Below, one piece after another: positions 1-64,000 of a DNA stretch of 64,000 nucleotides (position 1 is its first letter; each line of letters begins with the position of its first letter). A program made the position numbers and the translations under genes. This DNA comes from Micromonospora sp. WMMA1363 (GTDB lineage: Bacteria; Actinomycetota; Actinomycetes; Mycobacteriales; Micromonosporaceae). The stretch spans positions 1,793,001 to 1,857,000 of the forward strand of contig NZ_JAUALB010000001.1 in the NCBI RefSeq assembly GCF_030345795.1, read 5' to 3'. Under the pieces are notes generated by a model. The model worked only from the letters and a program-made list of their open reading frames with translations, was not told the DNA's origin and searched no databases.

Positions 1-1074
1 TCGTCGGGCAGCTACTTTCCCGGCCCGGTCCGGGCGGTGGAGATCCCCAAGAAGGGTGGAACCAGGATTCTGGGCATACCCAACGTGGTCGACCGGGTGG
101 CGCAGACGGCGGCGGTGCTGGTGCTGGAGCCGGAGGTGGAGAAGGTGTTCCACGACGACTCCTACGGCTATCGTCCCGGACGGTCCCCGGTGGATGCGGT
201 GCGGGTGTGCCGGCAGCGGTGTTTCAAGAAGGACTGGGTCGTCGACCTGGACGTCAAAGCCTTCTTCGATTCGGTGCCGTGGGAGCTGATGCTCAAGGCG
301 GTGGCACGACACGCGGCCCAGCCGTGGGTCATGCTGTATGTGCAGCGCTGGTTGAAGGCGCCGATGCTGATGCCCGACGGAACCTTGGCCTGCCGGACGA
401 AGGGGACACCGCAGGGTGGCCCGATCTCCCCGTTGATCGCCAACATCTTCCTGCACTACGGCTTCGACACCTGGATGTCCCGGGAGTTTCCCGGGGTCGG
501 GTTCGAGCGGTTCGCAGACGATGTGGTGGTCCACTGCGTGACCGAACGTCAGGCGCACCAGATGCGGCAGGCGATCGATCGCCGGTTCGCGGACATCGGG
601 TTGCAGGTGCATCCCGACAAGACGCGCATCGTGTACTGCAAGGACGACCGGCGTCGCCTGGACTACGGCCAGGTGACGTTCACGTTCTGCGGATACGCGT
701 TTCGTCCCCGCAAGACCTTCGTCCGGGGGAAGTCCCGAACGGGGTTCCTGCCAGCGGTGGCTCCGGGGAAGCTGGCCGACATGAGCCGCAAGGTCGCGTC
801 CTGGCGGCTACATCGGCGCACGACCGAAAACCTGGCCGACCTCGCGGAAGAGATCAACCCGGCCCTACGGGGCTGGTTGAACTACTTCACCGTGTTCTAC
901 CCGAGCGCGGTGAACCCGATCGGCAAGCGTGTCGACCGCCATCTGATGCGCTGGGGGAAGTGGAAGTACAAGCGACTCAAACGCAGTGACGACCGGGCGC
1001 GGGCATGGTTGATGGGAGTCCGACAACGGACACCGAACCTATTCGCTCACTGGACACTGCGGTACACGACCTGA
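1..1074 (+). CDS. ltrA: Group II intron reverse transcriptase/maturase (5' end outside window)
   Basis: The frame is open from the first base, so the N-terminus lies outside the window. The visible part carries the RT blocks: YRPGRSPVDAV, DLDVKAFFDSVPW, GTPQGGPISPLIANIFLHYG and the catalytic block RFADDVVVHC, a FADD variant of the usual YADD. A thumb and a GIIM maturase domain follow (NPALRGWLNYF near the C-terminus). There is no HNH endonuclease domain after the maturase region, as in several bacterial intron classes. The family binds its own intron RNA, helps it splice and copies it into DNA during retromobility. Intron domains V and VI follow 14 bp after the stop, which places this as the intron's 3' half. 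Confidence 0.93.
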   Translation, partial: SSGSYFPGPVRAVEIPKKGGTRILGIPNVVDRVAQTAAVLVLEPEVEKVFHDDSYGYRPGRSPVDAVRVCRQRCFKKDWVVDLDVKAFFDSVPWELMLKAVARHAAQPWVMLYVQRWLKAPMLMPDGTLACRTKGTPQGGPISPLIANIFLHYGFDTWMSREFPGVGFERFADDVVVHCVTERQAHQMRQAIDRRFADIGLQVHPDKTRIVYCKDDRRRLDYGQVTFTFCGYAFRPRKTFVRGKSRTGFLPAVAPGKLADMSRKVASWRLHRRTTENLADLAEEINPALRGWLNYFTVFYPSAVNPIGKRVDRHLMRWGKWKYKRLKRSDDRARAWLMGVRQRTPNLFAHWTLRYTT

Positions 1075-1087
1075 TAACCGAACGGCA

Positions 1088-1162
1088 CGAGCCGGATAAG
1101 CCGAGAGGCTTACGTCCGGATCTGTGGGGGACGGCGGGTGAGACTCCCGCCGTCTACCCGGC
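1088..1162 (+). ncRNA. Group II intron domains V and VI (3' end of intron)
   Basis: Domain V is read as gagccggataag, a GAGA-type loop, then cttacgtccggatctg, with the AC bulge expected in its 3' strand (1088-1124). Domain VI follows as a stem of GACGGCGGG closed by TGAGA and CTCCCGCCGTC (1130-1154), ending in a TACCCG tail typical of bacterial intron 3' ends. The exact 3' splice site is not certain but should lie near 1155-1165. The position directly behind the maturase gene fits a complete intron 3' half. Confidence 0.8.
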
Positions 1163-1316
1163 AGTTGACATCCGGCCGACCCTGGATCCCCGCAATCAAC
1201 TGATGACCTGAGTAGTTACCGGACATCTTGCCGTACCGGAATCGAGACGTGAATCGACTAGCACCGGCGCGAAGGTGAAATAAACGTCCAGTCAGGCCCG
1301 ACACGCAATTCGACAG

Positions 1317-1523
1317 CTACCACTCGGAATCATTAGATCCCGTCTCGTAATCAACCGCAGAAACATATTCCCAAGGCTTCCCAGCCTTCTTCTCGTATGC
1401 CTTCTGAGCGACGTAAAGGATCCCCTCCGCGCTTGGAAGGTGGGAGTTGGTAAAGTCTTGTAAAGACGGCGCCGACCCGCCGGGCAGATATCCCCCGTCG
1501 GGCCGCCGCACCAATAACCACAA
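1317..1523 (-). CDS. Small unrecognised protein, possibly a gene remnant
   Basis: A 68-codon frame with protein-like composition (GGYLPGGSAPS, AEGILYVAQKAYEKKAGKPW) lies downstream of the second toxin/immunity pair on the same strand. The only start in it is a TTG without a visible ribosome binding site. Reading further upstream, the frame stays open to a TAG at about 1591. A neighbouring frame holds another plausible stretch (SGITWPRFLVDFIGDA). It may be the tail of a frameshifted toxin or immunity gene. No family is recognised and function is unknown. Confidence 0.3.
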   Translation of the reverse strand: MWLLVRRPDGGYLPGGSAPSLQDFTNSHLPSAEGILYVAQKAYEKKAGKPWEYVSAVDYETGSNDSEW

Positions 1524-1624
1524 CCACGCGCATCGCCGATAAAGTCCACCAGGAAGCGCGGCCAGGTGATTCCACTCTGGCGCACTCGTATGCTACCCCC
1601 AGGCAGAACCTTGCATTTAAAAGA

Positions 1625-2014
1625 CTAATTCTTGGACACGGTAGAAATTCCGCCTAGAGCGAGCGCGAAAACACTTGCCAGAGCCTCTCTCACATCCCGA
1701 TCCCTATCTATACGCGCCAACGATCCGAACCTTGCCGGAGAAATGTCAATAGTCGCAACTCCACCTCGACCGTCCCCGCTCGCCACAGAAAAGAGGACGG
1801 CGCATCGGTAAGCACGGATCAGGTCGCCTCTCGCCTCCCGCGTTAAAGGTGCCACCAGAACACTGCCCTCTTTCACCTGAGCACGAAGAGCGTCGAGCGA
1901 CGTCCACCTGGTAGCGAAGCCGCTCTCCTCCGCGTCCCGCTGGAGTTCCAGCAATGACTCAAAGCTGATATGGCATACACGAAAGTCCGGGTCTTGTTGT
2001 CTCACTATGGACAT
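1625..2014 (-). CDS. Putative immunity protein for the orphan toxin module
   Basis: No family is recognised. The 129-residue soluble protein starts at the second Met (MSIVRQQDPDF); an in-frame ATG at 2041 is an alternative. It sits 87 bp downstream of the orphan toxin tip and in the same orientation. In polymorphic toxin loci this is the place of the cognate immunity gene. The role is therefore inferred from position only. The C-terminal half (RDVREALASVFALALGG) looks helical and there are no membrane segments or signal peptide, consistent with a cytosolic inhibitor. Confidence 0.6.
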   Translation of the reverse strand: MSIVRQQDPDFRVCHISFESLLELQRDAEESGFATRWTSLDALRAQVKEGSVLVAPLTREARGDLIRAYRCAVLFSVASGDGRGGVATIDISPARFGSLARIDRDRDVREALASVFALALGGISTVSKN

Positions 2015-2101
2015 CGGACTTACGAATCCTCTCGTTAACAAGCTTCGACAACACGCTAGGGAAATCGGTTCCGCGGAAGCCCCAGCTAGTTTTACTTCGG
2101 T

Positions 2102-2432
2102 TTAATCACACGAGCATGGGTGACGTTGAGTTGTGATCGGCGTATCGGGGTTCAGGCGACCATCTTTCAACCGGTTGACCACCTCATCCACCCTGTGATG
2201 TCCGACCAGAATGCGCCCGGCTCGCGACACTAGGATCCCGTCACCATGTTCAGCTTTGTCAATACCGCTCAGAAGAGCGTCATTGTCGAGCACTTCGTGA
2301 TACCACTGCGAAGCAGGGTCGCGAGTCGACTGGCCGGGGGTATACCTACCTTCGAGATCCCCAGCTTTAATCATTTCGCCGCAGTTGTGCACCAGGACCG
2401 GTGTTGTGCCGGCGAGTACATAGTACGTGTGG
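2102..2432 (-). CDS. Orphan polymorphic-toxin C-terminal module (Hint 3' end + toxin tip)
   Basis: Read on the minus strand, the segment begins with HTYYVLAGTTPVLVHNC, nearly identical to the end of the Hint domain of the full-length RHS toxin next door. A different 92-residue tip follows. Bases 2381-2432 match 3281-3332 at about 45 of 52 positions. No proper start precedes it (TGA a few codons upstream); an internal GTG gives a frame at 2102-2392. The tip contains DGILVSRAGRILVGHHRVDEV, which resembles the nucleotide-binding G-H-H-R region of ParB/sulfiredoxin-like folds. A nuclease or nucleotide-handling toxin is therefore possible but unproven. This is the arrangement of orphan rhs-CT/cdi-CT cassettes, which become active after recombination with the main gene. 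Confidence 0.72.
2381..2432 (-). repeat. Hint-end homology patch shared with the main toxin gene
   Basis: Fifty-two bases match 3281-3332 at about 45 positions, with no gaps and an offset of exactly 900 bp. The patch encodes HTYYVLAG(T/N)TPVLVHNC in both places. It is the natural crossover site for swapping the toxin tip of the main gene with the orphan tip. Confidence 0.85.
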
Positions 2433-2634
2433 ACCCAGCAACATCACGCTAGTTAGAACACTCACTCTTCGCAAACCCGCTGGAAGGCACCGAAAACCTA
2501 AATCACTGCCGAGTGAAATGACTGAACCTCATCCAGCAGTGGCGGCTACCGGATAAGGTTCAGTTCGCGCTGAAGCTAGGCCCAGCATCACTCACCCGAA
2601 GTGGACCTCGTCGGGCCACAAACTATCGAGCTGA

Positions 2635-2952
2635 CTAAATGCTGACCGAGCGCTGCTGAACAGACGTATCATCAGCTTCACCATAGCGCAGAGTCACCGT
2701 TGCCCGGCGGCCAGAAAGGGCGCCAGCGAGAATGGGCAGAACTGCGTCGAAGAGTTCGTCTGCGCTTGGCCCATAGAGGTAGAGCGTCGCGCTCCCACCG
2801 CCGAACTCATCGCCATCTAGCTCGCCGAACGTCCCCTGGGCGAGCTTCGCGTCGATCTCTCGCGAGATTCGACGAATCTCGTCACGCTCCGCCGGTTCAC
2901 CGAACCCCTCCCCGGACAGGGGGACCTCCACGATTACTGCATGCTCAGCCAT
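2635..2952 (-). CDS. Putative immunity protein for the GIY-YIG toxin
   Basis: This 105-residue acidic protein (start ATG, MAEHAVIVEVPLSG) lies 67 bp downstream of the toxin gene on the same strand. The middle carries EIRRISREIDAKLAQGTFGE, then a strand-rich segment GSATLYLYGPSADELFDAVL. Small acidic proteins directly behind an RHS/Hint/nuclease gene are normally the cognate immunity factors that block the toxin tip in the producer and its siblings. I do not recognise a named immunity family, so the call rests on position, size and charge. Confidence 0.65.
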   Translation of the reverse strand: MAEHAVIVEVPLSGEGFGEPAERDEIRRISREIDAKLAQGTFGELDGDEFGGGSATLYLYGPSADELFDAVLPILAGALSGRRATVTLRYGEADDTSVQQRSVSI

Positions 2953-3019
2953 TCACCCTCCTCGCAACTCGTTCGGGACCCATCCGGCCAGACTTCCAGG
3001 CGCGTGAAAGCTGTACATG

Positions 3020-6000
3020 CTAACGACGTCCCCGCCCCGGCGAATTGATGTCGTTTCCCAGATTTTCGATCCCACCCAGCTCTTCGATCAACTCGTTCTC
3101 TGCTGCTTCAAGAGCCTCTTTGTTCCCACAAACGTGAATGCAAATGACGTGGTCATCCGGATCTCTCCGACCGCTCTTCGTTACGTGCTCTTGAAGTCGG
3201 CGGTCAAAGTTGTTGGTCTGTCCGACATACGGCAACCCTGACTTCTTGTCAGCAAAAACATAGACACCTTGGTCAAGATCGCAGTTGTGGACCAATACCG
3301 GCGTGTTGCCGGCGAGCACATAGTACGTGTGGATGTCGGCGACGGTGAGGTTGTGGACCCGTTGGTGTTGTGTCCATGCCCGCACAGCGCCCACTTGGAT
3401 GTAGGAGCCGCTGCCGGTCTGCAACAGCGTCCCGGGGACGATCTCCTTGGCATACACCCACTTGCCAAGCTCGGGCGCCCAGAACGGGTGGTTGTCCGTT
3501 GCGATGACCATGCCGGGCTGCCCGTCGGGATCGTCGACGGTGATCTCGACCAGGTTCTTCTCGCCCTCACCGGTGATGAGCGCGCTGACGGCGCGCGGAC
3601 CGCTCTCGCCGGTCACCGGGTCGGTGGCGGCGACCTCGTCGCCGACGCGGACCTGCTCGATGGCCTTGTGAGTGCCGTCGGCCATCAGGACCGGCGTGCC
3701 ACCGGTGAAGCTGTTGGGGCACCCGCCCGGGCTGTCCGCCGCCCTCGGGGCAGGCGCGTTGTCGGCCGCCCTCGGGGCAGGCGCGTTGTCGGCGACCTTC
3801 GCGGCGTCGACGGCGTTGTTGGCGTTCTTGGCAGACTGCGCTGCGTCGAGCGCCCTGTTGCCGTACTTGACCGCGTTCGCCGCGTAGCCCGCGGCCGGGA
3901 TGGCCGCGGCAGCGGAGAGGCTGGCGTTGACGTAATCGCCCTCCAGCGCGTACCAGCCCGCGTTGGCCAGGTCCGCGGGCTCGCCGACGATCGGGACCAT
4001 GCCGACGACGTCGAGGGTGGTATGGCCGATCGTCCTCCACGACGGCATCTTCGGCCACTTGCCGCTCGGGTCGATCAGCAGGATCGGGTTGTTGTAGGTG
4101 TAGGTGTAGACGGCGAGGTTCCGTGTTTCGGTGATGCCGCCCGCGATGTCCTTGTCGAGGTAGTCGGGCAGCGCCGGGTCGGCGCTGGCCCACAGTTGGG
4201 TCCTCGGGTTGTAGTAGCGGGCTCCGTAGTAGTAGAGGCCGGTTTCGGCGTCGAGTTCCTTGCCGGTGAACTGGTACGGCGTGTCCGCCTGCCCGGTTCT
4301 CTCCTCGACCCACGTCTCCCCGAACGGGAAGTACTCCAGGTGCTCGGTGACGGCGCCCTGCTGGTCGGTCACGTACCCGGACGAGCCGATGTGGTCGGCG
4401 TGGAAGAACGACTGGTCGTCCTCGGTCCCGGTGACCGCCACGGTCTTGGTCGTCAACCTGCTGTCGCCGACGAAGATGTGTTTGTAACCGGTCGCATCGC
4501 GTTCGCTGTAGTTGGAGTTCGGATACAGCGAGAGCCCGTCGCCGTCCTTGACGACGCGGTCGCCCTTGTCGTCGTAGGTGTAGGTGACGGTGGCGTCCGT
4601 GCAGCCGCCCGGGTTCTGCGTGACAGTGGCCGTCGCGGTGTCCTGGCTGCAGGCGAGGCGATTCTCCTCGTCCCACACGAACTGCCGCCGCTTGCCGCTG
4701 ACGGCGGTGTTGACCGTGTCGGTCAGGTTGCCGTTGGCGTCGTAGGCGTGGGAAATCGGCCCGACCCTGCTGGGCGCGTGTGCCTTGGTCCCGTCGTACA
4801 CGTACGCGTAGTCATAGCTGGTCCGGTCCTGGACGTCGACCGGGTTCGACGGGTCGTCGACCGGTTCGATCGGACCAGCCGGCCCGCCGTCGACCGGGAA
4901 GGCCGGGGTGCCGCCGGCGACCTCGTGGCGCTGGACTTTGCTCGTGGTGTTGTGGATCGAGTCGTAGCCCAGGGTCAGCGTGTACGTGTTGACTCGGTTG
5001 TTCTTGTCAGTGTAGTGGCCGGACGCCGACGTCAGCCGGTACTGGTCGTCGTACCCGTAGGTCTGGGTGCTCGGCCCGCCGATCTCCCCGCCCTGCGGTG
5101 CGTTGTTCGCCAACGCGGTGATGTTGCCGATGTTGTCGTAACTGTAGCCCAGGTTCTGGAACGCGGCCCCGTTCGGCGCCACCGACTTCAGCGCCGCGAG
5201 CCTGCGGTCCTCGGCGTCGTAGGTGTAGGTCGTGCGCACCCCGTTGCCGGCCTGTTGCAGGACCTTCTGCCCGAACTTGTCGTAGTCGAGCCGGTCCAGA
5301 TAGGTGTAGCTGGTCCCGTTCTTGACCCCGGTCGCCCGGGTGACCTGGCCGCCGGAATCGTAGTCGTAGGTCAGGACCTCGCCGTCGGGGTAGGTCAGCT
5401 GCAGCACGCGGTTGAACGCGTCGTAGCGCCACGCGGTGGTGTAGGTGCGCGGAGCGTCGCTGACCGCGGTGATCGTGCGGGTTTCCCTGGTCACCTCGCC
5501 CAACGCCCCGTAGGCGCGGGTCACAGTTCCCGCTGCGTCGCGGACCTCGGTGACGCGCGACGCCGCGTTGTCCAGTGCGCCCGGCGCGCCGTAGGCGTAC
5601 GTGACGTTGTTGCCCGGAAACGTCGGGTAGCGGATCGCCTTCAGCCGCGAGTAGTCGTAGTCGTACTCGATCCTCTTGCCTGCCGCCCCCAGGTGCGCGG
5701 TGATTTTCGCCGTGATGTTCCCGGCCAGGTCGTAGCGCGTCTGGGTGCGCCCGGCGTCCGGGCTGTCGAACACGGTGCGGCGCCCCAAGCCGTCGTACTC
5801 GGCGCGGGTGACGTTGTTCTGGTCGTCGCTGATCGCCGTGACCTGCATGATCGGGTCGTGCTCATAGCTGGTCCAGATCACCGCCGAACCGTTGAACTCC
5901 TTCACCGCCGTCGTCGCACCGCGGACGTCGGTGTAGGTGCGGCGCTGCTTGCCGTTGCCGTCCGTCACCGTCTTCTCGAATCGGGTCGTCCCGGCCCGGT

Positions 6001-9000
6001 CCGCGCCGAACGCGTAACCGCTGATCGTGGTGACCCCGTCCGGCTGCACCGTCTTCACCGACCGGTCGAGCACGTCGAAGGTTTCCTTCGTGGGCGCCAC
6101 GGCGTCGAAGGCGGCGCTGAACGCGGTGTTCGCGGGCCCCTTGGCCTCCGTCACCGGGTAGTACCTCTCCACCGCGCGGCCGAGGACGTCGAACGTCAGC
6201 CGGCCGGACACCGTCATCACCTGTGCGGGTGCCGCCCCCGGCGACGCGGCCACCGAGGCGTCCTTCTTCGTCTGCAGCACCCGCTTGAAGCCATCGCTGA
6301 AAGTGATCGTGTCGATGGTGTCCGCGCGCACGCCCGCCGCGGTGCGGTCCAGGTGCTTGGTCGTGGCGTACGGGACGGCCGCCTCGGGGTGGTATTCGAA
6401 GTCGATGGTGACCTTGCCGGACCCGATCTCGTACGGTCCGGTCAACGTGTCGAGGCGGCCTACGCTGTCGTAGGACATCAGGACCGACTGGTCGTTCTGG
6501 TCGGTGTTGCGGTCGGGCAGGCCGTACTTCAGGTTGTGCGTCGAGGACGACCGGTACCCGAAGCTGTCCACGATCGACTCGACGTGCACGCCGACGACCG
6601 TGTCGTAGCCGTACTCGAGCTTGTACCGCTGCCCGGTCGTGTTCGCGGGGCCAGTCACCGACTTCAGGTTCCCGTTCGGGTGGTACTCCAGGTCCGAGAC
6701 CGCCGACGTGTTGTCATCGAGGTACTCGCGGACCTGGCGCACCGCGCTGGTCTCGCAGTCGATGTCAGCCTCGCGGTGCCGCAGCACCGCCCCGGTAGCG
6801 GCGGCCTTCTGCCGCAGCACGTTTGCGATCCCGACGATGCCGCGGTCGCGGCACGCCGCGTCGGAACCGCTGTACCCGTAGGTGGTCTCCAGGTCGTCCG
6901 CGGCGCCTTCGTCGGCCGCGTCGAACGTGCGGACGACGTTGCCGTACGCGTCGTAGGAGAGCTCGGTGAACGTGGACTTGGCTGCGGTGGTCGCGCCTTC
7001 GTAGAACGTGTCCTCGACTCGGGTGAGCTGCGGGAACACGGTGGCCGTCCGGCTTTTCGGGTCCGCCTCCGCGCCGGAGGCGGTGTCGTGCAGCCGGTAG
7101 GTGTTGACTGTCTCGCGGTACGGGCGGCCGGCACCGTCGGCGGTCAGCGTGCGGGTGAGCAGGCCGCGGCTGTAGTACCCGTCGTTGCGGTACTCGTTCG
7201 TCACCGCGCGGTGCACGGCGTCGCCCGCGTCGGCGTCGCGGTCCTCGGTCACGACGCGACCGAAGCCGAGGAACTCGCGCTCCAGCCGGTCGTAGCGGCC
7301 CTGCTCGTAGCGGAACGTACTCAGGCGGGTGTCGACACCGTCGCCCGGGAGCCCGTCGAACACCGCGGTGCGGGACAGCACCCAGCGGCTCTCCGGCATG
7401 GCGGCGGTGTTGCCAGTGCGCGTGTAGTCGAGGTCGATGCGGGCACCCATCGGGCGGGTGACCGAGCGCAGCAGGTTGGTGCGGCCGGTCTTGTTGACCG
7501 CCACCAGCAACTCGTTGTCCCGGGTGGACTTGACGTGGTCGGCCAGTCCGTCGCCGTTGACGTCTCGCAGCGCCACCTCGGCCCGGCCGATGCTGGTGTA
7601 GGCGTCCGCGCCGGGGTTGAACACGATGCAGCCGAAGCCGAAGCAGAACCCGAAGGTGAAGTACGTGCCTCCGCCGAGGGTGGCGTTCTTGTCCACCGCG
7701 ATGTCGCTGAAGGTGCCGCGGAACGGTGTCGCCGCGGTGAAGCCCGCACCGGTGTTGATCGCGACCTTCACAGGGTTGGCGCCGTCGGTGAACACGCGGT
7801 CGGTCAGTCCGTCGCCGTTGACGTCGGCCAGTGTGGCGTTGGTCCGCGAGGTGCCCACCGTCGCGGACACGCCGCCCGCGAAGCCGTAGTTGTCGAGGTT
7901 GAAGCCCAGGTTGACGCCCGCGTTGCGGATGGAGGCGTCGTTGACCGGGCCGCCGCCCCACGGCTCGCGCGCGGCGAAGCTGTAGCCGAGGTTCAGCTGG
8001 GCCTCGCCGCCGGCGTACACCTTGTCCGGCAGGCCGTCGCCGTTGATGTCGGTCAGGTCGAACCTGGCGTCGGACTCTCCGCCGCCGAGGTTGCCGCCGA
8101 TGCCCAGCGCGGGCATCTCGACGCCGGTGCGCGCGGTGTTGGCCGAGGCGTAGCCGGTGGGCGCGTCGATGCCGCCTGCGGTAGCCACGGTGCGGACCGG
8201 GCTTCCCGCGCTGAACGACACGCCGCCGGCACTCGAGTCCGACTCGCGCACGTTGCCGCCGAGTGTGCCACGGGTGGCGCCGAGGCCGCCATCCATGTCG
8301 GAGTACTGGATTCCCTTGGCCCCGACGACGTCCGGGAAGCGGTCGCCGTTGAGGTCGAGGAAGTCGACCTCACCCGCGGTGGTGCCGATGGCGCCGCTGC
8401 CGCCGAACGGGCCGAGCGTCAGTGTGGTGGAGATCTGCTGGGTGCGGCCGCGCCGGATCGAGCCGGTCGACCCGGCGATATCGGCGTCGGTGACGATGTC
8501 GATGGTGTCCAGGCCGAGCCGGGAACTGGCTGCGGCGGATGCGCCGACCCACGTGCTCTCGTCGGAGGCGACCCACCGGCCCGTGGCGGGCTGCGGGGCG
8601 AACACGATGATCCGCGGGGTGGGCACCGCCGGGTTCGCGGTGAACGTGGCCAGGTCGGCCTTGACCGGTTCCTTCGGCAGCGCGTTCTTGTAGCTCTCGT
8701 CGAGCACCAACTCGGCCTGCGCGATGGGACGGGTGGCCCGGTCGCGGTTACCCTGGTAGCCGATCACGCCCCAGCCACGGTACGGCTGGGCGAACGCGCC
8801 CTGGTCGGCGGGCGAGTGCATCGCGCTCGGCACCTGCTGGAAGTTCCAGCCGTCGTAGCTGACCTTGACCTTCTGGGTCTTGAGCAGACCGACGAGCTTG
8901 GTGTTGGTCGTGGTCAGGTCGAAGAACAACTCGTCGCCCTGGGTGACCGGCACCTTCAGGCGGGTCATGGACGCGGGTAGGCCCATGCCCAACCAGATGT

Positions 9001-11722
9001 CGATCGCCCGCTTGCCGACCAGCGCGTTGCGCTTCTTGGCCGTGAGGAAGATCCGCGCGCTCTCCGCGTTCCGATTCAACTTGATGTCCGCCTCGACGAT
9101 GAGCGTGCCGGTGCGCGTGGCGGTGTAGGAACCCTGCGGCCCGGTCAGAGAGTTCACCGGGTACAGGCTCAGCTCGTACGGCGGGTTGACCACCACCGTC
9201 GGGTTGCCTGCGGAATCGACGACGGACTCGATGCCGGAGGCCTGGGTGTAGTGCGCCTTCGGCGTCCAGCGCAGGGCGTTCGCGTCGATCTGGGAGTCCA
9301 CCAGCAGCTTCCACGACAGCCGGTCGCGCGCGGCCACCTGGACGCTGAGGTTGATTGGTGTCGTGCCGGCGGACGCCGCAGGCAGGACCTCGCGGATCAG
9401 CTCGTTGGTGACCGGTTTGCCCGCCTGTCCCGTCGTCTCGTGCGTGATCAGCACGGTCACGCTGTCCGAGGTCGCCGCGGTCTTCACCAGGTCCCCGGTG
9501 ATCTTCAACGTGCCGGTCAGCGGCGCGGTGACCAGTGACTGTCGCCCGGCCAGGGTGAAGTCGTTCTGCGCCTGGAAGACCGTGGTGCTCAGCCCGTTGA
9601 CGTCGGTACCCGCGGGCAGCCCGACGTAGCTGATCTTCGGGTCCCACGCCACGGTGTCGTACTGGCCGTCCAAGATGGATTGCACGCGGAAGTACACCGC
9701 GTCGCCCCTGCGTACCGGCACCGAGTTCACCCCGGTCGGGACGAACTCGAAGTAGTCCTCCGGCCCGATCCGCTGCGCCCACAGCTCGGTGTCGTTGTGC
9801 TGGACGGTAACCCGGACGCCGTCGGCTTTCTCGTACTCCGCGCGCTGCGGGCTGGAGTCCTCGACCAGCCGTACCCCGCCCTCAATCTGGACAACGCCGT
9901 CGTAGGGCGCCACCCAGCGGCGCACGCTGTCCATCAGAGGTGAGTTGTCCACCGCGCGTTCGAAGGCCGCGGTCTGGTCGCCGACGATCGTGCCCGTCGC
10001 GGCCCCCGACCCCACCGGGGCCGCGGTGGTGGCGCTGTCGGTGCTGTAGGTCGGGTTGCCATCGGCGTCCAGGCGTCCGTAGAGCACCCCGCCGTTGTTG
10101 ACCAGATCGGCGATGCCGTCGGCGTTGACGTCGGTGAAGTAGCGGTCGGACGTCGTCGTGGTCGACACGTAGTCGAGCTGGCCGTTGACGCCGAGGTACG
10201 CCTCGACGCCGGCGGTGCCCGACAGGGTGGTCTCCCGGGAGATGCCGGGCAGCCCGGTGAGCTTGACCGGCGTGTCCCCGAACTTCGGCTGCCCGCCGGG
10301 TCCGGACAGGTTCGGCCGGTAGAACACCGCGCCGTTCTTCCGGAACACCTTGTCCGGCAGGTTGTCGCCGTTGACGTCCTGCAGAGCCAGCAGACCGTCG
10401 GACATCCCAGCGTTCACGCCGACCTTCACCCCGACCGACCCGGACTTGACCGGCGCGGCCGGGTTGTAGCCGACGTAGAGGTGCCCGCCCGCGCCGACCG
10501 TCGTGTTCGACGACAACGCGCTCGCCTCGCCCGCTCGGATGTTGACCCCGAGGTTGTCGTCGGGGACCGTCCAGCCCTCGGCGGCGGCGAACGCCGTATA
10601 GGCGCCCGACTGGTCCCGCACGTCGTCGAAGTAGTCGAACCGGTGGGTGTTGAAGAGCCGGTTGTCCTCACCAAACTGCGACACCGACTGCAGCAGCGTC
10701 TTCGCGAACGCACCGGTCCGATAGTTGAGTTCGTAGGCGCGGATCAACTCGTCGTCAAGCTTGACCTCGACCCGCCGCAGCAGGTCCGCGGTGACCCTCT
10801 TGAACCCGTACCGCGCGTCGATCTGGACGTCGCCGCGCCGCGGCTCGCCCCGGTCGCGGTCCCGGACGAAGGTGACCGAGTAGCGGCCCTCGGTGCCGCC
10901 GTGCCCGGTGTAGGTGATCCGCCGCGGGTACAGCGCACGGCCCGGGACGGTGGCGTTCGCGACGCCGCCGTCGTCGACCCGGACGTGGTGATAGCGCAGC
11001 AGGTTGTCGTGCGCGTCACGCACCTCGCGCGCCGCCCACACCGCGATGTTGCCGGACGCGTCGGCGAGCGTGGCGTTCTCCGCCCCACCGTAGACGGTTC
11101 GGGTGCCCTGTTTGTCGGTGACCTCCCACCAGTAGTTCGACGGCTTGTCCCCGTGCCGGACGATCCGGTCGAACCGGCCCTCGACGCGAGAGTGGAACAC
11201 CTTCTCCGAGGTCCGCGCCTGGAGCTTGCCGCGGTGCGCCACCGGGGTGAGCTGCTCCCCGTTCAGCACGTACGACTCGGTCTCCTCAGCGCCGTCGTAA
11301 CGGGGCACACCCCACCGCGTGTCCACCGTGATCGACGGTGTGCTCAAATCCCAGCCGACTCCCGTCCAGCCGTTGCCACCCGCCGAGTTGTAGGCGATCA
11401 GCAGCTCGGGTTGCAGGCCCCCACGCCCCTTGGGCACCTCGAGCGGATACGCCAGCCGCGCGTCGCCCGTCATGTTCGCTGTCGGGGCCTCGATCAGGTT
11501 CACCCCGGCGCCGGGATCGGCCGCCTTGATGTCCTTGATCTGGTTCGGGTTGAACGACGTGCCCTCCGGCGTCTCCGGCCCGGTGACCGCCGAACCCGCG
11601 TCCGGGCCGCCCGACACCGGAGTGTGGAGCGCCTCGGGCGCGGTCAACCCGGTTATGGCCAGCGACAGCACCAGAATCGGAACCACAACGAACCGGCCGC
11701 GGAACAAACGCTGAACAGTCAT
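3020..11722 (-). CDS. Secreted SpvB/FG-GAP/RHS polymorphic toxin with Hint and GIY-YIG nuclease tip
   Basis: A 2900-residue protein starting with ATG behind a GGGAG site. Order of parts: Sec signal (RFVVVPILVLSLAITGLTA); SpvB-like N-terminal region from about residue 60 (NMTGDARLAYPLEVP, GGNGWTGVGWDLS); FG-GAP/VCBS calcium motifs such as DVNGDNLPD (~445), DVNADGIAD (~530), DLNGDRFPD (~1120), DINGDGLPD (~1222), DVNGDGLTD (~1298) and DVNGDGLAD (~1386); RHS/YD repeats to about 2480; RHS core TGKELDAETGLYYYGARYY (~2485-2515); pretoxin Hint domain 2668-2814 (Cys start, ATDNHPFW block, VHNC end); GIY-YIG nuclease tip 2815-2900 (VYVF, YVGQTNNFDRRLQEH, catalytic Glu in AENELIEEL). The RHS shell encloses the toxin and Hint releases it. 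Likely an antibacterial competition factor. Confidence 0.93.
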   Translation of the reverse strand: MTVQRLFRGRFVVVPILVLSLAITGLTAPEALHTPVSGGPDAGSAVTGPETPEGTSFNPNQIKDIKAADPGAGVNLIEAPTANMTGDARLAYPLEVPKGRGGLQPELLIAYNSAGGNGWTGVGWDLSTPSITVDTRWGVPRYDGAEETESYVLNGEQLTPVAHRGKLQARTSEKVFHSRVEGRFDRIVRHGDKPSNYWWEVTDKQGTRTVYGGAENATLADASGNIAVWAAREVRDAHDNLLRYHHVRVDDGGVANATVPGRALYPRRITYTGHGGTEGRYSVTFVRDRDRGEPRRGDVQIDARYGFKRVTADLLRRVEVKLDDELIRAYELNYRTGAFAKTLLQSVSQFGEDNRLFNTHRFDYFDDVRDQSGAYTAFAAAEGWTVPDDNLGVNIRAGEASALSSNTTVGAGGHLYVGYNPAAPVKSGSVGVKVGVNAGMSDGLLALQDVNGDNLPDKVFRKNGAVFYRPNLSGPGGQPKFGDTPVKLTGLPGISRETTLSGTAGVEAYLGVNGQLDYVSTTTTSDRYFTDVNADGIADLVNNGGVLYGRLDADGNPTYSTDSATTAAPVGSGAATGTIVGDQTAAFERAVDNSPLMDSVRRWVAPYDGVVQIEGGVRLVEDSSPQRAEYEKADGVRVTVQHNDTELWAQRIGPEDYFEFVPTGVNSVPVRRGDAVYFRVQSILDGQYDTVAWDPKISYVGLPAGTDVNGLSTTVFQAQNDFTLAGRQSLVTAPLTGTLKITGDLVKTAATSDSVTVLITHETTGQAGKPVTNELIREVLPAASAGTTPINLSVQVAARDRLSWKLLVDSQIDANALRWTPKAHYTQASGIESVVDSAGNPTVVVNPPYELSLYPVNSLTGPQGSYTATRTGTLIVEADIKLNRNAESARIFLTAKKRNALVGKRAIDIWLGMGLPASMTRLKVPVTQGDELFFDLTTTNTKLVGLLKTQKVKVSYDGWNFQQVPSAMHSPADQGAFAQPYRGWGVIGYQGNRDRATRPIAQAELVLDESYKNALPKEPVKADLATFTANPAVPTPRIIVFAPQPATGRWVASDESTWVGASAAASSRLGLDTIDIVTDADIAGSTGSIRRGRTQQISTTLTLGPFGGSGAIGTTAGEVDFLDLNGDRFPDVVGAKGIQYSDMDGGLGATRGTLGGNVRESDSSAGGVSFSAGSPVRTVATAGGIDAPTGYASANTARTGVEMPALGIGGNLGGGESDARFDLTDINGDGLPDKVYAGGEAQLNLGYSFAAREPWGGGPVNDASIRNAGVNLGFNLDNYGFAGGVSATVGTSRTNATLADVNGDGLTDRVFTDGANPVKVAINTGAGFTAATPFRGTFSDIAVDKNATLGGGTYFTFGFCFGFGCIVFNPGADAYTSIGRAEVALRDVNGDGLADHVKSTRDNELLVAVNKTGRTNLLRSVTRPMGARIDLDYTRTGNTAAMPESRWVLSRTAVFDGLPGDGVDTRLSTFRYEQGRYDRLEREFLGFGRVVTEDRDADAGDAVHRAVTNEYRNDGYYSRGLLTRTLTADGAGRPYRETVNTYRLHDTASGAEADPKSRTATVFPQLTRVEDTFYEGATTAAKSTFTELSYDAYGNVVRTFDAADEGAADDLETTYGYSGSDAACRDRGIVGIANVLRQKAAATGAVLRHREADIDCETSAVRQVREYLDDNTSAVSDLEYHPNGNLKSVTGPANTTGQRYKLEYGYDTVVGVHVESIVDSFGYRSSSTHNLKYGLPDRNTDQNDQSVLMSYDSVGRLDTLTGPYEIGSGKVTIDFEYHPEAAVPYATTKHLDRTAAGVRADTIDTITFSDGFKRVLQTKKDASVAASPGAAPAQVMTVSGRLTFDVLGRAVERYYPVTEAKGPANTAFSAAFDAVAPTKETFDVLDRSVKTVQPDGVTTISGYAFGADRAGTTRFEKTVTDGNGKQRRTYTDVRGATTAVKEFNGSAVIWTSYEHDPIMQVTAISDDQNNVTRAEYDGLGRRTVFDSPDAGRTQTRYDLAGNITAKITAHLGAAGKRIEYDYDYSRLKAIRYPTFPGNNVTYAYGAPGALDNAASRVTEVRDAAGTVTRAYGALGEVTRETRTITAVSDAPRTYTTAWRYDAFNRVLQLTYPDGEVLTYDYDSGGQVTRATGVKNGTSYTYLDRLDYDKFGQKVLQQAGNGVRTTYTYDAEDRRLAALKSVAPNGAAFQNLGYSYDNIGNITALANNAPQGGEIGGPSTQTYGYDDQYRLTSASGHYTDKNNRVNTYTLTLGYDSIHNTTSKVQRHEVAGGTPAFPVDGGPAGPIEPVDDPSNPVDVQDRTSYDYAYVYDGTKAHAPSRVGPISHAYDANGNLTDTVNTAVSGKRRQFVWDEENRLACSQDTATATVTQNPGGCTDATVTYTYDDKGDRVVKDGDGLSLYPNSNYSERDATGYKHIFVGDSRLTTKTVAVTGTEDDQSFFHADHIGSSGYVTDQQGAVTEHLEYFPFGETWVEERTGQADTPYQFTGKELDAETGLYYYGARYYNPRTQLWASADPALPDYLDKDIAGGITETRNLAVYTYTYNNPILLIDPSGKWPKMPSWRTIGHTTLDVVGMVPIVGEPADLANAGWYALEGDYVNASLSAAAAIPAAGYAANAVKYGNRALDAAQSAKNANNAVDAAKVADNAPAPRAADNAPAPRAADSPGGCPNSFTGGTPVLMADGTHKAIEQVRVGDEVAATDPVTGESGPRAVSALITGEGEKNLVEITVDDPDGQPGMVIATDNHPFWAPELGKWVYAKEIVPGTLLQTGSGSYIQVGAVRAWTQHQRVHNLTVADIHTYYVLAGNTPVLVHNCDLDQGVYVFADKKSGLPYVGQTNNFDRRLQEHVTKSGRRDPDDHVICIHVCGNKEALEAAENELIEELGGIENLGNDINSPGRGRR
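3738..3791 (-). repeat. Two perfect 27-bp tandem copies in the RHS gene linker
   Basis: Positions 3738-3764 and 3765-3791 are identical. They encode two copies of an ADNAPAPRA unit in the Ala/Pro-rich linker just before the Hint domain. The length is a multiple of three, so the frame is kept; it probably arose by slippage. Confidence 0.9.
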
Positions 11723-12444
11723 CAGAGAGCTCCCACACCGTCGGACGTGAATCGCGGCCCCGGCCTCACCACCGAGCCTCCGGCTGGAAGCCGGGGGCGA
11801 ATGGCCCAGTCATGCGGCGATTGTCGTGAAAGGAGCGGCGCTGTGGCTCTTCGCGAACCGGCCATTTATGGCCGGTGCCGATGACCAGCACGTTCGTCGT
11901 CCTATTGCCGATGGTTTGGCGGAGGGAGCACGGGTCGGGTAACCCCGCCGCCTCCGACACCGAAGGCTCGGAACCGAGTCGAGGTGACGGCTGATGGGTT
12001 ACGTCCGTCCGGCGGGCAGCAACTTCGACAGGTAGAACACGGTCCGGTCACGTACGGGCGAGGCGGCGGTACAGGTGATGCTCATGGTCGGCGCTCCGAC
12101 CGCTCGGCCAGCGCGGTGGAGATGCCGTTGCTGGCGCCCCAGTCCTCGGCTGCGGCGAACACGGCGGTGGGGGTCACGATCGCGCGTTGGTAGGCGACCA
12201 GTGTCCGCAGCGCGTGCTCGCGAGCCAGCGGGTGGCGGGCGGTGCCGGCGGTCTTGGACCCTGACCGGGCAGTTCGCGGCGGTCGACCGGTTCCTGACCG
12301 GGCGGAAATCCTCCCGACTCGGCCGCGGGCGCAAGACGAGTAATATCTTGATGTAGTTGGCTTGGATGGCACGCGGCTCCAGATGTGCTGCGCACGGGCA
12401 GATGTGCTGCGCTCGGGCGGCATTCGGTGGAGCAGAGGGGCAAC
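11723..12444. other. Intergenic stretch upstream of the RHS gene with IS5-like debris
   Basis: No complete gene can be supported here. A perfect 9-bp inverted repeat with a 2-nt loop sits at 11857-11876 (ACCGGCCAT/ATGGCCGGT). On the minus strand at 12085-11999 a short frame MSITCTAASPVRDRTVFYLS resembles the N-terminus of actinobacterial IS5-type transposases and matches a similar segment at 13693-13729. The promoter of the RHS gene should lie in the left part, but I could not identify it. Confidence 0.4.
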
Positions 12445-13419
12445 ATGGAGCATGCACTTGTCACGGGAGCCACTGGCACCGTGGGTAGCCTTCTGGTTCG
12501 GGACCTTGCTGACCGGGGCGTGCGGGTGCGGGCGCTGCTTCGTTCGCCGGAGCGGGCAGCGGCAGCCCTACCTCAGGGCGTGGAAGCGGTCCGCGGGGAT
12601 GTCATCGACCTGGCGTCGGTGCGGTCCGCGGTCAAGGGATGTGACACCGTCTTTCACACTGCCGGTTTGCCCGAGCAGTGGTTGGCCGATCCCGACATCT
12701 TCGAGCAGGTCAACGTCAACGGCACTCGGCACCTGGTGGAGGCAGCTCTCACGGAGGGTGTGGCCACGTTCGTCTACACCAGCACCATCGACGTCTTCGA
12801 TCGGGTCCCGGGCGTGCCGTTCGACGAGTCCCGAACGCTCGAAGAGCGTCCGCTCGGCTCAGCGTACGAGCGTTCCAAGCAGAAGGCCGACCTTCTCGTA
12901 GCCAAGGCTGTCGAGCGGGGCTTGCCGGCACGGATCGTCCATCCGTCTGCGGTCTACGGGCCGGGTCCGGCAACCGCGACCGCGATGAACCTGGTGCTGC
13001 TCAGGCTGGCCCGTAACCAGATTCCCGTGCTGCCCCCGGGCGGCATGCCCGTCGTATTCACGGAAGACGTCTCACAGGGGCACCTCCTCGCGGCCGAGGC
13101 GCCGATCGGCTCCCGGTGGATTCTCTCGGACTGCTACCTGACCATGACCGCCATCGCTGAACTGGTCCACACGTTGGTGCCGACGTCCAAGGTCCCCCGC
13201 ACCATGCCAACGACCGTCGCGGCAACCCTGGCGGCCGCCGGTGAGGTCGTCGCCCGCGTGATCCGCCGGCCGCCCCTGCTCGCCGCGGGCGAGCTGTACT
13301 TTCTACGCTCTCACTCGCTACCGGACTCCTCCCGGGCCCGCAGTCGACTGGGCTGGCACACCACTTCGGTGCAGGAGGGCTTGTCCCGCACCTTGCGGCA
13401 CTTCGGCGTGCTGCGCTAG
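12445..13419 (+). CDS. NAD(P)-dependent epimerase/dehydratase (extended SDR)
   Basis: A 324-residue extended short-chain dehydrogenase. The Rossmann nucleotide motif GATGTVG is at residues 8-14 and the catalytic Y-x-x-x-K is in SAYERSKQKAD. The family's conserved HPSAVYGPG block is in the middle. The start ATG at 12445 is preferred over an upstream in-frame ATG because AGAGGGG lies just before it and the Rossmann strand then begins at residue 4. Members oxidise or epimerise sugar nucleotides, sterols or small ketones; the substrate cannot be read from sequence. It stands alone between remnants. Confidence 0.85.
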   Translation: MEHALVTGATGTVGSLLVRDLADRGVRVRALLRSPERAAAALPQGVEAVRGDVIDLASVRSAVKGCDTVFHTAGLPEQWLADPDIFEQVNVNGTRHLVEAALTEGVATFVYTSTIDVFDRVPGVPFDESRTLEERPLGSAYERSKQKADLLVAKAVERGLPARIVHPSAVYGPGPATATAMNLVLLRLARNQIPVLPPGGMPVVFTEDVSQGHLLAAEAPIGSRWILSDCYLTMTAIAELVHTLVPTSKVPRTMPTTVAATLAAAGEVVARVIRRPPLLAAGELYFLRSHSLPDSSRARSRLGWHTTSVQEGLSRTLRHFGVLR

Positions 13420-14047
13420 TCGCAACCGAAAGCACGGTCTCCTACCCAGTTCACACGGACCTGGCACGACATCGTTCCGGGCACAGTATCGTTCAACGTC
13501 GAAAGTTTCCTCAACCGGACGTGACGCCCGAAAGCGCCCGCGGGCGGTAGCCAGCCCGTTGTGTTCGTGCCCCGCTCATTTTCGCGGCGGGCCGCTGATG
13601 CTGGCAGCAGCTCGGCGACCGCCGCTTCTGCTGGTGGCGCGCGCTGGAGGCGCTCGGGATGCCGGAGGATCGACAGATGCAACACGCCCTCATCACGTAC
13701 GGCAGGGTGGCGGTGTGGGTGATACTCATGGCGGCGGAGGACTCCGGTCACGGTGATCTGCGAAGGCGCCTTCCGAGCCACCCCCCGTTGATTCCACTTG
13801 ATCCCACTCACTGTCGCGGCCCTGCTCCTGGCCATCTGTCGCGGGCGGCCCGCTTGGTGACCGAGACCCATCCGGAAGGGCTCGATGACTTCTTCCGCGC
13901 GATCGAGTCGACGCTGGACGGGTACGCCCACCGTCGATGTCGTCTTCGCGTACCCTGTCGGCCCCACCCGGGCCCGGGCCCGGACCCGGGGGCTGGGCGC
14001 GGTGAGCCGATCCCGGTCCAGCGTGCCGAGCTGACCCGTGGCGCGAC
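13420..14047. other. Intergenic stretch with an IS5-type transposase remnant
   Basis: On the minus strand from 13729 the frame MSITHTATLP and, after a shift, VLHLSILRHPERLQRAP look like the first third of an IS5-type transposase with frameshifts. A plus-strand frame up to 14051 holds TETHPEGLDDFFRAIESTL, which is protein-like but not assignable. A run of alternating GGGCCC/CCCGGG blocks occupies 13966-13993. No intact gene is supported. Confidence 0.4.
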
Positions 14048-15508
14048 ATGACGACCGCACAGCCGCAACCACAGCCGGCAGGGCACGTCGGGGCAGAGGA
14101 CGCTCGCCGTTGGCGGATCTTCAGCGTCGGACTGGCCACCTCGTTCATGGGCCTGTTCGACCTGAGCGTCGTCAATGTGACGCTACCGTCGATCGAACGC
14201 GCACTGGCCACCGGCCACAGCGCCCTCCAGTGGGTCGTCTCCGGGTACGCGTTGACGTTCGCGCTGGCTCTGGTCCCCGCGGGCCGGCTCGGTGACGCCA
14301 GGGGACGACGCTTCGCACTGCTGTTCGGCCTCGCCGTGTTCACCGCGTCCAGCGCGATGGCCGGACTGGCCCAGTCCGGCGTCTGGCTGGTCGCCGCCCG
14401 GTTGGCGCAGGGCGCCGGGGCCGGCATTCTCAGTCCCCAGATACCCGGGTTGATCGAGGAACTGTTCCCCGTCCGACAGCGCGGTCGCCCGTTCGGAGTC
14501 CTGGGCGCCACGGCCAGCGTGGCCACCACGGTCGGGCCGGTGATCGGCGGGCTGCTCGTCGCCGCGGGCGGTGCCGCTCACGGCTGGCGGTTGGTCTTCC
14601 TCGTCAACGTCCCGATCGGGATCGCCGTAACGGTGTTGACCTGGCGACTCGCGCCGACCAAGCCGGTGCGCGGCCATACGGACCGACAGCGGCACGACCT
14701 GGTCGGCACACTGCTGCTGGGCGCCGGAGTCACGTTCCTGATGCTGCCCGCGCTCCAGCGGGAGGAATGGCGAGGGCAGTTGCCCTGGCTGTTGGTACCG
14801 GTGGGAGTCGGCATCCTCATCGCCTTCCGGTACTGGGAAACCTCCCGCGCGCCGCGTTACCCACCGATCTTCGACTTTCGGCTACTTCAGGGTCGCTCGT
14901 ACCGTCTTGGGATGGTTATGGGGTTCTTCTACTATGCCGGTTTCACCCCTCTTCCGCTGTTGGTAAGCCTTCACCTGCAGAACGGTCTGCACCGCAGTCC
15001 GCTCCACGCGGGCCTCGCGGTCGCGCCGTTCGCGGTGGGCTCCACGCTGGGTGCTCTGCTCGGCGGACGACAGGTCAACCGACTCGGCCGTCCGCTGATC
15101 GCCGCCGGACTGGTCACCGTGATGGCGAGCCTGACCGTTCTGGCCCTGCTCAGCGACCTGCAGGCGAACACGTTCTCGCTCGTGAACGCGTTTCCGTTGC
15201 TGCTCGCCGGGATCGGGAGCGGGCTGGTGCTCACATCGAACAACACCCTCACCCTTGCGCAGGTGCCCGAGCCTGACGCCGGCAGCGCCGCCGGCATGTA
15301 CGAGACCGCGCGGCGCACCGGCTCCGCGATCGGGCTGGCGATGGTCACCGCCGCCCTGTTCGCGGCACTCGAGGCACGTGACGGGCGCTGGTCGACCGCT
15401 CTCCAATACGCGCTCGTACTCCAGATCGGCATCATCGCCGCCGCGCTGCTTACCGCCATCGTCGACGTCGTCGGAGCCCGCCACGACAGACAGGGCCGGG
15501 CACACTGA
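14048..15508 (+). CDS. MFS multidrug exporter, DHA2 (14-TM) family
   Basis: A 486-residue major facilitator of the EmrB/QacA type. The first helix begins with a conserved F-D-L-S-V-V-N-V-T-L-P block (residues ~39-49), and motif A of the loop after TM2 is visible as GRLGDARGRR. Around 14 hydrophobic segments follow. Such proteins expel drugs or secondary metabolites by proton antiport across the plasma membrane. No regulator lies immediately upstream. The gene is followed by a small membrane protein 135 bp downstream; whether they share a transcript is unclear. Confidence 0.9.
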   Translation: MTTAQPQPQPAGHVGAEDARRWRIFSVGLATSFMGLFDLSVVNVTLPSIERALATGHSALQWVVSGYALTFALALVPAGRLGDARGRRFALLFGLAVFTASSAMAGLAQSGVWLVAARLAQGAGAGILSPQIPGLIEELFPVRQRGRPFGVLGATASVATTVGPVIGGLLVAAGGAAHGWRLVFLVNVPIGIAVTVLTWRLAPTKPVRGHTDRQRHDLVGTLLLGAGVTFLMLPALQREEWRGQLPWLLVPVGVGILIAFRYWETSRAPRYPPIFDFRLLQGRSYRLGMVMGFFYYAGFTPLPLLVSLHLQNGLHRSPLHAGLAVAPFAVGSTLGALLGGRQVNRLGRPLIAAGLVTVMASLTVLALLSDLQANTFSLVNAFPLLLAGIGSGLVLTSNNTLTLAQVPEPDAGSAAGMYETARRTGSAIGLAMVTAALFAALEARDGRWSTALQYALVLQIGIIAAALLTAIVDVVGARHDRQGRAH

Positions 15509-15643
15509 CGGCGCGTCGACCGAGGAATGCCGGTCATCGGCTGCGAGTCGGCTGGACCTGTGTCGGCGCGGTTTGGAGACCACGATGCGGGGCAACCACC
15601 TCCCGGCTCGATCACGGCCGTTGCGTACCGTATGGGGGGCACA

Positions 15644-16105
15644 ATGCAGATCCGGCGGAGGTCGTCGTCGGCGGCGCGGTGGGATATCGATCGCGTGGTC
15701 GGGGACGTGCGGACAGGGCGGTTCGAGCGCAGTCTGTCCGCGCTGACCGCGGCCGGAGCGTTGGTGACGGCGGCGGAAATCTACTTCGAGCACGACTCGG
15801 CGAGTTTCGGCAACAAAATGATGTGGGCGCCGGTTGCGCTCGGTCCGGTTGGAGCGGCGGCGGGGGTCGCGGGGTTCTTCAGCCGGCGGATGGCCAAAAC
15901 GGCACTGCCAATCGCTTCCGCGGCCATCGTGGCGAACGGCTTGCAGGGCACGTACCTGCACGCCCGCGGGATCGCGCAGAAGCCGGGCGGCTGGCGCAAC
16001 GCGCGCTACAACATGGAGATGGGGCCACCTCTGTTGGCGCCGTTGCTGGTGACGATGGTCGGCGGGATGGGCATGTTGGCGGCGGTGCTGCGACGTGAAC
16101 GCTGA
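15644..16105 (+). CDS. Small four-helix membrane protein of the oxidoreductase operon
   Basis: A 153-residue protein with about four hydrophobic segments (SALTAAGALVTAAEIYFEH, WAPVALGPVGAAAGVAGFF, ALPIASAAIVANGL, LLAPLLVTMVGGMGMLAAVL). ATG 15644 is chosen because GGGGGG lies five bases ahead; ATG 15632 is an alternative. It overlaps the start of the gluconate-dehydrogenase-type small subunit gene by 11 bases, so the three genes up to 18337 form an operon. It may anchor the GMC enzyme to the membrane or feed electrons onward. No named family is recognised. Confidence 0.75.
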   Translation: MQIRRRSSSAARWDIDRVVGDVRTGRFERSLSALTAAGALVTAAEIYFEHDSASFGNKMMWAPVALGPVGAAAGVAGFFSRRMAKTALPIASAAIVANGLQGTYLHARGIAQKPGGWRNARYNMEMGPPLLAPLLVTMVGGMGMLAAVLRRER

Positions 16106-16679
16106 GAACGTGCGGTTTCCTGGTTTCGACGCGCTGTCTCAGCAGCGGCATTGGGATCCGGTGACGACCGGGGTGGTGCTGGAGCGGATCAGCAACCTGC
16201 GGGACTTCCGGTTCTTCAACCCCGACGAACAGGCGATCGCGACTGTGCTGTGCGACCGGCTGCTCGGTCAGGGCGGCAACGGCCGGATCCCGGTCGCTGC
16301 GATGATCGACGCGCGACTGGCCGAGTCGCAGACCGACGGTTGGCGCTACGCCGACATGCCCGAGGACGGTCAGGCATGGCGCGACACGTTGGCCGCCCTG
16401 CGGGAGGACGGGTTCGCGTCCGCCGGGGAGAAGGAACAGAACGCGTTGATCCAGGCCGTTCAGGATGCCGGCGACGCCGATTGGCACGGCCTGCCGGCAG
16501 CCCGGGTGTGGAGCCTGTGGACGCGGTACGCCTGCACCGCCTTCTACGCCCATCCGGACGCATGGTCGGAGATGGGTTTTCCGGGGCCGGCCTATCCGCG
16601 GGGTTACAAGAACACCGGAGTGGATCGTCGGGAGCCGTTCGAGGTGGTCGACACCCGGCCGGACGAGGAGCCGCGATGA
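16095..16679 (+). CDS. Gluconate 2-dehydrogenase subunit 3-like protein
   Basis: A 194-residue protein with the features of the gluconate 2-dehydrogenase subunit 3 family: an N-terminal FNPDEQAIATVLCDRLL-type block and a C-terminal FYAHPDAWSEMGFPGPAYP motif. The start is GTG at 16095, inside the preceding gene. It ends in an ATGA overlap with the GMC oxidoreductase gene, which signals translational coupling of the two subunits. In the family this subunit accompanies the flavoprotein large subunit; there is no obvious Tat signal here, so the complex may be cytoplasmic. Confidence 0.85.
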   Translation: MNAENVRFPGFDALSQQRHWDPVTTGVVLERISNLRDFRFFNPDEQAIATVLCDRLLGQGGNGRIPVAAMIDARLAESQTDGWRYADMPEDGQAWRDTLAALREDGFASAGEKEQNALIQAVQDAGDADWHGLPAARVWSLWTRYACTAFYAHPDAWSEMGFPGPAYPRGYKNTGVDRREPFEVVDTRPDEEPR

Positions 16680-18337
16680 GCGCTGTCCGCGAGCGTAACG
16701 AGTCGGCCTGGCTGATCCCGAACGACGGCACCCGGACCAACCACAGGCTGCGCCGCGACATGCGCCGGTTCGACGACACCGACGAGGTGGACCTGGTGGT
16801 CGTCGGCTGCGGGGCCGGCGGGTCGGTGCTGACCCAGCGGCTGGCCCGGGCCGGCTGGCGGGTGGTGGCGCTGGACGCCGGCCCGTTCTGGGACCCGGAT
16901 CGCGACTGGGTCAGTGACGAGGCGGGTTCGCACCGGCTGTACTGGACGGATCCGCGGGTGATCGACGGCGCCGACCCGGTGCCGCTGGGCTCCAACAACT
17001 CCGGCCGGGGTGTCGGCGGGTCGATGGTGCACTACGCCGGCTACACGCCCCGCTTCCACCCGAGCGATTTCGAGACGTACACCCGGGACGGCGTGGGCAT
17101 CGACTGGCCGCTCTCCTACCACGACCTGAAGGGCTACTACGCGGCGATCGAGGAAGAGCTGCCGGTCGCCGGGGAAGCCTGGCCGTGGGGTGATCCGCAC
17201 ACCTATGCGCACCGGCCGCACCCGGTCAGCGGCAACGGCGAGATCTTCCTGCGCGGCGCTCGTAAGGCGGGGATCACCGCGAAGGTCGGGCCGGTGGCGA
17301 TCGTCAACGGGCGTTTCGGGAACCGGCCGCACTGCATCTACCGCGGTTTCTGCCTGCAGGGCTGCAAGGTGAACGCGAAGGCGTCGCCGCTGATCACCCA
17401 TATCCCGGACGCGCTCGCCCACGGCGCCGAGGTCCGACCGGATTCGATGGTCACCCGGATCGAGGTGGATGCGCGGACCGGTCGGGCGACCGGGGTGCAT
17501 TACGTACGGGACGGGATCGGCCGGTTCCAGCGGGCCCGCATGGTGGCCGTCGCGGGGTATTCGATCGAGACGCCGCGGCTGCTGCTCAACTCCGCCTCGA
17601 CGCGCTTCCCGGACGGCCTGTGCAACGACTTCGACCAGGTTGGCCGGTATCTGATGGTGCAGGGTGCGCCGCAGACCGCAGGCCGGTTCGACAACGAGAT
17701 CCGGATGTACAAGTCGCCGCCGCCCGAGGTCAGCTCCGAGCAGTTCTACGAGACCGACCCAAGCAAGCCGTACAAGAGAGGGTTTTCGATCCAGACCGTC
17801 TCACCTTTGCCGATCACGTGGGCCGAGCACGTCACCGCCCAAGGGCACTGGGGCGACAAGCTGCGCGAATACATGAGCGACTACGTGCACTGGGCTTGCC
17901 TCGGCGCGCTGTGCGAGTTCCTACCCCGGGCCGACAACCGGGTCACCCTGGCCGACGAGAAGGACCGCCACGGCCTGCCAGTCGCCCGGTTCAGCTACAG
18001 CCAGGGCGACAACGACAAGCGGCTGACGCGCGCCGCCCAGACGGCCATGGAAGACATCCTGCACGCCGCGGGCGCCAACGAAGTGATCACGATCAAACGG
18101 TACGCCCACCTGGTCGGTGGTGCCCGGATGGCCGCCGACGAACGGCACGGCGTGGTCGACGCGGACTGTCGCACCTTCGCCGTACCCAATCTCTACATCA
18201 CCGACGGCAGCGTGTTGCCGACGCAGGGCAGCGCGAACCCGGCCCTGACGATCATGGCTGTCGCCGCCCGCACCGCCGACCGGCTCCGAGACAGTACGTG
18301 TACACCGGGACGGACTCGCAATAGGGGCGCCGCGTGA
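16676..18337 (+). CDS. GMC family oxidoreductase (gluconate dehydrogenase-like large subunit)
   Basis: A 553-residue flavoprotein. The FAD-binding motif VVGCGAGGSVLTQRL is near residue 41, with ALDAGPFWDPDRD as the second strand; GRGVGGSMVHYAGYTPRF follows. The C-terminal GMC signature includes HLVGGARMAADE and ITDGSVLPTQGSANPALTIM. The start ATG overlaps the stop of the small subunit gene (ATGA). The enzyme should oxidise an alcohol or aldose and pass electrons to the partner or a quinone; the true substrate is unknown. No cytochrome subunit is encoded nearby. Confidence 0.9.
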   Translation: MSAVRERNESAWLIPNDGTRTNHRLRRDMRRFDDTDEVDLVVVGCGAGGSVLTQRLARAGWRVVALDAGPFWDPDRDWVSDEAGSHRLYWTDPRVIDGADPVPLGSNNSGRGVGGSMVHYAGYTPRFHPSDFETYTRDGVGIDWPLSYHDLKGYYAAIEEELPVAGEAWPWGDPHTYAHRPHPVSGNGEIFLRGARKAGITAKVGPVAIVNGRFGNRPHCIYRGFCLQGCKVNAKASPLITHIPDALAHGAEVRPDSMVTRIEVDARTGRATGVHYVRDGIGRFQRARMVAVAGYSIETPRLLLNSASTRFPDGLCNDFDQVGRYLMVQGAPQTAGRFDNEIRMYKSPPPEVSSEQFYETDPSKPYKRGFSIQTVSPLPITWAEHVTAQGHWGDKLREYMSDYVHWACLGALCEFLPRADNRVTLADEKDRHGLPVARFSYSQGDNDKRLTRAAQTAMEDILHAAGANEVITIKRYAHLVGGARMAADERHGVVDADCRTFAVPNLYITDGSVLPTQGSANPALTIMAVAARTADRLRDSTCTPGRTRNRGAA

Positions 18338-18469
18338 CCTCGACACCGCAGCCGAGAGACTGGCCCGCACCCAGTACGTCGCAGGTACGGGACGGACCGC
18401 GATCCGGAATGCCGACCTGCGGGCGGCGACGCCTGTCGGCGGCGGTGTTGATCCGTGTGTCGCGGCTTC

Positions 18470-19285
18470 CTACAGGGCAAAGACGCGGCGGGCGTTGCCC
18501 GCCAGGAACAGCTCGTGGGTCTCTTCGTCGAGCCCCAGTTGCTCCAGGTGTTCCAGCGCCTGAGAAGGCAGGATCATGGGATAGTTGGTGCCAAACATGA
18601 CCCTACGGCGTCCCCGACCGCGTAGGTACTCCACGAGGTCCGTGGGGTACCGACGGGCGGTATAGGCACTGGTGTCGATGTAAACATTGGCGTGCTTGTC
18701 AGCGACGGCGATCATCTCGGTCGTCCACGGGTAGCCGATGTGACCGCAGACGATGGTCAACTCCGGAAAGTCGAGCGCCACCTGGTCGATGTACGGTATG
18801 GGCCGCCCGGTTTCCGACGGCCCGAGCGGGCCGGTGTGCCCCACCTGCGTGCAGAAGGGGACGCCCAGTTCCACGCAGGCCGCATACAGCGGGTAGTACA
18901 ACCGATCGGTCGGCGGCAGCCCCCACAGCCACGGCACAATCCGCAGCGCTACGAAGCCCAGTTCTTCAACCGCACGCCGCAGTTCCCGTACCGCCCGCAC
19001 GGGGTGGGCCAAGTCGGCACCCGCAACGCCCCGCAGCAGGCCATCAGACTGCGCGACGAAGCCGGCCACCTCGTCGTTGCTGATCAGCGCCCCCTGCGGC
19101 CCGTACCAGGCCGCCGACAGGCCGATTTCAACGTCGGCGGCCTTCAGCGCCGCGACCGTCATCTCCACCGGCAGGGACTCCTCGAACAGTTCCCGCCGCC
19201 CAGTCCACCGCCGAAGCGAGTCGAACATCTCGTGGTTCGAGTGCCGCAACGTCGGGTGCTGCATCCAGGCATCGATAACCGGCAC
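18470..19285 (-). CDS. Amidohydrolase family 2 (TIM-barrel) protein
   Basis: A 271-residue protein of the amidohydrolase-2 superfamily, whose members decarboxylate or hydrolyse aromatic and lactone substrates. Family blocks visible are an ELGVPFCTQVGHTG strand with the metal-region His, LDFPELTIVCGHIGYPWTTE, and VMFGTNYPM near the C-terminus, where the family usually has GSDxP; here T replaces S and N replaces D, so the catalytic Asp position deserves checking. Start ATG MPVIDAWMQHP keeps the N-terminal D-x-W/H-type motif. The gene converges on the GMC gene. Confidence 0.82.
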   Translation of the reverse strand: MPVIDAWMQHPTLRHSNHEMFDSLRRWTGRRELFEESLPVEMTVAALKAADVEIGLSAAWYGPQGALISNDEVAGFVAQSDGLLRGVAGADLAHPVRAVRELRRAVEELGFVALRIVPWLWGLPPTDRLYYPLYAACVELGVPFCTQVGHTGPLGPSETGRPIPYIDQVALDFPELTIVCGHIGYPWTTEMIAVADKHANVYIDTSAYTARRYPTDLVEYLRGRGRRRVMFGTNYPMILPSQALEHLEQLGLDEETHELFLAGNARRVFAL

Positions 19286-19533
19286 GCCCCTGCCTCCAAT
19301 CCTGAGACCGTGACGGACGGCCGGCCACCGGGGCCAGCCATCGCCTGCCGGGACTCTACTGTCGGTTCCGCACAGGGACTACCCGCCAGCGAGTAGTTGT
19401 CGAACACGAGCTGCGGGTCCAACTCGCGGCACGAGGGCCACCGTCACCGCCGATCGACCAGGTGGGGTCCGCTCGGGGTGAATGCCGTGGCGGCCCTAGT
19501 CCTCGGGTCGAAGTAGCTAGGACATGCTTGTCG

Positions 19534-19908
19534 CTATGCCTCGGCCCAGACGCTCAGCTCGTTGCCGCTCGGGTCGGTGAAGTGGAACCGACGCCCGCCC
19601 GGGAAGTCGTACGGACCGTCGGTCACGGTACCGCCGGCCTCGGTCACGGCCTGGACCGACCGCTCCAGATCGGTCGAGAAGAGCACGACCAGCGGGCCAC
19701 CCGGACGCACCTGCGTGTCCAGCCGAAGGCCACCCACCTCGGGCGCCGACCCGCCCTGCGGGCTTCGGATGCCGGCGTACTGCGGTCCGTAGTCGTTGAA
19801 CTGCCAGCCGAAGGCCTCGCCGTAGAACCGTTTCGCCTCCGTTAGGTCGGTGACGGTGAACTCGATGTAGTCGATGGCATGGTGCCGGTGCATCGCAGAC
19901 TCGGTCAT
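19534..19908 (-). CDS. VOC family (glyoxalase/bleomycin-resistance fold) protein
   Basis: A 124-residue single-domain VOC protein. The hallmark pattern is DYIEFTVTDLTEAKRFYGEAFGW at the start, a GGSAPEVGGLRL strand, and FTDPSGNELSVWAE at the end. The start MTESAMHRHH is used because the domain begins a few residues later; the frame extends 26 codons further upstream without a family match. VOC proteins bind a metal and act as lyases, dioxygenases or drug binders. Substrate unknown. Confidence 0.85.
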   Translation of the reverse strand: MTESAMHRHHAIDYIEFTVTDLTEAKRFYGEAFGWQFNDYGPQYAGIRSPQGGSAPEVGGLRLDTQVRPGGPLVVLFSTDLERSVQAVTEAGGTVTDGPYDFPGGRRFHFTDPSGNELSVWAEA

Positions 19909-20709
19909 GCCCACATTGTGCACGGCGGGTATGACTGTGACCGAGAGCCGGCAGAGCCTGCACTGCGCCGGCGGCGGCGACGACACGCTCGACGACCGGC
20001 CCGGCGGCCGAGCTCGTGTCGCTCCGGGCAGTGCCAGTCACGGCAGCGACCGGAGTGCCGGCGGCCGACGCGTGCGGCACGTTGGGGTGAAACGGCCCCG
20101 ATGGCAGATCCTCCCCGAAGCGCCACCCATAAGGTGAGCTGGAATCGGACCTTTGAGGCTAAGGGAAAATGTGATGCGCTTGACGCGGCGGAATCTCACC
20201 CAACTCATGGCCGCGGGAATCGGGGGCGGACTGCTCACGACCGCATCAACCGCCCACGCCGACTCGGACCCCGACGATCGCCACTCGGCTCCCAACGGCG
20301 CCAAGCCCCGTGGACCCCGGATGTATCGCGGCTGGATTCTGTACTTTGTCGACACGCCACCGCTGGCAGCCACCGACACCGGCGTCGACCAACAGCGGTG
20401 GCTGCGCCAATACCGTGACGGGGTCCTGGTCGTCTCGGCCGACGGGCACATAATCGACGTCGGCAACTATCAGGAGGTGGCGCCTCGCTACCCGGAGACA
20501 CCCTGCCGGGACTACCGCGGCATGCTGATCACGCCAGGATTCATCGATTCTCATGTGCACTATGTGCAGACCCAGATCATCGCGTCATACGGCCGAAACC
20601 TGCTCGAGTGGTTGACCGAATTCGCCTTCCCGGTCGAAGAGCAGTTCTCCTCCCCGCAGGCCGCCAGAGCAGTGGCCGACATCTTTCTGCGGTATCTGTT
20701 CCAGAGCGG

Positions 20710-20731
20710 CACCACCACCTCACCACCACCT
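20710..20731 (+). repeat. 11-bp tandem duplication causing a frameshift
   Basis: CACCACCACCT occurs twice in a row (20710-20720 and 20721-20731). Eleven is not a multiple of three, so the amidohydrolase frame is lost after SGTTT. Deleting one copy joins the two coding halves exactly. Confidence 0.92.
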
Positions 20732-21054
20732 CCGTCACCTTCGCGGCCACCTACCCGGTCTCGGCCAGCGCACTTTTCGAGGCAGCGTCCGCTTACAACA
20801 TGCGCATCATCACGGGCAAGACATGGATGGACCGCAACGCCCCGCCGCAGCTGCTGGACACGCCGGAATCGGCCTACGCCGACAGCCGGGAACTGATCAG
20901 GCGATGGCACGGCAGGGGTCGCAACCTCTACGCCATCACCCCACGCTTCGCCATCACCAGCACCTTCGAGGAACTCCGCCTGGCCGGCAGACTGCACGCC
21001 GAGTACCCGAGCACGTACGTCCACACCCATCTGTCGGAGACGAGGGCCGAGGTG

Positions 21055-22717
21055 CAATGCCACGTAGCCTAGTTTGATCATGCTGCGTGGGGTTGAAGTC
21101 GGTAGATGTGGACGGTGGCTGAGCCCTGGTGGCGGATGCTGGCTGGCTCGTCGCGTTTCTTGACGCGGTAGCTGTTGTGGCGGGCGCGTTTGACGGCGCG
21201 GGGGCAGGTGCGTTCGCGTCGGGTGGGGATCAGGAGAGCGGCGATCTGGGCAAGGTGGGTCGGTAGTCGGTCAGTCCAGTCCTGAGGGGGGAATGTCCGC
21301 CGTCCCGGTGGCGGTGCGGCGGATCAGGCGCAGGGCCTTGGTGAAGGAGATCCGATCTGGATCGAGGTCAGCGGCGGCGGACGCTTTCGCGGTCAGTGCG
21401 CTGATCGCGTGGTGGACGATCAGGTAGGCCCAGATCTCCTGATGGGCCAGGTCCGGCAGGCGGGACCGCAGCACCCGTCCGGGACCACGGAGGTGGGTTT
21501 TGAGCTGGTCGTTGGCGGTTTCTTCCTCCCAGCGTTCGTGGTACGCGGCGGCCAGTTCGTCGGCGCGGGCGTCGGCGGGGTCGATGATTGTGGTGATCAG
21601 GGCGATCAGTTCGCCGGTGCCGTTACCGACGCGGTCGGGTACGTCGTACTCGACCACTCTGGCGAGGTGGACGACCGGCAGGCCCTGGTCGTCGAACGCG
21701 TCGGGAACAGTGTTGATGTCGGTCAGATCAGCCTCGCCGCGGGCGGCTGCGAGGAGCCGTTCCCGTCGACCGCCATGGACAGTCGGCTTGATCAGGACGG
21801 TGAGATAGGTGCCGTCGGACAGGACCTTGACCACGGGCAGGTCGAGCTGGTTCGGGGTCCGCCACAGCAACGCCGCGCCGGTGGCCTGGGCGGCATCCCA
21901 CGCCTGCCAGGAGTAGAACCCCCGGTCAGCGGTGAGCAGTTCGTCGGACCGCAGCCGCGGGTACAGGCGCTGCGCGAGGGTCTTCTCTCCCACGGCGTAG
22001 CCGCCGATCTCGGCGGCGACGAAGGCGTGGGTGCCGCACTCTGCGAGGGCCACTACCCGGGCCTTCGGGAACGCCGAACGGTTTTCCCCCGACCCGGCGT
22101 ACCCCAACTCGGCCGCGTTCTCGTCGCTGTCGGGCAGGTCGACCTCGAACCCGTCGATCGCCAGCAGCCGCCACCGGCGCAGGAAAGACCCCCGCGCGGT
22201 GCCCAGCGCGGCCACCTGCACGTGCGGGCCCGCCTCACCCGCGACCGGCCCGCACGTGCGCTCGAACACCTCGGCGAACACCTGGCGACCCAACCGTTTC
22301 CGCGCCTGAGTGATGGCGCTGGACGTCGGCACGCTCCACCCCGCACTCCAGCACCCGAACCGGTCCAACGACCCGGTGACCCTGCTCGCGACCTCGGTGT
22401 AGTCATCGTCGGGGAACAACGCCAGCCCCAACGTCAGATACGCGGTCACATGCGCCGGCAGTTTCCCGTCCGACCGCTTCTCCCGCACCCCGCACACCTC
22501 AACCGCCGCGTCGACCTCCTCCCGCGACACCTGCGAGATCAACACCCCGAGCGTGACCTGATCCGACCGCACCGCCGGACGATCCACCACATCCACCGAC
22601 ATGACCCGAGATCAAAACAGCCCGCCGAACCACGGCCACCCCGCCACGCCGCACCACCCGCGAGTCCACACAAAACCGCAGGCCACACCCAAGATCAACC
22701 TAGCCTACGTGGCATTG
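21055..22717 (-). mobile_element. IS4-family insertion sequence with 10-bp target duplication
   Basis: The 1663-bp element has imperfect terminal inverted repeats: the left end reads CAATGCCACGTAGCCTAG and the right end, reverse-complemented, CAATGCCACGTAGGCTAG. GGCCGAGGTG is duplicated directly outside both ends (21045-21054 and 22718-22727). One transposase gene fills it. The clean target duplication and intact transposase indicate a fairly recent insertion. Confidence 0.95.
21271..22602 (-). CDS. IS4 family transposase
   Basis: A 443-residue DDE transposase. The catalytic Asp residues are in LAIDGFEVDLPDS and LLTADRGFYSW. The IS4 signature Y-x2-R-x3-E-x6-K is complete in YHERWEEETANDQLK. 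An N-terminal helical domain (ITQARKRLGRQVFAEVF) precedes it. Full length for the family, no frameshift, so probably active. The start ATG lies 115 bp inside the right end of the element. Confidence 0.94.
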   Translation of the reverse strand: MSVDVVDRPAVRSDQVTLGVLISQVSREEVDAAVEVCGVREKRSDGKLPAHVTAYLTLGLALFPDDDYTEVASRVTGSLDRFGCWSAGWSVPTSSAITQARKRLGRQVFAEVFERTCGPVAGEAGPHVQVAALGTARGSFLRRWRLLAIDGFEVDLPDSDENAAELGYAGSGENRSAFPKARVVALAECGTHAFVAAEIGGYAVGEKTLAQRLYPRLRSDELLTADRGFYSWQAWDAAQATGAALLWRTPNQLDLPVVKVLSDGTYLTVLIKPTVHGGRRERLLAAARGEADLTDINTVPDAFDDQGLPVVHLARVVEYDVPDRVGNGTGELIALITTIIDPADARADELAAAYHERWEEETANDQLKTHLRGPGRVLRSRLPDLAHQEIWAYLIVHHAISALTAKASAAADLDPDRISFTKALRLIRRTATGTADIPPSGLD

Positions 22718-23469
22718 GGCCGAGGTGGCCCTGGTCCGCGAGCTCTTCCCGGAGTTCCCGGACTACCTCGCCGTGTACGAGGCAGCCGGCCTGGTAACCG
22801 ACCGATCGGTGTTCGCGCACGGCGTATACCTGTCCGACTCGGAGTTGGCTCGCGTCAGCGCCGCCCGTTCGACGATCGCGCACTGTCCGACCTCGAACCT
22901 GTTCCTGGGTAGCGGCCTGTACGACCTGCAGCGCGCGAACCGGTGGGGCGTGCAAACATCGGTAGGGACGGACGTCGGCGGAGGAACATCTTTCTCCCTC
23001 CTGCGGACGCTCGACGAGATGTACAAGACACAGCAACTGCAAGGGTTCCCTGTAAATGCCTTTGAAATGTTGTACAGGTGCACTCTCGGGGCAGCACGGT
23101 ACCTACACCTGGCGGGGACCATCGGCAGCTTCGACATCGGTAACGAAGCGGACTTCGTCGTGATCGACTATCTGGCCCAGGACATTCAGCGCACCCGAAT
23201 GGAGTATCTGCGGAGTGCCGGCGACTGGACCACCGAGTCGATGTTGTTCGGCCTGGAGATAACTGGCGACGACCGGAACATCGCCGCGACCTACGTGATG
23301 GGTCGCCCGGTGTATACCTCAAGGCTCCAACGTAGCCGTCAGACGGAGCCCCGGGTAGGGCGAGTGGGCTGATGTCACATTGACCGGAATCGTCGACGTC
23401 CGGATCTAGGCCGATGTCAGTGCGTTCGTTGGAGGCAGCCAGGTTGGGGTGACGTCGTGCCTGCCGGGC

Positions 23470-23913
23470 TCACGCGACGTGGTTGTCGTACGCGGCGCGG
23501 TTGGCGAGCACGTCGTCCATGTGCGTTTCGGCCCAGGTTTTCAAGCCGCGCATCATCTGATGCAGAGAGTGGCCGAGGTCGGTCAGCTCGTAGGTGACCG
23601 TGACCGGCACGGTCGGCTCCACGGTACGGGTGATCAGACCGTCGCGTTCCAGGGAGCGCAGCGTCTGAGTGAGCATCTTCTGGCTGACCCCGGCCAGCAG
23701 ACGCGACAGCTCCGAGTACCGCATCGGTCGGGGTTGACCGGCGCAGTCGGCGCCGAACTGAGGCGAGCCGTCGCTGCGTAGCGCGGCCAGCACCAACGTG
23801 ACCCACTTGTCCGCGATTCGGTCGAGTAACGCGCGACTAGGACATTGCGCCAGGAAAGCATCATATTCCACCTTCGCCTGGGCCCTCCTCTGTGCCGCTG
23901 TCGTCGTCGCCAC
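23470..23913 (-). CDS. HxlR-family transcriptional regulator
   Basis: A 147-residue winged-helix regulator. The HxlR pattern is clear: a Cys near the N-terminal helix (CPSRALLDRIADKW), then RYSELSRLLAGVSQKMLTQTLRSLERDGLI and the wing TYELTDLGHSL. HxlR proteins sense electrophiles or redox state, often through that Cys, and repress or activate a divergent enzyme gene. Here the divergent partner is an aldo-keto reductase 140 bp away, with two inverted repeats between the starts. Confidence 0.9.
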   Translation of the reverse strand: MATTTAAQRRAQAKVEYDAFLAQCPSRALLDRIADKWVTLVLAALRSDGSPQFGADCAGQPRPMRYSELSRLLAGVSQKMLTQTLRSLERDGLITRTVEPTVPVTVTYELTDLGHSLHQMMRGLKTWAETHMDDVLANRAAYDNHVA

Positions 23914-23943
23914 CGAACCACCCCTTCCGCACCGGTATGTTAC

Positions 23944-23957
23944 GCACCTCTAGGTGC
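23944..23957. promoter_or_regulatory. Inverted repeat in the HxlR/AKR divergent promoter
   Basis: GCACCT-CT-AGGTGC forms a perfect 6-bp-arm palindrome 30 bp upstream of the regulator start. It is a candidate operator for the HxlR protein. Confidence 0.45.
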
Positions 23958-23959
23958 CT

Positions 23960-23976
23960 ACTTCCCATGGGGAAGT
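23960..23976. promoter_or_regulatory. Second inverted repeat in the HxlR/AKR divergent promoter
   Basis: ACTTCCC-ATG-GGGAAGT is a perfect 7-bp-arm repeat 2 bp from the previous palindrome. HxlR sites are often short dyads of this kind. The pair may bind two dimers and control both genes. Confidence 0.5.
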
Positions 23977-24053
23977 TACCCCCTGATAGTGGAGCATGCA
24001 TCCGCGATGCACCAGACCCCTTCAGCACCACACGAAAGCCAGAGGATATGAGC

Positions 24054-24920
24054 ATGGCCTCCACTTCCCTTCCCGGCGGCACCTGGACGCTCGGAGACTT
24101 GACCGTCACCCGGTTCGGCTACGGCGCCATGCAACTCGCCGGCCCCTGGGTGATGGGACCGCCGGCCGACCACGACGGCGCGCTCGCCGTTCTCCGCGAG
24201 GCCGTCGAGCTCGGCATCACCCACATCGATACCGCCGACGCCTACGGGCCGCACGTCACCAACCGCCTGATCCGGGAGGCGCTGCACCCGTACCCCGACT
24301 CGCTGCACATCGTGACCAAGGTCGGCGCGAACCGCGACCAGCAGGGCGGCTGGCCCCCGGCCCGTGACCCGCAAAGCCTGCGCCGGTCGGTGCACGAGAA
24401 CCTCGAGAACCTCGGTCTCGACGTGCTCGACCTGGTCAACCTCCGGCTCGGAAACGCCGAAGGACCCCAGCCCGGTTCGGTCGCCGAGGCGTTCGAGACG
24501 CTTGTCGAACTCCAGCAACAGGGCCTGATCCGACACCTCGGCCTGAGCAACGCGACGCCGGACCAGATCGCCGAGGCGCAGACGATCGCGCCGATCGTGT
24601 GCGTACAGAACATGTACAACCTCGCGCACCGCCAAGACGACGAGCTGATCGACGCGCTCGCCGATCAGGGCATCGCCTACGTGCCGTTCTTCCCCCTCGG
24701 CGGCTTCAGCCCGCTGCAGTCCTCGGCACTGTCTGCCGTAGCCACCCGGCTGCGGACAACACCGATGCCTGTCGCCCTGGCCTGGCTGCTGCAACGCTCG
24801 CCGAACATCCTGCTGATCCCCGGAACCTCGTCCACGACACACCTGCGCGAGAACATCGCGGGCGCGGGACTCTCCCTGTCCGACGACGACCTCGCCGAGC
24901 TAGACAAGATCGGCCGCTAA
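24054..24920 (+). CDS. Aldo/keto reductase
   Basis: A 288-residue (beta/alpha)8 NADP-dependent reductase. Catalytic region: Asp and Tyr in HIDTADAYGPHVTN, Lys in HIVTKVGANRD. The usual catalytic His strand reads LVNLRLGNAEG, a known variation of one subgroup. The cofactor-binding end reads LIPGTSSTTHLREN. ATG 24054 is used because AGAGGA lies seven bases ahead; a nearer ATG at 24048 is too close to that site. The gene is divergent from the HxlR regulator, which probably controls it in response to a toxic carbonyl. Confidence 0.9.
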   Translation: MASTSLPGGTWTLGDLTVTRFGYGAMQLAGPWVMGPPADHDGALAVLREAVELGITHIDTADAYGPHVTNRLIREALHPYPDSLHIVTKVGANRDQQGGWPPARDPQSLRRSVHENLENLGLDVLDLVNLRLGNAEGPQPGSVAEAFETLVELQQQGLIRHLGLSNATPDQIAEAQTIAPIVCVQNMYNLAHRQDDELIDALADQGIAYVPFFPLGGFSPLQSSALSAVATRLRTTPMPVALAWLLQRSPNILLIPGTSSTTHLRENIAGAGLSLSDDDLAELDKIGR

Positions 24921-25048
24921 CCCACACAACCGACGGAGTGCGTGAATCAGGCGTCCTCCTGGCCCGGTCCTCGAGTCGGTCCGCGCCCTGGGATCGGGTT
25001 ACCGGCGGCCAGCGCGGTTGACGCGGGGTTGATCTGCACGGCGCACTG

Positions 25049-25083
25049 ATCCGTACAGGACGGTGTCACCGTCCTGTACGGAT
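25049..25083. promoter_or_regulatory. Perfect 17-bp-arm palindrome upstream of the aminotransferase gene
   Basis: ATCCGTACAGGACGGTG and its exact reverse complement are separated by one base. A further half copy (ACAGGACGGTGACAC) starts at 25088. It lies 74 bp ahead of the aminotransferase start and 128 bp behind the aldo-keto reductase stop. It lacks a T-run, so it is more likely an operator than a simple terminator, though a hairpin terminator for the upstream gene is possible. Confidence 0.6.
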
Positions 25084-25157
25084 CCTCACAGGACGGTGAC
25101 ACGGGAACCTGTGCGCGGGGGCCGGGCTCGGACAGACGTGGATCCTTGGAGGCTTCG

Positions 25158-26369
25158 TTGCGACCAGACAGTGGTATGGACCTGAGCCTGCTCGACAAGG
25201 GGGCGCACAGCGCCTCGTACTTCATGCTGACCCGGGGCATGGGTCCGGACGCGGACATCGTCGACTTCTGCATCCCATGCAACCCGTACTTCCCGACACC
25301 GGAGATGTTCGCCACGCTGGCGGACAACCTGACGACGATCCTCAAGTACTACCCCAGCGACGCAACGTCGATCACCAAGCAACTGGCCGGGGTGCTCGGG
25401 TTGCACCCGCAGACCGTAGCCATGGCGAACGGCTCCACCGAGCTGATCACCTGGATCGACCATTTGCTGATCAAGCAGAGCGTGGCGGTCCCGATCCCGA
25501 CCTTCGGGCGGTGGACGGACCAGCCGTTGGAGACCGGCAAGCGGGTGGACATGTTCCTGCTGCAGGAGTCTGAGGGGTACGCCCTGGACCTGGACGCGTA
25601 CCAGCAGTTCATCCGGGATCGAGGTTCCCGGGTCGCGGTGGTGTGCAACCCGAACAACCCGGACGGCGGGTACCTGCCGCGGCGCAACCTACTCCGATTC
25701 GTGGACGGCCTGCACGACCTGGACCTGGTTGTCGTGGACGAGTCGTTCATCGATTTCGTCGACGCCGAGCGATGCGGTTCGCTGGCCCGGGACGCGGCGA
25801 TCCGGCCTAACGTGGTGGTGCTGAAGAGCCTGGGCAAGAACTTCGGCCTGCACGGCATCCGGTTCGGCTACCTGACGGCGAATCCGGCGCTGGCCGAGCG
25901 GGTCGGCAAGGCACTGCCGAAGTGGAACCTGAACTCACTGGCCGAGGCCGTGGTCTACATGATCAAGGACTATGAAGCGGAGTATCGGGAGAGTCTCCGA
26001 CTGCTGCGCCGGGACCGGACGCAGATGGCCGAGACACTGCGGCTGGTGCCGGGACTGACGGTGTTCCCCTCACAGGGCAACTTCCTGCTGGTGAAGCTGC
26101 CGCCCGGGCAGAACGGGACGGCGATGCGGGACTACCTGATGAGCCAGCACCAGGTGTTCGTCCGGGAGTGCGGCAACAAGCTGGGCATGACCAGCCAGTT
26201 CCTGCGCCTGGTCGTACGCCCGCGCCACGACGTGGACCGGTTGATCGACGGAATGCTCAGTTACGGCCGGTACCTGCGCGGCGAGGACTCGGTGGGCGGT
26301 CACCTGGTCGTGCACCCGGCCAGCCGTACGGCGAGTCACACCGCGCGCGAGGCGATGGTCGCGCACTGA
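25158..26369 (+). CDS. PLP-dependent aminotransferase, HisC/CobD-like (fold type I)
   Basis: A 403-residue class I/II aminotransferase most like histidinol-phosphate aminotransferases and threonine-phosphate decarboxylases. Motifs: YYPSDATSITKQLAGVLGL, ANGSTELI (phosphate loop), CNPNNPDGGYLPRR, VVDESFIDF, and the Schiff-base Lys in LKSLGKNFGLHGIRFGY. The TTG at 25158 is chosen as start because GGAGG lies five bases before it; the next ATG is too far from any site. The gene precedes the asparagine synthetase/F420-ligase-like fusion by 371 bp on the same strand. The pair may make a modified amino acid product; the substrate is unknown. Confidence 0.85.
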   Translation: MRPDSGMDLSLLDKGAHSASYFMLTRGMGPDADIVDFCIPCNPYFPTPEMFATLADNLTTILKYYPSDATSITKQLAGVLGLHPQTVAMANGSTELITWIDHLLIKQSVAVPIPTFGRWTDQPLETGKRVDMFLLQESEGYALDLDAYQQFIRDRGSRVAVVCNPNNPDGGYLPRRNLLRFVDGLHDLDLVVVDESFIDFVDAERCGSLARDAAIRPNVVVLKSLGKNFGLHGIRFGYLTANPALAERVGKALPKWNLNSLAEAVVYMIKDYEAEYRESLRLLRRDRTQMAETLRLVPGLTVFPSQGNFLLVKLPPGQNGTAMRDYLMSQHQVFVRECGNKLGMTSQFLRLVVRPRHDVDRLIDGMLSYGRYLRGEDSVGGHLVVHPASRTASHTAREAMVAH

Positions 26370-26740
26370 GTTCGGCGCCGACCCCGACGGCGCGCACCAT
26401 CGCCATGGAACGCCCTGGGCGGCTGGCGGACCACGACGTACGGGTGCCCGACATGGTGCGCCGTCCCTGCTCGGAACGGCTGGCCGGGGCGCTCACCACG
26501 CTGCCGGGCCTCGACCGACCAGGTGGGCGCACGCGGCGGATAACCACCGCTCCGTCAGGGGGCTGGGAAGAGTCATCCCCGGCGGCACCGATGCCAGCCT
26601 AAGCGGCGCTGACGCACTTCCGGACTGGGACTGACCTGCCTGTACCCCGATCGTGCCATGTTCGTGCCGACCGTCCCGGGGCCGCCAACCGCGCCGCTTA
26701 GCGTTATGCCCACGAAGCGGGCATAAAGGGTGGTTAGCGC
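26370..26740. other. Intergenic leader before the asparagine synthetase fusion gene
   Basis: No gene is supported. The stretch ends in an inverted repeat directly before the next ribosome binding site (listed separately). It could hold the promoter of that gene or be the untranslated spacer of a two-gene transcript. Confidence 0.5.
26704..26726 (+). promoter_or_regulatory. Hairpin abutting the ribosome binding site of the asparagine synthetase fusion
   Basis: TTATGCCC and GGGCATAA form an 8-bp stem with a 7-nt loop. The 3' arm runs into AAAGGGTGG (26725-26733), the ribosome binding site for ATG 26741. In RNA it could mask or expose translation; as DNA it could be an operator. Confidence 0.5.
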
Positions 26741-29518
26741 ATGTGTGGGATAGCTGGCTATATCGGCATCAGCGCCATCTGGGGTGAGCCGGTGCTTCGT
26801 CGCATGGCGGATGCTCAGGTGCACCGGGGTCCCGACGGAGACGGATATCTGGCCGAAGGGCTGATCGGTCTGGCGCACCGGCGGCTGGTGGTCATCGACC
26901 GGGCCCGCGGCCAGCAGCCGATGCGCTCAGCGGACGGCCGATACGCGATGGTCTACAACGGCGAGGTCTACAACTACCGGGAGCTGCGCGCGGAGTTGAC
27001 CGGTCTCGGCCATCGTTTCACCACCGCGAGTGACACCGAGGTCGTGCTCGCCGCATGGACCCAGTGGGGCCGGGCGGCGTTCGACCATTTCAACGGGATG
27101 TTCGCCCTGGCTATCGCCGATTTTGAACGCGGGGAGGTGGTATTGGCCCGCGATCAGTTCGGCATCAAGCCGCTATACCTCGCCGACGACGGGGACGGCA
27201 GGGTGTTCTTCGCCAGCGAGATTCGGCCGCTGCTGGCCAGCGACGCAATCCCACGAAAGCCGGACGACCTCACCATCTATCGATACCTACGGTTTCGGAC
27301 ACACGACGACACCACCCGCACCTTCTTTCACGGGATCAGCCGGTTGATGCCCGGCGAACTCGCGCTACTCTCACCGGACGGCCGAATTCAACGCTCGACC
27401 TACACCAACCTGTACGAGGACATGGACCGGCTCGCCGCGACGCCGAAGCCCTACGACCGGGCAGGCCGGCAGCGGTTCACCGCCGCGCTCAACAATGCGA
27501 TCAAGACACGGCTGGTCAGTGACGTTCCGGTGGGAACCGCGCTGTCGGGTGGCTTGGACTCCTCGACCCTGGTGGCTACCATCCAACGGCTCCTGGCCGC
27601 CGCCGACCGGGCCGCCCAGCCGGTGGGTGCGACCCAGCAGACGTTCTCGGCGGTCTTCCCCGGCGAGAGCAACAACGAGGAGGACTACGTCGACGCGGTC
27701 GTGGCCGGTTGCGACGCGCTGCAGGTCCACAAGGTGCGCCCTGATCCGGACCGGTTTCTGGTGGAGCTGCGTGACTTCGTGCGGACCCAGGAGGAGCCGG
27801 TCATCTCCACCGCCCCGTATGCACAGTACTGCGTGATGCGCGAGGCGAGCCGCCACGTCACCGTGATGCTGGACGGTCAGGGTGCGGACGAGATGCTTGC
27901 CGGCTACCTGCCGTACTACCTGGTGAACCTGCGCGGCCTCCAACCGGTCCGGGCCGCCGCGGAACTGTCGCGGTCCCTCGACGTGCTGTGGCGGCTGAGC
28001 CGGTTCCGGCTGGCCGACACCGTACGCCGCCGCCGACTGGCACCGGCCGACGCCCTGCTCGGCCGAGACTTTGCCACGGCCTACCGGCACGAGCGTTTCC
28101 CGACGGTGAACAACGACATCAAGGCGCGCCTGGCCGAGGACCTGTTCCGGCACAGCCTGCCGGCCCTGCTGCGTTACGAGGACCGGAACACCATGCGGTT
28201 CTCCATCGAAGGACGGGTGCCATTCCTGGACACCACCCTGCTGCGCACGGTGTGGTCGCTGGACACCTCAGCCATCATTCACCGCGGCTGGAACAAGCGG
28301 GCACTGCGGGACGCGACCACCGATCTGCTGCCCCGGCTGGTGCATCGTCGCCGCGACAAGATTGGTTTCACCACGCCCGAGGACAGCTGGTTCAGGCGGA
28401 TCAAGAACGACGTGTACCTAGTCTTCGCCTCGCAGTCGTTCGGCGCCCGACCCTACTTCGACCAGCCCGCCGTACTAAGGGCCTTCGAGGACTACGTAGC
28501 GGGCAGGGGCGGCGCGGAAAGCATGACGTTCTGGCGAATCCTCAACGTCGAACTGTGGCTGCGCGAATTCATCGACGCGCCACCGGCAGTCCGATCGGAT
28601 TCAGGCGATCGCGTCACGTCCCTCAGGGCAGCCCGCCCCCAGGACGACGATTCGCACGCGGATCTCCCGGGGCTACACCCGCAGGCGCCCCCGAAGCCGG
28701 ACTTCGTCCCCAACGCCCAGAAGGAACTGCTGCTAGCCGATGGCGCCTGGGCACGGTTTCCCCTTCGCACCGATCTCATCGCGACCGGCGACGACGTGCC
28801 GACGCTCGCCGCCACCCGGGTCGGGGAGTTCTTCAAGCAGGTACCCGAGATGCCACTCCCCGCCCAGCAACTGACGAACGCCGGACGCTGGTACCTGTTT
28901 GTCAGCGAGAAGGTGGTCGCGGTCGCCCAGGGACGGATCTTCAAGGTCGACGACATCCGCAGTGGGGTTTGGGCTCGACTCCTGTCCCGATTCGTCCGTC
29001 ATACTCCGTACGGCATCGGGCTGGGGCACCCGGCCACGATGCAACTGGCCATCCAGGAGGTCGGGCTGCCGCGAATCCTGATCGCCTCGGCAGTCGCCGC
29101 CGCTGGCAAGGCGGTGGGGCGACGCGGGCTGTTCTATCAGGTCACAGGCCCGGCGGTGCGGGCGATCGACGGGCCCACCGAGTACTCGGCCTACCCGGCG
29201 AACATCTCGGCGAAGCTGGCGCCGACCGATCCGGCCAGGGTTTCCCGGGAGACCACAGCGGCGATCCGGGCGGTCCTGCCCACAGAGATCGCAGAGCGGT
29301 TCGGCGGCACCGTGGTGATCGATGCCAACGACTTCGGGCAGGACGTCCTGGGCCACGACGCTGATCTGCCCGAAGCGGTGTTGGCCCGCGCGTTCGCCGA
29401 CAATCCCCTCGGCCAGGCGCGCGAGCAGACACCGTTCGCGGTCGTGGTCGACCAGGCATCCCGCGCTCCGGCGACATCGGATCGGTGCCGCTCCGGAACG
29501 CCGTCCAGGACTCGTTAG
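26741..29518 (+). CDS. Asparagine synthetase (glutamine-hydrolysing) fused to an F420-0:glutamate ligase-like domain
   Basis: A 925-residue two-part enzyme. Residues 1-~620 form a complete AsnB: N-terminal nucleophile Cys2 (MCGIAGYIG), glutaminase residues (HRRLVVID, VYNGEVYNYRELR), PP-loop SGGLDSSTLVA, and the synthetase tail RVPFLDTTLL...DKIGFTTPED. A variable linker follows. From about residue 670 the sequence fits the F420-0:gamma-glutamyl ligase (CofE) family: LFVSEKVVAVAQGRIF, GIGLGHPATMQLAIQEVGLPR and VVIDANDFGQDVLGHD. CofE adds glutamate to F420-0 through a gamma-glutamyl bond. AsnB normally amidates Asp; in biosynthetic clusters such enzymes amidate other acids. The fusion suggests sequential amide and gamma-glutamyl bond formation on one product. 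Confidence 0.85.
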   Translation: MCGIAGYIGISAIWGEPVLRRMADAQVHRGPDGDGYLAEGLIGLAHRRLVVIDRARGQQPMRSADGRYAMVYNGEVYNYRELRAELTGLGHRFTTASDTEVVLAAWTQWGRAAFDHFNGMFALAIADFERGEVVLARDQFGIKPLYLADDGDGRVFFASEIRPLLASDAIPRKPDDLTIYRYLRFRTHDDTTRTFFHGISRLMPGELALLSPDGRIQRSTYTNLYEDMDRLAATPKPYDRAGRQRFTAALNNAIKTRLVSDVPVGTALSGGLDSSTLVATIQRLLAAADRAAQPVGATQQTFSAVFPGESNNEEDYVDAVVAGCDALQVHKVRPDPDRFLVELRDFVRTQEEPVISTAPYAQYCVMREASRHVTVMLDGQGADEMLAGYLPYYLVNLRGLQPVRAAAELSRSLDVLWRLSRFRLADTVRRRRLAPADALLGRDFATAYRHERFPTVNNDIKARLAEDLFRHSLPALLRYEDRNTMRFSIEGRVPFLDTTLLRTVWSLDTSAIIHRGWNKRALRDATTDLLPRLVHRRRDKIGFTTPEDSWFRRIKNDVYLVFASQSFGARPYFDQPAVLRAFEDYVAGRGGAESMTFWRILNVELWLREFIDAPPAVRSDSGDRVTSLRAARPQDDDSHADLPGLHPQAPPKPDFVPNAQKELLLADGAWARFPLRTDLIATGDDVPTLAATRVGEFFKQVPEMPLPAQQLTNAGRWYLFVSEKVVAVAQGRIFKVDDIRSGVWARLLSRFVRHTPYGIGLGHPATMQLAIQEVGLPRILIASAVAAAGKAVGRRGLFYQVTGPAVRAIDGPTEYSAYPANISAKLAPTDPARVSRETTAAIRAVLPTEIAERFGGTVVIDANDFGQDVLGHDADLPEAVLARAFADNPLGQAREQTPFAVVVDQASRAPATSDRCRSGTPSRTR

Positions 29519-29673
29519 GGCCGATGCCGGTGCGGCGAGGGTCGCCCGGATGGCGACGAGTTGGACGAACCAATCCCTTGGCCCCGGCGGGTGTTGCGAC
29601 CCGGGCGGGTGACCGCCCCGGCGGTGGTCCTTGTCGCCACCCGCCCGCGGTCCGACCGGTAGGGTATGCGTCC

Positions 29674-30555
29674 GTGGCGGTCCGCATCGACGTTGAGGCG
29701 TTTCATGATTCGATCCCTACGGCCGTGGGTGAGGCCGCGGCGCGGCTGCTGACCGACGACGGCGTCGGTGAGGTGGAGCCGGCCGGCGGTGGCGTTCAGG
29801 CAGTGGTGCGCGACGACGACGTCGTCATCCAGTCGTGGGTGGGCATCGTCGACGGGGTTTTCACCGGCGACTGCGACTGCGGGATCGTCGTCGGAGACGA
29901 CTTGTGCGCGCACGGGGTCGCGACCGCGCTGACCGCGTTCCAGGCGGGCGTCACCTTCTCCGGCGCCGCGACCCCGCCCGGCGCCGCCCCCGTCGAGCCC
30001 GACGAACATTCCCAGTACCTTCAGGCGGTGCAGCGGCTGGCGCCCCACCAACTGGCTGACCTGGTGGCCGGGCACGCGGTCCGGGACCGCCTGTTCGCCA
30101 CCCTGCTGCTCACCGAGGCCGGCATGCTCGACGCCGCCGACGAGTCCGGCCTCGCCGACTTCCGGGCCGCCGTCCGGGAGGCGTCGGGCGTGACCACCGG
30201 GAGCAGGTGGCAGATCTCCGATGTGGAGGCCGCCGGGCACCGCCTGGCGGCCGAGGTCGACATCCTGTGCGCCCACCCCGCGACGCCGTCCGCGCTCGAC
30301 CTGGTCGAGGAGGCCATCGTCGTCTGGGACGAACTGTCCGGACATCTCCGCGACGCCTACCACGTCGCTCGCACCGAGCCGGAGGAGATCGCCGAGCCGC
30401 TCGTGGACGCGCACCGTGACCTGTGCGAACGCCTCGACATCGACCCGGACGAGATCGCCGAACGGCTGAACCGGATCCGCGCCCGCTGCCACTACGACAC
30501 GATGGACGCCGACAGGTACGCCGATCTCCTCGGCGAGCACGCGGAGACACGCTGA
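29674..30555 (+). CDS. SWIM zinc-finger protein
   Basis: A 293-residue protein starting at GTG 29674 behind GGTAGGG. The SWIM motif C-x-C-xn-C-x-H is seen in TGDCDCGIVVGDDLCAHGVATAL (residues ~66-88). The rest is helical and acidic without a known domain. SWIM proteins bind DNA or partner proteins and often neighbour helicases or repair genes; no such partner is near. The gene converges with the zinc-knuckle gene on the other strand. Confidence 0.8.
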   Translation: MAVRIDVEAFHDSIPTAVGEAAARLLTDDGVGEVEPAGGGVQAVVRDDDVVIQSWVGIVDGVFTGDCDCGIVVGDDLCAHGVATALTAFQAGVTFSGAATPPGAAPVEPDEHSQYLQAVQRLAPHQLADLVAGHAVRDRLFATLLLTEAGMLDAADESGLADFRAAVREASGVTTGSRWQISDVEAAGHRLAAEVDILCAHPATPSALDLVEEAIVVWDELSGHLRDAYHVARTEPEEIAEPLVDAHRDLCERLDIDPDEIAERLNRIRARCHYDTMDADRYADLLGEHAETR

Positions 30556-30633
30556 GCGACGGGGCGGGGCGGGGCACGGGTGATCACCTCGAGCGACAAC
30601 CGGGCACCACGACTCCATGATCAAGGCCTCTTC

Positions 30634-32669
30634 CTATTCCGACCCGGGCAACCGCAGGGCTGAGACCACGTCCTCGAGGGTGGCGGCTCGGGCAACCGGC
30701 TGGACGTGGCCCCCCTCGTCCAGCCAGAGCCGGCATCCCGTCCGGTCGACCGACACCACCACCGGCCGCCCGGCGTAGTGCCGGCCGACGCGGCGCAGCA
30801 GCGCGGTCGGTTCCACCACCGGGGGCGACGGTGCCGCCTGCGGCGCGGGCACCGGCCGGTCCGGCTCCCGGGGCACGGCGGCGAGCAGGTGACTGTCGAG
30901 GTACTCGACGCACCGGGCCACGGCGAGTTCGACGCTGGCGCAGAACGGGAACTCCGCCCCGATCGGCGCGTCCCGGGCAGCGAGGCGGATGTCCCACCGT
31001 TCTCCCTGGACCTTGGTCGGGTCGCCCGTGTCGAGCCGGTGGTCGCAGTAGGTCACCACGGCGGCGAGGTCGAGGGCGTGGGCGAGCCGCAGCAGGTCGG
31101 TCAGCGGTGGCGCGTCGGGCGCGGCGGCCAGCACGAACAGCCGGGCTCCGGGCAACCCGGCGCCGATCCGCTCGACGTGCCGGCGGGCCGGCTCGACGGC
31201 GGGGTCGTAGACCGTCACGGTGCCGTCGAGCAAGTCCTGGTCGACCGGCTGCTCCTCGTCGAGGCGGGTGAGGTCGGCCGGGCGTACCCCGAAGACGGTG
31301 GCGTGGCGGGACAGCCGCCAGCGCGGGCGTAGCTGGTGCACGGGCGTGCCGTTGGGTTGGTGCCCGGCCACCGGCGCCGACTCCCCCGGGGCCGGGCGCC
31401 ACGTCTCGTGGCGCACCCGGCGCAGGTCGGTCACGGTCACCGTCAACGCCGCCGGGATCCGACCGCCGTCGCGGCAGGTGAAGCAGGCCAGACCCGACGA
31501 GGCGAAGCCGGCGCCGGAGCAGCGCGCGCACTGCGGGTCGGGACCGGGCGCGCCGACCCGGCAGTGGCAGCGGCGCAGCCGGGTGCCGGGTCGGCAGTCC
31601 GGGCACGGCCGATGCTCGACTGGCTCGCCCCACCAGGCCGGGTCGGGCGGCTCCACGGCTCTGCGCACCATCTCCCGCACATACCGGACGATCTGGCCGG
31701 TGTCGCGTTCATGCAGCTCCTCGACGCTGCCGGCGGGCCGCAACGGGGTGTGCCACCAGCGCCCGTCGCGCCACACCGCCTGGGCGCCGGGCGCGTCGTC
31801 GGCCAGGTCCGCGAGGACGGCCCGACCGAGCCGGTCGAGGTCCACGCCCGACGGCACGCCGGCAGCTCGCACCGGGCGCACGGTGTGGGCGGGCGCGTCA
31901 CGCCCCCGCTCGTCGATCCCGCGCATCGCGTCCCGGAACGTCGTCGCGGCGACCGCCGAGGGCAGGTCTTGGGCGTGGGCCTGCGGGTCGAGCGGCACCC
32001 GCCCGCCGGGCAGCTCGTAGCGGATCGCCCAGACCGCCTCGTCGCGCCGGCGTCGCGCCTCCACCACCAGGTCGAGGTGGAGCAGGTCGGCCAGTTCGCA
32101 GAGCCGGGCCAGCTCGCGACCGGGCTCGGGGGCGGTGGCGCTTCGGTGCCGTGTCCGACACAGACCCGCCACGGTGCGTGCTCCTGCCGGGCGAGGGCCT
32201 CGGCCTCCAGGGCCAGGCGTTCCTGCTCCTGCGCCGGCAGGTCGGACCGCCACCGCCGGGACAGCCAGTACAGCTCGTCGTCCAGCGCACGCCGCCCCCA
32301 GCGCGGGCGTAACCCGCGCACGCCGACGACGCCGGCCAGCCCGGTGACGATGTCCCGCGCCCACGTGATGGTGTCGGGGTCGGCCGGCGGGTCGAGGCGG
32401 CCGGGCAGCAGCCGCCGCGACGCCGCCGCCCCGGTGTCCAGGTTGGCCACGGTGACCACGAGCTGCGCCCGCCGCCGTCCCGCACGGCCGCACCGGTCGC
32501 AGGGCGCGGCCACACTTCCGTCGCCGCCGCAGACCCGGCAGCCGGCGTACGCCTGGTCGGCGAACCGGTCCCCGTCGACGACGAGCTGGTCACCGCCCTG
32601 GGCGCAGAAGCAGCGCCGCACCCGGAAGCCCAGCCCGTCGCACTCGTCGCAGTCGATCACCTCGTGCAT
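30634..32669 (-). pseudogene. Zinc-knuckle protein with a one-base frameshift
   Basis: Two open halves join into one protein of about 678 residues. The N-terminal half starts at ATG 32669 behind AAGGACGGAG and shows DnaJ-type knuckles (CDECDGLGFRVRRCFC, CRVCGGDGSVAAPCDRC). It stays in frame to HAPWRVCVGHGTEAPPP, where the CCCCC run near 32130 lacks one base. The second half resumes as PEPGRELARLCELADLL and has another Cys cluster (CPDCRPGTRLRRCHC, CARCSGAGF). It may be a genuine mutation or an assembly error. No function is known; it is the last gene of a minus-strand group with a DivIVA-domain protein. Confidence 0.75.
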
Positions 32670-32721
32670 CGCTCCGTCCTTTCGTGCACGACCTCGGGGC
32701 TCACGAGCCCACCTTTCGCGT

Positions 32722-32982
32722 TCACGGCCGCCGCCCGCCGAGCCGGCGGGAGCACGCACCGTCGTGGCCGTCCCGCAGCAGGCAGCGCCGGCCGCCGGGC
32801 AGCGGCAGGTCGCAGAAGACCCGATGGCGTACGCCCTGCTCGTCCTCGGCCGACACGGTGGTCTCCCCCGGGTCGGTCTGCGGCAGCACCAGCGCCCAGC
32901 GGGCCAGCACCCGGGCCAGCCGCTGCGCGGCGGGCAGGTCGCGGGCGACCACCGGCAGGTGAACGACGTAGCGGCCGGTCAC
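32722..32982 (-). CDS. Small unrecognised protein of the DivIVA-domain operon
   Basis: Eighty-six residues, starting MTGRYVVHLPVVARDL. The ATG overlaps the stop of the upstream DivIVA-domain gene by four bases (ATGA), so translation is coupled. A pair of Cys residues flanks CDLPLPGGRRCLLRDGHDGAC near the C-terminus, which could bind a metal. No family recognised. Confidence 0.7.
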   Translation of the reverse strand: MTGRYVVHLPVVARDLPAAQRLARVLARWALVLPQTDPGETTVSAEDEQGVRHRVFCDLPLPGGRRCLLRDGHDGACSRRLGGRRP

Positions 32983-33302
32983 CGGCGGGGCCCCTGGTCC
33001 GGGTCCGCCTGCCGGGCCCGGGTCTGCTCGGACTGCCAGCGGCGTAGCGCGTCCTTGACCCGGTCGGTCTCCCGCCGGCTGCGGGCCAGCGCGTCGTAGA
33101 CGGCGGCCAGGTCACCGGCGACCCGGTCGAGGAACTCCCCCACCTCCTGCGGGTCCAACCCGCGCCGACCCAGCGGCGTCGACCGGAACCGCCGCTGGCG
33201 CACCTGCCACGGCCGCAGCGGATGGTAGGCCGCCGAGCGGTAGCAGGTCGGCCCGAGGACCGATCGCTGACGACGCCCGGCACGCCGGAAGAAGACGCGC
33301 AT
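32979..33302 (-). CDS. DivIVA domain-containing protein
   Basis: A 107-residue basic protein. The middle matches the short DivIVA repeat of actinobacteria: FRSTPLGRRGLDPQEVGEFLDRVAGDLAAVYDAL, followed by a coiled-coil helix (RRETDRVKDALRRWQSEQ). Full-length DivIVA organises polar growth; this short form has only the lipid-binding-type segment and one helix, so its role is unclear. It is the first gene of a three-gene minus-strand operon. Confidence 0.78.
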   Translation of the reverse strand: MRVFFRRAGRRQRSVLGPTCYRSAAYHPLRPWQVRQRRFRSTPLGRRGLDPQEVGEFLDRVAGDLAAVYDALARSRRETDRVKDALRRWQSEQTRARQADPDQGPRR

Positions 33303-33645
33303 GACCGCACCTGCCTCTCACCGTCGAAATTGACCTGTGGAAGGGGTGGGCCCGCCGACCCGCCCCGCACCGGCGGGCCCACCCGGCACCTGCCACCGCA
33401 GCCTGAAGATCAGCAGTACGACAGCAGGGCCCCGACATGACCGCTGAGCAGCACAAACTCCACAGTGGCCGCAGAGGCAGTGAAGCACTGAAAGGAGCCA
33501 ATTGCAACATCGCAAGAGCCTCGTCCGACTCACGTCCTTGCTTTAGATATCCACATTCGGTGACGTGTCTATTGCCCAAGAGACACTGCCGATGTTCAAT
33601 TGGACGGGCGACTGTCTACGGACTACGACAAGCGGAGGTTGGAGA
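33303..33645. other. Divergent promoter region between the DivIVA-domain operon and the XRE regulator
   Basis: No gene is supported. Both neighbours start outward from this stretch, so it must hold two promoters. AGCGGAGG at 33631-33638 is the ribosome binding site of the XRE gene. I see no clear inverted repeat that would serve as operator. Confidence 0.5.
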
Positions 33646-34551
33646 GTGTCACAAGCTGTGACGGGGTCGACGATGTTGCGTCGGCAGATCGGGCGTAAGT
33701 TCGAGTCGCTTCGCAAGGCGGCGGGGTTGACGATGGAGCAGGCCGCCGAGCGCCTGGATCGAGCACGTGCGACCCTGCATCGGATCGAGAACGGTGCCGA
33801 GCATGTCCGCTTCAGGCAGGCCGACGTGCAGCAGATGCTGGACCTCTACGGAGCTTCCGCCGAGGACAGCGAGTTGCTCCTCGCGATGACGGCCGCCACT
33901 CGGGAGAACAAGAACTGGTGGCACGACTACGTCGGCTCGGGCCTTCCACGTTGGTTCCAGCTCTACATCGGACTCGAATCCGCCGCCTCCAGCATCCGGC
34001 AGTACCAGGCCGAACTGGTCCCCGGCCTGTTCCAGACCCGCGCCTACGCCGAGCGACTCTTTCAGATGCCCGGCGGTGCGGTCGACGCGGAGGCTACCGA
34101 CGAGCAACAGCGCGCCATCCAGCTTCGGGTCGAACGGCAAGCACTTCTCACCCGGTTCTCCGCTCCGCAACTCAGCGTGATAGTCAACGAGGCTGTGTTG
34201 CGCCGCCCCGTCGGGAGCGCCACCATCATGGCCGAACAACTGCACCAGATCGTGAAGGCCGCGGAACTACCGAACGTGACCGTACAGGTTCTAACTTTTT
34301 CTGCCGGGCTACACGCTGGGGCGACGACCGGAGCCTTCTCGGTCCTTGAGTTCCAGCAGGACGACAACGGCAAGGAGGTGGAGCCGCCGGTGACCTACCT
34401 GGAGACCGCGACCGGGGCGATCTACCTCGATAAGCCGCACGAGACGGCGGCCTACAACGCCATCTGGGGCGACATGGCGGGGCGCACCCTCAACGAGTCC
34501 CGCTCGAAGAGCCTGATCCAGCAAGTCGCAGAGGAGTATTCCCGTGCCTGA
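33646..34551 (+). CDS. XRE-family regulator with DUF5753 domain
   Basis: A 301-residue protein. The helix-turn-helix is at the N-terminus (FESLRKAAGLTMEQAAERLDRARATLHRIENG), followed by the DUF5753 effector region (WFQLYIGLESAASSIRQYQ, PGLFQTRAYAERLF, LRRPVGSATIMAEQLHQIV). The GTG at 33646 is chosen because GGAGG lies seven bases upstream; ATG 33673 is an alternative. In actinobacteria these regulators pair with the small DUF397 protein encoded directly downstream; here the genes overlap by 8 bp. Such pairs regulate development or act in toxin-antitoxin-like fashion. Confidence 0.92.
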   Translation: MSQAVTGSTMLRRQIGRKFESLRKAAGLTMEQAAERLDRARATLHRIENGAEHVRFRQADVQQMLDLYGASAEDSELLLAMTAATRENKNWWHDYVGSGLPRWFQLYIGLESAASSIRQYQAELVPGLFQTRAYAERLFQMPGGAVDAEATDEQQRAIQLRVERQALLTRFSAPQLSVIVNEAVLRRPVGSATIMAEQLHQIVKAAELPNVTVQVLTFSAGLHAGATTGAFSVLEFQQDDNGKEVEPPVTYLETATGAIYLDKPHETAAYNAIWGDMAGRTLNESRSKSLIQQVAEEYSRA

Positions 34552-34744
34552 TCTGACCGGTGCCCGCTGGCGCAAGTCCAGCCGCAGCAACAACGGCGGT
34601 GAGTGCGTCGAGGTCACCGACAATCTTCCCGGCATCGTCGGGCTCCGCGACAGCAAGGACCCGACCGGCCCGGTGCTGGCATTCGCGCCGGATGCCTGGG
34701 CTGCCTTCGTTGCGGGAGTGAGGGGCGGATCCCCGCGCGCCTGA
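34544..34744 (+). CDS. DUF397 protein, partner of the XRE regulator
   Basis: Sixty-six residues from GTG 34544, inside the end of the XRE gene. The DUF397 pattern is complete: W-R-K-S-S-R-S near the start, CVEVTDNLPGIVGLRDSKDP in the middle and AFAPDAWAAFVAGVR at the end. DUF397 proteins bind or antagonise the adjacent XRE-DUF5753 regulator. Confidence 0.92.
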   Translation: MPDLTGARWRKSSRSNNGGECVEVTDNLPGIVGLRDSKDPTGPVLAFAPDAWAAFVAGVRGGSPRA

Positions 34745-34819
34745 CCCGGCGCTCCGGTACGTTTCCGCTCGACCCGAGCTTGATCCAGCCAGTCACAGCT
34801 ACAGGCGACGCAGCAGCAC

Positions 34820-35017
34820 ATGTCCCAGCTCCGCGCCGTACACGACTCGCTGGAGCAAAGCCTGGCGCTGTTGCGTGCGGTCACCGCCGGGACCGGCCAC
34901 CCGATGATCGGGGAGGCGATCAGCCGGATGGAACAAGTCAAGGTAAAGCTCAACGAGCCGTCTCAGCTCGCGGTGGGCGCCGTCGACGCGACCAAGCGGT
35001 ACGCCGCCAGCGTCTGA
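34820..35017 (+). CDS. Small helical protein, unrecognised
   Basis: Sixty-five residues (MSQLRAVHDSLEQSLALLRAV...) predicted to be two long helices. It lies 75 bp behind the DUF397 gene and 16 bp ahead of the next gene, all on one strand. No family is recognised with certainty. Confidence 0.6.
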   Translation: MSQLRAVHDSLEQSLALLRAVTAGTGHPMIGEAISRMEQVKVKLNEPSQLAVGAVDATKRYAASV

Positions 35018-35033
35018 TTCCGGGAAGGTCCCC

Positions 35034-35672
35034 ATGCCACGTGTCATCGTCCCGGTCGGCCTGTCGATGGGCCCCCGCTACCGCTATGTCCGACCACCGG
35101 ACCCGATCCCCGAGTGCTACGAGATTCATCTCGGTGACGACCTGGTGGAGCTGACCGAGACCGAGGCGGCGACTTGGGCGGCGGCCTTCGTGGACGCCGA
35201 GCGCCACGCCAAGCTCGAAGTCAACCGAGAGTCGCTGATCCGACTGTTGGAGACCGCCCCAAGTCCGGAACCGCAGGCCACACTCCTAGTCGACGATCTG
35301 ATCCAACGCGGGCTCCTCGTCGAGTTCGACACCGACGGCGACCTGGAACCGGTCTTCCGCCGCCACAAGCTCCTCCCCCTCGGAGAAGGTCTCGGCTCCA
35401 CCCCCGAGCAACCACACCTCCACCGCATCGGCCACGCCGGCCAGCCCAAGGTCGCCGTGCCAGTACAGGTCTATTCGCAGTGGTCATACGCCTTTCTTCA
35501 CCCGAATGTGTGGAAGGCGTGCATCTACTACGCGGACGAATCCGAGGAGCGCGAAGCGGGTGAAGAAGTGCTCGGCCTGACCGACGCCGAGGTCGCGCGA
35601 GACACGGCCCTGAACCTACCGCTGATGGTCTCCACCGGCTGCGCGTTCCTGGACGCCGTCGTGACACGATGA
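35034..35672 (+). CDS. Unrecognised 212-residue protein
   Basis: Start ATG 35034 follows GGAAGG. The sequence YEIHLGDDLVELTETEAATWAAAF leads into LLVDDLIQRGLLVEFDTDGDL, which looks like a small winged-helix-type module in which the second helix precedes a short wing. No catalytic motif or membrane segment is visible. Its stop overlaps the next start by 4 bp, so the two products are probably made together. Confidence 0.65.
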   Translation: MPRVIVPVGLSMGPRYRYVRPPDPIPECYEIHLGDDLVELTETEAATWAAAFVDAERHAKLEVNRESLIRLLETAPSPEPQATLLVDDLIQRGLLVEFDTDGDLEPVFRRHKLLPLGEGLGSTPEQPHLHRIGHAGQPKVAVPVQVYSQWSYAFLHPNVWKACIYYADESEEREAGEEVLGLTDAEVARDTALNLPLMVSTGCAFLDAVVTR

Positions 35673-36316
35673 GATACGGACGCAAGCGGCGCAGGGAGCA
35701 GAAGAAGGAGCGGCCGTTCGCGCGCCGGCTGAAGTACGAGAGTGCCAAGGAAACGCTCGGCAAGTTGATCGAGTGGGGCGGTGCGGGCGTCGGCATGTTG
35801 ATCGGGCTCGCGGGCACACGGTACGGGTTGCCGGTCTCCCCTGCCGTCGCCTCCACGGGCGGTGCGATCATCGGCGGCATGGTGGGCTCGCAGGGCAAGG
35901 CATTCGTCGTGACCGGGTTCGACCATCTCCGGGAACGACGCGACCAACGGAGGGCTACGGCAGCCAAAGGCGGTGGAATCGCTCGGAACGGGCGGCGCAG
36001 TCGCCGTCACGGCATCGCGTCATCCGCTGTCGCGTCATCGCGCGGCAGGGCATCGGCGAGCATCGCCGGGCAGGTGATCGGCGGGCTGGACAATGTCATG
36101 GATCAGCTCAACCGCGCCTCGCGGCAACTCGCCAACGTTCACCAGCGGATGTGGGCGAGCCAGAACGCGCTGAGCGTCGTGCTGGCGGGTGGACGCCCGG
36201 ACGTGGTCAAGCGTGTGGAGGCCCAACTGACGATGGCCCGTGGTCACGTCCATGACTCGGCGGGTGCGCTCAAGGGCTGTGTCGACAACCTGGCAACCTA
36301 CCGGGCCACGATCTGA
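35669..36316 (+). CDS. Unrecognised basic protein with a glycine-rich hydrophobic segment
   Basis: A 215-residue protein with a very basic N-terminus (MRYGRKRRREQKKERPFARR), one or two Gly/Ala-rich hydrophobic segments (GAGVGMLIGLAG, ASTGGAIIGGMVGSQ) like those of pore-forming or membrane-inserting proteins, then an Arg/Ser-rich linker and a helical C-terminus. It overlaps the preceding gene by 4 bp. Function unknown. Confidence 0.6.
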   Translation: MRYGRKRRREQKKERPFARRLKYESAKETLGKLIEWGGAGVGMLIGLAGTRYGLPVSPAVASTGGAIIGGMVGSQGKAFVVTGFDHLRERRDQRRATAAKGGGIARNGRRSRRHGIASSAVASSRGRASASIAGQVIGGLDNVMDQLNRASRQLANVHQRMWASQNALSVVLAGGRPDVVKRVEAQLTMARGHVHDSAGALKGCVDNLATYRATI

Positions 36317-36462
36317 AGCGCGTGGCGGCGTTGACGATTGATCGGAGGCGGCGCCAGGGCGGCGCGGCGGAATCGCGCGAGGGGATGTGTTGACGGCGGC
36401 CGTTGACGGCCGGCACCGGCAACCGCCTCGTTGACAACGCAGACGATTGAGGGGGCAATCGA

Positions 36463-37524
36463 ATGAGTGAACCAGTTCCCGGCCAAGGCGATCGACAGTC
36501 GCGTCGGCGGGGCGGGCGGCACTGGGTGGTCGCGGCAGTCGGCATGCCCGCCCTGCTCGCGTGGGGATTGCTGGTTGTCCGGCTGAACGGGCGGTACGTG
36601 GAGTGCGTCACCGAGCACGGGCCCACGTCAACCGACATGATCGATGGCGTCGCCGGGCCGTGTTACTCCATCACCATGCGGGCGGTCGTCGTCTACCTCG
36701 GCTTCCTCGCCGCTCTGGTGGCAACCGTAGTCGTGGGTGTCGTTCTCGGAGTCGTCGACGGGCGCCGGCGGTGCCGCTTCGCGTACGCCCGATGGGTGTG
36801 CGTCGTCGTGGTCGGCCTCACCGGGACGTTGGCGCTGGCCGCCTACGCGCTCGCCTACGGGCTGGGCCGCCTGCTGCCCGCCCACCGGCCACCCCGACAC
36901 CGCCCGCAACCGTCCGACGTGGCCCTGCAACAGGGCTGGATCGAAGCGATCCGCCTCCACCAGCGACTCGCCCGAGGGGAGCCACCGCCCACCGTGGTCG
37001 CGCTCGGCTTCATCGGGCCCGGCGTGGTCTACCTGGACGCCCCGTTCACCTACTCCCGCTTCTACGGCACTACCGTCACCTACGGACAGAGCAGCACGTT
37101 CGCTGTCGGCTCACCCATGTTCGTCACCGGTTCGGTAGTCGGCGACATGATCGGCAACAGCGTCGCTCGGTCCCGCGCCGCGAGCCTGGCGCAGCCACAG
37201 TGGCGGGAGTTCACGTACGCGCGGGTCGTCGTGACGCCAACCACCACCTGGTGTTCGCTTGGCGGCCGGTGGTTGGCGTTCGACCACGACGCGGCCATGG
37301 AATACACCATCGACGGCCCGAACTGCGTCCTGACCTTCGCCGAGGTCGAACCGCTACGGCTCTCCGGCCCGTCCGCCTGGCACCACGCCGTCATGTTCGC
37401 CTACGCCCGCTACGGCCCGGCTCAATGGCAGGACGCCCCGTTCCTGCATCCCCTGCGCGAGGCAGCCCGCAGCCTCGCCACCCCCAACCCGAGGTTTCCC
37501 CAGCAGAACAGGGAACACGTCTGA
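36463..37524 (+). CDS. Membrane protein with a large C-terminal extramembrane domain
   Basis: A 353-residue protein with three hydrophobic helices in the first 150 residues (WVVAAVGMPALLAWGLLVV, VVVYLGFLAALVATVVVGVVL, CVVVVGLTGTLALAAYALAYG). A roughly 200-residue soluble domain with many aromatic residues follows (YSRFYGTTVTYGQSSTF, YARVVVTPTTTWCSLGGRW). It lies 146 bp behind the preceding operon on the same strand. No family recognised. Confidence 0.65.
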   Translation: MSEPVPGQGDRQSRRRGGRHWVVAAVGMPALLAWGLLVVRLNGRYVECVTEHGPTSTDMIDGVAGPCYSITMRAVVVYLGFLAALVATVVVGVVLGVVDGRRRCRFAYARWVCVVVVGLTGTLALAAYALAYGLGRLLPAHRPPRHRPQPSDVALQQGWIEAIRLHQRLARGEPPPTVVALGFIGPGVVYLDAPFTYSRFYGTTVTYGQSSTFAVGSPMFVTGSVVGDMIGNSVARSRAASLAQPQWREFTYARVVVTPTTTWCSLGGRWLAFDHDAAMEYTIDGPNCVLTFAEVEPLRLSGPSAWHHAVMFAYARYGPAQWQDAPFLHPLREAARSLATPNPRFPQQNREHV

Positions 37525-37840
37525 ACCGAACCGAGCAGTAGACACGCGGCGACGGCAAGCGGCGGGAGTTGCCACGCCGGCTGGGACTGTCAGCCGGTGC
37601 CGACACCTCGCCTGGCGCGTGGATCAGGCAGACCGGCGAGCGCTTCGGGCAGCCCATCGGCGGTTTCGGAAACCAGCCCCACCAGGCACTGTTCACCAAG
37701 CTGGTGATCACCGAGCCGCAAGCGTCATCAACGCGACACCCGCAACCACCCGACCAGCACGGACACCACGGCCTCAGTGAGCCTTTTCCAGTCTGATCTT
37801 GCTGGTCAGGACGAGTGCGGGCAGGCCGGAGATCGATAAG
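37525..37840. other. Intergenic stretch between the membrane protein and the IS5 remnant
   Basis: No gene is supported. Short frames on both strands lack family signals or binding sites. The right part probably belongs to the left end of the dead IS5-type element, but I could not define its terminal repeat. Confidence 0.4.
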
Positions 37841-37915
37841 GGCGAGGCTCCAGGTAAGACAGCAGTCGACCAAGACCCGATGCCCCGACCGGGAGCCTCG
37901 CCATGCTGTCTTACC
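37841..37915 (+). promoter_or_regulatory. Pseudoknot-like double inverted repeat over the transposase start
   Basis: Two inverted repeats interleave as A-B-A'-B': GGCGAGGCTCC (37841-37851) with GGAGCCTCGCC (37892-37902), and GGTAAGACAGCA (37853-37864) with TGCTGTCTTACC (37904-37915). Both are perfect. The start codon ATG at 37903 sits between A' and B', and the likely ribosome binding site GGGAG lies in A'. In RNA the structure would hide the start of the transposase. Confidence 0.6.
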
Positions 37916-38160
37916 CCGCCACGATCCCACTGTCCAACCGCACCCTCAACGACCTGGCCGAGCGTATCGCGCCCACCGCAACCAACACGGGTCCCGATGA
38001 CGCCGGCTGCCACCAGGACGCCAAGCGCTGCTCGCCCTGGCCCACCTGCGCAACGGCGACACGATCTTGGCGATCACCGCGAGCCGTCACAAGATCAGCG
38101 ACAGAGCCCTCCAGGCCGTACCCCGACAAGCCGGCGACATCAACGCCACGAACGACGGCA
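37903..38160 (+). pseudogene. IS5-type transposase N-terminal remnant
   Basis: The start MLSYPATIPLSNRTLNDLAERI is the typical N-terminus of actinobacterial IS5-type transposases. After a frameshift the text continues RAHRNQHGSR, a stop where the family has Trp, then RRLPPGRQALLALAHLRNGDT and breaks off after about 80 codons. The catalytic DDE domain is absent. It is dead. The leader with two inverted repeats is still intact. Confidence 0.75.
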
Positions 38161-38207
38161 ACGACACCAGCCAGGCTGGGCGTGCATCAGACTTCCTGGA
38201 CGAGGCC
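38131..38207 (+). repeat. 77-bp direct repeat, left copy
   Basis: Identical to 40110-40186 apart from two transitions. Starts CCGGCGACATCAACGCCACG and ends at the codons for FLDEA. The two copies lie 1979 bp apart and bracket the beta-helix gene. Confidence 0.9.
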
Positions 38208-38508
38208 CGTATACCACCGCCCCGAAGAACCGTGGCGTGTATCCGAATTTCTTGACGACGCCAGTTGCCCGCCGAGCGGGATCGCTACCGTTCGTGAAGA
38301 TCAGGCTGTCCGACACCATGAGACGCCCGGTGGCAAGGTGCCGGCCAGCTACCGACGATGACGACATCGTTTATCCGTTTTCAGCCGAAGTTTCACGTTT
38401 CTTCCTGTTCAAGAGGTTCCTACACATATCGTGGAATGCGGCTGCTACCGCCTGCCTGGTAGCCGAGGAGCCTCCACCCCCCGCCCCTGGGTGATTGGTT
38501 CCTCGTCC
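38208..38508. other. Spacer between the left repeat and the beta-helix gene
   Basis: No gene is supported. It should contain the promoter of the beta-helix gene, although no confident -10/-35 pair is visible. Base composition is lower in GC than the surroundings, notably around 38360-38430. Confidence 0.4.
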
Positions 38509-39987
38509 ATGACGGGGAAGGACACCGAGACCGCGATGCCTCACCAACACCACACCCACGAACACGAACCCGATCGCCCAGGCATGGACCGCACGAGGTC
38601 ACGGTGGCGGTGGTGGACCGTCGGGCTGGCCGGGGCGACCGGCCTGGCCCTCACCGGCGCCGGGGTTGCCTCCACCACGGCCGCCGACACTGTCGGACGC
38701 ACCGTCACCACCACCTTGCTCAGCGCTGATCTGCCCGGCAAATCCATCCGCGACCGGCCCTCCGCGGACGACCACCGCGACGACGACCACGGCAACCACG
38801 ACAAGGGCAACCACGACAAGGGCAACCACGACAAGGGCGACAAGGACAACGGGAAGGGCGACAAGGGTGAGGGGAAGAAGAAGCGGAAGGGCATACCGGT
38901 CCCCTGCGACGCGGACCGGTTGATCGCCGCGATCACCCTGGCCAACACCCACGGCGGCGCCGTCCTCGACCTCGCCAAGGACTGCACCTACCTGCTCACC
39001 GCCGCGCAGAACGGCAACGGGCTACCCACGATCACCACCCCGATCACCATGAACGGGAAGCACACCACCATCAAACGCGCCGCCGCCGCCGACCAATTCA
39101 GAATCCTCACCGTCGACACCGGCGGCGAGCTCACCCTCAACCACCTGAAGATCACCGGCGGTCACACCGCCGACAGCGGTGGGGGAATCCTCATCAACGC
39201 CGGCGGGTCCCTCACCACCAACCACAGCATCATCACCCGCAACATCGCCGCTTCGGGGGGTGGCATCGCCACCAACGGCACCACCCACGTGAAGCACTCC
39301 ACCGTCAGCCACAACACCGCCAGCAGCGGCGGCGGGATCAGCAGCAGCGGCGGCCTGCTCACGGTCGGCACGTCCCGCATCGCCGCCAACACCGCCTCGT
39401 TCGGCGGCGGTATTACCAGCGGGGTCGCTGTGCGGGTCGACCACAGCGTGATCATCGCCAACCAGGCTCAGTCCGCAGGCGGCGGTCTTCTCGTCGGAGG
39501 TGGGACGGGCACGATCACCAACACCCACATCACGAACAACGCCGCCCCTGTTGGCGGCGGTGTCTTGGGGTTCGCGGGCGGGCAGTACACGTTTCGCACC
39601 GTCATCGTCGCCGACAACGCCGCGACAACAGGCATCGGTGGCGGGCTGTCCGTGGACGTCGGCTTGTCCGTGGTCGTAGAGGACAGCGCCATCAAGAACA
39701 ATACCGCCGTCACCGACGGCGGCGGCATCGTCAACAGCGGCGAGTTGGTGGTGCGGCACACGAAGATCGTCGGCAACCAGGCCGATCAGGGCGGCGGAAT
39801 CGACAACGTCAACGGCGCCACGCTCACCCTCCTCGCCACCAAGATAACCAAGAACATCGCCGTCACCGACGGCGGCGGGATCTTCAACGAAGCGGGCGGC
39901 ACGGTGAACCTGAACACCGCCACCGGCACCATCGTGATCGAGAATCGGCCCAACAACTGCGTCAACGTCCCCGGCTGCTTTGGCTGA
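38509..39987 (+). CDS. Secreted right-handed beta-helix protein
   Basis: A 492-residue protein from ATG 38509 (ATG 38536, nine codons on, is an alternative). An N-terminal hydrophobic helix (WTVGLAGATGLALTGAGVAS) serves as signal or anchor. A charged linker with three NHDKG units and a lysine-rich stretch follows. The rest is a run of short Asn/Gly/Ser-rich turns with repeated GGGI/GGGL corners (ADSGGGILINAGG, ASSGGGISSSGG, VTDGGGIVNSGE, VTDGGGIFNEAGG), typical of parallel beta-helix surface proteins. It ends in a cysteine pair (CVNVPGC). Such proteins often bind or cut polysaccharides; no catalytic residues are identifiable. Confidence 0.82.
   Translation: MTGKDTETAMPHQHHTHEHEPDRPGMDRTRSRWRWWTVGLAGATGLALTGAGVASTTAADTVGRTVTTTLLSADLPGKSIRDRPSADDHRDDDHGNHDKGNHDKGNHDKGDKDNGKGDKGEGKKKRKGIPVPCDADRLIAAITLANTHGGAVLDLAKDCTYLLTAAQNGNGLPTITTPITMNGKHTTIKRAAAADQFRILTVDTGGELTLNHLKITGGHTADSGGGILINAGGSLTTNHSIITRNIAASGGGIATNGTTHVKHSTVSHNTASSGGGISSSGGLLTVGTSRIAANTASFGGGITSGVAVRVDHSVIIANQAQSAGGGLLVGGGTGTITNTHITNNAAPVGGGVLGFAGGQYTFRTVIVADNAATTGIGGGLSVDVGLSVVVEDSAIKNNTAVTDGGGIVNSGELVVRHTKIVGNQADQGGGIDNVNGATLTLLATKITKNIAVTDGGGIFNEAGGTVNLNTATGTIVIENRPNNCVNVPGCFG
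38791..38835 (+). repeat. Three perfect 15-bp tandem copies in the linker of the beta-helix gene
   Basis: GGCAACCACGACAAG is repeated three times and encodes GNHDK units of the charged linker. Copy number changes here would keep the frame, so the linker length can vary. Confidence 0.9.
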
Positions 39988-40004
39988 CCCGGTCCCGGGT
40001 ATAC

Positions 40005-40051
40005 GAGGGGTTCCGCCCCTTCGCCGGTTGGCGGCGGGGGCGGAACCCCTC
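40005..40051 (+). terminator. Hairpin terminator after the beta-helix gene
   Basis: GAGGGGTTCCGCCCC (40005-40019) pairs perfectly with GGGGCGGAACCCCTC (40037-40051) around a 17-nt loop, 17 bp after the stop codon. No T-run follows, as is common in high-GC actinobacteria. Confidence 0.8.
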
Positions 40052-40109
40052 TACCTATCCCCTGACGGTCATCGGCCCAGCACCCCGACGACCGCCACCA
40101 CGACAACGG

Positions 40110-40186
40110 CCGGCGACATCAACGCCACGAACGACGGCAACGACACCAGCCAGGCTGGGCGCGCATCAGGCTTCCTGGACGAGGCA
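40110..40186 (+). repeat. 77-bp direct repeat, right copy
   Basis: Second copy of the sequence at 38131-38207. Here it runs on in frame into a ComM-like fragment (FLDEAPEFAKG). Confidence 0.9.
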
Positions 40187-40375
40187 CCCGAGTTCGCCAA
40201 GGGCGCCCTGGACGCGCTGCGCCAGCCACTCGAACACGGCCGGGTCCGGTTGGCACGGTCCCGCGGCGGCGCCGACTACCCGGCCCGGGTGCAGCTCGTC
40301 CTCGCCGCCAATCCGTGCCCCTGCGCGAAACCGTCCGGGGACGCCACCTGCGAATGCACACCCCTGGCCCGCCCC
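40165..40375 (+). pseudogene. Fragment of a ComM/YifB-type Mg-chelatase-like ATPase gene
   Basis: In frame: FLDEAPEFAKGALDALRQPL, then ARVQLVLAANPCPCAK. These are the Walker B and following strand of YifB/ComM ATPases, which normally span about 500 residues. Only about 65 codons remain; the frame leaves the family at both ends. The left edge coincides with the 77-bp repeat. Confidence 0.75.
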
Positions 40376-40479
40376 GAAATGGCTGCCTCATCCCAGCCTG
40401 ACAGACAGGGTCCTCGCGCTGGCGATGTTGGACACCGTTGCCAACGCACTGCTGGCGACGGCGCCATGTGTGGCGGCCC

Positions 40480-40938
40480 TCATCCCTTCACGGGCCAGCG
40501 CTCTCCCCTCCGCTTGACGACTAGATCTCCGAACTTGAATCCCTTGTCCGCGTGGGGATCCACCACGAACTCGATGAGCTCGCCATCAACGGTACGGACC
40601 GTGAGGACGTAGTCGTGTCGGACCCCGGTGTTTAGCGTGGTGTGCCTTTCCCGGTAGTCCATCACCACACCCGTGAACTCTTGATCCATCATCGCTGCCC
40701 TTGTCTGGGCTCCGAGCACAAGGAAATAGAGCAACCCGGCAAGGATGCCGAGCAGCGCTACGGCCTCGAACGTCGTCAGGAAAACCACCACCCCACGCGC
40801 GGCGGGTACCGCATGCGCGTTGCTAGTCGCTGCCCCGGCTCCCCTATGGCTGACACCCACCCCGGCCGTCGCACGCGAACGTCGGTTCGCAACGGACACC
40901 GGGATCACGAACACGTCAAGTCTATCGGCGACCGTCAA
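40480..40938 (-). CDS. Small single-pass membrane protein
   Basis: Up to 152 residues. The reliable part starts around residue 48, with a hydrophobic helix (VVVFLTTFEAVALLGILAGLLYFLVL). A small beta-rich domain follows (MDQEFTGVVMDYRERHTTL, HDYVLTVRTVDGELIEFVVD, FKFGDLVVKRRGERWPVKG). A nearer GTG start just before the helix is likely. No family recognised with certainty. Confidence 0.6.
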   Translation of the reverse strand: MTVADRLDVFVIPVSVANRRSRATAGVGVSHRGAGAATSNAHAVPAARGVVVFLTTFEAVALLGILAGLLYFLVLGAQTRAAMMDQEFTGVVMDYRERHTTLNTGVRHDYVLTVRTVDGELIEFVVDPHADKGFKFGDLVVKRRGERWPVKG

Positions 40939-40989
40939 GCTCGAGTAGCCGACGTGGTGAGCGGCGCAATCAGCGGACGCTCGGGCAAC

Positions 40990-41395
40990 GAGGCCATCAT
41001 CCGCACATCGGCATCATGTAGGTAATCCTTGTCAAGCTGATCTTGATACGTGTCGGTTGACGCGGGTGGGAGTCGGTCGAACAGATCGACTCGGTGGGTT
41101 TGGTGGTGCTTGGCGGCGTGATCGCGTTGGCATTGCAGGGTAGGCCGGAACTCGACGTTGGCCTGGAAGAAGGCGCAGGTTTCGCAGATGGCTTCGAAGG
41201 CGCAGTCGAGTTCGGGTGGGCCGGTGCAGTAGCCGTTGCCGAGCAGACGGTGGTGCTCGCGGCAGAGGCGAGGCCATCTTCGGTCCGATGGTGTCGGCAG
41301 GTAGCGGTTTCCTTGTTGGAAAAGGGCTTCGACCTTCTCGGCGACGGCGAGATACGCGTCGGCGACGGGTTCTGGTGGACGTCGATCACCGACGT
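40990..41395 (-). pseudogene. C-terminal remnant of a tyrosine-type integrase
   Basis: The frame contains VAEKVEALFQQG, CREHHRLLGNGYCTGPPELDCAFEAICETCAFFQ and EFRPTLQCQRDHAAKHHQTHRVDLFD. This is the distinctive Cys-rich tail of a subgroup of actinobacterial site-specific integrases found on transposon-like elements. The catalytic domain with R-H-R-Y is missing upstream, where the RsrR-like gene now lies. It marks an old mobile element boundary. Confidence 0.7.
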
Positions 41396-41922
41396 GGGCG
41401 AGGCGGCGGGTCGGCGGCATCTGACGGCGATCGGTGCGACGGCGGGTTCCCCGCCGTCGATGCGAGGCGGGATCGGGTGCGGGCCGGTGCTGTCGGGGGC
41501 AGCGTGGCGATGATGTCGGCGAGGGAAACATCGGCGAGGCTGTGCCGCCACGCGTCGTGCGCCTCTGCCATCTTCTGCGCGAGGACGCAGGTGTTCTGGC
41601 ACTCCTCGGGAGGAAGTGCTCCCAGTCCCCGTTGGCGGATCTCGCGGCACTCGTACGGCGGGGAGCTGCCGTCGACCGCCTCCACGATCCGCAGCAGCGT
41701 GATCTCGGACGCCGGTTGCGCGAGCCGGAACCCGCCGCGCGGCCCCGTCGTCGCGATCAGCACGCCAGCCTTCACGAGCCCCTGTAGCTGCTTGGCCAGA
41801 TAGGCCGCCGGGAGGTCGTAGTACTGCGCGAGCTGCGCCGCCGACGCGGTGGCTCCGGGATCGAGCTGCGCCAGCGTCGCGGCACAGTGCAACAGCCATT
41901 CAGTGCTCACCGGAAGCTTCAC
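41386..41922 (-). CDS. RsrR-like Rrf2-family redox regulator
   Basis: A winged-helix Rrf2 protein of at most 178 residues from GTG 41922. Helix-turn-helix and wing: ASAAQLAQYYDLPAAYLAKQLQGL, then GPRGGFRLAQP. Glu8 and His12 (STEWLLHC) and Cys92 and Cys112 match, in identity and in their 20-residue Cys spacing, the [2Fe-2S] ligands described for Streptomyces RsrR (Glu8, His12, Cys90, Cys110). RsrR senses redox state by a change in cluster charge. The tail after about residue 145 has lost family likeness and runs into integrase debris. The divergent NmrA-like gene is its probable target. Confidence 0.85.
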   Translation of the reverse strand: MKLPVSTEWLLHCAATLAQLDPGATASAAQLAQYYDLPAAYLAKQLQGLVKAGVLIATTGPRGGFRLAQPASEITLLRIVEAVDGSSPPYECREIRQRGLGALPPEECQNTCVLAQKMAEAHDAWRHSLADVSLADIIATLPPTAPARTRSRLASTAGNPPSHRSPSDAADPPPRPRR

Positions 41923-42004
41923 AGCGTCAGCCTATCGCAGACATTGCGGATCCGTCAGGTCCGGGATACGGTCGATACGGCAACGAGCGAAAGGACGGAT
42001 CATC

Positions 42005-42748
42005 ATGCGGATCGCAGTCGCCGGGGCGACCGGAAACATCGGCGCCCTCACCGTCGCCGCCCTCGAACGGAATGGACACGACGTCGTACGCATCAGCCGT
42101 TCGCTGGGCGTAGACCTGTCAACCGGTGACGCGCTCGAACAGGCCCTCGTGGGCGTCGACGCGGTCGTCGACGTCACCAACGCGCCGGCCGCCGGCCACG
42201 CTGAGACGGTGGCGTACTTCGGCACCACCACCCGCAACCTGCTCGCCGCCGGAGAGCGGGCCGGCGTCCGACACCACGTGCTGCTCTCAATCGTCGGGAT
42301 CGATCGCGTCGAGGGCACCGCACACTACGCTGGCAAACGCGAGCAGGAGCGGCTCGTGGCCGCCGGCCCGCTGCCGTGGACGATCGTCCCGACCACGCAG
42401 TTCCACGACTTCGCCGCGATGGTCGCGGGTTGGACCGAGCGCGACAGCGTCGCGACGATCGCGCCTCTGCTCGTGCAGCCGATCGCGCCCGAAGACGTCG
42501 CCGACATCCTCGCCGAGATCGCGGCGGGCGAGCCGCAAGGCCACCACGCCGATGTCGCCGGCCCGGAACCGCAGGACCTCGTCGACATGGCACGACGCAC
42601 CAACGAATCGCGCGGCCACACGGTGAAGCTCGTGCCGACGTGGTCGGCCAACCTCGGCCCGGAGATGGCCGGCACCGTACTGCTGCCCGCCGAGGGGGCC
42701 CGCATCGCGCCGACCACCTTCGACGAATGGCTCGCGGGACAGCGATAG
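42005..42748 (+). CDS. NmrA-like NAD(P)-binding protein (atypical SDR)
   Basis: A 247-residue protein starting at ATG 42005 behind AAAGGA. Rossmann motif GATGNIG lies at residues 7-13, then GVDAVVDVTNAPAAG and HHVLLSIVGIDRVEG. Members of this group bind NAD(P) and sense redox balance or reduce quinones. It is divergent from the RsrR-like regulator with 82 bp between starts. In Streptomyces RsrR also neighbours a gene with an NmrA-type domain, which supports a conserved regulatory pair. Confidence 0.85.
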   Translation: MRIAVAGATGNIGALTVAALERNGHDVVRISRSLGVDLSTGDALEQALVGVDAVVDVTNAPAAGHAETVAYFGTTTRNLLAAGERAGVRHHVLLSIVGIDRVEGTAHYAGKREQERLVAAGPLPWTIVPTTQFHDFAAMVAGWTERDSVATIAPLLVQPIAPEDVADILAEIAAGEPQGHHADVAGPEPQDLVDMARRTNESRGHTVKLVPTWSANLGPEMAGTVLLPAEGARIAPTTFDEWLAGQR

Positions 42749-43157
42749 AACCACACATCCAACAGGCATCCGATCGCTGGACCACTCGCGGAGCCTCGGG
42801 CCGGTGTCGAACCGATCAGGCTCCCAACTGTGCTCCACTGAGCCAACCAACCTCGCGGCGTAACGGGTCATCCGTCGCGCTGGATTTCGAAGCGTCCACC
42901 GCGTCTTCCGGATCGCGGTAGTGCCAGGTCCATAGTATCGGCCGCAAACTGTGCGATGCCCGTGAGCCGTTCTGGATCTCCGCTGAGCCCCATCCTGCGA
43001 CGCGCCGGAGCCGTCGGACATGGCGCCGGAGCCTTCTCATGCCCCATCACCCAGGCACGGGCAAGCAGAGCCGGAGAGGGTGTATCTGGGGACTCAGTTC
43101 TTCGGACCAGTGTGGATTTCGGACGGCCATGGGCCGATCATGGCAACCGGCTCTGAG
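42749..43157. other. Intergenic stretch between the NmrA-like gene and the broken aminotransferase
   Basis: No gene is supported. Short frames on both strands lack family signals. The right end is occupied by the frame extension of the frameshifted aminotransferase (43094-43157). Confidence 0.45.
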
Positions 43158-44317
43158 TCATCCGATGGCCTGACGGAAGCGGTCAGCGAGGCTGGTGAGG
43201 CGATCGACCGGTTCGTTGGAGAACACGATCCGTAGGTAGTGCTCGCCGCTGGGCCCCAGCCATCCATGGCCGTGGTCGCGACCTTCGCTCGGTCGAACAG
43301 CAGCCGAGACAGCGCGGCGGGCGTCAGCCCCAGGAGCCTGGCGTCCACGAGCAGTGACCAGCCGCCGTGCGGCCGGATGATCGGATAGTCGGCAAGTTGG
43401 TCTAGCACCGTGGCGCAGCGCCGCTGCCACTCGCGGGTGGCAGCGGCAACATCGGCCTCGGCATCCGGTGCGTCGAGCGCGGCCGCCACCGCGCCTTGTG
43501 CCAACCCGACCTGGCAGACCACATTGGTCAGGCCAACCAGCTTGATGTCGGCGATGATGTCGGCCGGGCCTACCACCCAACCGACACGCCAGCCGATGAG
43601 CCGCAGTTCCTTGGATGCCGAACCGACCGTGATGGTGCGCCAGGCGAGGCCGTCATGGGCTGCCGGATGGCTCGGGCGGCGACCGTCGAACCGGATCCGT
43701 TCCATAGCCGCGTCGTAGACCAGCCAAGCGTTGTGCCGCCCACAGGCGTCGGCCAGCGCGGACCAGTGATGGTCGTCTAGGACCAGACCGGTCGGCATAG
43801 CTGGGCCCATCATCAGGACAGCGGCGGTATCGGATCCAACAGCGCCGGCAAGGCGTTCTGGATCAACGGACCAGCCGTCCGACATGGCCTGGGCTGGCAC
43901 AAAGCGGGGCACCCCACCCGCAAGCCGGACTCGGTTCACCAGGCCGGCATAGATGGGATCTACCAGCACGACCTCCTGGCCCTGTTCGACCGTGGCAAGC
44001 AGCGTGTTGAGGATGCCGTTCAGCCCGCCAGCAACGCTCACGCACTCGGTGTCGGCATCGTAGCCGCGACCGGCGATGCGCCCCACGTGTGCCGAGGCCG
44101 CAGAGCGAAGGGACCGCTGTCCCTGGAAGGGCAGGTAGCTGTTGGCCGCGTCATCGTCGATCGCGGCCCGGGTCGCCGTGACCGCCACGGCGGGGGGTCG
44201 CAGGTCGGTGTCGAGATTCTCCAGGCGAAGGAAGTCCGGGTCGGCTACGGCGTCCGCGGCGTCGCCGACAGCGTCGACGCCGATGCCCGGGATGTCGCGC
44301 AGACGGGCAACCGTCAC
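43158..44317 (-). pseudogene. PLP-dependent aminotransferase with a one-base frameshift near the C-terminus
   Basis: A class I/II aminotransferase of about 386 residues. Motifs: SVAGGLNGILNTLLATVEQG, VDPIYAGLVNRVRLAGG, MMGPAMPTGLVLDD, LVYDAAMERIRFDG, and the Schiff-base Lys in VGSASKELRLIGWRVGW. At about 43250 the GGGCCC run lacks one C. With it restored the tail reads GPSGEHYLRIVFSNEPVDRL and ends at 43158; as it stands, translation runs on to 43094 in the wrong frame. Most of the active site is unaffected, so either an assembly error or a recent mutation is possible. It is divergent from the serine hydrolase gene. Confidence 0.8.
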
Positions 44318-44460
44318 TTGGCCTCCTCAACGCTATCCATGCACTCTCTTCACTGGTACGAAGATGTCAGTACGCGTGGGTCTGCCATCTTAAATGGCTT
44401 CTTACTGAGCCTCAATCCACCGACGCGGTTGGTTTCGAGCGCCAGTGGATCTTTCCTGGG

Positions 44461-45495
44461 GTGGGTGAAGGCGATGAGCCCGGATGGTGGCGGATCGGGC
44501 GGTGGGTAAGCGCTCCACACCGGCCAAGCTGGCGGTCTACACGCCATGGTGGCGACTCGCGGTGGTGGCGACTCGCGGTGGTGGCGACTCGCGGGGGTCA
44601 AACCTTACTGGAGCACTACAGGCCAGGCGAGGACTTCGCCTGGGGCGGCTCGCTGGGCCTCGTCGAGTTCGGACCCGAGACGCTGCACGACATCCGGTCA
44701 GTCACCAAGAGCGTCACCGCGCTGCTGTACGGCATCGCGCTCGGCGAAGGGCTGGTCCCGCCGCCGACGGAACCGCTGCTGCCGCGGTTCCCGCAGTACC
44801 CAGACCTGGCAACTGATCCCCTGCGTGCCCGGCTCACCGTCGAGCACGCGCTGACGATGTCGTTGGGTCTGGAATGGCGCGAAGACCTCCCGTACAACAG
44901 CCCGGCCAACGCCGAGATCGCGATGGAACTGGCGCCGGACCGGTACCGGTATGTCCTGCAGCGGCCGATCCTCGAACCACCGGGTGCTCGATGGACCTAC
45001 TGCGGTGGTGCCACGGCGCTGCTCGGTCGACTGATTGCCGACGGCACCGGGCAGTCGCTGCCGCAGTACGGGCAGACCGTGCTGTTCGCGCCGCTGGGCA
45101 TTGGCAGCTTCGAGTGGATAGCCGGTGCGGACGGAGTGGCATCCGCCGCGTCCGGGCTGCGACTTTCGCCCCACGACCTGGCCAGGATCGGTGAGCTGGT
45201 GCTGGCCGACGGAGTCCTGAACGGTCAGCGGATCGTCCCCGCCGACTGGATCCACACGATGCTCCAGCCACGTCTGCAGACCAGCTGGGGCGGCCAGTAC
45301 GGCTACCAGTGGTATATCGAATCTATCAAGGGCCGTCGGCTGGTGGCCGGCATGGGCAACGGCGGCCAACGCCTGTACGTCCTACCCGACCTGGACCTCA
45401 CCGTGGCCATCACCGCCGGCAACTACGACGGCCCCGACCAGTGGCGAACCCCGCTCACGGTACTGGAGCAGGTCATCCTCCCCGCAGTGGCCTAA
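44461..45495 (+). CDS. Serine hydrolase, class C beta-lactamase-like, with a repeat-disturbed 5' end
   Basis: The nucleophile motif S-x-x-K is SVTK in LHDIRSVTKSVTALLYGIAL. The second motif is YCGG (family Y-x-N/S) and the third falls in VAGMGNGGQRLY. FPQYPDLATDPLRARLTVEHAL and WGGQYGYQWYI are typical of the family of periplasmic or cytoplasmic esterases/D-aminopeptidases. The first 45 codons are unlike the family because three 16-bp tandem copies (44547-44594) are read in all three frames. Family likeness begins at VVATRGGQTLLEHY. An ATG at 44546 would give a start within the repeat. N-terminus therefore uncertain. Confidence 0.75.
   Translation: MGEGDEPGWWRIGRWVSAPHRPSWRSTRHGGDSRWWRLAVVATRGGQTLLEHYRPGEDFAWGGSLGLVEFGPETLHDIRSVTKSVTALLYGIALGEGLVPPPTEPLLPRFPQYPDLATDPLRARLTVEHALTMSLGLEWREDLPYNSPANAEIAMELAPDRYRYVLQRPILEPPGARWTYCGGATALLGRLIADGTGQSLPQYGQTVLFAPLGIGSFEWIAGADGVASAASGLRLSPHDLARIGELVLADGVLNGQRIVPADWIHTMLQPRLQTSWGGQYGYQWYIESIKGRRLVAGMGNGGQRLYVLPDLDLTVAITAGNYDGPDQWRTPLTVLEQVILPAVA
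44547..44594 (+). repeat. Three perfect 16-bp tandem copies at the 5' end of the hydrolase gene
   Basis: TGGTGGCGACTCGCGG is repeated three times. Sixteen is not a multiple of three, so each change of copy number shifts the reading frame. All three frames through the repeat are open. Confidence 0.92.
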
Positions 45496-45846
45496 CGCCC
45501 GCACGGCCGGCAGTTACGGCGGCTCGACCCGGTCCGGCAGCGAGTTCGGGTCCGACCCAAGGACCCACGCGAGTGGGCAGGTTGGCCCCGCTCATCGGGG
45601 AGCAGACCCGTCCGCGCCGCGAGGGCTACCCCTCGGCGAGTCGCGCCACCAAGGAGTCCTCCGCACCGGCGTATCGCATGCCGTCTCACCGCATGTCCCG
45701 CTCGACAGGCAGTGACCGGCCGAGGACCGCCTCATCTGTACGAGTTCTCGCCGGCGAGCCTGCTGTCGCGGTGGCCGTCACGCAGGACGCCGCCCTGATC
45801 GCGCTCGTGGGCGTCCTTGCAACTACTCCCAGCCCGCCAAACCTAG
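45496..45846. other. Intergenic stretch between hydrolase and VKOR genes
   Basis: No gene is supported. Both flanking genes end here (convergent), so only terminators would be expected; I see no strong hairpin. Confidence 0.45.
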
Positions 45847-46488
45847 TCAGCTGAGGGTCGTCCAGTAGCTCCAGAATCGCACGCCGATCAGGATGGCGAG
45901 GATCAGCAGCCAGAGAGTCGGTATGGCGCTGTGGACGTGCACCAGGGCGTCGGTGAGCTTGCGGGGTGCGGGCAGTCGGCCGCGGTCGAGGTTGTGCAGC
46001 GTGGTGTAGGTGAACAGCACGATCATCACGACCCAGACGACCATGCAGTACGGGCAGAGTGCGCCGATACGGTAGAGGCTCTGGAAGAACAGCCAGTGCA
46101 CGAACCCGACGCCGAACACCGCGCCGGCCTGCAGGGCAAGCCACCACCAGCGGGGCAGCCGAGCCCGGGCCAGTGTGGCGGCGCCGACGGCGGCCACGAC
46201 GGGGAACGTGGCGAGGCCGATGAGCGGGTTGGCGAAGCCGAACACCTGGGCCTGGCTGGTGGTCATGATGGAGCCGCAGGACAGCACGGGGTTGATGGAG
46301 CAGCTCGGTACGTAGGCAGGGTTCTCGAGCAGGGCCATCTTCTCGACGGTCAGGGCGAACGCCGCGAGGGCGCCGACGAGCCCGCCGACGGTCAGCACCC
46401 ACCCGATCAGGCGGTCGGACAGCCCGGCCTTCGCGTCGGTGCCGACCTCGTCGGCCGCGGTCCGTTCGGTCAGCGCCTGGCGACTCAC
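45847..46488 (-). CDS. Vitamin K epoxide reductase (VKOR) family membrane protein
   Basis: A 213-residue membrane protein with four to five helices. The VKOR active site C-x-x-C is seen in RIGALCPYCMVVW; the loop cysteines are in PSCSINPVLSCGSIM. VKOR reoxidises the extracytoplasmic thioredoxin-like partner and passes electrons to menaquinone. The start overlaps the stop of the DsbA-like gene by four bases (ATGA), and the two act as one disulfide-forming system. Confidence 0.93.
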   Translation of the reverse strand: MSRQALTERTAADEVGTDAKAGLSDRLIGWVLTVGGLVGALAAFALTVEKMALLENPAYVPSCSINPVLSCGSIMTTSQAQVFGFANPLIGLATFPVVAAVGAATLARARLPRWWWLALQAGAVFGVGFVHWLFFQSLYRIGALCPYCMVVWVVMIVLFTYTTLHNLDRGRLPAPRKLTDALVHVHSAIPTLWLLILAILIGVRFWSYWTTLS

Positions 46489-47285
46489 GAGGCCAGTGAC
46501 GTGTCGATCGCGGTCTTCAGATTGTCGTAGGTGGGCCGGCCGGTGAACTGGGTGCCGTTGATGAAGAACGTCGGGGTGCCCTGCACGCCCAGCGCCTCGC
46601 CGTCGGCGGCGTCAGCCTTGACCCGGTCGGCGACCTCGGCACTGTTTACGTCGGCCTTGAAGCGGGTCATGTCCAAGCCCAGTTGCTGGGCGTAGCCCTC
46701 GAAAACCGCGACCTGCGGCTCCCGCTGGTGCCCCCAGGCGGTCGCGGTGTCGAACAGCTTCCTGTACATCGGCTCGAACTTGCCCTGCCGGGCAGCGGCC
46801 TCGACGGCGTGTGCGGCATCGTAGGCATTCGGGTGGCTGGGGATCGGGAAGTAGCGCACCACGTAGGTGATCCGGTCACCGTACTCGGCGCGCAGCTTCT
46901 CCACGCCGGGGTAGGCGGCCAGGCAGGACTCGCACTCGAAGTCGAGGAACTCCACGACGGTGACCTTGCCGTCCGCGGCGGTCGACAGACGGTGGCTGCC
47001 GGCGCGCACGAGCATCTCGGACGCGGCGGCAGGCGCGGGCGTGTTGCCCTGGTTGGTCACCACGATACCGATCAGCGCGACAAGGGCGGCGGCGACGATG
47101 CCGAGAGTCACCTTCAGGTTCGTGCTCATGCCGGTCTTGCGGATCTTGCGCGCGACTTTGGCCGCGTTCGCCGTGGCGGCCACGCTGTTCGTCGCCGCCG
47201 GCTTGGGACGCGCCCCGCTCGCACGGGCCGTTGCCGCGGCATTCTTGGCGGTGCGCCTGCGTGCCTTGGCGTTCTTCGCCGGCAT
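46485..47285 (-). CDS. DsbA-like thioredoxin-fold oxidoreductase, membrane anchored
   Basis: A 266-residue protein. An Ala/Lys-rich cytoplasmic N-terminus (about 50 residues) precedes a single helix (NLKVTLGIVAAALVALIGIVV). The thioredoxin-type domain has the active site C-E-S-C in EFLDFECESCLAAYPG and the cis-Pro loop in VQGTPTFFING. It oxidises cysteine pairs of exported proteins and is itself reoxidised by the VKOR protein encoded directly downstream. Confidence 0.92.
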   Translation of the reverse strand: MPAKNAKARRRTAKNAAATARASGARPKPAATNSVAATANAAKVARKIRKTGMSTNLKVTLGIVAAALVALIGIVVTNQGNTPAPAAASEMLVRAGSHRLSTAADGKVTVVEFLDFECESCLAAYPGVEKLRAEYGDRITYVVRYFPIPSHPNAYDAAHAVEAAARQGKFEPMYRKLFDTATAWGHQREPQVAVFEGYAQQLGLDMTRFKADVNSAEVADRVKADAADGEALGVQGTPTFFINGTQFTGRPTYDNLKTAIDTSLAS

Positions 47286-47383
47286 GAAACACCCCTCGCA
47301 GCTCGGCAGGGCACCATGGGGCGGGCCCCCGCTCCTCGCTCAACCCAAGCGAAGATACAGCGCAGCCCTACCATCGGCACGGG

Positions 47384-47722
47384 ATGTCAGCTGAGGGTTT
47401 GCTGTATGCGGTACGGCGTGACTCACCTTTCCGTACATACTCCACTGTCCAGAAGATCGCGCTCCGGACCATCGCGTTCTCGTTCTTCGCTCTCGCCGCG
47501 TACGTCACGGTCGAATCGGTACGGGCGCTGGTCGGCGGCGCCAGGGCCGAGCACTCCAGCATCGGTCTCGTGCTGGCCGCCCTGTCGCCCGGTCGCCTGG
47601 AGACCGTCGAAGTGTCCCTGCGCCGACTGCTGGCTCGACCCGAGGCTGATCCGGCCAGTCACAGCTATCGCCCGCCGAAACTCCAACCCGCGCCTGGTCA
47701 GGCCCGGCGGTGGTGGGCGTAG
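47384..47722 (+). pseudogene. Remnant of a cation diffusion facilitator (CDF) transporter
   Basis: About 45 residues fit one transmembrane region of CDF metal exporters: KIALRTIAFSFFALAAYVTVESVRALVGG, then EHSSIGLVLAALS. The remaining text on either side is not family-like. The usual length is about 300 residues, so most of the gene is lost. It lies directly before a truncated two-component system, which may once have regulated it. Confidence 0.65.
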
Positions 47723-47768
47723 AGCCGGCGAATCCAGCGCCGACGATGATCAGGCCTGGTAGGCAAGA

Positions 47769-48261
47769 TTGCGGTTGCGGACGTTCAGCGACTGCTACGT
47801 CATCATGCTGACCGCCCGCACCGAGGAGGCCGACAAGCTGACCGGGCTCGGCGTCGGGGCGGACGACTACCTCACGAAGCCATTCAGCCCCGAGAACTCG
47901 TCGCCCGGGTCGCCGCGATGCTGCGTCGCCCACGCGAGCGCAGCCGGCCGGAGGCCCCACCGCGCCGGTTCGGTCCGCTGGAGGTCGACGCGCCCGCCCG
48001 GGAGGCCCGCCTCGACGGAGCGCCCGTGCCGCTCACCCGGACCGAGTTCGACCTGCTGGCGGTCCTGTCCGCCCGGCCGAACGTCGCGCTGAGCCGCGCT
48101 GCGCTGATCACCGCCGTGTGGGGTGACGGGTGGGTGGGGACGAACACCTGGTCGACGTGCACATCGGTCATTTGCGCCGCAAGCTCGACGACGACCCCGC
48201 CCGCCCCCGGTTCGTCGCTACGGTGCGGGGCGTCGGCTACCGGATGGGCCCGGAGTCGTGA
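47769..48261 (+). pseudogene. OmpR-family response regulator, truncated and frameshifted
   Basis: The text begins in the middle of the receiver domain: [16 protein letters not shown], then [12 protein letters not shown] with the conserved Lys. The first half of the receiver, including the phosphorylated Asp, is missing. Single bases are absent from a CCCC run near 47890 and a GGGG run near 48136; restoring both gives [13 protein letters not shown], the winged-helix [20 protein letters not shown] and LVDVHIGHLRRKLDDDP, ending at GYRMGPES. Its stop overlaps the sensor kinase GTG. Confidence 0.8.
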
Positions 48262-49099
48262 ACCTGCGGCGGCCCAACCTCGCGGTGCGGCTCTTCGCCG
48301 CGCAGGTGCTCGTGCTCGCCGTGGGCGGGCTGACCCTGGGTTGGTCGCCGTCGCGGTGGGCCCGCGGATCTTCCACGACCACCTCGGGCGGGCCGGCGGG
48401 GAGGTCAGCGCCGAGGCGAGCCGGCACGTCGAGCAGGCGTACACCTCGGCGAACGCGCTGGCGCTCGGTGTCGGCCTGCTCGCCGCGCTGGTCGCGACGC
48501 TGGCCGCCAGCGCGTACGCCACGCGGCGGATCGCCAGGCCGATCGCGCACTTCGCGCACGCGTCGGCCAACCTCGCCGACGGGCACTACGAGGTCCGGAT
48601 GGCCGACCCCGGACTCGGAGACGAGTTCAAGACCCTCGCCGACTCCTTCAACCTGGTCCGGGATGCCGTGATCGCGGCCCGGCCCCGCTACGCCGGCAAG
48701 GGCGTGACGCTGCGCAGCGACGTCCGGCCGTCGACACAGGTCCACGTCGACCGGCAGCGAATGGGGCAGGTGCTCGGCAACCTCCTGGACAACGCGCTGC
48801 GGCACACGCCCGAGGGCGGGACCGTCACGGTACGTGTGACCGGCGGCGCCAGAAACGTGGAGCTGGCGGTGCTCGACACCGGTCCCGGCATCCCGGCGGC
48901 GCACCTGCCGCACGTCTTCGAACGCTTCTACCGAGTGGACACCGCCCGGGATCGGGACAACGGCGGGTCCGGGATCGGGCTCGCCATCGTGCGCGCCGTG
49001 GTCAGCGCACACGGCGGACGGGTACGGGCGCAGAACGCCCCCGGCGGCGGCGCGATGTTCACGGTGGTCCTGCCACCGGCCGGGCAGGCGCAGGTCTGA
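48258..49099 (+). pseudogene. Sensor histidine kinase lacking its HisKA domain
   Basis: From GTG 48258: a first membrane helix (NLAVRLFAAQVLVLAVGG), one missing base in a GGG run near 48336, a sensor loop, a second helix (ALGVGLLAALVATLAAS), and a HAMP domain ending DEFKTLADSFN. The next residues, LVRDAVIAARPRYAGKG, already belong to the segment just before the ATPase domain. About 90 residues with the phospho-accepting His are gone. The ATP-binding N, G1 and G2 boxes are complete (LGNLLDNALRHTPEGG, DTGPGIP, GGSGIGLAIV). Without the His it cannot signal. Confidence 0.82.
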
Positions 49100-49276
49100 C
49101 CAGGCGAGGTGACCGTCGGCGGGATTCGCCAGGCCCCGCCTCGGTGCTCAGGTGTGTAGCGCGGAGGAACCGCGCGCGGCAGCCGCAGTTCGCCAGTTTC
49201 CTGGAGTTTCGGAGGTGATGGCTCACGATCGGTGGGAAGACCAGCGGCACGGTGAGGCCGGTGCGGGGGGTGACGG

Positions 49277-49642
49277 GTGCCGACCAAGGAGATCGTCCTG
49301 GAAATCGGCGTGCTGCTGGACGTGGCCGGGGTGCTGGTCATCGCGCTCGGCGTCGTCATCGCCACCGTCGTCTTCGTGCTGCGCTGGTGGCGGACCCGCG
49401 AACTGGTCGACCACTACCGGTCGTACCGACAGGGCATCGGCCGGGCCATCTTGCTCGGGCTGGAGTTCCTGGTCGCAGGCGACATCATCCGGACCGTGGC
49501 GGTGTCGCCCACCTTCACCAGCGTCGGGGTGCTTGCCCTGATCGTGGTTGTCCGTACCTTTCTCAGCTTCTCCCTCGAGGTGGAACTCGACGGCCGCTGG
49601 CCCTGGCAGCGGAAGGAGCCGGTGGGCGCTCAGCGGCTCTGA
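49277..49642 (+). CDS. DUF1622 membrane protein
   Basis: A 121-residue integral membrane protein from GTG 49277. Three hydrophobic helices are visible (LLDVAGVLVIALGVVIATVVFVL, GRAILLGLEFLVAGDIIRTVAV, VGVLALIVVVRTFLSFSLEVEL). The DUF1622 pattern LGLEFLVAGDIIRTVA and RTFLSFSLEVELDGRWPW is clear. Function of the family is unknown. Confidence 0.88.
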   Translation: MPTKEIVLEIGVLLDVAGVLVIALGVVIATVVFVLRWWRTRELVDHYRSYRQGIGRAILLGLEFLVAGDIIRTVAVSPTFTSVGVLALIVVVRTFLSFSLEVELDGRWPWQRKEPVGAQRL

Positions 49643-49686
49643 AGCCCCGATGTTCTGTCGAGTACGGCGACAGGGGGCCGGGATTC

Positions 49687-50367
49687 TCACCTATCGTCGG
49701 GGTGTGGTGCGGGCTCGACGGACGGGGTGCGCGGCGAGCCGGCCGGAAGCTGGCTGGGGGCGGTGAGCAGCGGCCAGGTCTGGGTGGCCATTTCGTCGGG
49801 CGTGCGTGGGCATCCGCGCTGAAGCCAGTCGGCCGCTACGCCGATGAGGGCGCCGGCGGTGAACGCGGCGGGTACGTCCAGCGGGAGGTCGGTCGACGCC
49901 GTGCTGGGCGCCTCTGGAGCGCCGCCGGTCGTGGCCTCGCAGGTGGCGAGGTGGACGGCTGTGGTGGTGCGACGGCGGATGTGGTCGATGACCCGTGCGC
50001 TTCCGTGCGGACCGAGCAGGCTTCGGTAGAGGCCGGCATGGTGGGCGAGGCTGGCGAAGAACGCGTGCAGTGACCGGGTCGGGTCCTGGGTGTGGTCCGT
50101 CGGGTCGGGGTTGAGGGCGGTCAGGGACTCGACCAAGTCGTCGATCATGGCGGTGCAGGCGGCTTCGGCCAGTTCGTGTACGTCGCGGTAGTGGTCGTAG
50201 AAGGTCGAGCGACTCACTTCGGCCCGGTCGGCGACGTCAGCGACGTTGATCTGGGACAGGTCCCGTTCCTCGACGAGCTGGATGAGCGCACGCTGAAGTG
50301 CGCCGTGAGTGCGCCGTACGCGCCGGTCGCCTGCCGAAGTGTTGGTGTTACGGGTCGTGACCACCAT
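49687..50367 (-). CDS. TetR-family transcriptional regulator
   Basis: A 226-residue regulator. The helix-turn-helix is at residues ~30-65 (QINVADVADRAEVSRSTFYDHYRDV). The C-terminal ligand domain includes HAFFASLAHHAGLYRSLLG and AFTAGALIGVAADWLQRG. A palindromic site TACAT-N4-ATGTA lies 20 bp upstream of its start, and a related one lies upstream of the neighbouring SDR gene on the same strand. It probably represses both. Confidence 0.9.
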   Translation of the reverse strand: MVVTTRNTNTSAGDRRVRRTHGALQRALIQLVEERDLSQINVADVADRAEVSRSTFYDHYRDVHELAEAACTAMIDDLVESLTALNPDPTDHTQDPTRSLHAFFASLAHHAGLYRSLLGPHGSARVIDHIRRRTTTAVHLATCEATTGGAPEAPSTASTDLPLDVPAAFTAGALIGVAADWLQRGCPRTPDEMATQTWPLLTAPSQLPAGSPRTPSVEPAPHPDDR

Positions 50368-50386
50368 CCCAGCCTACCTAAACCCC

Positions 50387-50411
50387 TACATCCGTATGTA
50401 TTCCTACATCC
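50387..50411. promoter_or_regulatory. Candidate TetR operator upstream of the tetR-type gene
   Basis: TACATCCGTATGTA (50387-50400) is an inverted repeat, and a further CCTACATCC half site starts at 50403. The half site CCTACATC recurs upstream of the SDR gene at 51499. Confidence 0.6.
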
Positions 50412-50524
50412 GCAGGCCAACCGAGTGGTGTTCGGTCCCCGCCGGTCAGGGCACAGCGTGCCGGAGAGGTGGCGGTGGACGGCCGGGACCCCGGCCGACC
50501 ACCCGCACCGTCCGCGTCATGCGG

Positions 50525-51418
50525 TCAGGCATGGTCGTCCCGCGCTGGGACACGCGTCGTCATGCCGGTCAGTTCTGCTGAGCGCTGCCACAATCGCCGG
50601 GCCAGGTCCGTGTCGCTGGCTTGCGCGTTCTTGAGGTCCTCGCGGGCGAGCCGGTGGAAGTAGGCCCCGTTCACCGAGTGCGGATCCGCCGTGGTGGCGA
50701 GCTGCAGCAGTGGTTCGGCGCCCTGCTCAGGCGTGAGCATCATGGCCTTGGCGGCCTTGCCCAGCGGACCGTTCATGATCGCCCGTTGCCACGCGTTGTC
50801 GCGGGTCACCTCGGTGGCGACCGATCCGGGGTGGAACGCGGACGTGGTCACTGCCGTGCCCTGCGTCCGGCGCGCAAGCTCACGGGTGAACATGATCGTG
50901 GCCAGCTTGGACGCGCCGTACACCCGCAACGTGCGGTAGCGACCCCGGCTGCTGTCCAGGTCGTTCAGGTCGAGGTGTGCCTTACGGTAAACCGTGCTGC
51001 CGGTGTTGACGACCCGCGCCCCGTCCGGGGATGCGGCCAGCCGATCCAGCAGCAGGTTGGTCAGCAGGAACGGTGCCAGATGGTTGACCTGGAAGGTCAT
51101 CTCATGGCCGTCGACGCTGACCTTACGGCTGGCGAACATGGCACCCGCGTTGTTGGCCAGGATGTCGATTCGCTCGTAGGTGGCCAGCAGGTCGGCGGCG
51201 AGCCTGCGTACGTCGTCCAGCGATCCATAGTCCACCAGGTGCATCCGACCTCCGACCTCGGCCGCGATCGCGGCCGTCTTCTCCGGTGACCGGCCCACCA
51301 CGGCCACGGTGGCGCCCAGTTCGGCGAAGCGACGCGCCGCCGCTGCGCCGATCCCGGCACTGGCGCCGGTGATCACCACTGTCGTGCCTCGGGAATCCCG
51401 CACTGCGCTGTTCACCAT
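50525..51418 (-). CDS. Short-chain dehydrogenase/reductase (retinol dehydrogenase-like)
   Basis: A 297-residue classical SDR starting MVNSAVRDSRGT. Cofactor motif TGASAGIG at residues ~17-24, NNAGAMF in the middle, and the catalytic Y-x-x-x-K in VYGASKLA. The length and C-terminus resemble retinol dehydrogenase/WW-domain oxidoreductase types, which reduce lipophilic ketones or aldehydes. It lies on the same strand upstream of the TetR gene with its own palindromic promoter element. Confidence 0.88.
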   Translation of the reverse strand: MVNSAVRDSRGTTVVITGASAGIGAAAARRFAELGATVAVVGRSPEKTAAIAAEVGGRMHLVDYGSLDDVRRLAADLLATYERIDILANNAGAMFASRKVSVDGHEMTFQVNHLAPFLLTNLLLDRLAASPDGARVVNTGSTVYRKAHLDLNDLDSSRGRYRTLRVYGASKLATIMFTRELARRTQGTAVTTSAFHPGSVATEVTRDNAWQRAIMNGPLGKAAKAMMLTPEQGAEPLLQLATTADPHSVNGAYFHRLAREDLKNAQASDTDLARRLWQRSAELTGMTTRVPARDDHA

Positions 51419-51498
51419 GATCCTCACTCTCCTGTCTGCCTCGTCGTCGGCTCCGTCGGGCGAAAACTGGCCCGCGTAGGGACACCCGACCAAGTTAG

Positions 51499-51522
51499 CC
51501 TACATCTGTAGGAATTCCTACA
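51499..51522. promoter_or_regulatory. Overlapping palindromes upstream of the SDR gene (candidate TetR operator)
   Basis: CCTACA-TC-TGTAGG (51499-51512) overlaps the perfect 16-bp palindrome TGTAGGAATTCCTACA (51507-51522). The half site CCTACATC also occurs at the TetR promoter (50403). The position is about 80 bp ahead of the SDR start. Confidence 0.65.
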
Positions 51523-51731
51523 AGTGTCTGGCGAAGCTGCGGGGGCGCGGGCGCGTGGTTCGTCGAGCCGTCGCCCTCGCCGTCGTCAGGCGCACGGGCC
51601 AACGGACACCGGACACCCCGCCGGTAGGTGTGATTTATCCCGATATCGCATGGCAGATTCGTTTTGCCGGGAAACTCCGGGTAGGACCCTGACGAGACTC
51701 CGACACCCGTTCACGTAAGAGGTACCGACCG

Positions 51732-53993
51732 ATGGATCCCAGCAAGCCCGCCAAGGCCGTCAAGGATGTCGTGGAGGCCGCGGCCGAGAAGGTGACCGAC
51801 GTCATCAGCCCCGACATTCCCGGTTCGCCGGCTAGCGCCCCACCCGGCATCGAGGAACCGACGACGCCGCGCGACCCGCTGCCGCCCAGAAAGGAGCAGG
51901 GCACCCCGGAGACGCGCACCCCGACCGGCGCGACCACCGGCGCACCCGCCGCCGCCAACCGTCAGCAGGGAAAGTTCCTCACCACGGCGCAGGGAGCCCG
52001 GCTGCGCGACACCGACCACTCCCTCAAGGCCGGGCCACGCGGCCCGATCCTGATGCAGGACCACCACTTCCGCGAGAAGATCACCCACTTCGACCACGAA
52101 CGCATCCCGGAGCGCGTCGTGCACGCCCGCGGCGCCGGGGCACACGGAGTCTTCACCGGGTACGGCGCCGAGGAGACCACCCGGGCCGACTTCCTGCGCA
52201 AGGGAAAGGAGACCCCGGTCTTCGTCCGGTTCTCCACCGTCCTCGGCTCCCGCGGGTCGGCCGACACGGTCCGCGACACCCGCGGCTTCGCGACGAAGTT
52301 CTACACCGACGAGGGCAACTTCGACCTGGTCGGCAACAACATTCCGGTCTTCTTCATCCAGGACGCGATCAAGTTTCCCGACATCATCCACGCCGGGAAG
52401 CCGCACCCGGACCGGGAGATCCCGCAGGCGCAGAGCGCGCACGACACGTTCTGGGACTTCGTCTCGCTGCACACCGAGGCGCAGCACCACACCATGTGGA
52501 ACATGTCCGACCGGGGCATCCCGCGCTCGTTCCGGACCATGGAGGGTTTCGGGGTCCACACCTTCCGGCTGGTGAACGCGGCCGGCGAGACAGCGCTGGC
52601 GAAGTTCCACTGGAAGCCCAAGCTCGGCGTGCACTCCCTGACCTGGGAGGAGGCGCAGATGATCAGCGGTATGGACCCGGATTTCCACCGCCGCGACCTC
52701 TACGACGCGATCGAGGCCGGCGCGTACCCCGAATGGGAGCTCGGCCTGCAGGTCTTCCCGGACACCCCGGAGGAGACCTTCGCCGGAATCGACCTGCTCG
52801 ACCCGACGAAGATCGTCCCGGAGGAGCTGGCGCCGGTGCGGCCGGTCGGCAAGGTGGTCCTCAACCGGACGCCGACGAACTTCTTCGCCGAGACCGAGCA
52901 GGTCGCCTTCCACCTGGGCAACCTGGTGGCGGGCATCGACGTCACCAACGACCCGCTGTTGCAGGGCCGACTCTTCTCGTACGTGGACACGCAGCTCACC
53001 CGATTGGCCGGACCGAACTTTCCGCAGATCCCGATCAACCGACCACACGCTCCGGTCAACGACATGCTGCGGGACGGCTTCCACCAGCAGGCCGTACACA
53101 CGGGGGTGGCGCCGTACCGGCCCAACACGCTCGACGGCGGCAACCCCTTCCGGGCCGGGGACGACGAGAACGCGTTCCTCGACGTGCCGGTAACCGTGGT
53201 GGAGGCCCCGAAGGTACGCGCCAACCCGGTCTCCTTCGACGACCACTTCAGCCAGGTCCGACTGTTCTGGCTGAGCATGTCGCCGGTGGAGCGGGAACAC
53301 ATCGTCCGCGCCTACACCTTCGAGCTGGCCAAGTGCTACCACCAGGAGATCAAGGAACGGCAGCTGCGGTGCCTGGCCAACATCGACCCGGTGCTCTGCG
53401 CGCAGGTCGCCACCGGCCTGGGCCTTTCCGCACCGGAGCCCACGGCGCCGCTGGTCGACGTCGAACCCAGCCCCGCCCTGTCGCAGCTGGGCCGGAAGTG
53501 GCCGATGGACGGCCGGACGGTCGGCATCGTGGTCGACGCGGACAGTGACCTCGACAGCGTTGTCGGCGTCCGAAGCGCCGTCTTCGCCGCGGGCATGGTG
53601 CCGCTGCTGATCGCGGCGCACGGCGGCAAGGTCGGCGAGTTGCCGGTACAGCGGACCTTCGCCACCGGTCGTTCAGTCGAGTTCGACGCCCTGCTGCTGG
53701 CCGGTGCGCCGGCGCCGGCGCCGGACGCCCTGCCGGCCGCCGCGGACGCCGAGGCGGGCTCGGCCCACGCCACGCTCGTCGATCCACGCGTTCTGTTGCT
53801 GGTGCAGGAAAGCTGGCGGCACGCCAAGGCGATCGGCGGCTGGGGCGCGGGGGTCGCCGTGCTGGAGCAGGCCAGGGTGGTCGGAGCTCCCGGTGTGGTG
53901 ACCGGCGATTCGGGGACCGACGTCCTTGCCGCTGTGCAACGCCTGATGGCCGCGCACCGGGTATGGGAACGCTTCCCCACCTCGCACTCCTGA
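51732..53993 (+). CDS. katE: Large-subunit catalase (HPII/KatE type)
   Basis: A 753-residue clade 2 catalase. The N-terminal 75 residues are a Pro/Thr-rich extension. The catalytic His is in RVVHARGAGAHG, the distal Asn in FDLVGNNIPVFFIQD, and the heme-ligand Tyr in RLFSYVDTQLTRL. After about residue 590 the flavodoxin/DJ-1-like C-terminal domain typical of large catalases follows (GRTVGIVVDADSDLDSV, ALLLAGAPAPAPDAL). It breaks down hydrogen peroxide. A strong hairpin follows the stop. Confidence 0.95.
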   Translation: MDPSKPAKAVKDVVEAAAEKVTDVISPDIPGSPASAPPGIEEPTTPRDPLPPRKEQGTPETRTPTGATTGAPAAANRQQGKFLTTAQGARLRDTDHSLKAGPRGPILMQDHHFREKITHFDHERIPERVVHARGAGAHGVFTGYGAEETTRADFLRKGKETPVFVRFSTVLGSRGSADTVRDTRGFATKFYTDEGNFDLVGNNIPVFFIQDAIKFPDIIHAGKPHPDREIPQAQSAHDTFWDFVSLHTEAQHHTMWNMSDRGIPRSFRTMEGFGVHTFRLVNAAGETALAKFHWKPKLGVHSLTWEEAQMISGMDPDFHRRDLYDAIEAGAYPEWELGLQVFPDTPEETFAGIDLLDPTKIVPEELAPVRPVGKVVLNRTPTNFFAETEQVAFHLGNLVAGIDVTNDPLLQGRLFSYVDTQLTRLAGPNFPQIPINRPHAPVNDMLRDGFHQQAVHTGVAPYRPNTLDGGNPFRAGDDENAFLDVPVTVVEAPKVRANPVSFDDHFSQVRLFWLSMSPVEREHIVRAYTFELAKCYHQEIKERQLRCLANIDPVLCAQVATGLGLSAPEPTAPLVDVEPSPALSQLGRKWPMDGRTVGIVVDADSDLDSVVGVRSAVFAAGMVPLLIAAHGGKVGELPVQRTFATGRSVEFDALLLAGAPAPAPDALPAAADAEAGSAHATLVDPRVLLLVQESWRHAKAIGGWGAGVAVLEQARVVGAPGVVTGDSGTDVLAAVQRLMAAHRVWERFPTSHS

Positions 53994-54001
53994 CCGACGA
54001 T

Positions 54002-54035
54002 GTCCAGGTCGGCCGGGTCTCCGGCCGACCTGGAC
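54002..54035 (+). terminator. Hairpin terminator after the catalase gene
   Basis: GTCCAGGTCGGCCGG and CCGGCCGACCTGGAC form a perfect 15-bp stem around the 4-nt loop GTCT, 8 bp after the stop codon. There is no T-run. Confidence 0.85.
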
Positions 54036-54434
54036 GCGCCGGGATCGGCCGGGTCGAGCCGGTCGACGTTGACGGCTCGTCCCCGCGGCAACGGTTGGCC
54101 GCGTGCGGCCTTGTCGTCGGGGTGCTGGCGGCCCCGGGCTGCTGACTCGTAGCTGCCGACGGTGTACTCCTGGTCGGCGATGGCGGCTGCCTCGAGCGAG
54201 CGCGCGGATCGGGTTGGCGGCCGCCGCACAGTCGACACGCGACGTCGCATCAACGGTCCGTGACCTGGCGAACGCGCTGCGCGACGTTTCTGGTGGCAAT
54301 GGTGGCTTTTCGGCGCGATGGCGTCCATGATGGACGTGGCTCCGGCGCGGCGCGGCGGCTCCCCGTGACAGTTCCATGATCGACGGTGCCGCGGGCCGGC
54401 CGGAGTATCCGTCCGGGATCTCGAAGGAGTGTGC
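54036..54434. other. Intergenic stretch after the catalase terminator
   Basis: No gene is supported on either strand; overlapping frames show no family signal. The last bases contain AAGGAG (54424-54429), the ribosome binding site of the next small gene. Confidence 0.5.
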
Positions 54435-54656
54435 ATGCCCGTCACCGCCGACCTCACCAAGCTGGTCGACAAGTCCTACCAGGACAAGACCCTCACCGAG
54501 ATCGTCGACGCCCCGGTGTCCGCCCTCGCCGGGGTCAGCGACGGCGACGCCAAGCTACTCAAGGACGCCTTCAACATCACCACCGTCGGCGACCTCGGCC
54601 GCAACCCCTACTTCCGCACCGCCAACGCACTGGTGGCCCTCACCAACACGAAGTAA
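54435..54656 (+). CDS. Small helix-hairpin-helix-like protein
   Basis: Seventy-three residues from ATG 54435, with AAGGAG five bases ahead. The core ALAGVSDGDAKLLKDAFNITTVGDLG has the pattern of a helix-hairpin-helix: a short loop between helices that ends in TVGDLA/G. Such units bind DNA or proteins non-specifically. No named family or neighbour that explains its role. Confidence 0.7.
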   Translation: MPVTADLTKLVDKSYQDKTLTEIVDAPVSALAGVSDGDAKLLKDAFNITTVGDLGRNPYFRTANALVALTNTK

Positions 54657-54812
54657 CACCACGGTCGATGTCCGGCGGCCGGGGAGCAGTCCCCAACCGC
54701 CGGACACCTGGTCGGCTCCGCCGGCCTTGCTGGATCGCGGGGCCGCCCGACCCGCGTGGACATCGAAGCGTCGCTGGAACGAGCGCCGAGATCACGTGCC
54801 GTACCGGCTGCT

Positions 54813-55076
54813 TCACCCCGACCTACGCCTCCTGGGCAACCCGATCGAGGCCCAGTTCGGGCCGGTACGCACCTTCGTCGTCGCCGACCGGACCACCCGG
54901 ACCACCCGGCGGTCACCATCGACCGGGCCGCCAGTCACCGCGACACGATCGAGGTCACTGACACCGGGGACGCAGTTACCGGTCGCGACCGATCCGGCAA
55001 CCAGCAGGTCGCTGATCCGCCCGAGCGCCTTCAACTCGCTACCGAATTGCGCGAGGACGGAAAGCTCGGCGCTCAT
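54813..55076 (-). pseudogene. Nucleotidyltransferase N-terminal fragment
   Basis: The frame starts MSAELSVLAQFGSEL and includes LLVAGSVATGNCVPGVSDLDRVAVTGG, the GS-x-A-x-G ... D-x-D region of minimal or aminoglycoside-type nucleotidyltransferases (the second acidic residue remains). After GGPVDGDRRVV the family likeness ends and basic text follows, so the remaining two thirds are lost. Probably dead. Confidence 0.6.
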
Positions 55077-55216
55077 TCGACGGAGCGTAGAGGGGCTATG
55101 CGGACACGCCGACGTGGGTGCGGACCGTTCCGAGATACGGGCTGCCGGTCAGCGGTGATCGCCTGACGGCGGATCGCCGACCGGACCACGGTTCTCCGCT
55201 GACGTAGCATGTCGGA

Positions 55217-55799
55217 ATGTTGCAGCCCGTAACGCCGATTCGAACTGACCGCCTACTGCTGCGCACCTTCGCCCTCGACGATGTCGATGACGTCTGGTCC
55301 TATCAGCGTCAGCCGACGGTGGCGCGCTTTATGCCGTGGCGAGCCCGCGATCGTGACGAGGTGGCAGCCGCCGTGCACCAAATGACCACCGAGAACGGTC
55401 TATTCGACGAGGGCGACTGTTTGAGTTTGGCGGCGGTCGACCCGGAAGCGGGCACGGTCGTGGGGCAAGTCGAACTGGTGTGGGTCAGCAAGGCGAACCG
55501 CCACGGTGAAATCGGCTTTGTGTTCAGGACGAGGTCTGGCTACCGAGGCCGTCCGGGAACTGTTGCACCTCGGGTTCGGCCAGTTCGCTCTGCATCGCAT
55601 CGTTGGTCGTTGCGTCGCCAGGAACAATGCCTCAGCGGCGTTACTTCGCCGGCTGGGGATGCGCCAGGAAGCTCGATTCGTCGACAGCCTCTTCCTCAAG
55701 GGCAAGTGGGAGGAGGAGCTCGCCTTCGCCATACTCGAGTGCGAATGGTGTCCCGATCGATTGGCCAAACCGCAGGGCGGCGACGCGGAAAGGGCCTAG
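55217..55799 (+). pseudogene. GNAT acetyltransferase with a deletion in the CoA-binding loop
   Basis: A RimJ/RimL-type acetyltransferase starting MLQPVTPIRTDRLLLRTFALDD. It runs in frame to HGEIGFVF. The second half, in another frame, begins GRGLATEAVRELLHLGFGQF and continues RIVGRCVARNNASAALLRRLGM. Between them about five residues of the usual FVFNPxxxGRG loop are missing, together with the frame. A deletion of roughly 14 bp near 55528 explains this. The enzyme would acetylate an amino group from acetyl-CoA; it is now broken. Confidence 0.78.
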
Positions 55800-55927
55800 C
55801 CAAACCACCGGCAGGATGGGTTCGAGGCTGGGCTTCGTCCGTGCCGAGTCGGCGTAGGCGAGGCCGACGACCGACCCGAATGTCCGCACCCACACGCCGT
55901 ATCACACCCACCGCGGGAGCAAGCACC

Positions 55928-56515
55928 ATGACGTACGTCGTACGCAGGATCGAGCCGGGGGAATGGCGCCAACTGCACGCCCTACGCCTGGAGGCGCTGC
56001 GGGATTCACCGACCGCCTTCGGCACCACGTACGCTGACACCGCCGCCCTCAGCGATGAGGTCCGGCGGCAGCAGGCGGCATCGAACGCGACTTCACCGAC
56101 ATCAGCGACGTTCATCGCCGCCACTGAGTACGGCCGCTGGGTGGGGATGGCCAGCTCCGCTCCGCTGGAAGAAGTCCCGGGCCACGCACACATACACGGC
56201 GTCTACGTTGCGCCCGCACACCGCGGCCAGGAAGCGGGACTGGCGACCCGGCTGATGGACGTCGCGATCAGGTGGACACGCGACAACACCGACGCCGCCT
56301 GGCTCACCCTCGGCGTGCACGAGGACAACACGCGCGCGCAGGCCTTCTATCGGCGAATCGGGTTCACCGAAACCGGCAAAGTCGTGCCCTACCCCCTTGA
56401 CCCGTCAATGAACCTCTACATCATGGGCTACGAGGACTTCCGCCGGGCCACGACCCTCCCCGCTCACCTCGATTCGTCAGAGGGTTTTGATCCCTCGCCG
56501 TCCGTTTCGGTTTGA
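55928..56515 (+). CDS. GNAT family N-acetyltransferase
   Basis: A 195-residue acetyltransferase from ATG 55928 (MTYVVRRIEPGEWRQLH). The family blocks are EALRDSPTAFGTTY, GMASSAPLEEVPGHAHIHGVYVAP and the CoA loop RGQEAGLATRLMDVAIRW, followed by NTRAQAFYRRIGFTETG. The loop reads RGQEAG where R/Q-x-x-G-x-G/A is usual, so binding should be kept. The last 20 residues are not family-like and may come from the adjacent IS. Confidence 0.85.
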   Translation: MTYVVRRIEPGEWRQLHALRLEALRDSPTAFGTTYADTAALSDEVRRQQAASNATSPTSATFIAATEYGRWVGMASSAPLEEVPGHAHIHGVYVAPAHRGQEAGLATRLMDVAIRWTRDNTDAAWLTLGVHEDNTRAQAFYRRIGFTETGKVVPYPLDPSMNLYIMGYEDFRRATTLPAHLDSSEGFDPSPSVSV

Positions 56516-56622
56516 CCGTTTTGTCCCACGCGGTTGGGGGTCGGGGTCGGCGCGTGTCGCTGCGCGGGCGCCGGTTCTCCAGGTCCGGGTGGTTTCTCTG
56601 CTGGTAGGGCCGGGGGGACGGG

Positions 56623-58137
56623 TCAGGTCGGCGGGGGTATCAGGCCTAGGCGGTGCCAGCAGAGTTGGAACGCCTCAGCCCAGGGCCAGGTGTCGGGGAT
56701 GGACAGGATCTTCCGGCGGGCGTGGCTGGCCAGCTTGGCGGGTAGGTGCAGCAGCCGGTAGCGCAGGGTGCCGGGTTCGGCGTCGGCGAGGTCGGGCTGG
56801 TCGTGCAGGCCGAGCAGTCGGGTGCAGGCGGCCAGATCGGCGGCGATGTTCGCGGCTAGGACCCAGCCGCGGTTGACGGTCCAGGCCTTCGAGGGCAGGT
56901 TTCGCAGGCCCATGGCCTTGTTCGTGCGCACCTGATCTTCCACTCCGGCGTGCGAACGGTGCAGCACGTCGAGCCATTGCGGCTGGTGAGAGCCGGCCAC
57001 GCCGTGGATGCGGCGGATGTTGGTGGCGACGATCGCGTACCGCCAGCCGGTACGTTTCTCCAGGTCGGTTAGGTTCCTGACGTGTCGGGTGGACGGTCTG
57101 GTCCGCCGCACGATCAGCCGTAGCCCGTCGATCCAGTTGCCGACCCGCTGGTTGAGGCCGGTCAGCTCGGCGACCTGCGCCTGATCGGTGGCATTACCGT
57201 CGGGTTCGAGGCTGCTGGTCCAGGCATCGGCGGGCAGCACGGCGATCGCGGTCTCGTCGGCGTCGGTGATCGTCCAGCCGACAGTGAACTTCACGCTGCG
57301 CCACAGCCGGTTCATCTGCTCCAGGTGGGTCACCAGGTCGTGGGTGGCGCCGGCCCCGTCGACCCGCACCAGGATCTTGCGCCGGTATCTGACCGGCAGT
57401 TGGGCGACCGCCTCACCCAACACCCGGATGTGATCAACCACGGTGTTCGAGCCGGCGTTGCCCGGCCGCAGCAGCATGGCCAGGCTCTCACTGGTGTTCG
57501 CGCACCACGCCCCGAGGGGGTGGAACCCGAAGCCTTTCTTGAACGTGGCCGCCGCGCCCTGCTTGTCGGAGTGAGCGGTGATCAGGGTGGCGTCCAGATC
57601 GATGACCACCCACCCGGTCAGCAGCTTGCCCGCCACCAGCAGCCACGGAAACCCCTGCGGCCGGCGCTCGAGAAGCTCCCAGACCCGGGCGCGGGCCTTC
57701 GCCCGCGCCTTGGCGATCCGGCGCAGGGCGGTCTCGTCGAGGCCGGCCAGAGCACGGCGCACGGTCGCTTCCGACGGTGGCTCGGCGAACACCAGCGCCT
57801 GATGGGCGAGCAGCCCGATGTCGGACATGCTGGTCGCGCCGAGCACGATCGCGGTCGCCAGGCAGATCAAGACCGTGCCCCGGTCCCACCACCCCGGCCC
57901 CGCACCGCGAGGCAGCACCGCGTTCAACGCCCAGGCCAGCCCGGTCCGGTCCGCGCACCGCCGCAGCAAAACCGCGCCGGCATGCCCGACCAAACCCTTC
58001 CCACCCGCCGCGACCTGCAGCCGCTGATCCCACCCGCTACTCCCCGGCTTCGACGGTTGGCGGGCATGCGGCGGTGGCGGATCTGCGGGTTGACCTGGGG
58101 CGATGGGCGTGGGGAGGCTTCGGGGCCGTTTGCCCAC
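56623..58137 (-). CDS. IS1380 family transposase
   Basis: Up to 504 residues; the likely true N-terminus is near SGWDQRLQVAAGGKGLVGHAG, about 33 codons in. DDE signals: VVIDLDATLITAHSDK, LVRVDGAGATHDL and the C-terminal HRSHAGVEDQVRTNKAMG. TSMSDIGLLAHQALVF and FGFHPLGAWCANTSESLAML are characteristic of the family. It is open and full length. The element's ends could not be identified; its upstream end abuts the IS1634 element within about 30 bp. Confidence 0.9.
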   Translation of the reverse strand: MGKRPRSLPTPIAPGQPADPPPPHARQPSKPGSSGWDQRLQVAAGGKGLVGHAGAVLLRRCADRTGLAWALNAVLPRGAGPGWWDRGTVLICLATAIVLGATSMSDIGLLAHQALVFAEPPSEATVRRALAGLDETALRRIAKARAKARARVWELLERRPQGFPWLLVAGKLLTGWVVIDLDATLITAHSDKQGAAATFKKGFGFHPLGAWCANTSESLAMLLRPGNAGSNTVVDHIRVLGEAVAQLPVRYRRKILVRVDGAGATHDLVTHLEQMNRLWRSVKFTVGWTITDADETAIAVLPADAWTSSLEPDGNATDQAQVAELTGLNQRVGNWIDGLRLIVRRTRPSTRHVRNLTDLEKRTGWRYAIVATNIRRIHGVAGSHQPQWLDVLHRSHAGVEDQVRTNKAMGLRNLPSKAWTVNRGWVLAANIAADLAACTRLLGLHDQPDLADAEPGTLRYRLLHLPAKLASHARRKILSIPDTWPWAEAFQLCWHRLGLIPPPT

Positions 58138-59977
58138 GGCTCCGGATCCTGTTTTCCCAGCTCAGCGGCTATTCGGCGGTCTTGAGGCTGCTCATCTTTG
58201 GCGGGAGCGGGACACCGCAGTCGGTGAAGAGTTTGGTCTGGGTGTCGGTGAGCCGGGTGGTCTGCTGGAGGCTGCCGGCCGGGCCGGAGAGGGTGACCTG
58301 GTGGATCCGGCCGAGTTCGGCGGCGATCTTGGGCCAGGACTGCTGGGTGCGGCGCTCAGCGACGCGGATCAGTAGCAAGGCGAGCCAGCACAGCAGCACG
58401 TGAGCACGTATCCGCTCGTCGAGGCGGTGGTAGACCGGCCGCAGGTCGAGGGTGGATTTCAGGGTGCGGAAGGCGCGTTCGGCTTCGAGGAGGTTCTTGT
58501 AGCCGAGCGCGATGTCCTCGGCGGACAGGTCGGGGTCGCTGGTGGCGAGGAGGTACTTGCCGTCCAGGCGGGCCTCGGCGGCGACCTTGGCGGTGTCGAT
58601 GGACAGCCGTCCGGTGGTGGGGTGCTGCTTGAGCCAGCGGCCGAGGGCAGGGTGGTCGCGCAGCGCGCACTCGGCCTTGCGGTGCGGGGCGTCCGAGGGG
58701 GCCGTGGGGCGCTTGCCGGTCTTGGCGGCCTTGGCCTTCGCCTTGGTCGCGTCGGCTTCCCGGGCGGTCTTGATGCGCGTCAACTCCTCGCGGATCGCGG
58801 TGAGTTGGTCTTCGCGTCGGGCGGCATCGCGTTCGGCCTCGGTGGGGTTGTGGCAGATGATGAAGCGTCTGCCCTCGTCGCCGTCGAGGCGGACCTCTTT
58901 GACGCGCAGGTTGTCGCGTACTTCCTGGTAGCGGCCCTGGCGGGCCAGGGCCTGGTCGGCGCGGTGGGAGCCTTCGCGCATCTTGATGCCGGTGATGTAG
59001 TGGCCGCCGGCCCGGCGCAGGTAGGACTGGTTGGCCTCGGAGGAGAATCCGGTGTCGCAGACGGTGACCACCCGGCCGAGCCGCCAGTCGCGCAGGCCGT
59101 CCTTGACCTCGGTGATCACGGTCTGGTCGTTGGTGCCGCCGGGCCAGGTCCAGCAGCGCACGGGGATGCCCTCGCGGGTGACGGCCAGTCCGATGACGAT
59201 CTGGGGCAGGTCCTTGCGGTGGTCCTTGGAGTGCCCGTACTGGCGCAGGCTGGAGCTCTCGCCGTCCGGGTCGTCCGCAGTGTCGCGTTCGAAGTAGGTG
59301 GAGGTGGTGTCGAAGAAGACCAGGTCGACTTCGAGGTTGAGCAGGTGTGCGGCGGAGAAGAACACCGCTTCCTGCACGGCGGCGTGGACATCGGCGGCGA
59401 CGAGCAGGTCCATGGCGCGGTAGGCGTGCTGCTCGGCCAGTGCGTCCAGGCCGGGGATGACCTGGTCGCGGGTGGCCCACTCGGCGGCGGCGAGCTTGGA
59501 GGCGGGGGCGATGGCCCGGTTGGCGACCAGCGCGAAGATCGTGCGCTCGACGTCGGTGCGGAACTTGCGCCCGTCGATGCGGGAGGCCAGGGCGGTGTCG
59601 ATGCCCAACAGTTTCCACAGCCCGTCGAGCAGCCAGCTCGCCCCGAGCGGCCGGGAGAACTCCACCGTCAGCGGCCCGGCCTCCTCGGCGCCCAGCGACG
59701 CGGCGACCTCGTCCTCCTCGCCGAGGTAGCGGTTGATGGAGGCGACCAGGCGGCGCAACCCGTCGACGTCCAGACGGTCCTCGCGGCCGAAGTTGACCAG
59801 CACCTCGGCCTGCGTGGTGCCGCCGACCCGTCGGTTGTGGGCGAGTTGGAGGTATCGCACCACCGACCCGTCCTTGTTCCGCCGTTGGATCTTCCGCAAG
59901 TACATGCCCGCATCATCAGACAACAAGCCTGGCCAGAACAAGACCCACGGCAAATCCGTTTGCCCACGCCTCTGGAC
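58126..59977 (-). mobile_element. IS1634-family insertion sequence flanked by a 21-bp direct repeat
   Basis: The transposase gene is bracketed by CCGTTTGCCCACGGCTCCGGA (58126-58146) and CCGTTTGCCCACGCCTCTGGA (59957-59977), a direct repeat with two mismatches. IS1634-type elements are known for long target duplications, so these may be target copies, although the mismatches are unusual. I could not find convincing terminal inverted repeats; boundaries are tentative. Confidence 0.6.
58169..59905 (-). CDS. IS1634 family transposase
   Basis: A 578-residue transposase starting MYLRKIQRRNKDGSVVRYLQ. Catalytic blocks: EVDLVFFDTTSTYFE, RVVTVCDTGFSSEAN and the Glu in LEAERAFRTLKSTLDLRPVYH. A Lys/Ala-rich helix (AREADATKAKAKAAKTGKR) lies in the middle as in other members. 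The frame is intact, so it may be active. An ATG 16 codons further upstream is also in frame, but family likeness starts here. Confidence 0.92.
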   Translation of the reverse strand: MYLRKIQRRNKDGSVVRYLQLAHNRRVGGTTQAEVLVNFGREDRLDVDGLRRLVASINRYLGEEDEVAASLGAEEAGPLTVEFSRPLGASWLLDGLWKLLGIDTALASRIDGRKFRTDVERTIFALVANRAIAPASKLAAAEWATRDQVIPGLDALAEQHAYRAMDLLVAADVHAAVQEAVFFSAAHLLNLEVDLVFFDTTSTYFERDTADDPDGESSSLRQYGHSKDHRKDLPQIVIGLAVTREGIPVRCWTWPGGTNDQTVITEVKDGLRDWRLGRVVTVCDTGFSSEANQSYLRRAGGHYITGIKMREGSHRADQALARQGRYQEVRDNLRVKEVRLDGDEGRRFIICHNPTEAERDAARREDQLTAIREELTRIKTAREADATKAKAKAAKTGKRPTAPSDAPHRKAECALRDHPALGRWLKQHPTTGRLSIDTAKVAAEARLDGKYLLATSDPDLSAEDIALGYKNLLEAERAFRTLKSTLDLRPVYHRLDERIRAHVLLCWLALLLIRVAERRTQQSWPKIAAELGRIHQVTLSGPAGSLQQTTRLTDTQTKLFTDCGVPLPPKMSSLKTAE

Positions 59978-60319
59978 AGTCTCCGATGGGTGCCAGCCCT
60001 CTCACCTGCACGGATCCGCCGCCGATCCGCCCCGCATGCCCACCAACTGTCGAACTCGGGTACTCTTACTCACCAGAAAGGTGCACCCGACTCTGCTGTG
60101 GACATGACGTAGACACTCACATCCTTGCAGGCCAGGCGCACCTTTCCTTCATGACCCTCGATGAATCAAATCCGCTCTGAACGGACGAGGCTCACTGGGC
60201 GTGCGGGAACACGATCCGGCCAGGGGTGTTGACGGTGACGGCTTTGACGGCGCGGGTCTCGGATCCCGCGTCGCGGCCGCCGACGCGCTGGTGACAGCCT
60301 CCGACGCCGGGCGCTACCG
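59978..60319. other. Intergenic stretch right of the IS1634 element
   Basis: No gene is supported. A plus-strand frame from 60201 contains AAADALVTASDAGRYRAGW, which could be the start of the membrane protein fragment that follows in another frame. Confidence 0.4.
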
Positions 60320-60583
60320 CGCCGGCTGGCCGCTTTCGCGCTCGGCCTCACCGCGCTCGGGCTCGCCGCCAGTCCCACCGTCAGCCTGTACGCGACGTTG
60401 GCCGAGCCCGCCTTCGCTGACCTCCCTAGCGTCTATCCCTTTACTCCGGTCTATCGATGGATCGTGACCAGTCCCGCCGCTGAACAGGTCGTCGGAGCTC
60501 TGGTCATCGGACTCGCGATCCTTGTCCTAGCCGCCACGGGCCGCCGCCGGCCCACGGTGCGGCCCACGGCAGCGGCGGCCTAA
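60320..60583 (+). pseudogene. Small two-helix membrane protein fragment
   Basis: The frame reads LAAFALGLTALGLAASPTVS, then FADLPSVYPFTPVYRW and a second helix VVGALVIGLAILVLAATGRRR, ending in a basic Pro/Ala tail. No start fits the first helix; a neighbouring frame upstream looks protein-like, so one frameshift is likely. A shorter product from an ATG-like start at 60398 would lack the first helix. No family recognised. Confidence 0.45.
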
Positions 60584-60789
60584 ACGAGCGGCCCGGCTCA
60601 GCCTGCCGAACTGGCGGGCTGAGCCGGACCGCGTCGCCCAGGTCCCGGACCGCACACGCGTGTCACCACGGTTCCGTGGACTACTTCAGGGATTCGTGTA
60701 ACAGGCTCGAGCGAGGACGTGACAGGAGGCGACGGAAATCGAACCAGCGCTAGACCTTTGATCAAGCAGCTCCGCCATCGGCTGCCACA

Positions 60790-60815
60790 GCATTCCTCTC
60801 AAATGAGAGGAATGC
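60790..60815 (-). terminator. Hairpin terminator behind the SanA-like gene
   Basis: GCATTCCTCTC and GAGAGGAATGC form a perfect 11-bp stem around AAAT, six bases after the stop codon of the minus-strand gene. Confidence 0.8.
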
Positions 60816-60821
60816 GGCTGC

Positions 60822-61598
60822 CTACTCGTCGAGGGCTTGCTGAAGCGCCGGGTCGGGCGCTGAGGACACCGCGGGCGGGCGATCGGCCATCAGGTCGTAG
60901 GCCACCTTCCACGCCGCCGGGACCTCGCGTGCGGTGTTCTTCGCCAGAGTCACCGTCCGGCAGCCGTCACAGCGGGCGGCGACTCCGCTCGCGTCGATGC
61001 CGAGGTGCCGACACAGCGTCACCGCGCGGGGCAGGTGCAGTGACTGGCTGACGAGCAGCGCCCGCCGTGCGGCGTACACGTCATGGGCACGCTTGCAGGT
61101 GTCGTAGCTGTCGAGGCCGTACGGGTCGCCGACGATGCGCTCGGCTGGCACGCCCGCGGCGACGAGGTACGCCGTCATCACGGCGATCTCGTCGCCTGAG
61201 GTGCCGTCGCGGTCGCCGGAAACAAGCACGGCGCGGGCCTTACCGTCCTTGACCAGTTCGGTTGCCGCGTCCAGCCGTCCCTTGAGGAACGGCATCGGTT
61301 GGGCGCCTCCCGGTGCCAGTTGCGCACCGAACACGATCACGACCGGCGCCGCGGGCGCATCATCGGTCGTGTGCAGATGGCCGGCGGAGTTCGCCCGGAC
61401 CCAGAGCGCCGGGGCCGCGACGAGCAACACAAGCCCGGCCCCGACGACAAGGGCCCGCTGGACGAGCCGACGGCGGCGACGGGCCGGGCGAGGGCGCCGA
61501 CGGGCCGGGCGAGGGCTGAGCCCCGGCGGCTCGGCGTGGCGGGGGCCGGCAGCGTGACCGGGTGGAAGCGACGCGGACGGGCCTGGCGTGACGGTCAT
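60822..61598 (-). CDS. SanA/YdcF-like (DUF218) envelope protein
   Basis: A 258-residue protein. A Pro/Arg-rich cytoplasmic N-terminus is followed by one membrane helix (LVVGAGLVLLVAAPALWV). The DUF218 domain then shows VIVFGAQLAPGGAQPMPFLKGRLDAA, AVLVSGDRDGTSGDEIAVM and GVPAERIVGDPYGLDSYDTC. Members (SanA, ElyC, YdcF) sit at the envelope and affect cell-wall permeability and vancomycin exclusion, with unknown chemistry. Start MTVTPGPSAS is preferred to a frame 47 codons longer that lacks family likeness. Confidence 0.88.
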   Translation of the reverse strand: MTVTPGPSASLPPGHAAGPRHAEPPGLSPRPARRRPRPARRRRRLVQRALVVGAGLVLLVAAPALWVRANSAGHLHTTDDAPAAPVVIVFGAQLAPGGAQPMPFLKGRLDAATELVKDGKARAVLVSGDRDGTSGDEIAVMTAYLVAAGVPAERIVGDPYGLDSYDTCKRAHDVYAARRALLVSQSLHLPRAVTLCRHLGIDASGVAARCDGCRTVTLAKNTAREVPAAWKVAYDLMADRPPAVSSAPDPALQQALDE

Positions 61599-61844
61599 TG
61601 CCCGATGGTAGGCACCACCTCGAGCGGAGACGGTCGACCGATCTGCCAGACATGGTGACGAGCGCTGCCGCCTCTGCACTGCCAAGGTCACCTTGGCAGT
61701 CGCTTCCACCGGACACGCAGATCGCCGGGGCACGCACATCTACCGCGAGGCGCTCGCCACGGAAGACATCCGGTAAGGATCGCGACTCGGGCCGGTGTAC
61801 CCATTCGGTGTCACGCTGTCCCGTCGAGCGCTCGTAAGCGATCA

Positions 61845-62094
61845 ATGGGTACCTGGATCCGCCGCCAGGCATGTGCCTGCCTCGACCTCGGCTGTGGCAC
61901 CGGAAGCTGGTCACGGGCCTTCCGCGCGTGGTGGCCCGCGGGCGCACGGTCCGGCGCGGTCAGGGCTACAGCCTGCACGTCACCGCACTACCCGAGGTCC
62001 ACCAATCACTGCTGGCCGCCGCGGCCACGCTCGACACCGACGGGGCGTCCTCCGCCGACCGCAAGGCATACCGGATCTACACCGACCGGCCTAG
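61845..62094 (+). pseudogene. Remnant reading methyltransferase-like text, cut by the IS701 element
   Basis: Two frames hold protein-like text. From 61845 the frame includes ACLDLGCGTGSWSRAF, a SAM-methyltransferase motif I. From about 61910 another frame reads RGQGYSLHVTALPEVHQSLL and SSADRKAYRIYTDR up to the insertion point of the IS701 element; rejoining across the target site adds only four residues before a stop. It is a composite of decayed genes rather than an intact one. Confidence 0.4.
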
Positions 62095-63474
62095 TACTGC
62101 AACGGCGGGTCGTGACTTATGGCGGTTTGAGTCGTTTGCGGTAGTGGGCGGCTCGGGCTTGTTCCTGGCGGCGACGGCGGAAGTCGGACCAGCGCAGGAT
62201 GTGGTCGGCTCGACGGCGGGTGGTCAGGACGAGGTGGGCGAACAGGCGGCGGATTTCGTTGCTGCTCAGCGGGATCTGGCTGCGCTCGTTTGCGGTGGTG
62301 CCCCCTTTGCGGCTTCGAGGGCGCGGGTGACGACGAGGAACGCGGCGGCGGCCATCGCGAGGGTGATGTGGGCGTACCAGGCGTCGTAGCGGCGGACCTG
62401 GTACTGGTCCAGGCCGACCTCGTTCTTCGCGGTCTGGAACGATTCCTCCACCGACCAACGGCTACCGGCGACCCGCACCAGGTCGCGTAGTCGGGTGCCG
62501 CGGGGGCCGAAGCAGACGTAGTAGGCGATGTCGCCGGGATCCGTGATCGAGCGTCGGGCCAGGACCCAGCCGCGGCGGCCGTGGGCAAAGGTGCGGCGGA
62601 TCGGCAGCCGAGCCCAGTCGTAGCGGCGCGGCCCGTGCGCGCCGTCACCACACGACAGTCGTTGCCACGCGCCCGCACGCACCCTGCCGATCAGCTCGTC
62701 GACACCGGTGGTGGTGTGCAGCCCGGAGGGCACCCGATCGTCGCGTCGGGTGGCCATCACGTACGCGATGTCCCGATCCTCCAACCAGCCCCGCAGGCCA
62801 GGGTTCTGCCCGTAGGCCTCATCGGCCGTGAACCACGAAAACGGCACCCCCGCGGTGACCGCCCGCTCCAGCATGGCCTGCGCCTGCTGCGGCTTGGTCG
62901 CGAACCCGACGGCGTCCGGGATCGCCGAGCGCCGGCACCGGTCCCGATCACCGGTCCACGACTTCGGCAGGTACAACTCCCGATCGATCAACGCCCGACC
63001 CCGCGGCGTGGCGTAGCACAGGAACGTGCCGATCTGGCAGTTCTCGGTCTTGCCCGCCGTACCCGAATACTGCCGTTGGACCCCCGCCGACGCACGGCCC
63101 TTCTTGACGAACCCCGTCTCGTCAGCGATGAGCACCCCGGCCGCATCGCCGATCTGGTCCACCACGTAATCGCGCACGTCATCGCGGACCGCGTCCCGAT
63201 CCCACGCCGCGCTGCACAACATGCCCTGCAACCCGTCCGGCGACACATGCCCAGCCTGCTCCGCGAGGGTCCAGCCGTTACGCCGCTCCAACGGTGCCAG
63301 TAGCCCCCGCACATACGCCCATGCCCGCCGCCGCGGCTCCACCCGCTCAAACCGATGCGCGAACCGGAAGAACAACTCCTCCAACCCGGCATCCCACGAC
63401 CCGACCACCCGCGCATCCACCACAACCAACCAACGAATGATCAGCACCCGAAGCCACGACCCGCCGTTGCAGTA
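62095..63474 (-). mobile_element. IS701-family insertion sequence with CTAG target duplication
   Basis: The 1380-bp element has 20-bp terminal inverted repeats TACTGCAACGGCGGGTCGTG at both ends. CTAG is present directly outside at 62091-62094 and 63475-63478, which fits the YTAR target preference of IS701 elements. Confidence 0.95.
62266..63447 (-). CDS. IS701 family transposase with probable C-terminal frameshift
   Basis: A 393-residue transposase. Catalytic blocks: GVLIADETGFVKKG, SWFTADEAYGQNPGLR and RWSVEESFQTAKNEVGLDQYQ. The last residues (KGAPPQTSAARSR) leave the family. In the next frame the usual C-terminal tail continues to 62117: TTANERSQIPLSSNEIRRLF, then HILRWSDFRRRRQEQARAAHY. 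One G missing from the GGGGG run near 62305 accounts for this. The catalytic core is untouched, so activity cannot be excluded. Confidence 0.9.
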   Translation of the reverse strand: MLIIRWLVVVDARVVGSWDAGLEELFFRFAHRFERVEPRRRAWAYVRGLLAPLERRNGWTLAEQAGHVSPDGLQGMLCSAAWDRDAVRDDVRDYVVDQIGDAAGVLIADETGFVKKGRASAGVQRQYSGTAGKTENCQIGTFLCYATPRGRALIDRELYLPKSWTGDRDRCRRSAIPDAVGFATKPQQAQAMLERAVTAGVPFSWFTADEAYGQNPGLRGWLEDRDIAYVMATRRDDRVPSGLHTTTGVDELIGRVRAGAWQRLSCGDGAHGPRRYDWARLPIRRTFAHGRRGWVLARRSITDPGDIAYYVCFGPRGTRLRDLVRVAGSRWSVEESFQTAKNEVGLDQYQVRRYDAWYAHITLAMAAAAFLVVTRALEAAKGAPPQTSAARSR

Positions 63475-63478
63475 CTAG

Positions 63479-63912
63479 CCAGCCCTCAGGATGACCCGAC
63501 GGGGCTCCCGCACCGGCCACATGCCCTCTGACCAGCCTTACCGCTAGTGTCCGCACGATCCTCAGTCGAGGGCCGGGACCGCTGCGCTGGGCGCTTACCA
63601 CGACGCGCCGGCGACGACGTTGGGCCGGCGGCTGGTGAAGGCGGCACTTCAGACCCGGACATTCGGCCGACGATCGTGCTGGTCGTCGGCGCCGGCCATC
63701 AATGACCGCCCACGAGAAGGCCCGGTGTCGCTCCCCGTCGCGACACTTGCCGGATGACTCGTTCATTCGTATCGAGAGGCTCGATGGTGAGAGCCGCGGA
63801 CAAGCGGAGCCGCGGGGCCGTGTTCGTCCCGGTGGCCGCGCCGGACCCCGGTGTGCCCGTAGCCCGCCGCGATCACTTCCGTCGGCCCGGTCCGTCGCGA
63901 TCACGGAGATTC
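63479..63912. other. Intergenic stretch before the last gene
   Basis: No gene is supported. The right end contains the ribosome binding site ACGGAG (63903-63908) of the next gene and must hold its promoter. Confidence 0.5.
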
Positions 63913-64000
63913 ATGACGAGGGCGGCGAGGCTGCTGAGTGGGCTAGCCGTGCTTACGGTCGTCGTCGGAGCGGCCGCGACGCCCGCGCAGGCGGCGCCGA
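63913..64000 (+). CDS. N-terminus of a secreted protein (runs off the window)
   Basis: From ATG 63913, with ACGGAG four bases ahead, the frame reads MTRAARLLSGLAVLTVVVGA then AAATPAQAAP to the window end. This is a classic Sec signal peptide: two Arg, a hydrophobic core and an AQA-type cleavage site. The mature protein lies outside the window. Confidence 0.8.
   Translation, partial: MTRAARLLSGLAVLTVVVGAAATPAQAAP

Follow-up and report, generated by a model that had tools for sequence, protein, structure and literature searches.

An asparagine synthetase joined to a divergent CofE-like, putative ligase domain in Micromonospora, other actinobacteria and Patescibacteria

The gene and its two halves

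The window (the whole stretch of 64,000 nucleotides analysed here, from Micromonospora sp. WMMA1363, contig NZ_JAUALB010000001.1, positions 1,793,001 to 1,857,000) carries on its forward strand an open reading frame at 26741..29518 that starts with ATG, has no internal stops and encodes a fusion of an asparagine synthetase (AsnB) with a CofE-like domain. The extent of this 925 amino acid protein (P0001) is supported both by the reading frame and by homologues of the same architecture. The AsnB half occupies residues 1-612 and its motifs are intact, with MCGI at residue 1, Cys2 and the SGGLDSS loop all present. The class II glutaminase (GATase_7) domain, residues 1-166 (26741..27238, forward strand), has Cys2 as its nucleophile and matches PF13537 with 154.1 bits over residues 46-166; Cys2, Asn73 and Asp98 are conserved or nearly so across the fusions. 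The ATP-binding, amidating asparagine synthase domain, residues 247-608 (27479..28564, forward strand), matches PF00733 with 215.9 bits and contains the SGGLDSS loop (27545-27565, forward strand; SGGLDS at residue 269). The protein scores 396.1 bits against the NCBIfam asparagine synthase model TIGR01536, above the equivalog cut-off of 267.1, and shares with AsnB (TIGR01536; E. coli AsnB, 1ct9) both domains, the nucleophile and the loop, differing in a C-terminal extension of approximately 300 residues. By sequence the best-scoring solved chain is 7ylz, a hydroxyamidotransferase, with E. coli AsnB ranking behind it. Eleven catalytic AsnB positions, a chosen set scored relative to the window sequence, are all retained in 51 of the 66 full-length fusions that remain once the degraded sets described below are set aside, and 13 more differ at one. 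These results agree with a first-pass annotation of the sequence, which had described a complete AsnB at the N-terminus. The N-terminal half is predicted to be a working glutamine-dependent asparagine synthetase.

The two halves are separated by a poorly conserved linker, residues 613-665 (28577..28735, forward strand), which was recognised by identity and dN/dS relative to Salinispora. Linker identity to three Salinispora copies is 36-44%, against 78-82% for the flanking domains, and dN/dS in the same comparisons is 0.17-0.18 for AsnB, 0.16-0.27 for the ligase-like domain and 0.48-0.75 for the linker. Relative to these three copies, both halves are therefore under purifying selection and the linker less so. 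Relative to the more distant Stackebrandtia copy, AsnB, linker and ligase-like domain are alike (0.38-0.42).

The C-terminal half contains a putative amide-ligase domain related to PF01996, recognised by similarity to that family and by hhalign. The first-pass annotation had assigned residues 650-910 to a CofE-type ligase; the CofE likeness holds, with the true span running from about residue 666 to about residue 905 (28736..29455, forward strand), and the final 20 residues of the protein show no conservation. The PF01996 match of the window itself falls below the gathering cut-off of 25 (18.6 bits for the full-length protein and 23.2 for the domain on its own), but all 26 members of an alignment of the window domain with 25 relatives (A1) match PF01996 at E <= 0.01, the best at 7.9e-13, and several relatives bear a precomputed PF01996 assignment. 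The cofE model TIGR01916 is matched by 9 of the 26 at E <= 0.01 (best 4.6e-7), the window not being among them, and an NCBIfam search of the window ligase domain gave no matches at E <= 0.01. Alignment of the subfamily with canonical FbiB/CofE domains by hhalign gave an E-value of 0.0015 but a probability of only 16.6, and a profile search of solved structures with the ligase domain returned CofE chains only, at E of about 1.2. On these profile matches the putative ligase domain is a divergent PF01996-related subfamily whose link to canonical CofE appears weak. We know of no activity for any member of this subfamily.

Three motifs stand out in comparison with CofE and the FbiB N-terminal domain (TIGR01916, 2phn, 7uld), and window LAPxDP also resembles CofE LLPxDPD. 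The first, EKVVAVAQGR at residues 723-732 (28907..28936, forward strand), is the apparent counterpart of CofE SKIVSKAEGR, so that window SEKVVA..QGR corresponds to CofE TSKIVSKAEGR; E723, Q730 and R732 are invariant in 78 sequences, and two residues of CofE SKAEGR, the second Lys and the Glu, are substituted. The second, Asp810-Gly-Pro812 (29168..29176, forward strand), is likewise invariant in the 78 sequences and may form part of a metal site; in the light of CofE biochemistry it is the putative equivalent of CofE Asp109. The third, VVIDANDFGQDVLGHD at residues 858-873 (29312..29359, forward strand), contains Asp861, also invariant in the 78 sequences, which pairs with Asp150 of A. fulgidus CofE in a match (2g9i 119-152, stretch score 5.4 bits) that is non-significant alone. 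The first-pass annotation had given this motif, which starts at residue 858, as a CofE-type block, and the PF01996 matches of the relatives uphold the family relationship that it proposed. Differences are also apparent: the window has ANDFGQ in place of DTMGRPWR of actinobacterial CofE, and the C-terminal part differs as well. In CofE, residues G153-C155 and R234 are described as holding F420 (PMC10861534). Twenty-one ligase positions, selected because they are conserved across the family, are all retained in 64 of the same 66 full-length fusions.

Fusions, split pairs and decayed forms

The same AsnB-ligase order was found in Salinispora, Stackebrandtia, Intrasporangiaceae, Dermabacteraceae, Actinomycetaceae and several Patescibacteria, and it is identical in Actinobacteria and Patescibacteria wherever both motifs were detected. 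With residues 630-925 as query, 575 of 8000 scored candidates of fusion length match at E <= 1e-3, and among the matches listed 108 of 120, including the window protein, bear a precomputed Asn_synthase domain; a plasmid search for the ligase domain gave no matches. Since the fusion occurs in independent genomes it is neither a chance join nor an assembly chimera, and the fusion reported in the first-pass annotation stands. Another actinobacterial family includes a genus in which AsnB and ligase are encoded by two adjoining genes, overlapping by 4 nt in L185 and L189 and by 1 nt in L190 and abutting in L136. Genes in these loci were called by a custom script, which over- and under-calls in high-GC DNA, and several gene names (YggT, ProC, SepF, DapL and similar) were assigned by eye from sequence. 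The ligase domain is also found alone, in Actinopolymorpha and several Patescibacteria; five of 33 standalone relatives retain all 21 ligase positions, with a range of 0-12 changes.

For the residue counts, 132 rows were aligned, four duplicates (L001, L089, L100, L197) having been excluded earlier, and nine were removed before counting (L183, which shares its genome with L024, and L090-L097, which are short and without the AsnB start). The 123 rows kept comprise 66 fusions, 8 with degraded AsnB, 13 from Micromonosporaceae with both halves decayed, 33 standalone ligases and 3 truncated at contig ends (L068, L070, L073). AsnB is thus degraded at 21 loci, and the division of these into eight and 13 was made post hoc, after the first residue scoring. 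At the eight loci 5-10 of the 11 AsnB residues are changed and 21 of 21 ligase residues are retained. A tree including seven of them (L077 was excluded as a near-copy) requires six label changes, at least four of which are forced by starred branches; AsnB has thus degraded repeatedly while the ligase residues stayed, in at least four events on this tree, which like its companion is a quick tree. The 13 loci form one Micromonosporaceae clade, and there the ligase has not outlasted AsnB.

These patterns bear on the possibility that the protein is simply an asparagine synthetase whose CofE-like appendage is non-catalytic and has a regulatory or structural role. Another AsnB above the family cut-off is absent from 10 of 14 genomes and, where the fusion is intact, from 12 of 13. 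That the fusion is often the sole AsnB above cut-off suggests ordinary asparagine synthesis, and this, like the joint decay of the halves in one Micromonosporaceae clade, is what such an appendage would predict. An accessory domain is, however, not expected to outlast its enzyme, and both the eight loci with all conserved ligase residues and the standalone forms of Actinopolymorpha and Patescibacteria count against an appendage, which we therefore consider quite improbable.

Candidate acceptors of the ligase domain

The known substrate of CofE, F420-0, is one candidate. CofD was above cut-off in none of 20 other genomes that carry the ligase domain, and this occurrence sets the window-type domain apart from CofE and makes F420-0 an unlikely substrate there. 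A separate canonical CofE/FbiB is encoded elsewhere in the window's own genome, so F420 is probably made in this organism. Synthesis of the F420 tail was rejected on both grounds, and the acceptor of the ligase domain is probably not F420-0.

A CofE-family member thought to use a non-F420 acceptor has been described in Chlamydia, where the homologue FolC2 (CT611, COG1478) has FolC activity (PMC1971073). With this precedent the ligase head could be an alternative folylpolyglutamate synthase. TIGR04132, a putative folate gamma-glutamate ligase model, is weakly matched by 2 of the 26 A1 members (best E 0.0037), the window not among them, and six patescibacterial genomes (G743, G744, G747, G748, G751, G753) have DHFR without FolC above cut-off. 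FolC above cut-off nevertheless accompanies the ligase domain in 6 of 14 genomes, G749 and G754 have the domain with neither FolC nor DHFR above cut-off, and no folate gene was recognised beside the fusion gene. As the genomes are mostly draft MAGs these absences are soft. A role in folate-type polyglutamylation seems to us unlikely. Chlamydia FolC2 is not known to be fused to AsnB.

A further candidate is a cell-envelope enzyme, in which the ligase would attach an amino acid at a carboxyl of the stem peptide and AsnB would amidate a carboxyl, as LtsA/AsnB does on meso-diaminopimelate (mDAP). Amidation of mDAP by AsnB homologues in other bacteria (PMC8554201) counts in its favour. By the description in that source, LtsA shares with the window protein the AsnB superfamily amidotransferase, has lost Asp-binding residues and has an extra loop, and no ligase domain is mentioned for it (PMC8554201). 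Several neighbourhoods also point this way. Two genomes from a single genus have a standalone ligase next to a MurT-GatD gene (recognised by Pfam in L141 and by similarity to that locus in L181); in six genomes that share a genus, AsnB and ligase lie as two genes beside DivIVA (L136, L185, L187-L190), with ftsA, ftsZ and SepF-like genes farther along; a Coriobacteriales genome (L024) has dapF as the second gene downstream of the fusion; and MurJ adjoins in L146, L150 and L192 and is two genes off in L147. Set against this, 20 cell-wall and division queries matched 14 of 472 near genes (within two) and 19 of 1202 farther genes, so that enrichment was not demonstrated; six of the queries (MurT-GatD, MurJ, DivIVA, Alr, SepF, dapF) were moreover picked after such neighbours had been noticed, and the fourteen E. 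coli dcw cluster genes alone give 11 matches among the farther genes and 0 among the near ones. No MurT-GatD gene was observed next to L180 and L182, two further hits from the genus of L141 and L181, and the ligases next to MurT-GatD or MurJ deviate at 5-9 of the 21 conserved positions. We regard a cell-envelope role as possible, if on the unlikely side.

The first-pass annotation had pointed to a natural-product setting, and a tailoring enzyme that amidates and glutamylates one specialised metabolite would fit its sporadic occurrence in the genus (9 of 151 genomes) and the aminotransferase and aldo/keto reductase genes upstream in the window. These two genes, however, cluster with no gene of the Salinispora loci (up to 10 kb on each side), and the nameable neighbours elsewhere, most of one neighbour set being judged by eye, are housekeeping genes. 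Among Roizmanbacteria and allied records, 14 loci have gatC downstream, 8 of them as the immediately following gene, and 12 have LemA-HtpX upstream (counts by gene clusters, identified from one representative each), while in Intrasporangiaceae SURF1 and guaA lie upstream. The fusion also occurs in small patescibacterial genomes. With unrelated housekeeping neighbours, and with the fusion often the sole AsnB above cut-off, the proposed setting was not upheld; a natural-product cluster was set aside as the main reading and is in our view very improbable. Nor is amidation and glutamylation of a single molecule required, given the eight loci with degraded AsnB and an intact-looking ligase.

A proposed two-headed enzyme

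The reading we prefer, and to which we give about equal weight for and against, is an asparagine synthetase joined to a nucleoside triphosphate-dependent amino-acid:carboxylate ligase. Cys2 would free ammonia from glutamine, with glutamate as by-product; the second AsnB domain would adenylate aspartate, and ammonia would displace AMP to give asparagine. For the ligase head we infer that a nucleoside triphosphate and two divalent metals would turn a carboxylate into an acyl phosphate, and that an amino acid, most likely glutamate and possibly asparagine, would attack this intermediate through its amino group to give an amide. The heads may be joined because the AsnB head supplies this glutamate or asparagine to the ligase head. 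In Dermabacter the AsnB head is lost and the genome has no AsnB above cut-off, which is hard to square with an essential supply of either, unless the amino acid comes from elsewhere.

The occurrence of the fusion in many actinobacteria and in tiny bacteria seemingly without F420 points to an amide-bond reaction beyond those identified. More tentatively, and rather against the balance of probability, the CofE fold may here have a third acceptor chemistry. The domain would then be a conserved amino-acid ligase that depends on neither F420 nor folate and is physically coupled to asparagine synthetase. Its product, an amidated or glutamylated compound that is either a metabolite or a precursor of the cell wall, would be common to actinobacteria and patescibacteria, with horizontal transfer between the two groups. 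PF01996 is annotated as an F420 enzyme. Because a large branch of it is tied to asparagine synthetase and occurs without sign of F420 synthesis, this annotation is probably misleading there, and an amide-forming reaction is probably missing from what is described of metabolism in actinobacteria and patescibacteria. A direct experimental handle comes from the fusion taken with the gene pair and the AsnB-free forms: a single protein has two heads that can be separated, and some natural variants have one head that is seemingly dead.

Structure and recurrence of the fusion

The fusion gene (26741-29518, forward strand) encodes 925 residues. A Pfam scan found complete class-II glutaminase and asparagine synthase domains spanning residues 1-608, and this half exceeds the curated TIGR01536 cut-off, in agreement with the complete N-terminal AsnB predicted in the first-pass annotation. 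Residues 666-905 form a domain related to F420-0:gamma-glutamyl ligase. The assignment of this part to PF01996 held for the family but not for the window protein taken singly, which scored 18.6 and 23.2 bits, under the Pfam cut-off of 25; in an alignment of the window domain with 25 relatives, all 26 members matched PF01996 at E <= 0.01 (best 7.9e-13) and nine matched the cofE equivalog at that threshold. When the domain was compared profile to profile with eleven canonical CofE domains of actinobacteria, the E-value was 0.0015, but the probability, over 115 columns, was low at 16.6; a profile search of PDB sequences returned CofE chains only, at E about 1.2. Asp861 aligned, in a stretch that is non-significant by itself, with Asp150 of A. 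fulgidus CofE, which together with Asp109 we take to be a metal ligand. Against three Salinispora copies the AsnB half (dN/dS 0.17-0.18) and the ligase half (0.16-0.27) are constrained about equally and the linker less (0.48-0.75); against Stackebrandtia all three are alike (0.38-0.42).

When residues 630-925 were searched against proteins of fusion length, 575 of the 8000 scored matched at E <= 1e-3. Among the matches listed, 108 of 120 carried a precomputed Asn_synthase domain, and hosts included Salinispora, Stackebrandtia, Actinomadura, Intrasporangiaceae, Fodinicola and Saccharibacteria. A scan of genome contigs confirmed at least 573 of at least 593 stretches, the best 80 of which were kept, and AsnB precedes the ligase in every stretch showing both motifs. 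The domain was found in 9/151 genomes of the genus, 46/250 of the family (degenerate copies counted) and 25/396 of the phylum. The fusion is real and old, and the survey bore out the earlier observation in showing its recurrence across many actinobacterial and patescibacterial genomes. No description of it was found in open-licence literature naming both enzymes, although it may be described elsewhere. Copies from Saccharibacteria, Nomurabacteria and other Patescibacteria (loci L065, L067, L016, L027, L018, L061) cluster in quick trees with those of Dermabacteraceae and Coriobacteriales MAGs, and this mixed grouping points to gene transfer between Actinobacteria and Patescibacteria, on perhaps two occasions.

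Genomic surroundings and asparagine synthesis

A natural-product setting had been proposed for the gene, and its surroundings do not look like such a cluster. Upstream in the window, before a 371-nt gap, lie an aldo/keto reductase and a class I/II aminotransferase (Pfam), and in the Salinispora loci no gene clusters with either. Neighbours elsewhere were counted as gene clusters identified from single representatives: in records of Roizmanbacteria and its allies, gatC lies downstream in 14 loci (immediately adjoining in eight), gatB in 10 and dnaE in 12, with LemA and HtpX upstream in 12. Intrasporangiaceae carry SURF1 (11 loci) and guaA (12 loci) upstream. An IS4-family transposase gene (21271-22602, reverse strand; NF033592, 168.3 bits against a cut-off of 115) lies upstream of the region in the window.

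Of 14 genomes reached via the loci of relatives, 10 have the fusion-length protein as their sole AsnB above cut-off and two have a second; the remaining two carry standalone ligases, one (G750) without AsnB above cut-off and the other (G752) with an unfused AsnB. A second set of 22 genomes contained 13 with an intact fusion, of which 12 lack any further AsnB scoring above cut-off; in one of the 12 (G951) another fusion-length copy falls just short of it. As a further AsnB above cut-off is mostly lacking, the fusion is probably the asparagine synthetase in many of these organisms. In eight fusions, mostly of Intrasporangiaceae (L020, L022, L025, L028, L030, L033, L035, L038), Asn73 of the glutaminase domain is replaced by Asp, which may weaken glutamine hydrolysis.

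Decay of the two halves and the ligase acceptor

We scored 11 AsnB positions and 21 ligase positions, the latter picked for conservation within the family. With the degraded groups set aside, 66 full-length fusions were scored; all 11 AsnB positions are kept in 51, with one differing in 13 and two in two, and all 21 ligase positions are intact in 64. AsnB is degraded in 21 further loci. In eight of these (from Fodinicola, Microlunatus, a Brachybacterium, a Mycobacteriales MAG, Geodermatophilus, an actinobacterial MAG, a Helcobacillus-labelled assembly and Dermabacter) 5-10 of the AsnB positions are changed and the ligase retains 21/21. On the quick domain tree, which includes seven of the eight, this state requires six changes, and starred branches force four or more of them. 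The ligase is the more constant half. Other AsnB proteins are present in five of the eight genomes and none above cut-off in three with degraded fused copies (G933, G937 and G938; loci L034, L075 and L077, from the Brachybacterium, the Helcobacillus-labelled assembly and Dermabacter hominis), whose hosts may depend on asparagine from outside or on tRNA-dependent amidation.

Counting against the ligase as the more constant half, both halves are decayed in 13 loci of Micromonosporaceae genera (L125-L135, L195, L196; proteins of about 630-780 aa), which form a single clade with support 100 (10 of 13 in the tree). Here 9-14 ligase positions are changed, and the 12 that still match AsnB have 8-10 of its 11 positions changed. 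A DUF255/YyaL-like gene adjoins 12 of the 13, and the protein, though it appears catalytically dead, is retained in many genomes.

The acceptor of the ligase half is probably not F420. CofD, the F420 marker, was above cut-off in none of 20 domain-carrying genomes, mostly draft MAGs; weak matches in 14 were of the kind seen in an E. coli control. The window's own genome encodes a canonical CofE/FbiB elsewhere. Residues G153-C155 and R234 hold the isoalloxazine in CofE (PMC10861534), and actinobacterial CofE reads DTMGRPWR where the window domain has ANDFGQ. Folate is a possible acceptor: a Chlamydia homologue, CT611, has been reported to complement (PMC1971073), and six patescibacterial genomes have DHFR with no FolC above cut-off. 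However, FolC coexists with the domain in 6/14 genomes, and two domain-carrying genomes have neither FolC nor DHFR above cut-off.

Most likely, we infer, the AsnB head would make asparagine, releasing glutamate, and the CofE-like head would activate a carboxylate with NTP and two metals and join to it an amino acid, perhaps glutamate or asparagine supplied by the AsnB head, the chemistry being that of CofE (PMC10861534). Such supply would account for the fusion, and an amino acid otherwise available would account for the AsnB head being losable.

Unfused ligases and the cell wall

Actinopolymorpha has a ligase without AsnB that is placed among actinobacterial fusions in the tree, and three Patescibacteria (L050, L079, L084) have the ligase alone, with HtpX immediately upstream and gatC downstream. 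All 21 ligase positions are kept in five of 33 standalone relatives; 1-12 differ in the rest, and distant members may therefore have another function. A genus of another family has AsnB and ligase as adjacent separate genes beside DivIVA, overlapping by 4 nt in L185 and L189 and by 1 nt in L190 and abutting in L136; both cluster with the fused L151-L153 in quick trees.

Some neighbours are suggestive of a cell-wall role: MurT-GatD (two genomes of a single genus), DivIVA (six genomes, likewise of a single genus), MurJ (L146, L150, L192 and L147) and dapF (one genome). Across all kept loci, 20 cell-wall queries, six of them picked after such genes had been seen nearby, matched 14/472 near and 19/1202 farther genes; the fourteen E. 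coli dcw cluster genes alone gave 0 near and 11 farther matches. Given this count and the six post hoc queries, no link is claimed.

MurT and GatD appear to form a single polypeptide directly upstream of a standalone CofE-like gene (L141:6323-8548, 741 aa, by Pfam; a relative, L181:5496-7796, 766 aa, by similarity). The CofE-like domain also occurs together with a peroxiredoxin, in protein P0141 of a Saccharimonadales MAG, and with TPR repeats, in actinobacterial loci L147, L148 and L149.
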